The notes under the pieces: model-generated
Told to the model about the DNA's origin: nothing
What the model saw: the letters and a program-made list of their open reading frames with translations, nothing else
Database searches by the model: none
From: Kofleriaceae bacterium
Lineage (GTDB): Bacteria; Myxococcota_A; Polyangia; Haliangiales; Haliangiaceae
Reading direction: 5' to 3'
Assembly: GCA_024762925.1 (NCBI GenBank)
Contig: JANTGM010000055.1
Location: 1 to 37,401 of the forward strand
DNA: 37,401 bases
In this document: one piece after another, positions 1 to 37,401 of the stretch
Position numbering within the stretch: position 1 is the stretch's first letter
Layout of the letters: each line of letters starts with the position of its first letter
Made by a program: the position numbers and the translations under genes

Positions 1-156
1 CTCGCCAGCAAACGAGCTGACTTCGCGATCACGAATCAATGTCCATGGATCGCGCACTGGTGCGCGATTCATGAATATAGAACGCGCTCACTCGTCTTCT
101 TGCCCGCTCGAGAGACTGGCTCTGCCAGTCTTCCTCGGTCGCTGCCCCAGCAAACT
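1..156. repeat. Dispersed palindromic repeat, left copy (tandem junction of two units)
   Basis: Positions 1-55 (half A) match the reverse complement of 37132-37186 at 54 of 55 bases. Positions 57-156 (half B) match the reverse complement of 37201-37306 at roughly 90 percent, apart from a six-base and a one-base indel. At the right end of the window the reverse-complement order is B then A within one unit. Here it is A then B, so this locus looks like the junction of two tandem units: the first runs off the window start and the second lacks its A half. The junction is a perfect palindrome, ATCGCGCACTGGTGCGCGAT (49-68). Inside B lies a second hairpin, AGACTGGC-tct-GCCAGTCT (114-132). No protein is apparent. 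Confidence 0.85.
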
Positions 157-443
157 AGCCGTTCCGTTCCTACGAATCGGATCGCTCAAGTCTTGGGCTC
201 AGAGAACTTGAGAAACTCCAGAATGCTGCCGACCTCGGCAATTCTATTGGCAAAGAACGTCGACCCACTCGTCACGAAGACGCGTAAGCTCAGAATAGAG
301 ACATGCCTGGCCACTTCGACCAAGCGAATCCAGTTGAGCAAGTTGAAAACACATTGCTTGGGTGATGAATCCCAATAGCGGCCAACCTGGAAGAGGGCTT
401 TTATTAAGCGAGAACGTTGAAGTTGGGACGCGGCTCTCGAACC
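157..443. other. Gene-free stretch downstream of the lipoprotein gene
   Basis: No convincing gene, tRNA or terminator is seen here. Short open frames exist but have neither a ribosome binding site nor recognisable protein character. A 6-bp inverted repeat (GGCTCT 432-437 with AGAGCC 446-451) straddles the stop codon of the upstream minus-strand lipoprotein. It could be a weak 3' hairpin, but it has no T run. Confidence 0.4.
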
Positions 444-1145
444 CTAGAGCCCCCGGAGTTTTCCATCACGCCACATATACTGCGCTTCTTCGATGGGAGC
501 GTTCTCGCATGTTCGCTTGACGACCACATCACCTGCGCCATCGCACTGCAGATCACCGATGTACACCACGGATGTACACACATTATCGTTGGCGCCAAGT
601 GTCTTCGACCAGAGCAGTTTCAGGCCAGACAGCGTATAGGCCGCAATGTTCTTCTCCCTCTCATCGCCACCGCCAGAGGTCGAATAGACGACCCAAAGCT
701 CCGGGCGTTCATCGCCAATGATGTTGGCTACGAAGACATGATCAAGCGAAACACCGCCCTCGAGAACCGATGGCAAACCAGTATCGGCCTTCTTCACGAA
801 GAAGCCATGGTCGTTGCGCTCGATGAGTGCAACGCCAGCCGAGCACTCGCCCTCCTCACAGCCACTGAGCGCGACGAGCAGGTCTCCTGTTGGCCCCCAA
901 TTCGCGTAGCCAATCTCCGAACCTAGACCAAGCCCCAGCACTAGGTTGTCGACTTTGCTTTCATCTTCATCCAACACGGGCTCGCCGTCGTCTTCAGATG
1001 CGACGGCAGCGAACTCTAGCGCCTGCAGATTGGGAGAACAGACGGGGGGAGTTGGCGAGGCCAAGCGGTCTACCTGCGCTTTCGTTGTGGAGGAACCTCC
1101 ACATGCATTGAGCAGCAGAAGCAGCGCGAGCGCTACCCGAGTCAT
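444..1145 (-). CDS. Lipoprotein with FG-GAP/VCBS-like segments
   Basis: This is a 233-residue predicted lipoprotein of unknown function. It begins MTRVALALLLLLNAC, a short hydrophobic signal with a lipobox ending at Cys15, followed by GGSS. The body contains two segments of the form IxGDxRPELWVVYS and IGDLQCDGAGDVVV, which resemble the Asp-rich calcium-binding loops of FG-GAP/VCBS repeats. A surface-exposed beta-propeller-like fold is therefore possible but unproven. The open frame extends much further upstream into pgi. The internal ATG at 1145 is preferred because it creates the signal peptide and lies one base after the pgi stop. It is the last gene of the run that includes BrkB and pgi, so it is probably translated from the same transcript. 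Confidence 0.72.
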   Translation of the reverse strand: MTRVALALLLLLNACGGSSTTKAQVDRLASPTPPVCSPNLQALEFAAVASEDDGEPVLDEDESKVDNLVLGLGLGSEIGYANWGPTGDLLVALSGCEEGECSAGVALIERNDHGFFVKKADTGLPSVLEGGVSLDHVFVANIIGDERPELWVVYSTSGGGDEREKNIAAYTLSGLKLLWSKTLGANDNVCTSVVYIGDLQCDGAGDVVVKRTCENAPIEEAQYMWRDGKLRGL

Positions 1146-1146
1146 T

Positions 1147-4144
<2,998 letters not shown>

Positions 4145-4148
<4 letters not shown>

Positions 4149-5026
4149 GTCCAGTCCTCCAGTGCTTCGGTTTCGCGTGCGGACAACACGAGGTCGGCTT
4201 GGTGCCGGCTTGTGAGGTCCAATCCTCTGCCCGATAGGGAAACGTCTGAAATTCGCAAGAGGGCGGGGGATTGGCAGCCAGATGGGCAGTACGCTAGGGT
4301 CAGGGCGACAAATTCCTTTGTGTCGGGTGGGACGAGAAGGGCCAGCGCGTCGTCTAACTGGTTTGCAAGCATTGCGCGAACCAAGTCTTTGCTGACGCCA
4401 TGGGCAGCGTTGCGCGTGTCGGCGAATTGATACCACTGGTGACACTGCACACATGCAGGTTCACGGGCCCGCGCTCGTGGCCAGTAGGCGGCAGCCAATA
4501 CCGCGAATAAGAGCTCGGCCAGGTAGAGACCCACGCCCAACTGGGGCCCAACTTTGCTGCTGGCTCCATCGATCGGCGTGTGACCGTCACCAAGACCAAA
4601 GTAGGTGCGAAGGTAGTTGGCAAAGGTCATCGCCGAGAGCGCCTCCGTGAATTCTTGATTGACCTCAGCTTCGGCCCGCCCAAACGAGAGGCTTCGCAGC
4701 CTCTGATCCTCTGCGGTTTCGATGTTCCGTGCCAGATCGGTGCGGTATTTCTGATAGTGCGCTCCGCCAATGGCACCAAGCGTCGCGAGGATCGCGAGGC
4801 TGGCTGCAGCCAGCGAGTGGGCAAACACGGTTCGCCCCGAGACCCAACTAAGAAGAAGTCCAATAAGCAACGCCGGGGCTAAGGTACCGATGAAGAGGAT
4901 GTCGCCAACGCTGCCAAGACGTGGCCACACAACAGAGAGTACGAGGGATGCTCCCGCTGCAGCACAGAGCATCGCCACAGCAGCCCGAGGTGTTGGGCGC
5001 AGGGTCGGGCGATACGGGCGAGCCAT
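4145..5026 (-). CDS. Four-helix membrane protein with C-terminal zinc-ribbon-like cysteines
   Basis: Unrecognised 293-residue protein. Hydrophobic segments at about 17-35, 42-62, 68-90 and 163-183 predict four transmembrane helices, with a long polar loop (91-160) between the third and fourth. The C-terminal soluble part has Cys192-x2-Cys195-His196 and Cys247-x3-Cys251. CxxCH would normally suggest haem c. However, the positive-inside pattern (RPYRPTLRPTPR at the N-terminus, RARAR after helix 4) puts this domain in the cytoplasm, so a structural zinc site is more likely. It ends by overlapping the GTG of the BrkB gene. A -10-like TAGGCT lies six bases before the ATG, with no ribosome binding site, suggesting a leaderless message. 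Confidence 0.72.
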
Positions 5027-5032
5027 GCCCGG

Positions 5033-5038
5033 AGCCTA
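5033..5038 (-). promoter_or_regulatory. Candidate -10 element for leaderless membrane-protein gene
   Basis: On the minus strand TAGGCT is followed by six bases and then the ATG at 5026, which would put the transcript start at or next to the start codon. It lies immediately after the TGA of the upstream 214-residue gene. No good -35 is visible at 16-18 bp; TTGACG at 5053-5058 is only 14 bp away. Confidence 0.35.
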
Positions 5039-5683
5039 TCAGGCTAGCTTCTCGTCAATCGCCTCAAGCAACTTGCCAATTGCCTCTTCAACCTGTGCGG
5101 CAACGTCGTGGGAAACTGGAAGATTCGGCTCGGCGATCAATGCTGCGAGCTTTCGCCCTGTGCTGCCGAGCTGGCTCAAAAGTTTGCTCTCGGCATCGGC
5201 ATCGCTAACCGGAAATGCGACCGACTTGAAGCGCCTGGCAAGCATGGGGGCACGTGCTCCCTCGTCGAAGGCGACCCGGCGGATTTCTGCCATGGTGTCT
5301 TCGTCAGCAGCTCCCCGCTCTTCGGCGCGCTGTACAAAATCCACAACTTTCACATCGGGAACCGGCGCATCGTGGCTGGCGTGGGAGCGCTCGATAATTG
5401 TCGGTGCGCTGGATTTGAGAAATCGGAAACTGCCTGTGAGTTTCGCCGCTGTACTAGGCGTGATTTGCAGCTCTTTTTTGCAGTACGCATCAAAGCTCTT
5501 GTAGCCCCAGCCTTCCCAAGAACCGCGCTCCAAAACGCCCGTGAGGGCCTCCGCGAGCTCCAACCAAGACCGCTTGAAGGTCCGCGCCCGGCCTATAACC
5601 TCTGCACGCTCAGGATCGCCTGCAGCAGCAAGCATCTTGTCTTCGAGTTTGCGATCGGTCTTGGTCTTTGCAACAGAACCCAT
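5039..5683 (-). CDS. Hypothetical 214-residue cytosolic protein
   Basis: No family recognised. The protein is soluble, mostly alpha-helical and charged, with no signal peptide or membrane segment. Residues about 50-90 (GSWEGWGYKSFDAYCKKEL, then ITPSTAAKLTGSFRFL) look like a compact helical domain, possibly a helix-turn-helix-like DNA-binding unit, because an ITPSTAAKLTGS segment sits where a recognition helix could be. This is only a guess from sequence texture. The C-terminal 60 residues are helical and acidic. It is upstream of, and in the same direction as, the four-helix membrane protein gene with a 12-base gap, and divergent from the Cys-rich lipoprotein. TACCTA lies seven bases before its ATG. 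Confidence 0.72.
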   Translation of the reverse strand: MGSVAKTKTDRKLEDKMLAAAGDPERAEVIGRARTFKRSWLELAEALTGVLERGSWEGWGYKSFDAYCKKELQITPSTAAKLTGSFRFLKSSAPTIIERSHASHDAPVPDVKVVDFVQRAEERGAADEDTMAEIRRVAFDEGARAPMLARRFKSVAFPVSDADAESKLLSQLGSTGRKLAALIAEPNLPVSHDVAAQVEEAIGKLLEAIDEKLA

Positions 5684-5718
5684 GCCCTGTTAGGTACCAG
5701 GTGCCTACGACACCGAGC

Positions 5719-5740
5719 AGGCCTCAGAAAAGTGAGGCCT
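5719..5740. promoter_or_regulatory. Perfect inverted repeat in divergent intergenic region (operator candidate)
   Basis: AGGCCTCA-N6-TGAGGCCT is an 8-bp perfect inverted repeat lying between the divergent start codons at 5683 and 5800. Its left arm begins where the -35 of the minus-strand gene would be, if TACCTA at 5691-5696 is its -10. There is no T run on either side, so it fits a dimeric-regulator operator better than a terminator. Confidence 0.4.
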
Positions 5741-5751
5741 CTCTACCGGAA

Positions 5752-5771
5752 TTCAGCCCTTTGGTTGCGGC
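5752..5771 (+). promoter_or_regulatory. Shared upstream motif, copy 1
   Basis: TTCAGCCCTTTGGTTGCGGC recurs at 34905-34925 with a single extra C. Both copies lie upstream of a plus-strand lipoprotein gene (28 and 44 bases before the start codons). TTGGTT within it lies 16 bp before TACAAC (5783-5788), a possible -35/-10 pair for this gene. Confidence 0.4.
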
Positions 5772-5799
5772 ACGGCTCCTGCTACAACAAGAGGGCAGG

Positions 5800-6612
5800 A
5801 TGCTGCTCTCGACCAAACCTCTTCGGCTTGCTCTCTTTTTCGGGAGCGTCTTGGCTTTGGGGGGCTGTTTCGGGACGTCCAATGAGGCAACTGCCGATCA
5901 AGGACCTAACTCCGGGGGCGGTGGGGAAGAATTCCCTGAGCCTGGTGACGATTTTGGCGGCAATCAGCAGTGTGAAAGCCCAAGCGACTGTGTTTTAGCG
6001 GCTTCAACATGCTGCGAATGTCCAAGTTTTGCCGCTCCCATCGGTGAGGGATACGACGCTGGTTGTGATGCCGTGGACTGCGAGGCGCCCACAGGAGTTT
6101 GTCCCGCTGTGGAGGCCACCTGCGAGTCTGGTGAGTGCGTGATGATCTGCTCGCCAATCACAACCGACAAAACCTGCACATTTGGCTTTGTGCGCGATGC
6201 AGCTGGCTGTCTCACCAATGAGTGTGCATCACCGGAGAGCGACCTTGGAGAGTGCGAGATCGACACCGACTGTGTGCAGATCCCCGCAGATTGTTGTGGG
6301 TGCGCAAATGGCGGCGAAGATCGTGCGGCACCGGCCACCGATGCCACAGGACTCGTCGATGATCTCAGCTGCCCGCCAAGTCCCGCTTGCCCTGGTGTCG
6401 ATGTATGTGACGAAACGCAAGTCCCACGCTGCGTCACTGGTGCTTGCGTTCTGAGCGATGAGAGCATGAATCCTCAGCCTGATCCTTCGTCTACTCAACT
6501 ATGTGGAACTCCTCAGCTAGAAGCGTGCCCAGCGGGAAGTGTTTGTACGTTGAACGAAGTTTCTGCCAAGGAAGCAAGCAACCTCGGTGTCGGGTCTTGC
6601 TCGGCCGACTAG
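5800..6612 (+). CDS. Cys-rich lipoprotein with two repeated cysteine modules
   Basis: Unrecognised 270-residue secreted protein. The chosen ATG gives a typical lipoprotein signal (LRLALFFGSVLALGGC), followed by a Gly/Pro/Glu-rich linker. Two homologous Cys-rich modules follow. The first runs from QCESPSDCVLAASTCCECP to CESGECVMIC, the second from ECEIDTDCVQIPADCCGC to RCVTGACVLS. Both have the pattern C-x5-DC-CC-x-C and end in a GxCV segment. The paired cysteines suggest a disulfide-stabilised surface protein. An AGAGGGCAGG purine stretch precedes the ATG. The frame is open further upstream, but that would destroy the signal peptide. It is divergent from the 214-residue gene and followed by the kinase gene. 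Confidence 0.75.
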   Translation: MLLSTKPLRLALFFGSVLALGGCFGTSNEATADQGPNSGGGGEEFPEPGDDFGGNQQCESPSDCVLAASTCCECPSFAAPIGEGYDAGCDAVDCEAPTGVCPAVEATCESGECVMICSPITTDKTCTFGFVRDAAGCLTNECASPESDLGECEIDTDCVQIPADCCGCANGGEDRAAPATDATGLVDDLSCPPSPACPGVDVCDETQVPRCVTGACVLSDESMNPQPDPSSTQLCGTPQLEACPAGSVCTLNEVSAKEASNLGVGSCSAD

Positions 6613-6626
6613 TGTCGTTCTCTTCC

Positions 6627-6655
6627 TGTACACAGCCCCAAACCCCGGTCATAAT
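6627..6655 (+). promoter_or_regulatory. Candidate promoter of the Ser/Thr kinase gene
   Basis: TGTACA (6627-6632) and CATAAT (6650-6655) are separated by exactly 17 bp and lie nine bases before the kinase ATG at 6665. Transcription would start only two or three bases before the start codon. No Shine-Dalgarno sequence is present. Confidence 0.45.
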
Positions 6656-6664
6656 TGCAAACCT

Positions 6665-8515
6665 ATGAGCAGTGAAGGGCAGGATCCGTCAGCATCGAGC
6701 TCGGCAGTGGGCAAGAGCGCCGACGACCCGATGATCGGGCAGGTCATTGACAAGCGCTATCGCATTACCTCGAAACTGGGGGAAGGCGGCATGGGCGAGG
6801 TCTATGCGGCCGACCACCTTCGTATTGCTCGCAGCGTGGCGATCAAGCTCTTGCGGGCCGAAGTTCTAACGAACGAAGAAGCCGTGAAGCGCTTTGAGCA
6901 GGAGGCCATGACAGCTTCCTCCATCGGCCACGAAAACATCATTCGCATTGAGGACTCGGGAAAGCTCGAGGACGGTCGCATCTATCTCGCGATGGAGTTG
7001 CTGGCTGGGCAGCCATTCAACGATTTGATCGACAAAGGCCCCGTCGCTCCGGAGCGTCTGCTGCACATTCTCATCCAAACGTGTCATGGGCTGGCCGCTG
7101 CTCATCAAAAGGGCATCGTCCATCGCGACATGAAGCCCGAGAACATCTACATCACCCATGGTCCCGATGGAACGGACCTTCCGAAGTTGCTCGACTTCGG
7201 TATTGCAAAAGTCTCACAGGCCGAAGGTGAGAACCATCTGACGCGAACGGGCACGATCTTTGGAACCCCTTTCTACATGGCTCCCGAGCAGGCGCTTGGC
7301 CAAGCTGTCGATCATCGCGTCGACATCTATGCCATGGGCGTTATCATGTACGAAGTATTCTGTGGTGCGGTGCCTTTTGGTGGAGAGTCCTTCATGGGCA
7401 TTCTCACTCAGCACATCACCTCCGAACCCACACCTCCAAGTACCACCGCTAGCCAACATGGTCGGGTGCTGCCGCCGGGCATCGAAGACATCATTCTTCG
7501 CGCGATGAAGAAAGAGCCAGCGGAACGCTACCAGAGCATGAATGAGCTGGTCGAGGCGTTGATTCCTCTCTATCGTGCAACCGCGGGCGCAGGCATGAGT
7601 ACCTACATGGCTGCGCACAACCCGCCTTCGATGGGGGTTGCACCGGTTGGTGGTCATCCATCTGGCGGCTACCACCCACCTACGGGTTCGCCAACCCCCA
7701 TGCCGGTTATTCGCGATGAAGCGAGCCAGCCCTATTCGGTTCCCCACGACACAAACCGAGGTCACAACACCGGCCATCCCAATCACGTGACAGGTGGCTA
7801 CGCAGGGCACTCGGCTGCGTCCGACTCGCTGATGGTTCCCCCTCGCAAGAGCAAGGCGGGCCTAATTGCGATTCTTCTTCTGGTGCTCGCTGCCGCTGGC
7901 GGTGCTGCAGCATTTTTCTTACTTGGAGGTGAGGATAAGGAAGAAGAGATTGCATCGAACGCAACTAACACCGATACCAACACTCCCGACACGAATCCTG
8001 AGCCGAAGGATCCTGAACCGAACAACCCTGATCCTGAAGAGCCAGACCCAAACAACCCCGATCCCAAAAACGGAACGACAAGTGACCCAGTGGTCGCCAT
8101 TGACGCCGGAGCCGAGGTGGTTCCGCCAGATGTCAACCCAAAGGATCCTCCCGTAGAGGAGCGCGTTACCGTGCTTCTCGACTCAAGGCCTGGTCGCGCG
8201 ACGGTTTACCAGGATGGAAAGAAGATCGGAAAGACACCCCTTGTGTTGCAAGTGTTGCCAAGCGATCCAACGAGCGTGGTGCTCAAATTCAAGCGCTATG
8301 CTGACGAGCAAGTCATTCTCGATGGCAGCAAAACCAAGGTTACAAGCCGGCTCTCTCGCAAAGGACGTGACCCAGGTGGCAAGCCTCCTGTCGACAAGCC
8401 TCCTATCGACAAGCCACCCATCGATAAGCCACCCGTCGACAAGCCGCCGGTTGACAAGCCACCGGTTGACCCCTGTCGCAAGAATCCCAATCTACCTGAG
8501 TGCATGCTTGAGTAG
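6665..8515 (+). CDS. Transmembrane Ser/Thr protein kinase with periplasmic PEGA-like domain
   Basis: 616-residue eukaryotic-like (Hanks-type) protein kinase. The cytoplasmic catalytic domain covers about residues 30-305: glycine loop GEGGMGEVY, VAIK with ATP-binding Lys61, HRDMKPEN with catalytic Asp155, DFG at 177-179 and APE at 206-208. All key residues are present, so it should be active. A Pro/Gly/His-rich juxtamembrane linker (310-395) leads to one membrane helix at 399-421. The periplasmic part has an Asn/Asp/Pro/Glu-rich spacer (430-470), a PEGA-like beta domain (about 500-565, DSRPGRATVYQDGKKIGKTP) and a tail of six KPP(V/I)D repeats. The end carries two cysteines. The ATG at 6665 is chosen because translation from an upstream start would begin inside the preceding lipoprotein gene. 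A TPR protein gene follows. Confidence 0.93.
   Translation: MSSEGQDPSASSSAVGKSADDPMIGQVIDKRYRITSKLGEGGMGEVYAADHLRIARSVAIKLLRAEVLTNEEAVKRFEQEAMTASSIGHENIIRIEDSGKLEDGRIYLAMELLAGQPFNDLIDKGPVAPERLLHILIQTCHGLAAAHQKGIVHRDMKPENIYITHGPDGTDLPKLLDFGIAKVSQAEGENHLTRTGTIFGTPFYMAPEQALGQAVDHRVDIYAMGVIMYEVFCGAVPFGGESFMGILTQHITSEPTPPSTTASQHGRVLPPGIEDIILRAMKKEPAERYQSMNELVEALIPLYRATAGAGMSTYMAAHNPPSMGVAPVGGHPSGGYHPPTGSPTPMPVIRDEASQPYSVPHDTNRGHNTGHPNHVTGGYAGHSAASDSLMVPPRKSKAGLIAILLLVLAAAGGAAAFFLLGGEDKEEEIASNATNTDTNTPDTNPEPKDPEPNNPDPEEPDPNNPDPKNGTTSDPVVAIDAGAEVVPPDVNPKDPPVEERVTVLLDSRPGRATVYQDGKKIGKTPLVLQVLPSDPTSVVLKFKRYADEQVILDGSKTKVTSRLSRKGRDPGGKPPVDKPPIDKPPIDKPPVDKPPVDKPPVDPCRKNPNLPECMLE
8381..8470 (+). repeat. 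Six tandem 15-bp units encoding KPP(V/I)D
   Basis: Six consecutive 15-bp units starting AAGCC encode K-P-P-(V/I)-D in the C-terminal tail of the kinase. The units differ mainly at third positions, so the peptide is kept while the DNA diverges. Slippage could change the copy number without breaking the frame. Confidence 0.9.
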
Positions 8516-8521
8516 CACGGA

Positions 8522-8542
8522 TCACGGCGCTCGGCGCTGTGA
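8522..8542 (+). other. Hairpin between kinase and TPR genes
   Basis: TCACGGCGC-tcg-GCGCTGTGA can form a 9-bp stem (one G:T pair) with a three-base loop, seven bases after the kinase stop. There is no T run. It may be a leaky terminator or a processing/stability element within the kinase-TPR transcript. Confidence 0.4.
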
Positions 8543-8559
8543 CGTAGGAGAGTAAAGAT

Positions 8560-9534
8560 ATGCAAAGGTCTTCCACCTGGATGCGCCAGTTTCTAGCAAT
8601 GCTAGTCGCCTGTGCGGTTTTATTCGCCCCCATTGCGGTCAACATGGCTTCTGCGCAAAGTGCTGACGCCATCGCCGAGGCTCGCGGGCACTATCAACGG
8701 GGGACAAACCTCTTTTCTGCGGGCGACTATAAAGGCGCCATTGCCGAGTATGCAGCTGCAGACAAGCTGGCTCCATCGGCGTTGCTCGAGTTCAACATTG
8801 CACTCTGTTACGACCGTCTTGGGGATCGCCCAGAGGCTTTGCGCCGATATCGAATGTATCTAAGAGAAATGCCGAGTGCGAAGAACCGCGCTTCGGTTGA
8901 GGGCAAGGTGCGACGCCTCGAGGGAGAAATTCGCCAAGAGCAGGAAGCTGAGAGAAAGCGACGGGAAGCTGCCGCTGTGGTCGCAGAGCCCAAGCCGGTT
9001 CCAACGCCCGTACCCACCCCAACGCCAACACCCGAAGTGAATCCCGAAGACATTGTGATTCCCAGAGCGGTTCCAGAGCCAACAGGCCCTGCTCCCAAAG
9101 AGGTCTACACCCCCGGTGGAACTGATGTGGGTCCAGCAGAGACTGCACCTGCGCCCGTCGAGGCCAGCTACACAAGCAATGACCCCGAGCTTTCCCGAGT
9201 GGCTGCGATCGATGTGGCCGCGATTCGCGATCAGCGGGGTGGAAGCACTGCCGCCTACAACGCTAGGTCCTACGACTCAGAACCCTCGCCCGGTGCGCCG
9301 AATCGTGAGACTGCAGGAGCGGGAGCCAACATGAGGAAGCCTGCTGGCGACAAGAAGGAGGCAAAGCCCATCTACAAGCAGTGGTGGTTTTGGGTTGTTG
9401 CTGGCGTAGGCACAATCATCCTGATCGACTTTGCTACCAGCGATTCGTCCTCATCGGGAAACTCCCTATTGCTCGCTCCTCCCATGCGACAAGGCGGAGC
9501 ACCAGCTGCAGGGCCGCTTGAGTGGCGTTTTTAG
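8560..9534 (+). CDS. Secreted TPR protein with C-terminal membrane anchor
   Basis: 324-residue envelope protein. Residues 1-33 form a cleavable-looking signal ending MASAQ. Residues about 38-110 contain two or more TPR-like helices (ARGHYQRGTNLFSAGDYKGA and LEFNIALCYDRLGDRPEAL), which normally mediate protein contacts. A charged helix (EIRQEQEAERKRREAAAV), a Pro-Thr spacer (PVPTPVPTPTPTP) and a low-complexity region follow. A single C-terminal membrane helix lies at about 283-303 (WWFWVVAGVGTIILIDF). GGAG lies before the ATG. The gene follows the kinase by 44 bases with a hairpin between them. A role as a partner of the kinase periplasmic tail is plausible from position only. Confidence 0.82.
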   Translation: MQRSSTWMRQFLAMLVACAVLFAPIAVNMASAQSADAIAEARGHYQRGTNLFSAGDYKGAIAEYAAADKLAPSALLEFNIALCYDRLGDRPEALRRYRMYLREMPSAKNRASVEGKVRRLEGEIRQEQEAERKRREAAAVVAEPKPVPTPVPTPTPTPEVNPEDIVIPRAVPEPTGPAPKEVYTPGGTDVGPAETAPAPVEASYTSNDPELSRVAAIDVAAIRDQRGGSTAAYNARSYDSEPSPGAPNRETAGAGANMRKPAGDKKEAKPIYKQWWFWVVAGVGTIILIDFATSDSSSSGNSLLLAPPMRQGGAPAAGPLEWRF

Positions 9535-9546
9535 GGCAGTTATGCT
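9518..9546 (+). promoter_or_regulatory. Sigma70-like promoter of the cNMP-binding gene (leaderless)
   Basis: TTGAGT (9518-9523) and TATGCT (9541-9546) are separated by exactly 17 bp and lie six bases before the GTG at 9553. The predicted transcript begins at the start codon itself. The -35 is inside the 3' end of the TPR gene. Confidence 0.55.
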
Positions 9547-9552
9547 GCACAC

Positions 9553-10800
9553 GTGTCATCAACCGACTCCAAAGCGACAACCAAAGAGCTAGCTTCCGCC
9601 GCAGAAGCTCTGCACGCCTCACCTCGTGACCTGAGCGCATGGTGGCAGGTCGCTGAAGCGCTTGCAGAACTCGGCGAGGATCGAGCGGCCACTGATTGCC
9701 GTGCTGACCTGGGACGCGCTGCTAGCGAGCTTGGCGCTGTTGCTCTCGCGGTCTCGTGTGTCTTGGCGCTGAAGGAAAGCGATAACGATCGCCTGGCCAC
9801 CGCACTTCTTGACCGCATCGCAAAGACACACTGTCGAGGATCAAAGCGTGTCGATCACGCACAGGGGCGAGTGCCTCCGGCTCCTCCGGCTCCTGCCAAC
9901 CCTGCGACCACGCCAAAAGGCGATGCTAAGAAGCGCGCACAGACGGCGATAAGGGCCGCAATCAAGGATGCACAGACTCGTGCACCAAAGGTGTTGCCGG
10001 CGACCCCGCTTGTGCGATTTCTCAGCGCAGAGGATTTTCAAACGCTCGTTGGCGTTATGACAAGGAAGCGCTTCGCCCGAGGCAATGTCATCGTTGACCT
10101 TGGTGACCCAGCCGATGCCCTTTACTGGATTGCACGAGGAGGCGTTGAAGTGAGCCGAGGCGAAAAACTCCTAGGTGAACTGCGAAGCGATGCCTTCTTT
10201 GGAGAGATCGCCTTGATTGGCGCTACCACTCGCACTGCGCGTGTTGCCTGCTTGGAAGAGACTGAAGTGCTCGTCATCCCAGCTAGCGCTGCGCTCGAGC
10301 TCGCCGGCAAAGCTCCCAGCCTTGCCAAAGTGTTGGCGAGCCATGCGCGTTCGAGGCTGCTCAGCAATGTCATGCGCACCTCCGAACTGTTTCGCCGACT
10401 TAGTAACGATGAGAAGCGCAGCTTGCTCCCACACTTTGAGACCAGTCTCGCGGAGACTGGAGACTTGGTACTCACGGCGGGACAGGACAATGAGCGCTTC
10501 TTTGTTTTGGCCTCTGGTAGCTGCAGGGTCATGGCGAAAGACACCTGCATCTCGGAACTCGCGGTGGGAGACGGATTTGGCGAGATGTCCATGTTGGGGC
10601 GAAAACCCGCGACGTTTGATGTCGTTGCCGAAGGTCCTGCCCTTTTGCTCTCGGTTTCGCGTGACAAGTTCGACCAGATTGCCTCAGATCACCCCGAGCT
10701 CTTGGCAGAGGTTTACAAGCTCTTGGTCGAACGCGAAAAAGAGAATGAGGGCGGCACAGTCGACGCAACCATCGTCGATGCTGACGACCTAATTATTTAG
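9553..10800 (+). CDS. Protein with two cyclic-nucleotide-binding domains
   Basis: 415-residue cytosolic protein without a DNA-binding or catalytic domain that I can recognise. Residues 1-95 are helical and resemble a TPR-type solenoid. A Pro/Ala/Lys linker follows. Cyclic nucleotide-binding domain 1 covers about 153-255 and keeps the phosphate-binding cassette pattern FFGEIALIGATTRTARV, including the Arg that contacts the cyclic phosphate. Domain 2 (about 280-400) has FGEMSMLGRKPATFDV, where the expected Arg is absent, so it may be a structural or non-binding copy. The GTG start is supported by the promoter six bases upstream; the ATG at 9542 is in another frame. It may relay a cNMP signal to partners, perhaps the neighbouring kinase. 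Confidence 0.87.
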   Translation: MSSTDSKATTKELASAAEALHASPRDLSAWWQVAEALAELGEDRAATDCRADLGRAASELGAVALAVSCVLALKESDNDRLATALLDRIAKTHCRGSKRVDHAQGRVPPAPPAPANPATTPKGDAKKRAQTAIRAAIKDAQTRAPKVLPATPLVRFLSAEDFQTLVGVMTRKRFARGNVIVDLGDPADALYWIARGGVEVSRGEKLLGELRSDAFFGEIALIGATTRTARVACLEETEVLVIPASAALELAGKAPSLAKVLASHARSRLLSNVMRTSELFRRLSNDEKRSLLPHFETSLAETGDLVLTAGQDNERFFVLASGSCRVMAKDTCISELAVGDGFGEMSMLGRKPATFDVVAEGPALLLSVSRDKFDQIASDHPELLAEVYKLLVEREKENEGGTVDATIVDADDLII

Positions 10801-10821
10801 GCGCATGGTACAACGCTCGCG

Positions 10822-12267
10822 ATGCGAAACGACGCTTTCACAGTTCGTCTCACGCGGCCCTTTGCAGCCGCTCTTTCTGCGGTCGCATGTGTTGCTTGCG
10901 TTGATAAAGGGCCCAAGGAGCCCGCCATCGATAAAGCATATGTCAAAGCAAACCTGCTTACGACAGCACCGACAGAGCTAGACAACTCACTGAACGTGGA
11001 CTTTGGTGGCAAGCTCATCTATCTAGGAAACGATATTGGCACCAAGCAGCTCTCACCTGGTGGTGCTGGGTCCATCGTTCACTTCTGGAAGGTGGTAGAG
11101 CCGCCAGGGGCCGAATGGCGCGTGTTTTCGCACCTAAACGGCTCTGGTGGCCAGTGGATGAATCTCGATGCCACTGACATGAGAACCGGCTACCCCGCAA
11201 AGAAGTGGAGTGCTGGCGATATTATTCGCGATGAACAGAAATTCACACTCTCGGAGACCTGGACGGGAACTTCAGCAACCCTATCTGTCGGCTTGTATCG
11301 CAAGGGTGGTCAGGGCGCAGACGCACGCATGCCCATTGTCTCGGGTCCCAAGGATAGCGAGAATCGCGCACCAGTGTTTACATTCGCTGTTAGTGGCAGT
11401 GCTAAGAAAAGTTCTGGGCATCCCAACTACGTGATTCGGAGGGCAAGTGGCCCCATTGTTATCGATGGCAAGGCGGACGAGGAGTCATGGAAAAACTCAC
11501 CGATGAGTCCAAACTTTACCGATGCTGAAGGCGGAAGAAAGGTCGGTGGGAAGACCGTCGCTCGGCTTCTGTGGGATGACGAGTATTTGTACGCATTCGT
11601 GCAAGCGGAAGATCGCGATGTGTACTCCCAGTTCACCAATCGCGATGACACGTTGTGGAAAGAGGATGTCATCGAGTTGTTTATCGATGCTGATAAGAAC
11701 AAACGCGGATACATCGAGCTTCAGGTGAATCCCAATAACGCGCATTTCGATGCCTGGTTTCCCAGGAATCGCGGGCAGAAGCATCACTTCGAATGGAACT
11801 CGAATATGAAGTCTGCCGTGACGGTGCATGGAACTTCTGACAAGAGGAGCGACAGGGACCAAGGCTGGGATGTCGAGATAGCGATTCCGCTTATCGACGT
11901 CAAAGGCATGAACCCGGCCATGAAGGTTGAGCTTCCCCCACGACTTGGTGACAGCTGGCGGCTAAACGTGGTGCGAGGGGAGAAGCCGAAGGATGCCTCG
12001 TTGGCTGCTGCAACCTGGAATCCCATCACCGTTCAAGATTTTCACGCACTCGGCAGAATGCTCACTGTGGAATTCGGCGACGCCAATGGCGTGACCAAGG
12101 CCGCAGCGCCACCAATGAGTGAGGGAGAGGCGCCGGCTGGAGCGAACCCCGGTTCTCCGGTCGCTCCAAAAGAGGCGACAAAGGTGGGGGGGCCTCACGA
12201 TCTGATGCAATTGGATCGGCGCGAGCTTAAGCGGAAAGATCAGCCTGCAAAGACTCGTAAGCAGTAG
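10822..12267 (+). CDS. Lipoprotein with CBM9-like (DOMON-type) domain
   Basis: 481-residue envelope protein. The N-terminus (LTRPFAAALSAVACVAC) is a lipoprotein-type signal with Cys23 or Cys26 as acceptor. Residues about 40-190 form a beta-rich domain of unrecognised family. Residues about 205-410 resemble the family 9 carbohydrate-binding module: GPIVIDGKADEESWKNSP, ARLLWDDEYLYAFVQAEDRDV, WKEDVIELFIDADKN and YIELQVNPNNAHFDAWF are typical beta-strand blocks. CBM9-like modules occur in many secreted bacterial proteins, some binding sugars and some haem, so the ligand cannot be assigned. The C-terminus is polar and low complexity. TACAAC lies seven bases before the ATG. It lies 21 bases downstream of the cNMP gene. 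Confidence 0.82.
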   Translation: MRNDAFTVRLTRPFAAALSAVACVACVDKGPKEPAIDKAYVKANLLTTAPTELDNSLNVDFGGKLIYLGNDIGTKQLSPGGAGSIVHFWKVVEPPGAEWRVFSHLNGSGGQWMNLDATDMRTGYPAKKWSAGDIIRDEQKFTLSETWTGTSATLSVGLYRKGGQGADARMPIVSGPKDSENRAPVFTFAVSGSAKKSSGHPNYVIRRASGPIVIDGKADEESWKNSPMSPNFTDAEGGRKVGGKTVARLLWDDEYLYAFVQAEDRDVYSQFTNRDDTLWKEDVIELFIDADKNKRGYIELQVNPNNAHFDAWFPRNRGQKHHFEWNSNMKSAVTVHGTSDKRSDRDQGWDVEIAIPLIDVKGMNPAMKVELPPRLGDSWRLNVVRGEKPKDASLAAATWNPITVQDFHALGRMLTVEFGDANGVTKAAAPPMSEGEAPAGANPGSPVAPKEATKVGGPHDLMQLDRRELKRKDQPAKTRKQ

Positions 12268-12300
12268 ATAGAAGAGCGCGCCGCATGCGAGCGCTAGTGC

Positions 12301-12306
12301 TAGCCT
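12301..12306 (+). promoter_or_regulatory. Candidate -10 element for CAP-domain gene
   Basis: TAGCCT lies seven bases before the ATG at 12314, with no ribosome binding site between. No matching -35 is obvious. It is one of several such -10-like hexamers at 6-9 bases from starts in this window. Confidence 0.3.
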
Positions 12307-12313
12307 TACTGTA

Positions 12314-13975
12314 ATGGGCAAACGAAGGTTTTTTGCGCTGGGATGTATGCTTGTGCTGTACGCCTGTGGTGGGTCTGGAAAGCAAGGGCAACAGCCAAGT
12401 TGGCGCAGTGCACCCACAACGGCCACAGCACGTGCACAAACGGCTGCACCAAGCGAGTTCATTGAGCTTGTGGAAAGCCCAACACAGGCTTCTCACTACA
12501 ATAGTCCACCTCGCACGGTAGCGCCGACGTCTCCTCTATCGACGGCAATTCTGCAACTGCTCAATGAGGGCAGTGCCGCTGCAGGCTTGGCACCGCCAGT
12601 GCCCGATGGGCGTCTCTACCAAGCGCTTACAGAGCTAGCCGAAGTTGCACCCCTCGAAAGCCCGCTCACCTATTCACTCATCGAGTTTGCAATGCAGCGC
12701 AATGGAATCATCGAGCCCTCGCCGCACCTCGTGATTATTCAGGGCAGCATTGATGAACCGGGGCCAATCATTGAGCAGCTTCGCGGAAGTGTGGGAGACA
12801 TCCTGAGCTCGGGAACCTACGAGCGCGTCGGCATTGGAGCGGCCCGACGTGGTGATGTCGACATGGTTCTACTCGCTCTGCAAGAGAGCAATGTTACAAC
12901 CAAGCCCATCGTTCGCGAGATTGCACGCGGCGGTAGCGCGTCTATCGAAGGTACCCTTGGAAGTGGATTTTCAGATCCTCATGCATTCCACACCGACGAT
13001 GGCGGCAAGGTGCACAACATGTCGGTTGCTCTGATTGGAGGCTCGGGCTTTCGCACGCTCTTTTCCTGCGGAGATCACGAGGGTCGTCAGCAAGTTGAGA
13101 TCACAGCTTCGGATACAAGTGGCTCAACCGTGCTTGCGAACTTTCCCATTTGGTGTGGAACAGCTGCGCCTCGAACGATGCGACTATCAACCGGATCCGA
13201 CGACCCGCCTCCAAAGACGCAGGAAGAGGCCGAGGCCCGCATGCTGGTCTTGGTCAACAAAGATCGAGCCGAGCACGGCTTGGCGCCACTGGCACTAGAC
13301 AAGCGAGTCACCGCCATTGCACGCCTACACAGCGACGAGATGCTTGAGACAGGCAATGTCGCCCATGTATCTCCTCGAACAGGAAGTGCAGGCGATCGAG
13401 TGAAAGCTGGGGGCGTGCGCACTGCTGTTGTGCTTGAGAATGTTGCCAGGGCGTATGGCGTTGCAGAAGCGGAGCTTGGGCTCATGAATAGTCCTGGCCA
13501 TCGAGCGAACTTGCTGTCGAAGGATGTCAACCATGTTGGCATTGGCATCACCCTGGGGAAAGATGTTGCTGGGCGTCGCGAGCTCTTAGTCACCCAAGTC
13601 TTCATTCACATCCCACAACCCATCAAGGTCGAGTCGGTGCGCAAGAAGGTCGCGGCCAAGATAAAGAGCATCAAGGCGATGACTTCGAGTCATGAGCTAC
13701 GTCAGGTGGCGCAGGTGTTTGCGAGTGAGCTTGCGCGGGGCGTCACCACCGACCAAGCATCAAAGCAGGCTAGCAAGAGTCTCGATACCGCAGCTCGTGG
13801 TTTTTCACGAGTCTCCACGCTTGTCACCGCGGTTGCCAATGTCACGGCGTTTGATCCCACAGGCTCATTGGGCGGCGCCCAGGTGAGTCACTTTGGAATT
13901 GGAGTTGCGCAGGGGGACCACCCGGTGATGGGTGAGGGCGCAATCTACCTCGTCGTGCTGCTTGGGCAGAAGTAG
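12314..13975 (+). CDS. CAP (SCP-like) domain lipoprotein
   Basis: 553-residue probable lipoprotein: MGKRRFFALGCMLVLYAC places a lipobox at Cys18, followed by GGSG. Residues 20-300 have no recognised family. Residues about 305-435 form a CAP/SCP-like domain: EARMLVLVNKDRAEHGLAPL, then ARLHSDEMLETGNVAHVSP with the His/Glu pair typical of the CAP cavity, then LGLMNSPGHRANLLSKDVNHVGIGI. Bacterial CAP proteins are secreted and mostly of unclear function; peptidase and wall-related roles have been proposed. The last 120 residues are helical. The gene converges on the CsgG-like gene with only eight bases between the stop codons, and no terminator is visible there. Confidence 0.88.
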   Translation: MGKRRFFALGCMLVLYACGGSGKQGQQPSWRSAPTTATARAQTAAPSEFIELVESPTQASHYNSPPRTVAPTSPLSTAILQLLNEGSAAAGLAPPVPDGRLYQALTELAEVAPLESPLTYSLIEFAMQRNGIIEPSPHLVIIQGSIDEPGPIIEQLRGSVGDILSSGTYERVGIGAARRGDVDMVLLALQESNVTTKPIVREIARGGSASIEGTLGSGFSDPHAFHTDDGGKVHNMSVALIGGSGFRTLFSCGDHEGRQQVEITASDTSGSTVLANFPIWCGTAAPRTMRLSTGSDDPPPKTQEEAEARMLVLVNKDRAEHGLAPLALDKRVTAIARLHSDEMLETGNVAHVSPRTGSAGDRVKAGGVRTAVVLENVARAYGVAEAELGLMNSPGHRANLLSKDVNHVGIGITLGKDVAGRRELLVTQVFIHIPQPIKVESVRKKVAAKIKSIKAMTSSHELRQVAQVFASELARGVTTDQASKQASKSLDTAARGFSRVSTLVTAVANVTAFDPTGSLGGAQVSHFGIGVAQGDHPVMGEGAIYLVVLLGQK

Positions 13976-13983
13976 CGCGCGGT

Positions 13984-16149
13984 CTACGGCGTGAACGTCT
14001 GGCAATGCGCCTGTGGTGAGACGGCCTTGTTCGTGAGTTCTGCCACGAGACAAATCGTGTGTGGTTTGTTGCTGAGCGCTGGCAAGGGAATGTACTGATG
14101 GCCGAGTGGGCTGCCCTTGAGCTCGTAGCCCTTTTGCACGAGCAGGTCTCGATACGCCTTTTCCTGCTGCCGACTCTTGGGAGCTGAGCCGCCAAGTAGC
14201 CCGTAGTCAATATCGAGAAAGAGCGAGTGCAAGCGTTCAAACTTGTCATTCGGTGCTGGGGCGGTGTGCCCTCGCCAATAGGTGTTTACGTGCGCCAAGG
14301 CAGCAACCTTGAAACGCCGCATGCCGACAAGACCCGCGCTAACCTCCTTGCGCAGCTTCGCACCGTCTTTGCCATCGAGGGACGCAAAGCTGTGGTAGAG
14401 CGACTTCGCGCTTCGTCTCCCAAGAGGGGTACTGCGATGCAAATAAATGTCTCGAAACCACGTGTCAACACGGTTTGTGTGAATGACCCCATCGTGTCCA
14501 GTATAAGAAATCTGAACGTTGTATTGGCCTGGGGCAAGCATGTCGGCGGTGAGTTCGAGCACCGTTGAGCAGCGTTTTCCCGTGAGGCTCTTGTTGGAGT
14601 CTTTGCATGTGAAGGCCCGTGACGGCACCGAAATACGATCGCCGAGTCTCGCCGCGGTGTCTTGCACCAACTTCGTTCCGCCGTGGATAGGGTGGCGGAC
14701 CAACCAGACATAGCCGTTCCTTGTACGCTGGGCCTTTCTTCTCGCCTCAAAAATGTGGGGCCACTGGGCAAGCTCGCGCTTCGTCGCTGGCTTGTGCTTG
14801 TGGGGGAAGGGGGGCAAGCGAGGCTTGGACTTCCACGAAGGGTGTCTGGAGCGGGACAACGTCACAGTGACGTCTCCCTTGGGACTCTCATCAAGCCCAA
14901 TCCACTGACTCCACACTCCCATTTGCATGATGTTGCCGCCCTCGCGGAAGGTGACCGAACCCGATTTTCCATCGTCCTTGCCATCGAAGTATCGACGCTG
15001 GATTTGCCGCACGCTCTCTAGGTGTTTCTCTGGATCTCCCACAAGCGGAGACAGCGAAGCCCTACTCATGTGCGCCATGGCAGCTTGCGCATACAGATAT
15101 GGGCTGAGGTTTGCTGAAGGCAGGTCTCGCTTCGACAGATCAAATAGAAAGAGTGCCGCTGCCGCTGAGTTCTTCGTCGCTAGCGATTTTTTGAGCGCCG
15201 CTTGGTTCTTGTCCAAGTAGTTGCGAACAAGGCTCCTCATGCCCGGCGAAAGTGTGACGTTGCGGGGGATTTTGGCACTCGCGCCCTCCGAGCCGAGTGC
15301 CAACCACCCATCTAGCTTGCTTGGGGCAGCGCGAATCGCCGATTCCAGACTCTTGGCGGCGGGTTCACGAGCTCCACGTTCCCTTTGGAGGCGATAGTTG
15401 TGCAGAAAATCGCCAGAGGTCGTCGGCTTGAGTATGAGGCCGCCACTTTTTGCCAGCACGCTTACCTGTGCTTCTAAGGTTTCGATCCGGCTTTGTACCC
15501 GCGTGAATTCCGGATCCGCCGCTAGGGTTTCTCGTAAGAGTTTCTCTGCTTGTTTGCGCTTTCCTGCGTCGGCCGCCTCAAGCGCCTTGCCATAGGTCTT
15601 CAGTGAACGAATATGGCGAGGGCCGCCACGCCCAAGGCGCTTTGCTTGGATTCGGCTTAGCCTTGCGCCTAGTTCGCTAAGCAGCGCTTTTGCGAGTTCG
15701 GCTTGTAGCTTGAATACGGCTCCATCCTTGCCAGTCTTCTGAACGGCATAGACGATCGTGCCATCGGCAACATCGATCACCTTCAAGTCGATTCGCAGTT
15801 GATTGTCCAAGCGAACAAAGCCACCGGTCACGATGAACTCGGCTCCCAGTCCTTTACCAAGTCGGACCGCACCGGCCTTGTCGAAAAAGGGGTTCTTCTG
15901 CAGCCGAATCTCTGCAAGCGCCAACTCAAGTTGTTCTCGCTCCACCAGCACCAAGTCGTCTGCTACGCTCAAATCGGTGGTGAGCATGTCCGCCAGCCCC
16001 TTCTTGAGAACGTCGAGCGACTTGTCCTCGCCTGTATTGGCGAAGTAGCTCACGGCAATTGGGATGCGCTCCTTGGGATTGGACCAGGCCAGAGTGGGCA
16101 TTAGAATGACCGCAACGAGCAGTAGCGCAAGGGGGCTGCGACGGAGCAT
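13984..16149 (-). CDS. Secreted protein with CsgG/TolB-N-like N-terminal domain
   Basis: 721-residue exported protein. Residues 1-23 are a signal peptide (LALLLVAVILMPTLAWS). Residues about 26-160 match the fold shared by CsgG-like and TolB N-terminal domains: IPIAVSYFANTGEDKSLDVLKKGLADMLTTDL, VLVEREQLELALAEI and LGAEFIVTGGFVRLDNQLRIDLKVIDVADGTIV. Residues about 185-260 are helical and TPR-like (KRKQAEKLLRETLAADPEF). The C-terminal 350 residues are beta-rich and unrecognised. Proteins with this N-terminal domain often assemble at the outer membrane, but there is no lipobox, so it is probably periplasmic. The start is supported by a promoter whose -10 ends six bases before the ATG. Confidence 0.8.
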   Translation of the reverse strand: MLRRSPLALLLVAVILMPTLAWSNPKERIPIAVSYFANTGEDKSLDVLKKGLADMLTTDLSVADDLVLVEREQLELALAEIRLQKNPFFDKAGAVRLGKGLGAEFIVTGGFVRLDNQLRIDLKVIDVADGTIVYAVQKTGKDGAVFKLQAELAKALLSELGARLSRIQAKRLGRGGPRHIRSLKTYGKALEAADAGKRKQAEKLLRETLAADPEFTRVQSRIETLEAQVSVLAKSGGLILKPTTSGDFLHNYRLQRERGAREPAAKSLESAIRAAPSKLDGWLALGSEGASAKIPRNVTLSPGMRSLVRNYLDKNQAALKKSLATKNSAAAALFLFDLSKRDLPSANLSPYLYAQAAMAHMSRASLSPLVGDPEKHLESVRQIQRRYFDGKDDGKSGSVTFREGGNIMQMGVWSQWIGLDESPKGDVTVTLSRSRHPSWKSKPRLPPFPHKHKPATKRELAQWPHIFEARRKAQRTRNGYVWLVRHPIHGGTKLVQDTAARLGDRISVPSRAFTCKDSNKSLTGKRCSTVLELTADMLAPGQYNVQISYTGHDGVIHTNRVDTWFRDIYLHRSTPLGRRSAKSLYHSFASLDGKDGAKLRKEVSAGLVGMRRFKVAALAHVNTYWRGHTAPAPNDKFERLHSLFLDIDYGLLGGSAPKSRQQEKAYRDLLVQKGYELKGSPLGHQYIPLPALSNKPHTICLVAELTNKAVSPQAHCQTFTP

Positions 16150-16184
16150 AGCCGGATTAGGTCGCCCCTACGCCTCTGGGTCAA
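16150..16184 (-). promoter_or_regulatory. Sigma70-like promoter directly abutting the CsgG-like gene
   Basis: On the minus strand TTGACC (16179-16184) and CCTAAT (16156-16161) are 17 bp apart. Only six bases separate CCTAAT from the ATG at 16149, so the transcript should be leaderless. This is the clearest -35 in the window. Confidence 0.55.
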
Positions 16185-16446
16185 GCAGAATCGATGATGG
16201 GCCAATATGACTTCGCACATCACCAATCCTTGTCCACCAGCACGCGAACATGCGGCATCTTTGGATAGTCCCTAAGTAGTCACTGGCTAACGTTCTCGCC
16301 ACCACTCTCGATTCATAGATTCTCTTAGTCGAAATAGATTCTCTTAGCCGAAGACGAGTTTCAATCGCCCACCGAGTGGCCATTTTCGACTTCGGATGTA
16401 GCTACATTCGCATGTGGTGCAAGTTCGAGCTTCCGCTCCCTAGAAA
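16185..16446. other. Gene-free stretch with a tandem 19-bp repeat
   Basis: No convincing coding frame or RNA gene is seen. The only structure noted is the tandem duplication at 16315-16352, listed separately. Confidence 0.4.
16315..16352. repeat. Two adjacent 19-bp direct repeats
   Basis: ATAGATTCTCTTAG[T/C]CGAA occurs twice head to tail (16315-16333 and 16334-16352) with one mismatch. It lies in the intergenic region between the CsgG-like gene and the small zinc-ribbon genes. It could be a pair of protein-binding sites on the same face every two helical turns, or a replication slip. Confidence 0.6.
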
Positions 16447-16665
16447 TCAGCCTAAGACGAGGCCGCAGTCGGTGCAGGCTCCGGCTGAATCGAGAGGAGC
16501 TGCGGTCCCACACGCGGGGCAGGGCAGCTCGCCTGTTGCGTCAGGACGCAAGTCTTCCACTGCGAGTTGATTGCCTTCCGCCTGGACCGATGAGGCCCAC
16601 TGTTCTTGCATGATGCTTGCGAGTTTGGGGATGTCTGCCTCCTGAACCAGGAGAACCATTTTCAC
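16447..16665 (-). CDS. Small C-terminal zinc-ribbon protein (72 aa)
   Basis: Small cytosolic protein of unknown function. Residues 1-45 look like a small alpha/beta domain (KMVLLVQEADIPKLASIMQ). The C-terminus carries two CxxC knuckles (Cys49/Cys52 and Cys64/Cys67, CPACG and CTDCG), a classic zinc ribbon. The start is supported by GAGG about eight bases before the ATG. It follows the 50-residue gene in the same direction with three bases between, so the two are probably one operon. There is some resemblance in architecture to DUF2007-type signalling proteins, but the match is not secure. Confidence 0.62.
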   Translation of the reverse strand: MKMVLLVQEADIPKLASIMQEQWASSVQAEGNQLAVEDLRPDATGELPCPACGTAAPLDSAGACTDCGLVLG

Positions 16666-16668
16666 GCC

Positions 16669-16821
16669 TCAGCCACCTTTGCCGCAGTTGCGGGTCATGG
16701 CTGCAGGGATATCGTTCTTAAGACAGGTCTGGTGCATCCGCTTTATGTCCTGCATCGGGGCTACTGCTGCCTGTACCAAATCGCGATCTTGCAGGACTTC
16801 TTGCGCTTGTCGTTCCGTCAT
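16669..16821 (-). CDS. Very small Cys-containing protein (50 aa)
   Basis: A 50-residue open frame starting MTERQAQEVLQDRDLV and ending MTRNCGKGG, with a central HQTCLKNDIPAA segment. Two cysteines and a Gly-rich end suggest metal or disulfide chemistry, but no function can be assigned. Support for it being real comes from its position: it ends three bases before the 72-residue zinc-ribbon gene in the same direction, and it is divergent from another small Cys/His-rich gene. The start has no clear ribosome binding site. TAAGCT lies nine bases upstream and could serve as a -10 for an almost leaderless message. Confidence 0.5.
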   Translation of the reverse strand: MTERQAQEVLQDRDLVQAAVAPMQDIKRMHQTCLKNDIPAAMTRNCGKGG

Positions 16822-16863
16822 CGTTCTATGAGCTTAGCGGACGGCCTTGGTGCTGTCAGCTGC

Positions 16864-16869
16864 TATCCT
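16864..16869 (+). promoter_or_regulatory. Candidate -10 element for the 72-aa Cys/His-rich gene
   Basis: TATCCT lies exactly six bases before a GTG at 16876, the same geometry as at the cNMP-binding gene (TATGCT, six bases, GTG). No -35 was found at 16-18 bp. Confidence 0.35.
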
Positions 16870-16875
16870 GCGACG

Positions 16876-17094
16876 GTGACCCTACGAATCCTCCAAGAAG
16901 CGGCCCATCCTCGGATCCAGGTAGATCCGTTTGGCCAGCTTCCCTGTGAGCACGAGAACGTGCTTGTGCACACAACAAATGGGGAGCAGCTTGGCGACGA
17001 TTTGCTTGAGTGCGTTCACTGCAAGTACGTCGTCTCCCTCAGCGATCTCTATGCCGCGATTCGAATGCCCCCAGGCCTTGGGCCTACCAGCTAA
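16876..17094 (+). CDS. Small Cys/His-rich hypothetical protein (72 aa)
   Basis: Predicted small soluble protein with Cys-Glu-His at the middle (GQLPCEHENVLVHTTNG) and Cys-x2-Cys near the end (LLECVHCKYVVSLSDLYAAI), a pattern suited to one zinc ion. The frame is open upstream, so the start is uncertain: GTG at 16876 is preferred because of the -10-like hexamer six bases before it; an ATG at 16828 is the alternative. It is divergent from the 50-residue gene. Its stop overlaps by 11 bases the 3' end of the convergent beta-barrel gene, which is unusual and lowers confidence. Confidence 0.48.
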   Translation: MTLRILQEAAHPRIQVDPFGQLPCEHENVLVHTTNGEQLGDDLLECVHCKYVVSLSDLYAAIRMPPGLGPTS

Positions 17095-17764
17095 GGGATA
17101 GCGACGAGCCAAGGGCCAAGCCAACGTCGATAGTGCTTTCGGGTTGCACGGGAGTCATTGGGCATTTGCTGCCCTTACAGACAATACGTGCCATTGCCTC
17201 ACTTGCGCGAGGAGTTCCCGTCACACGCCATCCAAGATGCCATCCAATTCGCTGCACACCGATGTCGGGACGCCGAACTTGGTGGTCTAGCAAGAGGCCC
17301 ATGCCGCTACCATAGTCATGACGCGCGAAGCCACGCCCTTCTAGTGAGCCTCGCTGGGTGCCAACCGCCGCATCAACGAAGAGCAGCAAGTGGCTTCGTC
17401 CGCCGCTAAGCGCACCAAGGCGCAAGAAGTAGAAGCGCGCGCTTGCACCGAGTCGCTTCATCCCGCCGCGCAGATCGTTGTCAAGGCCGGTGTAGTAGAG
17501 AAGCTGATTGGTCTCGTACTCAGCTTCGACGGCCAATGGGCCAAGCCGATATCCCACGCCAAGCTGTGCCCCAAGTGTGCTCCATCGCTGCTTTGCAATA
17601 TCCGAATAGCCAACCGAGGAGCCCAATCGCGTGGTCCAACCAGAATAGTGCCACCCAGATGATTCGTTTGAAGTGAGAGAGTGTGAATCCTCGGCACGGG
17701 CAAGGCTTGAGCCTGTGACAAAGACGCTCATCACTGCGAAGCAAGCTGTTAGAATTGTTCTCAT
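17084..17764 (-). CDS. Outer-membrane beta-barrel candidate
   Basis: 226-residue exported protein. The ATG at 17764 has GAGG eight bases before it and starts a signal peptide (TILTACFAVMSVFVTGSSLARA). The mature protein alternates hydrophobic and polar residues with many aromatics and glycines: WHYSGWTTRLGSSVGYSD, QLGVGYRLGPLAVEAEYETNQLLYYTGLD, LGASARFYFLRLGAL, HLGWRVTG. It ends LGSSLSLSW, an aromatic C-terminus as in BAM-inserted barrels. The size fits an eight- to ten-stranded barrel. An earlier in-frame ATG at 17869 would bury the signal. No specific family is recognised. Confidence 0.72.
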   Translation of the reverse strand: MRTILTACFAVMSVFVTGSSLARAEDSHSLTSNESSGWHYSGWTTRLGSSVGYSDIAKQRWSTLGAQLGVGYRLGPLAVEAEYETNQLLYYTGLDNDLRGGMKRLGASARFYFLRLGALSGGRSHLLLFVDAAVGTQRGSLEGRGFARHDYGSGMGLLLDHQVRRPDIGVQRIGWHLGWRVTGTPRASEAMARIVCKGSKCPMTPVQPESTIDVGLALGSSLSLSW

Positions 17765-18140
17765 TGAGCGTTCCTCTGGGCTTGGTACTGCAGGAGTCGC
17801 GCCGACGGTTGTCAGGGTGTGAGCGCCATTGGTGAGGTTTGCCGCGATCTGAGAATTGTCAGGAATCAAGGATCCCGCAGCTCGATTTTATTCAGGATGG
17901 CAGTGGGGGGTCTCATACCCTTGGCGACTCGCCTAGCCATGCCCCGAAACTGTCTTAAAGGTTGGAAACTAAACGACTGAGAGGGACTTATGAGGTGCTT
18001 GGGCAGTGGCAAGTAGGGTGGCCAATGCCTCGCGCGAAAGAAGTGCAACATCTGGAACTTGTTCTGATATATCGTCCCGTTGCCTCGGGTTGCCTATGTA
18101 GGACAGTTCGGCACAAAGGTTGCTCTAGTCACATCTCAGA
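17765..18140. other. Divergent intergenic region without a gene
   Basis: This 376-bp region separates the beta-barrel gene (minus) from the serine protease gene (plus) and must hold both promoters. Neither could be placed with confidence. Short frames on both strands lack ribosome binding sites and protein character, and no tRNA or clear hairpin was seen. Confidence 0.4.
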
Positions 18141-19223
18141 ATGCTTCGCATCCCAACAACTACCCTCGCTGCTCTGCTTCTCGCCACTGTCGCGAGCACA
18201 GGTTGCCAAGGTGCGGAGGTGGTTGCCATCGGCGAAGCTCACCAAGCAATCGTCAACGGCGATGTGAGTGAGAGCGATGACCAAGTCGTGGCCCTCGTGT
18301 ATCGCGGTAAGCAGTTTTGCAGCGGCACCATTGTCGGCAGTCGCACGGTTGTCACCGCTGCACACTGTCTGCCGCCAAACATCGATGTGCCCCTCTTTGG
18401 TATTGAGGTCTTCTTTGGGGCTGACGTTGCTAGTGGCGATGGCACCTTTCTTCGGGTGGTTGACGGACTCGCAAACCCAGAGTGGAACCTGGATGTCGTC
18501 GCTGGCGACGTCGGTGTCTTGGCTCTTGAGGAGGATGCCCCTGTCGCTCCAATGCCAATGGCCTACCTCGATGTCAGTGCCATGGGCATGATAGGCACCG
18601 AAGCCCGCGCCGTGGGATTTGGCATTACTGAGGCTGAGGGCGAGGGCAACGGGCAGCGGCGGACAGGCATGTTGATGGTCGATCGTTTTGATTCTTCCAG
18701 TCTTTTTCTCAACCCTGGGCCGTCTGCAACCTGTAATGGCGATTCTGGCGGAGCGCTTATCTTCGTTCAGGATGGTGTCGAAGTGCTTGGTGGCATCCAC
18801 TCTCGAAGCGACTGTGGTAGCTCGATCATCGCGGAGCGGGTAGATGTACACGCCATGGACTTCATCATGCCTTTCGTTGAAGAGCACGAGGGCGCAGCGA
18901 GTTGCAATGCAGACGGTATGTGCGCCAGCGGCTGCGATACGCCCGACCCTGACTGCCTCTGTGCCGCGGATGGCTTTTGTGGTGACACTTGCACGCATCC
19001 GTCTGCCGACCTCGATTGCTCGGCTGAGTGTCCTGCAGATGGAGTCTGTGATGAGAGTTGTTCTTACGACTATGATTGCTCCGAGGAGCCCGCTGACCTC
19101 TGTCCTGAAGATTCCGACTCGTGCGAGAGCACGGCTGGCGGCTGCTCAACGACCGGTTCGGGCAGCAGCGTTTGGTTTGCCCTGGGCATGCTCGCTCTCC
19201 TCATTCGCCGTCGGCAGCAATGA
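18141..19223 (+). CDS. Secreted trypsin-like serine protease with MYXO-CTERM type tail
   Basis: 360-residue S1-family protease. The signal peptide ends ATVASTGC, so lipidation at Cys22 is possible. The catalytic domain starts near AIVNGD (37-41, the usual activation site) and shows VTAAHC with His75, the region around GDVGVLAL with probable catalytic Asp123, and CNGDSGG with nucleophile Ser202. Three Cys modules of the form C-x-x-DG-x-C-x3-C ending in D-x-DC follow (about 255-313). The last 30 residues have GGC (Cys335), a hydrophobic helix SVWFALGMLALLI and RRRQQ, the layout of a MYXO-CTERM sorting signal processed by a myxosortase/rhombosortase-type enzyme. None of these enzymes is encoded here. 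Confidence 0.9.
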   Translation: MLRIPTTTLAALLLATVASTGCQGAEVVAIGEAHQAIVNGDVSESDDQVVALVYRGKQFCSGTIVGSRTVVTAAHCLPPNIDVPLFGIEVFFGADVASGDGTFLRVVDGLANPEWNLDVVAGDVGVLALEEDAPVAPMPMAYLDVSAMGMIGTEARAVGFGITEAEGEGNGQRRTGMLMVDRFDSSSLFLNPGPSATCNGDSGGALIFVQDGVEVLGGIHSRSDCGSSIIAERVDVHAMDFIMPFVEEHEGAASCNADGMCASGCDTPDPDCLCAADGFCGDTCTHPSADLDCSAECPADGVCDESCSYDYDCSEEPADLCPEDSDSCESTAGGCSTTGSGSSVWFALGMLALLIRRRQQ

Positions 19224-19291
19224 CCCAGCAAACCGCCAAGACGCTCACGGCATGCGATCGCCAGTCACGTTGCCGTTCGCGGGTGGAATCA

Positions 19292-21727
19292 TCAAGCGGC
19301 CTTCAAGACCTGATCTCGCCGAGCTGCACGACGGTCAAGTAGCCGATAGGTCCAGACTTTGAGGTAGTCGTTAAAGACAAACCAGGCAGTACCATAGAGG
19401 TAAATTAAGCCTACCCAGCCCCAGCCGAGGGCGGGCATGAACAGGCCATAACACGCCACTAGAGTACCCACGACTCGTGTTCCCAGAGCGGGAATGAGCA
19501 ATTTCCAAGACGGATATGGGCGGTGCCAGAAGTGTCTGCGCCGGCTGCGTGTGACGTAGATTGTGGAGTGGCCCGCTACATCCAGCTTCAAAAAGATGAT
19601 GGCTTGCATAATGCCATGTGGCACCTGGTACTGCTCCAGGAGAAAGAAAAGGAGGAAGGAAGAGCAGACGCCGGCCACGCCGAGAACGCTGGCTACGGTC
19701 ATAACTTCTCTCATGTCCCAACGTACGGGTTTTGGGGCGACGCTTGCGTTGTCGTAGGCGATGGCCATGATTGGAATATCATTGAGCAGCGCCAATACAA
19801 CGATCATGATCGCTGTAACCGGATAGAAGTTGAAGACGATGATCGACAGCGACATGAAGAGAATCACACGCATCGTCTCTGCGATGCGGAAGACTGCATA
19901 GCTCCCCATGCGCTCGAAGATCATTCGCGCTTGTAGAATCGCCTCGATGATTACTGAGAGGCCCGACCTCATGAGTACCAGGTCCGCCGCAGCGCGGGCG
20001 GCATCGGTGGCTCCAGAAACCGCAATGCCGGCATCCGCTTTGCGTAGTGCTGGGGCATCGTTAACGCCGTCGCCTGTCATTGCGACAATATGGTCTGCGT
20101 CTTGAAGTGTATCGACGATGAGGTATTTGTCCTCCGGCATCACTTCGGCGAATCCGCCTGCACTCTCAATCGCAGCCAGGACGCTGTTCTTGTCTTTCTT
20201 AGACTCATGCAGTTTCTCAGCACGTTGGATGCCGTGGTCAATACCGAGCTTCGTAGCGATTTCCGCACCGATCGCAACGTTGTCACCCGTGATCATCTTT
20301 ACTTGCAGGCCCAGTGCCTTTGCACGCTTGATGGTCTCGGCCGAATCTTCTCGAGGAGGATCGAAGAAGGGCAAGATACCCATGGGATGGAAGAGCGTTT
20401 CGTTGGGCCGTCGCCTAGCCACGATGAGGGTGCGATTGCCTTTCTTGGCGAGAGACTCCACTCGTTCAAAGGCGTCATCTGGGATTTCTTCTGAGTCGCA
20501 CAACGAAAGGATCACCTGTGCAGCTCCCTTCGTTACAACCCAGCTAGTTCCGTCAAACTGTATGTTGGCCTCGGTGCGTTTGGAGACCGGGTCGAAGGGG
20601 TGGTAGCGGTCGGCATGAATGTCGGAAATCTCGCTGTATGCCTTCTCCTCCTTTAGCTTAGCGAAAATGGGAGTTTCCAGCGCATCGTGATTCTCTTCTC
20701 GGCTGGCCAGGGCCGCGAACTTGAGTACATCGAGTTTACTGAACTTGGCAAAGGGCTCGGGAGTTCCCAGGGCCATGAGGTTTTGCGTGAGAGTTCCGGT
20801 CTTATCACTGCAAAGAATATCCACGCCGGCGAGTTCCTCGATCGCAACGAGCCTGGAGACAATCGCTTGATGCTTTGCGAGGTTCATGGCTCCGACTGCC
20901 ATGGTTACGGATAGGACAGCAGATAGGGCTACTGGAATCGAGGCGATCGCGAGAACGAGACAGAATCGGAGGATTTCGAAGAACGGGTCGCCGCGATAGA
21001 GGGCAACCGCGATGATAACGAGGATTAGGGCAATCGCCAGGCTGATAAGAAAATTCCCTATCTTTATGACGGCCTTTTGAAAGTGGCTTCGCTGCTCGCG
21101 TTCCGCGCGGGCTACAAGCGAGACTGTCTTGCCGAAATAGGTATTGGTGCCGATGGCTTTCACTCGCCCGGTCATCTCGCCCATTTTCACAATCGCGTTG
21201 GCATACGCTTCTTCGCCTTTTGTCCTCGTGACAGGGAGGGACTCGCCCGTCAATGCAGATTGATCGAGTTGCAAGAACTCTCCATCCACGAGATCGAGGT
21301 CAGCGGGTATGAGGTCGCCTATCTTGGCTTTGATGATGTCGCCAGGAACAAGTTCTCGCGCTGGGAGTTGTAGCCAGGCACCATCCCGCATAACCAATGC
21401 CACTCTGGCGAGTTTACTCTTGAGAACGCGTAGTGCGCTGAGCGCCTTGGACTCTTGCTGGAAGTCGATGATGACGTTGGCAAAAAGTAGAACGAGGATG
21501 ATCGCCAAGTCATCCCACTTGCCAATCGATGCCGATAGGATTGCAGCAACCTCGATCATCCAGGGAATGGGGCCCCAGAAGCGTTTTAGTAGTCGCCTCC
21601 ACGCGGGCTCTTCGCGTTCGGCAAGTTCGTTGTAGCCATAGTTCTCCCGGGCGGCGAGTACCTCTTTGCTGGTAAGGCCTTGTAGAGTCGCGACGGGGGG
21701 CGATTCATGTGTTGCGGTTGAGGACAT
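19292..21727 (-). CDS. P-type H+-ATPase (P3A-like)
   Basis: 811-residue P-type ATPase, closest in texture to the plasma-membrane proton pumps of plants, fungi and some prokaryotes. Visible are LTGES of the actuator domain (about 159-163), IPVAL in helix 4 (about 264), the phosphorylation motif CSDKTGTLTQN with Asp308, and TGDGVNDAPALRKADAGIAV of the hinge. There is no heavy-metal CxxC or CPC motif, which argues against copper/zinc export. It lacks a long autoinhibitory C-terminal tail. The start is uncertain: an ATG at 21784 would add 19 residues, but a -10-like TATAAG (21755-21760, minus strand) lies inside that extension, so 21727 is preferred. It lies downstream of and in the same direction as the phosphate transport genes. 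Confidence 0.92.
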   Translation of the reverse strand: MSSTATHESPPVATLQGLTSKEVLAARENYGYNELAEREEPAWRRLLKRFWGPIPWMIEVAAILSASIGKWDDLAIILVLLFANVIIDFQQESKALSALRVLKSKLARVALVMRDGAWLQLPARELVPGDIIKAKIGDLIPADLDLVDGEFLQLDQSALTGESLPVTRTKGEEAYANAIVKMGEMTGRVKAIGTNTYFGKTVSLVARAEREQRSHFQKAVIKIGNFLISLAIALILVIIAVALYRGDPFFEILRFCLVLAIASIPVALSAVLSVTMAVGAMNLAKHQAIVSRLVAIEELAGVDILCSDKTGTLTQNLMALGTPEPFAKFSKLDVLKFAALASREENHDALETPIFAKLKEEKAYSEISDIHADRYHPFDPVSKRTEANIQFDGTSWVVTKGAAQVILSLCDSEEIPDDAFERVESLAKKGNRTLIVARRRPNETLFHPMGILPFFDPPREDSAETIKRAKALGLQVKMITGDNVAIGAEIATKLGIDHGIQRAEKLHESKKDKNSVLAAIESAGGFAEVMPEDKYLIVDTLQDADHIVAMTGDGVNDAPALRKADAGIAVSGATDAARAAADLVLMRSGLSVIIEAILQARMIFERMGSYAVFRIAETMRVILFMSLSIIVFNFYPVTAIMIVVLALLNDIPIMAIAYDNASVAPKPVRWDMREVMTVASVLGVAGVCSSFLLFFLLEQYQVPHGIMQAIIFLKLDVAGHSTIYVTRSRRRHFWHRPYPSWKLLIPALGTRVVGTLVACYGLFMPALGWGWVGLIYLYGTAWFVFNDYLKVWTYRLLDRRAARRDQVLKAA

Positions 21728-21842
21728 TGCGGCGTTTCGTTTGAGAGGGCGGGTCTTATACGCCTGGGTGGTGAGCGAATCCATATTGATATCGCGAAGT
21801 GGGGGACTCGATGTCGACTATGAACACGACAATGATGGGTGA

Positions 21843-21877
21843 TTCTCAAGAGTAGAAACTACGGTCTCTTTTGAGAA
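21843..21877 (-). terminator. Hairpin between DUF47 and H+-ATPase genes
   Basis: An imperfect inverted repeat (TTCTCAAGAG with CTCTTTTGAGAA, two-base bulge) forms a stem of ten base pairs with a 13-base loop. It lies about 200 bases downstream of the DUF47 stop and upstream of the ATPase. There is no T run in the minus direction, so terminator activity is a guess. Confidence 0.35.
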
Positions 21878-22081
21878 AGGGCAATCATGCACAAAGAGAC
21901 TTCAAGCATTAAATTCCTCGGTGCGGCGAAAATGGTTGGAGGCTCCTGCGAGTCTCGATGCCGTGGTACTCGCCCACGCTCATTCGGGATAGTTGAGAAG
22001 GTGGTCAATCGAACCGCCGAACGGGGGATTAGCCTCACCGCAAATAGAAGGCCTCACAAACCCCGAGGATACGATAAACTC
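21878..22081. other. Intergenic stretch downstream of the DUF47 gene
   Basis: No gene is supported. A long plus-strand frame begins here at 21887, but most of it is antisense to the DUF47 and PiT genes. No tRNA fits: one segment resembles a T-arm but lacks the rest of a cloverleaf. Confidence 0.4.
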
Positions 22082-22711
22082 TCAGGAGGATTTGACGGCA
22101 ATGTCGCCAAGTACGCCCGCAGCCTTGCGAACAAGAGCGGCTCCATCGGCGAGGTGATGATAGATCTCTCGCCGTTTCATGATTTCTATCGGATCGACTT
22201 GCTGGTAGAGGCTGGCAAGCGCCGAGTCGTAGCGGCGGCGGGCAAGACGCTCGGTCCGGCGAGCCACTTCGACGTCCTGGGCCACGAGCGGGCCTTTTTG
22301 GGCCAATGCGGAAAATCCCGAGTCCAGTGCTACCACCCCTGTCTGCACAATGCTGGCAAGGTCGATAATGGTGGCGTCGGCGCTAAGATCCAGTGCTTCC
22401 ATCTCACGCACCGTGCGCATGGTGTGCAAGACGATGCCATCGAGAATATCGGCGGCTCGGTAGATGTCCTCGCGGTCGTACGGCGTGGAGAACGCCTTAT
22501 TGAGCGCCTCGAGATTTCGCAGTCGAAGGCCATTCGAGTCTTCTTCCATGGTTTCGAATGCGGCCAGATCGGGCTGGTGATTTGCATCGCCCAGGGTCGT
22601 AGCCAGGCCGTCGGTTATGCGTCGCACCGACTCGCATTGTTCGGCGAGAAACTGACCAAAGTTGGGGCTGGGAGGGAAGAGTCGTCGCAGCCAACTCGTA
22701 GGAGTGCTCAT
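22082..22711 (-). CDS. DUF47 (PhoU-like) phosphate transport regulator
   Basis: 209-residue all-helical cytosolic protein of the DUF47 family, usually encoded next to PiT permeases and thought to modulate them. Typical features include N-terminal WLRRLFPPSPNFGQFLAEQ, a central helix IYRAADILDGIVLHTMRTVREMEAL and C-terminal YQQVDPIEIMKRREIYHHLADG, the region that in PhoU-like proteins carries acidic metal-binding residues. The ATG at 22711 overlaps the permease stop as ATGA and has a G-rich stretch before it. A second ATG 12 bases upstream is possible. The overlap implies coupled translation and a common role in phosphate uptake. Confidence 0.87.
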   Translation of the reverse strand: MSTPTSWLRRLFPPSPNFGQFLAEQCESVRRITDGLATTLGDANHQPDLAAFETMEEDSNGLRLRNLEALNKAFSTPYDREDIYRAADILDGIVLHTMRTVREMEALDLSADATIIDLASIVQTGVVALDSGFSALAQKGPLVAQDVEVARRTERLARRRYDSALASLYQQVDPIEIMKRREIYHHLADGAALVRKAAGVLGDIAVKSS

Positions 22712-23736
22712 GGAAGGCCCCACGATAGCAGTCGAACAAAGCCGGCACCAAGGAGGGCCGAGGCTGGCAGTGTCGCTACCCAGTTCATGGCGATCTCATT
22801 TACTTTGCTCCAGCGTACCGACCGAGGTCTCTCTGCAGCTCCTACTCCCATGATAGAGGCAGAGACCACGTGGGTTGTGGACACCGGGCCACCCCACATA
22901 CTGGCCGTTACGATCATGGCGGCGGAAGAGACTTGGGAATCCAAAGCGCTGAGCGGTCGCAGATGATAAATCTCATACCCTAACGTTTTTACGATACGCC
23001 AGCCGCCGATGAGTGTGCCGGTGGTGATAGCCGTCGAGCAGAGTACGATTACCCACAATGGGATGCCTCCACCGGAATCGTGACCCGTACAGACCAGGAG
23101 GGCTGCGAGGACTCCCATACTCTTTTGAGCGTCGTTTGTACCGTGGGCGAACCCCAGGGCTGGTGCTGTCAGCCACTGTCCGCGGCGAATCCACCGATTG
23201 GCGCTCGGTCTTGCGCGAGTCATGAGGCGACTCACGAGTTTGTGAAGCAGGAAGGCCATCAGAAACCCTATGAGGGGCGAGATGAGTAAGGCCGCGACGA
23301 TTTTCGCGAAGCCCGTGAGCTGTCCATTGGCCAGGTCCATGAAGCCCCAGTGCACGTGCCCAAATCCCAAGGCTGCTGAGGCTGCTCCCGCCAAGGCCGC
23401 AACCAGGGCATGAGAGGTTGAGGAGGGCAGGCCTCGACGCCAGGTAATGAGATTCCAGGAGATGGTGGCGAGTACTGCTGCGGTGATCACGTGGAACCCC
23501 ATCCTTGGATCGACATGTTCGATGGTGACAAAACTGCCGATGGTGGATGCCACCGCCGTGCCCCCCAGGATCGGGCCGGCAAAGGTTGCGATGCTCACGA
23601 CGATGATGGCGACCATGGGGCTCATGGCCCGGGCCACAATGACCGTTGCAACCATATTGGCGGCGTCGTGAAACCCATTCGTGAAGTCCATGGCAACAAC
23701 CAGGACGACGGCCACAATGACGAATGAGAAATCCAT
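22708..23736 (-). CDS. pit: PiT-family inorganic phosphate permease
   Basis: 342-residue inner-membrane protein of the PiT family, which imports inorganic phosphate (often as a metal-phosphate complex) coupled to H+ or Na+. The duplicated family signatures are clear: TNGFHDAANMVAT (residues 19-31) and GFAHGTNDAQK (195-205). Also visible are PSSTSHALVAALAGA and its second-half counterpart GGPVSTTHVVSASIMGVG. About ten hydrophobic segments are visible. The length is at the short end of the family, lacking a large central loop. It is first of a two-gene operon with DUF47. The coupling ion may be H+, which would suit the proton pump encoded downstream, but the sequence alone cannot tell. Confidence 0.93.
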   Translation of the reverse strand: MDFSFVIVAVVLVVAMDFTNGFHDAANMVATVIVARAMSPMVAIIVVSIATFAGPILGGTAVASTIGSFVTIEHVDPRMGFHVITAAVLATISWNLITWRRGLPSSTSHALVAALAGAASAALGFGHVHWGFMDLANGQLTGFAKIVAALLISPLIGFLMAFLLHKLVSRLMTRARPSANRWIRRGQWLTAPALGFAHGTNDAQKSMGVLAALLVCTGHDSGGGIPLWVIVLCSTAITTGTLIGGWRIVKTLGYEIYHLRPLSALDSQVSSAAMIVTASMWGGPVSTTHVVSASIMGVGAAERPRSVRWSKVNEIAMNWVATLPASALLGAGFVRLLSWGLP

Positions 23737-24116
23737 AGCGGGGTAGCGTGCCGATAGTGGAATTTGCGGCCCCCCGAAGTCCAGCGAAGCCCGCGGTTTT
23801 CTTGTGATAGCGGTATTGCCTGGCCTCCAACGGGTGCCTTGATGCGCTTGGGAGCATCTGTGAGTGGAAGGACATCGCTCGCAGTGCGCTCACTCGTCTT
23901 CTCGCCGGTGGACGCGTTGACGAGCAAAGCGGCCAGCGAGCGAAGAATCGAGTTTGCTTGGTCAATGTCAATGCATCAGGCACTAGGTGCTCCAGTAGGC
24001 GCCAACTGTTGCCACCAGCGGGGCTCGGTGACTCCATTTTACGTCCTGTAGTATCAGTGGTTTAGCGTGATTTTTCAGCCCAGAGTTCTGGCATGTAGGT
24101 TGCGTAGCTACAAGGT
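23737..24116. other. Divergent intergenic region containing a decayed repeat
   Basis: 380 bp between the PiT gene (minus) and the PLD-PHP gene (plus) without a supported gene. It contains the decayed third copy of the dispersed repeat (23886-23990). TAGCTA at 24105-24110 lies six bases before the ATG at 24117, but AAGG between them could equally be a weak ribosome binding site. Confidence 0.4.
23886..23990. repeat. Decayed central copy of the dispersed palindromic repeat
   Basis: Positions 23886-23906 match half B of the two end copies with one mismatch in 21 to each of them. The matching A-end appears about 55 bases later: 23962-23990 resembles the A end plus start of the next B (TCAATGTCAATG and GCACTAGGTGC against TCAATGTCCATGG and GCACTGGTGC). 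The middle is eroded. Orientation is that of the left copy. Confidence 0.55.
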
Positions 24117-26657
24117 ATGGCAAACCGCTCCGCCTTTCCCGCATTCCTCCTCGCCGCCCTCGTAAGTCTTGGGCTCGCCGCCTGTGATCCACAAGCCTCG
24201 GAGTTTGGCTCGGGAAGTGGCAAGGCTGATGATATTGGCAGTTGTGAGGAAACTGCTGAGTGCGGCACTCGCAATATCGAAGTCATTTTCACAAACCCAT
24301 TTTGCGATGAATGCACAAGCGCCGAGAAGTCTGTTCTTTTGGAGCGCTCACAAATCATCAAGCGAGTCACTCAGCTCATTGATGGGGCCCAAGCTCGCAT
24401 CGATATTGCGCAATTCACCTTTAGTCGGAAGGGCATTGAAGCCGCCTTGCTCGCAGCACACGAACGAGGCGTTCAAGTTCGCATCGCAATGGATTCTGGC
24501 CAAGACCGAGATGGCACGGTTGCCAAGCGACTGCTCGATGCTGGCGTCGATGTTCGATTTGTCCAAGGCAAGGCGGCAGGCCCTGATCGCTTTGGCTTGG
24601 TTCACACCAAGTTCATGATGGTTGATGGCCAGACGCTTCTCACAGGCAGCAACAATTGGTCCTCAACCGGTACATCGATCAACAACGAGAACACCATGAT
24701 CATCATGGGTGCGCAGGGCGATGAGCTTATCGACGGCTTCGCTTGCAACTTCAAAGCAATTTGGGACTCGAAGATCGATGAGGCGTCTGCCTGCAGTGGT
24801 GACAACGTCTTCTTTACTCCAGGAGCCGAAGCGCGAATCGCCATTCGCGATAGCATTCGGGCTGCCACCACGTCTATCGACGTACTCATGCATCACTTCA
24901 CCTTCACCGATCTCGTGAAGGAACTCGCCAAGGCGCAAGAGGCCGGAGTGGCCGTGCGGCTCATTGTGAATGAAGCCGACCGGGGCGAAGTAAGCGGCAG
25001 CAAGTTCCAGCGTCTTCTCGACGCAGGTGGGCAGATTCACTTCAAGCGAGTCAATGAAGATGCGTTTCAGTTCATGCACAACAAGCTCGCTATCATCGAC
25101 GGCAAGATGCTCATCAATGGAAGCGGAAACTGGTCCGGTTCTGCCTTCTTTAACAACTACGAAAACTTCGTACGATACTTCGAGCCCGAGGTTGTGCGCG
25201 ATTTTGAGGACATGTACGACAGGCTGTGGTCTTGGTCGGTGAGCGCCGAAGGCCTTGACGCTGGTCTCACAGGAGCAGAGCAACACGCTGCGGAGACAAG
25301 CGCCTTCTACGGAAATCTTCACGCACACTTCCACGCAATACACACGGATGCAGAAGGCGAGCACAAGCTCGATGATGGTCGTGATCACCAACTTGATGAA
25401 GCCGGTGAGCCGCTTGCAGCGGATGTTGGCGACGATGTTGGAGCAGCTGCGCTGCATGCCTACGAATATGCACAGCGCGATGGCGGCCTCGACTTTATGG
25501 CGCTCTCACCGCACGTCACAAACGACAGCCCTTCGGATGGCCCCGATATGGCCAACATGAGCCAGGAGTCGTTTGATGAAATGCGCGGCACGGCAGAACG
25601 TGTAAACGATGAGCAAGCTGGCAGTTTTGTGGCACTTGCCTCCATGGAGTGGAGCACGAACTCGAGTGGCAACCACTTGGGAATCTTTGGAACTGATGCC
25701 TTGGCAAAGGTTGAGCGCGGCAAGTTTGATGAACTCTATGATGGTTTCTTGCATGAGCGGCGCGCTTCTGGTGAGCGCCCTCTTGTCATGATGAACCACC
25801 CGCGCACCTTGCGTGAGAACGAGGAGTTTCTTACGGGCAGTTGGGATCAAGTCTTTGGTGTGAATCTGCAGGACATTCCAAACAACTCGCAGCGCAAGAA
25901 GAAGTTCAATGACTATGGCTTGGACGACTACTCGCCAATGCGCGAAGTGTTGCCATCGTGGATCGATGGAAGCGCCATGCCAGACGAAAACATTGTTGAT
26001 CAAACCCTGCAGAATCTCCGTGATGCAAGTGCTCCGTATGCACGTTTGATGGAAGTAACGTTAGGACGCGGCACAGAGTTTGGCGATGAGAGTTCGCGCA
26101 ATCCAAGCCTCACCGAGGACGAGGATGGCAACATCGTACGTCGCACCAAGGTGCACACCGACTTTGACTACTACCTTGCTCGTGGTTTCCGTATTGCGCC
26201 GGTTGCGAATCACGACAATCACTTCGCGAACTGGGGTACGGGGCACTCCAGCCGTACAGGTGTTGTGAGTGATACCCTGTCAAAGAAGAAGCTCTTGGAT
26301 GCCCTAGACCGCCGCCGCATCTTTGCCAGCGAAGACGAGAATCTCAGCCTTCACTTCTATGTCAATGACCGCATCCCGATGGGTTCTGAGACTGCAACAA
26401 CAGAGTCCTCAGTAAAACTCTCAGCACTGATTAGCGACCCCGACTACAGCGGTACATATGAAGTGCGCGTCTACCTCGGTACGACCAACGGAAAAGCGAT
26501 TGAGCAAGTGGCCACCACCGAACTCTCAGCGGACGGCTGGCTCGACATGAATCTCGATATTGCCTCGGAAAGCACGAGCGTTGTGTATCTTGAAGTCTTT
26601 GAGGTCGATGCCAATCGCATGGCATGGACGGCACCTGTCTGGATTGACGCTCTCTAA
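24117..26657 (+). CDS. Lipoprotein fusing a two-HKD phospholipase D region to a PHP-type metallohydrolase region
   Basis: 846-residue predicted lipoprotein (AALVSLGLAAC, Cys23). Residues about 55-370 form a phospholipase D-like region with both catalytic HKD motifs: His163-Thr-Lys165 with Asp170, and His321-Asn-Lys323 with Asp328. Each is followed by a GSxNWS segment. Such enzymes cleave phosphodiester bonds in lipids or nucleic acids. Residues about 396-745 look like a PHP-superfamily metallohydrolase (CehA/McbA-like): YGNLHAHFH with His402/His404, LDFMALSPH (Asp459, His466), ALASMEWS (Glu511) followed by GNHLGIFG, MMNHPR (His561) and VANHDNH. The last 100 residues are beta-rich. Both active sites appear complete. 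It stands alone, divergent from the phosphate operon. Confidence 0.85.
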   Translation: MANRSAFPAFLLAALVSLGLAACDPQASEFGSGSGKADDIGSCEETAECGTRNIEVIFTNPFCDECTSAEKSVLLERSQIIKRVTQLIDGAQARIDIAQFTFSRKGIEAALLAAHERGVQVRIAMDSGQDRDGTVAKRLLDAGVDVRFVQGKAAGPDRFGLVHTKFMMVDGQTLLTGSNNWSSTGTSINNENTMIIMGAQGDELIDGFACNFKAIWDSKIDEASACSGDNVFFTPGAEARIAIRDSIRAATTSIDVLMHHFTFTDLVKELAKAQEAGVAVRLIVNEADRGEVSGSKFQRLLDAGGQIHFKRVNEDAFQFMHNKLAIIDGKMLINGSGNWSGSAFFNNYENFVRYFEPEVVRDFEDMYDRLWSWSVSAEGLDAGLTGAEQHAAETSAFYGNLHAHFHAIHTDAEGEHKLDDGRDHQLDEAGEPLAADVGDDVGAAALHAYEYAQRDGGLDFMALSPHVTNDSPSDGPDMANMSQESFDEMRGTAERVNDEQAGSFVALASMEWSTNSSGNHLGIFGTDALAKVERGKFDELYDGFLHERRASGERPLVMMNHPRTLRENEEFLTGSWDQVFGVNLQDIPNNSQRKKKFNDYGLDDYSPMREVLPSWIDGSAMPDENIVDQTLQNLRDASAPYARLMEVTLGRGTEFGDESSRNPSLTEDEDGNIVRRTKVHTDFDYYLARGFRIAPVANHDNHFANWGTGHSSRTGVVSDTLSKKKLLDALDRRRIFASEDENLSLHFYVNDRIPMGSETATTESSVKLSALISDPDYSGTYEVRVYLGTTNGKAIEQVATTELSADGWLDMNLDIASESTSVVYLEVFEVDANRMAWTAPVWIDAL

Positions 26658-26708
26658 GTGGGCAAGGAAGAACCGGCAACTTCAGATGCGCGCCGCGCCA
26701 TCTTCTAT

Positions 26709-26915
26709 CTAGCTGGTTGCGAAGATTGCCAACTGACTTCCGCCCTCGCCGAGGTCGAGAAGTAGGATTGCTGGCCCCCACTTTGCCTCCAGAAATCCAT
26801 CAGCGTGCTTAACAAAGCGCGCGCACTCACCGAAGCTTGAGAGCGGTGCTTCCAGCAGGTCCTCCAGGCACTTGGCTAGCCAAGGTTGCTTGGCTAGCCG
26901 TGACTTGAACCCCAT
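26709..26915 (-). CDS. Possible small gene at the end of the opp operon (68 aa)
   Basis: Open frame of 68 codons beginning two bases after the oppF stop, with purine-rich sequence (GAGCAGGCTGAGTAGG) before its ATG. Start and spacing suit a coupled gene. The product (starting MGFKSRLAKQPWLAKCLEDLL, ending LLLDLGEGGSQLAIFATS) matches nothing I recognise. The DNA contains the palindrome CTTGGCTAGCCAAG (26871-26884) and a second CTTGGCTAGCC (26889-26899), so the N-terminal LAK repeats may simply reflect a DNA repeat, and the stretch could instead be 3' untranslated sequence. Confidence 0.33.
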   Translation of the reverse strand: MGFKSRLAKQPWLAKCLEDLLEAPLSSFGECARFVKHADGFLEAKWGPAILLLDLGEGGSQLAIFATS

Positions 26916-26917
26916 AC

Positions 26918-27928
26918 CTACTCAGCCTGCTCGTGATCAACGGCGTGGCAAGCGACTCGGTGACCAGACTTGCCGATGCTAATGAGCTCGGGGTTCTTGG
27001 TCTTGCACTTGTCCATCACTTGTGGGCAACGAGTGTGAAATGGGCAACCGCTTGGCAACGAGATAGGCGATGGCACGTCGCCTTCGAGAAACTCACGGTC
27101 ACTGCGGTCTCGAGGATCATCAACAGGAATTGCGCCTAGCAGTGCCTTTGAGTATGGATGTTTGACATCGGCCTCAAGGTCATCGCATGGCAATTCCTCA
27201 ACGATGTACCCAAGGTACATGATGAGTACGCGCTCGCAGAAGTGTTGTACGACCTTTAGATCGTGGGAGACGAAGAGATAGGAGAGAGCAAGTTCGGCTC
27301 GCAGAGCGTTGAGCAGGTTGAGGATTTGAGCCTGGACCGATACATCCAATGCAGATACGGGCTCGTCGGCGAGGATGAACTCGGGGTTTACGGTTAGTGC
27401 CCTAGCAATGCCAACTCGCTGACGCTGGCCACCGGAGAATTCGTGGGGGTATTTGCGGCGAACCCCCGTGCTCAGCCCAGAGAGTTCCAGCAGCTCATCA
27501 ATGCGTCGCGAGATTTTTGCCGGCGGAACGATGCTGTGAAACCTCAGTGCTTCTGCGAGAATTGTCTCTATTGTCATTCGCGGATTGAGCGACCCGTATG
27601 GGTCTTGAAAAATCATTTGCATGCGGCGCTTGAGCGGGCGTAGCTCTCTGTAGTTGAGTCCTGCGATCTCTGTGCCGTCGAAATTGATCTTGCCCGAGGT
27701 TGGCTCAAGCAGGCGAACCAGAGTTTTTCCTAGTGTTGACTTTCCACAGCCAGATTCGCCAACCAGCCCCACGCAATCGCCTTTGTAGAGCTCGAGGTCC
27801 ACGCCGTTTACCGCATGAACGCGCGCGACCTCACGCCCCAGAACTCCACCTGTGATCGGGAAATGCTTAACCAGCTTGGTAGCCTTGATCAGTGGCTTTT
27901 TTGCTTCAGGCGAGCTCTCAATATTCAT
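26918..27928 (-). CDS. oppF: Peptide ABC transporter ATP-binding protein, OppF/DppF type
   Basis: 336-residue ATPase of an oligopeptide/dipeptide importer. Visible: Walker [10 protein letters not shown] (57-65), Q-loop [12 protein letters not shown], signature [14 protein letters not shown], Walker B with [10 protein letters not shown], and the switch His in YLFVSHDL. The C-terminal oligopeptide extension has four cysteines ([20 protein letters not shown] and VACH). In related Dpp/Opp ATPases these hold an iron-sulfur cluster. The start ATG overlaps the OppD stop as ATGA. OppD/DppD and OppF/DppF naming cannot be resolved further by sequence alone. Confidence 0.92.
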
Positions 27929-28932
27929 GACTCATCCTTGCTTGATGCGATGACCTCATTGGAAAAGAAGCAGCGGGACATCTGGCGCTCCCCGACTTGC
28001 ACAAGCGGCGGCTCCTCTTGGCGACAGCGCTCTTTCTCGATGTCACAGCGGCCTTGGAAGCGACATCCTTTGGGCAGATTCTTGAGGTCGGGAACCATGC
28101 CCTCGATAGTCTCGAACTTGGCTCCAGCAACACGCTTTCCCCGTTTGGGAATGGAACGCAATAGCGCGCGTGTGTAGGGATGCGAGGGACTGTGAAAGAT
28201 GTCATCGATGCTCGCTTCTTCTACAACTTGCCCGGCATACATCACGATCACCCGATCGCAGACCTCAGCAACCACACCAAGGTCGTGGGTGATGAGAATG
28301 ACAGCAGTTCCAAGCTCGGTCTTAAGGTCGCCAATTAGGCGCAGCACCTGGGCTTGGATCGTGACGTCGAGCGCCGTGGTGGGTTCGTCAGCAATGAGAA
28401 TCTCTGGGTTGCATGCCAGTGCGATGGCGATCATGACTCGTTGACGCATGCCTCCCGACAGCTGATGGGGATACTCGCGGACCCGCTGCTCGGGTGAGGG
28501 AATCTTTACCTTGTGCAGCATCTCCAAGACGCGCTTGGCACGCTGTGCCTTGGTCAAATTCTTCTGGTGCAGACGCAGGCTCTCATCAATTTGCCAGCCG
28601 ACGGTGAACACGGGATTGAGAGCGCTCATCGGCTCTTGAAAGATCATCGCGATCTTGTTTCCCCGAATCTTTTGCATCTCTTTGTCGGTTGCCGCGGCAA
28701 GGTCCTTGCCGTGAAAGAGCACCTTGCCACCGGTGATTTTTCCCGGTGGCGAGGGGATGATGCGCATCAGAGTTTTACTGGTGACGGTCTTTCCACTTCC
28801 CGACTCACCGACGATGCCAAGGGTCTCGCCTTTCTCCAGCGAGAAACTGACCTTGTCGATGGCATGCACTACACCTTCATCGGTGAAGAAGCTCGTGCAC
28901 AGCTCTTGGACTTCTAAGATTGGCTTGCTCAT
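27925..28932 (-). CDS. oppD: Peptide ABC transporter ATP-binding protein, OppD/DppD type
   Basis: 335-residue ATPase that pairs with OppF to drive peptide import. Walker A GESGSGKTV (42-50), MIFQEPMSALNP, SGGMRQRVMIAIAL, LIADEPTTALD and LITHDLGVVAE are all intact. The C-terminal domain again carries four spaced cysteines (GCRFQGRCDIEKERCRQEEPP and SRCFF), suggesting an iron-sulfur site as known for DppD-type proteins. The ATG at 28932 is preferred: it has AGGAA six bases upstream, and the frame upstream of it runs into oppC. There are 13 bases between the oppC stop and this start. Confidence 0.92.
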   Translation of the reverse strand: MSKPILEVQELCTSFFTDEGVVHAIDKVSFSLEKGETLGIVGESGSGKTVTSKTLMRIIPSPPGKITGGKVLFHGKDLAAATDKEMQKIRGNKIAMIFQEPMSALNPVFTVGWQIDESLRLHQKNLTKAQRAKRVLEMLHKVKIPSPEQRVREYPHQLSGGMRQRVMIAIALACNPEILIADEPTTALDVTIQAQVLRLIGDLKTELGTAVILITHDLGVVAEVCDRVIVMYAGQVVEEASIDDIFHSPSHPYTRALLRSIPKRGKRVAGAKFETIEGMVPDLKNLPKGCRFQGRCDIEKERCRQEEPPLVQVGERQMSRCFFSNEVIASSKDES

Positions 28933-28945
28933 CACAGGTTCCTGC

Positions 28946-29797
28946 CTAGAGGCTCTTTGGATCGAGCGCGTCTTGCAGCGCATCGGCGAAAATGTTGAAG
29001 CTCAGGACGAGGACGAACATCGCAAAGGTTGCCGCGCCAATTTGCCAGTAGAAGCCATTGATGAGCTCTGCCTGGCTCGCCTTGATCATGATGCCCCAAC
29101 TCGGTTCACCTTGAACGCCAAGACCGAGGAAGGAAATGATGACCTCGGACTTGATGGCAGCCACAAAGAGCAGGGCGAAGTAGACCAAGACAATGTGCAT
29201 GGTATTGGGAACAACATGGCGAAAGATGATTCGCCAATCACCGTACCCCATGGCCTTCGCACTTTGGATGTACTCGGCTTCACGAAGCTTGATGACCTCA
29301 CCCCGAACCATACGACATGGCCCAACCCATGATGTAGCGATGAAGGCCACGTAGAGGCCCATGATGCCCTTGCCCGCGATGTAGGTGAGCATGATGAGCA
29401 AGAGTAGGTAGGGGATGGATTGAACGGTTGAGTAGAGCCAAACGATGAAATCGTCGACGCGCTTTCCGAAGTACCCGGCGATTGCCCCCAAGATTCCGCC
29501 CACCACTGAACCAACCACGGCGGAGACAAGACCTACCCCAATGGCGATCTTCGCGGAATACAGCATGCGTGCAAAGATGCTTCGTCCAAGCCGGTCGGTG
29601 CCAAGCCAGTGCTTCCAGCTCTCCATGCTTGGCGAGAGATGCAGCTCGCCGATGCGTTCTTCGAACGCATTGCCAATGATGCCAAACCGAACCGCAATCG
29701 CGACGAGTACGTAGCAGATGATGATGATGAGGCACGCGAGAGCCCACTTGTCGCGCCGGATTTTTCGAACCGGCCTGCTGTTCCAAAACTCGCTCAT
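28946..29797 (-). CDS. oppC: Peptide ABC transporter permease, OppC/DppC type
   Basis: 283-residue inner-membrane permease. The N-terminal cytoplasmic segment (FWNSRPVRKIRRDKWALA) and first helix are typical of the OppC/DppC subgroup. The periplasmic HWLGTDRLGRSIFARMLYSAKI is the family hallmark. The EAA-loop, which contacts the ATPases, is visible as EYIQSAKAMGYGDWRIIFRHVVPNT. Six membrane helices are expected. The start ATG overlaps the OppB stop (ATGA). Confidence 0.93.
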   Translation of the reverse strand: MSEFWNSRPVRKIRRDKWALACLIIIICYVLVAIAVRFGIIGNAFEERIGELHLSPSMESWKHWLGTDRLGRSIFARMLYSAKIAIGVGLVSAVVGSVVGGILGAIAGYFGKRVDDFIVWLYSTVQSIPYLLLLIMLTYIAGKGIMGLYVAFIATSWVGPCRMVRGEVIKLREAEYIQSAKAMGYGDWRIIFRHVVPNTMHIVLVYFALLFVAAIKSEVIISFLGLGVQGEPSWGIMIKASQAELINGFYWQIGAATFAMFVLVLSFNIFADALQDALDPKSL

Positions 29798-30729
29798 TTG
29801 AGCCTCACTCGCGGGTCAACGACTGCGTAGAGAATATCGTTGAGGATCGTGGAGACGATGAAGAGCAAGGAGATAAGCACTGAGAGCGCCTTGATGACTG
29901 GGAAGTCATCGGTGTCGAGCGCCGCAAGCAGCATGCTGCCGATGCCAGGAATGCCAAAGAATTGTTCTAAGAGCAGCGAGCCTGTCACAAGGAAGGGAAT
30001 CGAGATCATGACGCGAGTGACAATGGGAATGAGTGCGTTCTTGAGAACATGCACGAACATCACTCGTCTCTTCGAGGCGCCTTTCGCGTAGGCCGTTGTT
30101 ACATGATCTTTGCCTATTTCTTCGACGAAAACCGAACGGTAGAACCGGGTGTCATAGCCGACTCCAACGATAATCTGGATGATGATGGGCAGCATGAGGA
30201 ATTGCCATCGTTCCACTAGCCCGGGCTCATAGCCGTGGATTTGAAAAATCGGCAGTAAAAATGCGAGCAAGTACTGCAGTACAACGATGTAGACCAAGAA
30301 ACTCACACTCATGCCAAGGACGGCAATCACCATGATGGTGCGATCGGTCCCCCGGCCTCGAAAGTACGATGCGACCAGGGCAAGGCAGATTGCCAGCAGC
30401 GATGTCAGAAAGAGGGCGGGGAGGGTAAGGCTCACGGATTTGCCCGCGCCCTCGCTGATCATATCTCCAACTGGGCGACCATTCTTCCACGAGTCGCCAA
30501 AGTCAAAGGTGACCACTTCCTTTAGATAGTTGATGTACTGCTCGGGATAACTCTTGTCGAAGCCATATTTCTTGTCGAACTGATCTAGGGCTTCCTGGGT
30601 GGCCGCCTTGCCAACATAGGTTGCGCTCGGGCTCCCCTTCATGACGTGCAATCCCAGGAAGACGGCCATCGTCACACCGAGAACAATCGGGATGCCCCAG
30701 AGCAGCCTGCGAATGATGTAGGGCCACAT
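29794..30729 (-). CDS. oppB: Peptide ABC transporter permease, OppB/DppB type
   Basis: 311-residue inner-membrane permease. It begins MWPYIIRRLLWGIPIVLGVT, the usual OppB/DppB first helix. It has the periplasmic loop with KNGRPVGDMISEGAGKSVSLTL, and the EAA-loop (IGKDHVTTAYAKGASKRRVMFVHVLKNALIPIVT) that docks onto the ATPases. The ATG directly follows the TAA of the substrate-binding protein gene with no gap, implying translational coupling or reinitiation. It ends by overlapping oppC. Confidence 0.93.
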   Translation of the reverse strand: MWPYIIRRLLWGIPIVLGVTMAVFLGLHVMKGSPSATYVGKAATQEALDQFDKKYGFDKSYPEQYINYLKEVVTFDFGDSWKNGRPVGDMISEGAGKSVSLTLPALFLTSLLAICLALVASYFRGRGTDRTIMVIAVLGMSVSFLVYIVVLQYLLAFLLPIFQIHGYEPGLVERWQFLMLPIIIQIIVGVGYDTRFYRSVFVEEIGKDHVTTAYAKGASKRRVMFVHVLKNALIPIVTRVMISIPFLVTGSLLLEQFFGIPGIGSMLLAALDTDDFPVIKALSVLISLLFIVSTILNDILYAVVDPRVRLK

Positions 30730-32505
30730 TTAGTTGCTCTCCTTGATGTTCAGATACTTGCGCCACGTTTTGTGCACTTCATCGGGTAGCACGTTTTTGA
30801 GTCGTCCATGCCACAGGTAGAATCGGATTCGGGCCATGTGACCTAGCGATGGCACATCCTCTATTAGAATTTCTCTCATCTGCTGGTAGATCGCCGTACG
30901 CTCCGGTCCCGGCTGTAGGATGCTCCCACGAGCGTAGAGTTCATCATAGGCAGGGTTGGAGTAGTTGAAGTTGTTCGAACCAGGTGCTTCGTTTGGACCA
31001 TAGAAAAGCTGTAAGAAGTTTTCTGCGTCGGGATAGTCAGCTCCCCAAGCCAGGCCAAACATCTGAGCCTTTTTCTTCTTGAGCTTGTTCGACAGCTCAG
31101 AGAAACTGTTTAGGTTCACGTCTAGCTTGATCCCGATACGCTTGAGTGCTCGGGCAAAGACCTCTGCTTGCTCCGGCGAGTTGCCACCGGTGCTTGTATC
31201 GAGTTGCAACGTTGGAAGCCCCTTGCCACCCGGATACCCTGCCTTCGCCAACAGCTCCTTGGCCTTGTCCAGGTTGGGCCCGCGATAGGGGGACGTAACG
31301 CCTGCGACATACGAATCGAGCCCTGGTGGCACCGGTCCATCGTAGAGTACGCAGGTGCCGTTGTAGAAGGCACCATTGATCTCCTCGCCATCTAGTGCCA
31401 GCGATATGGCTTGACGCAAGTATTTGCTGCCAGCACCCGTCCCCACAATCGGATCCTGCATATTGAAGCCCCGATAGATAAAGTCGAGAAGTGCAAGGTT
31501 GTAGTTCTCAATGCCCTCGTCTTTGAAGCGCTGCTCCAGGGTTAGATCCGATTGCATGACGTCGTCGTGGTACTCAGCGGGCATTTGCACCATGTCCAAG
31601 TCACCAACGCGAAACTTGAGCCACATAGGCTGGTCCTGTTCATAAACTTGGTAGACGATCGCGTCCAGAAATGGCACCTTCTTGCCAGCATCTTCGAGCA
31701 AGTACTGAAACTCTGGGCTCGCCTCGCTAGGGTATCGAACGTCGCGATATGTGGGGTTCTTCGTAAGAATAACTCTGCTTCCACGCGTCCATTCCTTTAA
31801 AACGAAGGGCCCAGTTCCAATCGCTCGATTGCCGAACTCAGAGCCGTAGTATTGCGCGCACTCACGTGGCACGGCATACGCGTAGTTCATCGCGAGCACG
31901 TAGAGGATTTGTGGGAAGGGGCGCTTGAGCTTGATCTGCAGCTGGTACTTTCCTGTTGCTTGGAGCCCTTCGACATCGGCCTCCCAATCAAACGGTGCAG
32001 TGCCTCGCTCCGCCATCCGCTTCTGAAACTCATCAAGTCCAACAATCCGATCTTGAAAGATCCAGTATCCGGTAGGGTGGTTGTCATCGTCTGCGTTGCG
32101 CTTAATCGAGTACACGAAGTCTTGCGCGACGAGTTCTCGCCCCTTGCCGTTAGGAAAGCACTTGTCATCATGGAAATAGACACCCTCACGGATGTCGATT
32201 GTGTAGGTCAGTCCATCCTCAGAAATCTTCGGAAGTGACTTTGCGAGCATCGGCTCAAGCTCATAGGGGCGAACCAGATACTTGTAGTTGTAGAGTCCTT
32301 CGTAGCTTTGTGAGAGCACCTCGTTGTCGTACGAGCTTGAGGTTGCGACTGGATCTAACGTGCCAATCTTTGCGCGCACGGCTAGGTGAGCAACCTTCTT
32401 GCCTTTCTCCCAAGCCGGTGGCTTCTTGCAGCCAAAGGCCTGGACCACACCAACAAGGGCAACAATCGACAGCAGTGGGGCAATCGCGGTGGGGCGCTGG
32501 CGCAT
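30730..32505 (-). CDS. oppA: Peptide ABC transporter substrate-binding lipoprotein (OppA/DppA type)
   Basis: 591-residue extracytoplasmic solute-binding protein (SBP_bac_5 family) that captures peptides for OppBCDF. The ATG at 32505 yields a lipoprotein signal (LLSIVALVGVVQAFGC), and the in-frame upstream codons have no signal character, so they are excluded. Family features include PVATSSSYDNEVLSQSYEGL near the start, YTIDIREGVYFHDDKCFPNG, YVLAMNYAYAVPRE, NRAIGTGPFVLKEWTRGSRV and LRQAISLALDGEEINGAFYNG. It is somewhat longer than E. coli OppA (543). It is the first gene of the operon and divergent from the OPT transporter, with 153 bases between start codons that must hold both promoters. Confidence 0.93.
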   Translation of the reverse strand: MRQRPTAIAPLLSIVALVGVVQAFGCKKPPAWEKGKKVAHLAVRAKIGTLDPVATSSSYDNEVLSQSYEGLYNYKYLVRPYELEPMLAKSLPKISEDGLTYTIDIREGVYFHDDKCFPNGKGRELVAQDFVYSIKRNADDDNHPTGYWIFQDRIVGLDEFQKRMAERGTAPFDWEADVEGLQATGKYQLQIKLKRPFPQILYVLAMNYAYAVPRECAQYYGSEFGNRAIGTGPFVLKEWTRGSRVILTKNPTYRDVRYPSEASPEFQYLLEDAGKKVPFLDAIVYQVYEQDQPMWLKFRVGDLDMVQMPAEYHDDVMQSDLTLEQRFKDEGIENYNLALLDFIYRGFNMQDPIVGTGAGSKYLRQAISLALDGEEINGAFYNGTCVLYDGPVPPGLDSYVAGVTSPYRGPNLDKAKELLAKAGYPGGKGLPTLQLDTSTGGNSPEQAEVFARALKRIGIKLDVNLNSFSELSNKLKKKKAQMFGLAWGADYPDAENFLQLFYGPNEAPGSNNFNYSNPAYDELYARGSILQPGPERTAIYQQMREILIEDVPSLGHMARIRFYLWHGRLKNVLPDEVHKTWRKYLNIKESN

Positions 32506-32658
32506 TGGAACGGGTCTTAACACAGCCAAGACCTCCAGATTGCGTGGAGATCCCACATGCTGCGGCGCGTCGAGATCGTTGCATGGGAGCGTGTTGCCCT
32601 CCCGCCTTCCGATGTAGGGCCCTGTCTGATACATATCGCCGGCAGCGAAAGGAAGTGC

Positions 32659-34668
32659 ATGTCTGAAGAAGCAGCGAGTCCAGAAGAAACCGAGGTCGAA
32701 GGCCAGCTCTACACACCACAGCCTGGTGAGGCACAGCTCACCTTTCGTGCTGTGGCCACGGGTTGCCTGATGGCAATCATCGTTGCGATGTTCAACATCT
32801 ACCTTGGCTTGAACATCGGCTGGACTGTGGGTGGTTCTCTGCTCGCCGCAATCCTCGGGTTTGCGTTCTTCGCGATTGTTAGCCCAAGCAATAAGCTCTC
32901 AGTGCTCGAAACCAACATCGCGCAAACAGCAGGTTCGGGCGGCGGAAGCATGGCCTCGGCTGGCGGCTTTGTCGCGCCTATCCCAGCGATGTTTGCCCTC
33001 GGATACGACATTCCGCTTTGGGGACTCTTTCTCTGGTCGCTGTCAGTAGCCTACCTTGGCGTCTTCTTCGCGGTTCCTCTGCGCGCGCAATATGTAGACG
33101 TTGAGAAGTTGCGCTTTCCAACCGGAACTGCCACTGCCAACACAATCCTATCGCTTTTTGCTAAGGCCGAAGAGGCAGTGATGAAGGCGCGGGTGCTCGT
33201 TTGGGTAGCGGTCGCTGCTGGCATCTACACCTTGGGAACGCACTTCCTTCCAGAGCTGCAGGCGCCACCTCTTCACGAGTGGCTACCGATCGGAGCCCTT
33301 GGAGTCGCGGCGGCATGGTCCTTCAGTCTCTACCTTGGACCAATGCTATTCGGAGCTGGGTTTCTAATTGGCAACCGAGTGTCCATCTCTCTATTGCTTG
33401 GCGCAGTTGTCAGCTGGGGAATCATCGGGCCCTTGGTTAAGGACGTCGGCTGGGCGCCCGGCAGCATCATGTCCTACACGGAGGGTGCTCGCGGATGGAT
33501 CCTCTGGCCTGGCGTTGCGATCATGGTTGGTGACGCTCTCACGTCTCTCGCACTGTCGTGGAAGACCATCTTGCGTACCTTTACTGGTGGCATTTCCAAG
33601 GACACAAGCGACGATGCGATTCCGACTGCCTGGTGGACGCTGGGTCTGGCAGGCGGGGCTGTTCTCACCTCGATCTCCGGCTATGTGCTCTTTGACATTC
33701 CTGTCTGGATGACCCTTATCGCATTGGCGTTGTCTTCTGTTTTGGCCGCGATTGCGGTGCGTTCGACTGGCGAGACGGACATCAATCCTGTTGGTGGTAT
33801 GGGCAAAGTCACACAGATTGCCTTTGGTGCAGTGTCACCGGGCAGCGTGTCAACCAACCTGATGGCTGCGGGCATCGCCGGAGCAGGCGCATCGCAGGCC
33901 GGCGACATGATGCAAGACCTCAAGACCGGCAAGTTGCTCGGTGCCTCGCCCAAGCAACAGTTCAAAGCACAGCTGCTTGGTATTCCTTTTGGAGTGGTTG
34001 GAGCGGTGCTGGCCTTTTGGGTGTTCTCAAGCCAGTTCAAGCCGTTCACGGTGGACCACTGCCAAGTCGTGGACCCGGCATTCGTAAGTATGTTGGCGGA
34101 TGAGCGCAAGGTTCTCGAGCAAGAGGCCGTGAGCCTCGATGGGGCAGGCAAGACACAAGAAGCCGCAGCAAAGCGGGAATTGGCTTCCAAAAAACAGCTC
34201 GACCAACTCGGGCTTGATGATTTCACGACTAAGGAGTGTGCGGAGCCAAAACCTGAGCACCAGGACTTCTACAACGTGAAGCAAAAGCCCTTGCCTGCTC
34301 CAGCTGTGAAGGCCTGGAAAGCAGTTGCCCAGGTGGTTTCGAAGGGGCTGGACCAGTTGCCAAAGAAGGCGTATTGGGGCGCTCTTTTCGGACTCTTGTT
34401 CGGCATTCTCATGCCCGTGCTTCGCAAGGTATTCCCCAAGCTCGGAGCGTATCTACCAAGTGGTCTTGCCTTTGGCATCGCCTTCATTGTTCCGGCGTTC
34501 TACTCCATCACGATGTTCCTCGGAGCCATGGTCCTCAACGCGTGGCGCAAAGCCAACCCAACCCAGGCAGAAACCCTGGTCTTCCCTGTAGCTTGCGGCC
34601 TGATTGCTGGTGAGGGACTTATGGGGATCGTTAACGGTGTTCTCGCGATTTTGGGAATCGGCGGCTAA
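32659..34668 (+). CDS. OPT-family oligopeptide/metal-chelate transporter
   Basis: 669-residue membrane protein of the oligopeptide transporter (OPT) family, ion-coupled symporters of small peptides or peptide-like metal chelates. Family landmarks: LTFRAVATGCLMAIIVAMFNIYLGLNIGWTVGGSLL, LETNIAQTAGSGGGSMASAGGFV, VEKLRFPTGTATANTI and INPVGGMGKVTQIAFG. Residues about 474-570 form a large polar insertion between membrane helices, rich in Glu, Lys and Gln (LADERKVLEQEAVSLDGAGKT onward), possibly coiled coil. The ATG at 32659 has AAGGAAG three bases before it; the upstream open frame lacks protein character. Substrate cannot be decided, but the surrounding opp operon and peptidase favour peptides. 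Confidence 0.92.
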   Translation: MSEEAASPEETEVEGQLYTPQPGEAQLTFRAVATGCLMAIIVAMFNIYLGLNIGWTVGGSLLAAILGFAFFAIVSPSNKLSVLETNIAQTAGSGGGSMASAGGFVAPIPAMFALGYDIPLWGLFLWSLSVAYLGVFFAVPLRAQYVDVEKLRFPTGTATANTILSLFAKAEEAVMKARVLVWVAVAAGIYTLGTHFLPELQAPPLHEWLPIGALGVAAAWSFSLYLGPMLFGAGFLIGNRVSISLLLGAVVSWGIIGPLVKDVGWAPGSIMSYTEGARGWILWPGVAIMVGDALTSLALSWKTILRTFTGGISKDTSDDAIPTAWWTLGLAGGAVLTSISGYVLFDIPVWMTLIALALSSVLAAIAVRSTGETDINPVGGMGKVTQIAFGAVSPGSVSTNLMAAGIAGAGASQAGDMMQDLKTGKLLGASPKQQFKAQLLGIPFGVVGAVLAFWVFSSQFKPFTVDHCQVVDPAFVSMLADERKVLEQEAVSLDGAGKTQEAAAKRELASKKQLDQLGLDDFTTKECAEPKPEHQDFYNVKQKPLPAPAVKAWKAVAQVVSKGLDQLPKKAYWGALFGLLFGILMPVLRKVFPKLGAYLPSGLAFGIAFIVPAFYSITMFLGAMVLNAWRKANPTQAETLVFPVACGLIAGEGLMGIVNGVLAILGIGG

Positions 34669-34686
34669 GTAATAGGTAAAACTCTT

Positions 34687-34860
34687 ATGCCAATCTGCAA
34701 AGAATGTGAAGACGAAGTAGACGAGCTCTTCCGTGTCAAGGTCGACGGCAAGTTTCGCAAACTGTGCGAAGAGTGCGTCGACATTGCTCGCGAGGAGGCC
34801 GAAATTGCCGGCGAGGCACTCGGTGCCATGCAAGACATGATGGGCTATAAAGGTCGTTGA
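34687..34860 (+). CDS. Small zinc-ribbon-like protein (57 aa)
   Basis: 57-residue cytosolic protein starting MPICKECEDEVDELFRVKVD and ending MQDMMGYKGR. It has two Cys-x2-Cys pairs (Cys4/Cys7 and Cys27/Cys30) separated by a beta-hairpin-like segment, a plausible single zinc site, followed by an acidic helix and a conserved-looking basic end. I cannot assign a function; nucleic-acid or protein binding are both possible. It begins 18 bases after the OPT gene stop, in the same direction, so it is probably co-transcribed. The ribosome binding site is weak (AGG). Confidence 0.65.
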   Translation: MPICKECEDEVDELFRVKVDGKFRKLCEECVDIAREEAEIAGEALGAMQDMMGYKGR

Positions 34861-34904
34861 TGCTATCTCAGATAAATTCTCAGTAACGTGTTGTGGCGTC
34901 CACC

Positions 34905-34925
34905 TTCAGCCCCTTTGGTTGCGGC
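34905..34925 (+). promoter_or_regulatory. Shared upstream motif, copy 2
   Basis: Matches TTCAGCCCTTTGGTTGCGGC at 5752-5771 with one extra C in the C run. It lies 44 bases before the start of the S9 peptidase lipoprotein gene. A -10 at a suitable distance is not obvious here. Confidence 0.38.
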
Positions 34926-34969
34926 CATATCGATCCGAACCCAGATATCCATTCGACGAAGGAGACTCC

Positions 34970-37114
34970 ATGAAACTCAGAAACTCTCTACTCTCACTCG
35001 CAGTTCTAGCCGCAGCGTGTGGTGGTTCTAGTGACAATACTCAGGTCACGCAGCCGGTCACAACGCTGCCAGCGCAGCCCGATACGGCCACACCCGCGCA
35101 AGAAGCCGTCGGCAACCCATCGACGGACCTCATCCCACGGACAGTCTTCTTTGGCAATCCTGACAAGGCGTCGCCGCAGCTCAGTCCCGACGGCAAGCAG
35201 ATTGCGTTCCTCGCCGAGCGCGATGGCGTGATGAATGTTTGGGTCGCACCTGCAGACAATCTAGAGGCTGCGAAAGCGCTCACTGCTGATACTGCCCGCC
35301 CTGTGCGAAGTTACGGTTGGGCGCACAACAACACGCACATTCTCTACATGCAGGATGCGGGCGGCGATGAAAACTGGCACGTCTTCAGCACCGAAGTCGC
35401 CACAGGCAAGACGCTTGATCTAACTCCGATGGAGAAGGTCGCAGCGCAAATCACCAAGACGAGCGACAAGCATCCAGGCAAGATTGTGATTGGCATCAAT
35501 GACCGCGTGCCACAGCTACACGACCTCTACACAGTGGACATCATCACTGGCAAGAAATCTCTCTTGCTCGAGAACCCAGGATTCAGTGCAGTGATGGTCG
35601 ATGACGACTTCAAGGTTCGCATTGGCACCTCCATGTCTCCGGACGGCGGTTTTGTTCTCAAGATGCCAGCTGTCGTCTCCAAGAAGAAGGCGCCGGCTGC
35701 GGCCAAACCCGACCCAATGGGCGGCTGGAAGGAATTCATGAAGATTCCCCAGGATGACGCTCTCACCACGAGCATGGTCAGTTTCGACAAGAGCGGAAAG
35801 AAGCTCTACATGTGGGAGAGCCGCGGGCGAGACACATCAGCGCTGGTTCTCATGGACATGAAGACCAAGAAGCAAAAGCTCATCGCCGAGCACGAAAAGG
35901 CTGATGGCGAGGGCATTGTCATGCACCCAAAGACCAAAAAACCTCTGGCTGTGAGCTTCAACTACGCACGGCGTGAGTGGAAGATTCTCGACAAGTCGAT
36001 CCAGAAGGATGTCGACAAGCTTTCCAAGATTAGCGACGGGGAGATGAATGTCATCAGCAGCAGCGACGATGGCAATCGCTGGCTGGTTGCCTTCCTCGAC
36101 GACGATGGCCCAGTGAAGTACTACCACTGGGATCGAAAGAAGCAAAAGGAGACCTTCCTCTTCACCAATCGAAAGTCGCTCGAGGATTTGAAGCTCGCCA
36201 AGATGCACGCACCCGTCATCGAATCGCGTGACGGCATGCCGTTGGTCAACTACCTAAGCCTACCCCCGGTGGCTGACCCTGATGCGGATGGCAAGCCCAC
36301 CGCCGCGTTGCCTATGGTGCTGCTCGTTCACGGTGGCCCGTGGGGACGTGATAGCTGGGGCTACAATCCGCTTCACCAGTTACTTGCCAACCGTGGCTAC
36401 GCCGTTCTCTCTGTAAACTTCCGAGGCTCCACGGGCTTTGGAAAGGAATTCATCAATGCTGCCAACAAAGAGTGGGCAGGAAAGATGCACAACGATCTCA
36501 TTGATAGTGTTGACTGGGCTGTCGCACAAGGCATCGCTCAAGCTGACAAGGTTTGCATCATGGGTGGCAGCTACGGCGGCTACGCAACGCTTGTCGGTCT
36601 AACCTTCACACCAGAGAAATTCGCATGTGGCGTTGACATTGTTGGGCCCTCAAGCCTTGTCACGCTGCTAGAGGCAATTCCTCCGTACTGGAAACCAATG
36701 CAGGATATGTTCAGGACCCGCATTGGGGACTGGACGACAGAGGAGGGCAAAGCTGACTTGCTTGCTCGCTCACCGCTCACCAAAGTCGACCAGATTGTTC
36801 GACCGCTTCTTATCGGTCAAGGTGCCAACGACCCTCGTGTCAAGCAGGCCGAGGCCGACCAAATTGCCGCCGCGATGAAGGAGCGCAATATCCCCGTCTC
36901 TTACGTTCTTTACCCAGATGAAGGGCACGGGTTTCACCGTCCAGCAAACAACCTGAGCTTCTTTGCTGCCACGGAGGCTTTCCTCAGTGCACACCTCGGT
37001 GGCACCTATCAGCCTGCAGAGGCATCGGAGTTTACGGGGACGACGTTGCAGGTACCCACAGGGGTCCACGGCATTCCCGGTTTCACTGCACTCCTCAAGT
37101 CGCTAGCGAAGTAG
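34970..37114 (+). CDS. Lipoprotein S9-family peptidase (prolyl oligopeptidase/DPP-like)
   Basis: 714-residue serine peptidase of family S9, predicted to sit on the outer side of a membrane as a lipoprotein (LLSLAVLAAAC, Cys17). Residues about 60-430 form the beta-propeller typical of the family (DKASPQLSPDGKQIAFLAERDGVMNVWVAP is a WD40/PD40-like blade). Residues about 430-700 form the alpha/beta-hydrolase domain: GGSYGGYA with nucleophile Ser534, GQGANDPRV with Asp621 and PDEGHGFHRP with His653, a complete triad. Such enzymes release dipeptides or cleave short peptides. AAGGAG lies seven bases before the ATG. The repeat element begins 17 bases after the stop and may also act as 3' hairpin. 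Confidence 0.94.
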   Translation: MKLRNSLLSLAVLAAACGGSSDNTQVTQPVTTLPAQPDTATPAQEAVGNPSTDLIPRTVFFGNPDKASPQLSPDGKQIAFLAERDGVMNVWVAPADNLEAAKALTADTARPVRSYGWAHNNTHILYMQDAGGDENWHVFSTEVATGKTLDLTPMEKVAAQITKTSDKHPGKIVIGINDRVPQLHDLYTVDIITGKKSLLLENPGFSAVMVDDDFKVRIGTSMSPDGGFVLKMPAVVSKKKAPAAAKPDPMGGWKEFMKIPQDDALTTSMVSFDKSGKKLYMWESRGRDTSALVLMDMKTKKQKLIAEHEKADGEGIVMHPKTKKPLAVSFNYARREWKILDKSIQKDVDKLSKISDGEMNVISSSDDGNRWLVAFLDDDGPVKYYHWDRKKQKETFLFTNRKSLEDLKLAKMHAPVIESRDGMPLVNYLSLPPVADPDADGKPTAALPMVLLVHGGPWGRDSWGYNPLHQLLANRGYAVLSVNFRGSTGFGKEFINAANKEWAGKMHNDLIDSVDWAVAQGIAQADKVCIMGGSYGGYATLVGLTFTPEKFACGVDIVGPSSLVTLLEAIPPYWKPMQDMFRTRIGDWTTEEGKADLLARSPLTKVDQIVRPLLIGQGANDPRVKQAEADQIAAAMKERNIPVSYVLYPDEGHGFHRPANNLSFFAATEAFLSAHLGGTYQPAEASEFTGTTLQVPTGVHGIPGFTALLKSLAK

Positions 37115-37131
37115 TCGCCGGTTCGTCTAGC

Positions 37132-37306
37132 GCGCGATCCATGGACATTGATTCGTGATCGCGAAGTCAGCTCGTTTTCTGGCGAGGCGGGAAGAGGGAG
37201 TTTGCTGGGGCAAGCGACCGAGGAACAACGAAGACTGGCTGAGCCAGTCTCTCCGGCGGGCGAGAAGACCAGTGAGCGCGTTCTATGTTCATGAATCGCG
37301 CACCAG
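37132..37306. repeat. Dispersed palindromic repeat, right copy (complete unit)
   Basis: This is the most complete unit, about 170 bp. Its ends are inverted repeats: GCGCGATCCATGGACAT (37132-37148) against the reverse complement of ATGTTCATGAATCGCGC (37285-37301), 15 of 17 matching. Half A is 37132-37186 and half B is 37201-37306, joined by a 14-bp spacer. B contains the hairpin AGACTGGC-tga-GCCAGTCT (37232-37250). The copy at 1-156 is the same family in inverted orientation. No transposase is nearby, so it behaves like a non-autonomous element (MITE or REP/BIME-like). Confidence 0.85.
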
Positions 37307-37401
37307 GGGGTGTCCCTATTAAGAGTTGGATCATTTCGATCACTTGGATCCTGGTGTCGCGTTGGTGCTTGCGGTGTGTGCATAGATTTGATCTACAGAC
37401 G
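37307..37401. other. Unassigned end of window
   Basis: No gene or clear structure is seen in the last 95 bases; the sequence is cut by the window end. Confidence 0.4.

What the first reader, a model, noticed from the sequence alone, without database searches (positions are those of the whole stretch)
24117..26657. Phospholipase D and PHP metallohydrolase regions in one lipoprotein
Two intact HKD motifs are followed by a region with the His/Asp/Glu pattern of PHP phosphoesterases. I do not know this pairing as a described enzyme. Two phosphodiester/phosphomonoester activities in tandem could degrade a phospholipid, teichoic acid-like polymer or extracellular nucleic acid stepwise, making it a candidate nutrient-scavenging or toxin-like enzyme. 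It lies next to the phosphate transporter, which suggests phosphate scavenging.
Basis: partly seen in the sequence, partly recalled or inferred. Interest (0 to 1): 0.62.

Follow-up and report, generated by a model that had tools for sequence, protein, structure and literature searches.

The report
Twin-enzyme PLD–PHP envelope lipoprotein
A protein tethered to the cell envelope of some uncultured Myxococcota joins two different hydrolase domains in one chain, a NucT-type phospholipase-D nuclease pair and a CehA/McbA-type metal-dependent hydrolase, both with complete active-site residues; its substrate is unknown, and breakdown of external nucleic acid is the likeliest guess.

Summary
ORF 24117-26657 (+, 846 aa) encodes a lipoprotein with two intact HKD motifs (PF13091) and a C-terminal PHP-superfamily metallohydrolase of the CehA/McbA family, followed by an Ig-like beta-sandwich. 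The PHP reading rests on NCBIfam NF038032 (66.8 bits, below the 80-bit cut-off), a profile-profile match to generic CehA/McbA proteins (99.9% probability, E 5e-37), solved PHP folds (3e38, 2anu) in a structure comparison, and an inferred nine-residue metal-ligand set conserved in every ortholog that covers those positions. The fusion is real: 22 Myxococcota genomes hold it or contig-cut pieces of it, 17 of them as one uninterrupted frame. It is uncommon (17 of 377 sampled genomes), and no description was found. The PLD half resembles NucT/Nuc nucleases more than lipases, and the only CehA/McbA activity found in the papers read is carbamate-ester hydrolysis, so "phosphomonoesterase" is not established. 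Best guess: an envelope-anchored hydrolase degrading external nucleic acid, the NucT-like pair cutting the chain and the PHP domain processing the products. The substrate is inferred.

The parts
24117..26657 (+). PLD-PLD-PHP lipoprotein gene, 846 aa
   Evidence: orthologs
24117..24185 (+). Lipoprotein signal peptide, lipobox LAAC with Cys23
   Evidence: read from the sequence; lipobox-like N-termini in most orthologs with a complete N-terminus
24219..24230 (+). G-K-A-D motif after the lipid-anchor Cys, shared by most orthologs and some other lipoproteins of the genome
24279..24780 (+). PLD half 1 (about residues 55-221), HKD H163/K165/D170, conserved C63/C66
24804..25242 (+). PLD half 2 (about residues 230-375), HKD H321/K323/D328; 35% identical to half 1 over 108 aa
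25275..26336 (+). PHP (CehA/McbA-type) metallohydrolase domain; inferred ligands H402, H404, D420, H466, E511, H520, H561, D700, H702; family-specific insert about residues 565-640
26337..26654 (+). C-terminal Ig-like beta-sandwich (residues 741-846), within the CehA/McbA profile

Best explanation
The gene encodes an envelope-anchored, two-centre hydrolase. Shown here: a lipoprotein signal; a tandemly duplicated NucT/Nuc-type PLD module with two complete HKD motifs; a CehA/McbA-type PHP metallohydrolase domain with the complete inferred metal-ligand set; and a beta-sandwich tail. Inferred: the two HKD motifs form one intramolecular active site that cuts a phosphodiester polymer, most likely extracellular DNA or RNA (for example from lysed or preyed-on cells), through a phosphohistidine intermediate without metal. 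The metal-dependent PHP centre then hydrolyses the released oligonucleotides or ends to small products for uptake. This is much like outer-membrane-associated NucT of Helicobacter in purine salvage, but with a second enzyme built in.
For: Domains. Inferred catalytic residues invariant across deep divergence in both halves, with similar conservation of the PLD and PHP parts, so both centres are under selection. PLD half: best NCBIfam match is nuclease NucT (E 9.2e-32, below its equivalog cut-off); best PDB sequence matches are MitoPLD/Zucchini, Nuc and NucT, with one phospholipase (7e0m) among them. The first GG/GS motif is GS, as in nucleases, not GG as in Streptomyces and human PLDs (motif rule from PMC8004604; sequence read here). 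NucT is a periplasmic, membrane-associated endonuclease linked to purine salvage (PMC5714352). Three orthologs carry an HhH-like module before the PLD pair; one of the two tested matches HHH_3 weakly, below the cut-off.
Against: Family membership does not fix the substrate: SpPLD (7e0m) also has GS and is described as a phospholipase, and it is the best Foldseek match of the PLD half. The HhH-like module occurs on non-nuclease lipoproteins of the same genome, so it is weak evidence for DNA. Characterised CehA/McbA enzymes are carbamate esterases (PMC8292978). The CehA/McbA and NucT model scores are below the curated cut-offs. No genomic context supports any substrate.
Confidence: 0.4

Rival explanations
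1. Phospholipid-degrading enzyme: the PLD pair makes phosphatidic acid (or cleaves cardiolipin), and the PHP domain removes the phosphate or acts on the head group.
For: Best Foldseek match of the PLD half is the Serratia phospholipase D 7e0m; membrane-tethered protein; cardiolipin-synthase models match weakly.
Against: Sequence profiles favour NucT/Nuc/Zucchini nucleases; GS rather than GG motif; no lipid-metabolism neighbours conserved.
Confidence: 0.25
2. The PHP domain is a carboxyl- or carbamate-esterase acting on a different substrate from the PLD pair; the two activities are joined for co-localisation, not as consecutive steps.
For: CehA/McbA are carbamate-ester hydrolases; His313, His315, His453 and His495 are important in CehA (PMC8292978).
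Against: CehA/McbA is one characterised branch of a large superfamily most of whose known members act on phosphoesters (general knowledge); the subfamily here is distinct, with an insert of about 75 residues, and was found fused to the PLD pair wherever the contig was long enough to tell.
Confidence: 0.2
3. Phosphate-scavenging enzyme co-regulated with the neighbouring PiT transporter.
For: PiT gene at 22708-23736 lies about 380 bp away.
Against: Adjacency absent in the same-genus relative and in every fetched ortholog neighbourhood; no Pho-box-like site upstream; the genes are divergent.
Confidence: 0.1

Closest known systems
NucT (Helicobacter pylori) and Nuc/Zucchini PLD endonucleases
   Same: PLDc_2 domain, HKD motif, GS motif, envelope location (NucT)
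   Different: Single HKD per chain and active as dimers; here two copies in one chain, plus a PHP domain; scores far below the NucT equivalog cut-offs (110 against 297 bits)
CehA/McbA family metallohydrolases (carbaryl hydrolase; NF038032)
   Same: Inferred PHP ligand set, NHP motif, D-N/T-H motif, C-terminal beta-sandwich, A-P-x-W end
   Different: Here fused behind a PLD pair; family insert of about 75 aa after NHP and a longer loop after HxH; SPH/TPH instead of the usual D/E before the motif-II His; score below the NF038032 cut-off
Serratia plymuthica PLD (7e0m) and PLD3/PLD4 exonucleases
   Same: Two HKD halves in one chain; best structural matches of the PLD half
   Different: No PHP domain; 16-19% identity in the structural alignments

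Membership tests
PLD superfamily (PLDc_2) | Two HxKxxxxD motifs | tested here: met
PLD superfamily (PLDc_2) | PLD fold | tested here: met
   Foldseek 7e0m E 3.5e-18
NucT equivalog | Curated NCBIfam score | tested here: not met
   110 bits against a cut-off of 297
NucT-type nucleases | Nuclease activity | not testable with these tools
   needs biochemistry
PHP superfamily / CehA-McbA family | Metal-ligand set HxH..D..H..E..H..H..DxH | tested here: met
   invariant in all rows that cover them; the set except H520 is also invariant when generic CehA/McbA proteins are added; that they bind metal is inferred
PHP superfamily / CehA-McbA family | Profile membership | tested here: inconclusive
   NF038032 E 2e-18 but 66.8 bits against a cut-off of 80; hhalign to family members E 5e-37
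PHP superfamily / CehA-McbA family | PHP fold | tested here: met
   3e38 Z 9.6 over 233 aa, 2anu Z 9.5 over 206 aa; moderate-confidence model, and beta-sandwich matches rank alongside
PHP superfamily / CehA-McbA family | Esterase or phosphoesterase activity | not testable with these tools
   needs biochemistry

The most novel reading that the evidence does not exclude
A previously undescribed two-step envelope hydrolase family of Myxococcota, in which a metal-free PLD nuclease and a metal-dependent PHP enzyme act one after the other on one polymer, a built-in digestion machine for prey or environmental nucleic acid.
Probability: 0.35. Interest if true: 0.5.

Novelty: new variant of a known kind. 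Interest (0 to 1): 0.33.

Why it matters
It is a conserved fusion of two mechanistically unrelated hydrolases with both active sites kept, in a phylum that includes predatory bacteria. If the activities are sequential it shows how such bacteria may process polymers at the envelope, and it would give the poorly understood CehA/McbA group a candidate natural role other than pesticide hydrolysis. No application follows directly.

Tried and rejected
Phosphate context: no conserved PiT neighbour and no Pho box. Conserved operon: none; only nearest relatives share neighbours (L076 with the window, L037 with L077). DNA-binding support from the HhH-like module: found in three orthologs, but also in lipoproteins with other domains, so counted as weak. 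PDB sequence search with the PHP part alone gave only chance matches; generic CehA/McbA relatives do reach 3e38. Viral-contig scans with the PHP profile found no relative. Plasmid search gave only distant CehA/McbA proteins. The full-length AF2 model was poor over the PHP part; modelling the part alone was better. Foldseek alone listed no PHP structure among its top 50 for that model, mostly beta-sandwich matches. A search of another phylum centred on a plasmid record was not possible. Literature: no paper on a PLD-PHP fusion found. The GK[AG]D motif as a general sorting tag: only 9 of 68 lipoprotein-like N-termini in hand carry it, nearly all of them this family, so left open.

Full report
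Check of the observation. The frame 24117-26657 (+) is open, 846 aa, and starts with a lipoprotein signal ending L-A-A-C23. Pfam gives two PLDc_2 matches (E 3.4e-52), each with a complete HxKxxxxD motif followed by G-S-x-N. The two halves are 35% identical over 108 aa, as expected of an internal duplication. The C-terminal half matches NCBIfam NF038032, CehA/McbA family metallohydrolase (E 2.1e-18; 66.8 bits, under the 80-bit cut-off).

Is the C-terminal half really PHP? Three further lines agree. Profile-profile comparison of eight ortholog PHP regions with generic CehA/McbA proteins gives probability 99.9 and E 5e-37, with the HxH, E, NHP and DNH motifs aligned. An AF2 model of this part alone (pLDDT 66.6, pTM 0.67) aligns to the PHP structures 3e38 and 2anu (Z 9.6 and 9.5 over 233 and 206 residues), the broadest matches listed, while residues 741-846 match Ig-like sandwiches. 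Beta-sandwich matches have similar Z over about 100 residues, and the model is of moderate confidence, so the fold result supports rather than proves. In an alignment with generic members, H402, H404, D420, H466, E511, H561, D700 and H702 are invariant; H520 is invariant within the family. That these bind metal is inferred from the PHP pattern.

Is the fusion real and how common? Matches that can only be this subfamily were found in 17 of 377 sampled Myxococcota genomes and in five more close relatives, 22 genomes in all. In 17 of them the gene is one uninterrupted frame over the whole PHP profile; in the others it is cut by contig ends. A peptide-pattern scan of a genome collection covering 84,980 species returned seven loci; six are labelled Myxococcota, Myxococcales or Deltaproteobacteria, and the one labelled only bacterium has a contig of the same length (36,991 bases) as one in a held Myxococcota genome (G307). 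That scan is not exhaustive, so absence elsewhere is not shown. Between this subfamily and the next CehA/McbA proteins there is a clear gap in E-value (1e-59 or better against 1e-23 or worse). The protein tree mostly follows family labels, but the window's protein and its same-genus relative group with one protein of another family (99/98 support), which suggests transfer or old paralogy.

Both active sites are kept. Over 20 ortholog rows every HKD residue is identical, and so is every inferred PHP ligand in the rows that reach it (17 rows reach the last ones); four cysteines (C63, C66, C210, C226) are invariant too, as expected for an exported protein. PLD and PHP parts are similarly conserved (about 45-64% identity, same-genus relative aside) while the sandwich varies more (30-41%).

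Context. The PiT gene lies on the other strand about 380 bp away. No homologue of it occurs in the fetched ortholog neighbourhoods, up to 10 kb each side but shorter on small contigs. In the same-genus relative (L076) the PLD-PHP gene follows the trypsin-type gene directly, so the P-type ATPase, a 359-aa ORF and PiT separate them only in the window. Only nearest relatives share neighbours. No Pho-box-like match lies upstream of the gene, and the window has no more of them than shuffled sequence.

Mechanism. The PLD pair resembles NucT/Nuc/Zucchini in sequence. The GS motif is the nuclease-type form according to PMC8004604, though the phospholipase described there has it as well, and that phospholipase is the best Foldseek match. 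NucT is a periplasmic, membrane-associated endonuclease linked to purine salvage (PMC5714352). Characterised CehA/McbA enzymes hydrolyse carbamate esters, with four histidines important for activity in CehA (PMC8292978). The best-supported reading is therefore an envelope-tethered polymer hydrolase, nucleic acid most likely, with the PHP domain as a second step. Domain content and residue conservation are shown; substrate, order of action and exact location are inferred. Asp follows the lipid-anchor Cys here but this position varies among orthologs, and sorting rules for this lineage were not tested.

Verdict. Interest 0.33.

Noticed in passing
window 24219-24230; L003, L004, L118 and most orthologs: A G-K-[A/G]-D motif lies about 10-40 residues after the lipid-anchor Cys in most orthologs and in several other lipoproteins of the same genome; possibly a lineage sorting or linker signal.
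   Followed up: partly
L036, L072, L073 N-termini; G000:C2:55005-55247, C68:2424-2666, C83:23812-24048, C96:11714-11950, C71:13694-13915: An approximately 80-residue module, weakly HhH-like in some copies (HHH_3, below cut-off), recurs in Myxococcota lipoproteins with different partner domains, including other PLD lipoproteins.
   Followed up: partly
window 19292-23736: P-type ATPase, an ORF without Pfam match (21887-22966) and the PiT gene lie between the trypsin-type gene and the PLD-PHP gene here, but these two are adjacent in the same-genus relative L076, so this block looks inserted or rearranged. The 21887-22966 ORF overlaps PiT by about 260 bases on the other strand.
   Followed up: no
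window 18141-19223; L076:8622-9731: A trypsin-type protease gene lies directly upstream of the PLD-PHP gene in the same-genus relative (76% identity to the window's copy), about 94 bp between the open frames there.
   Followed up: no
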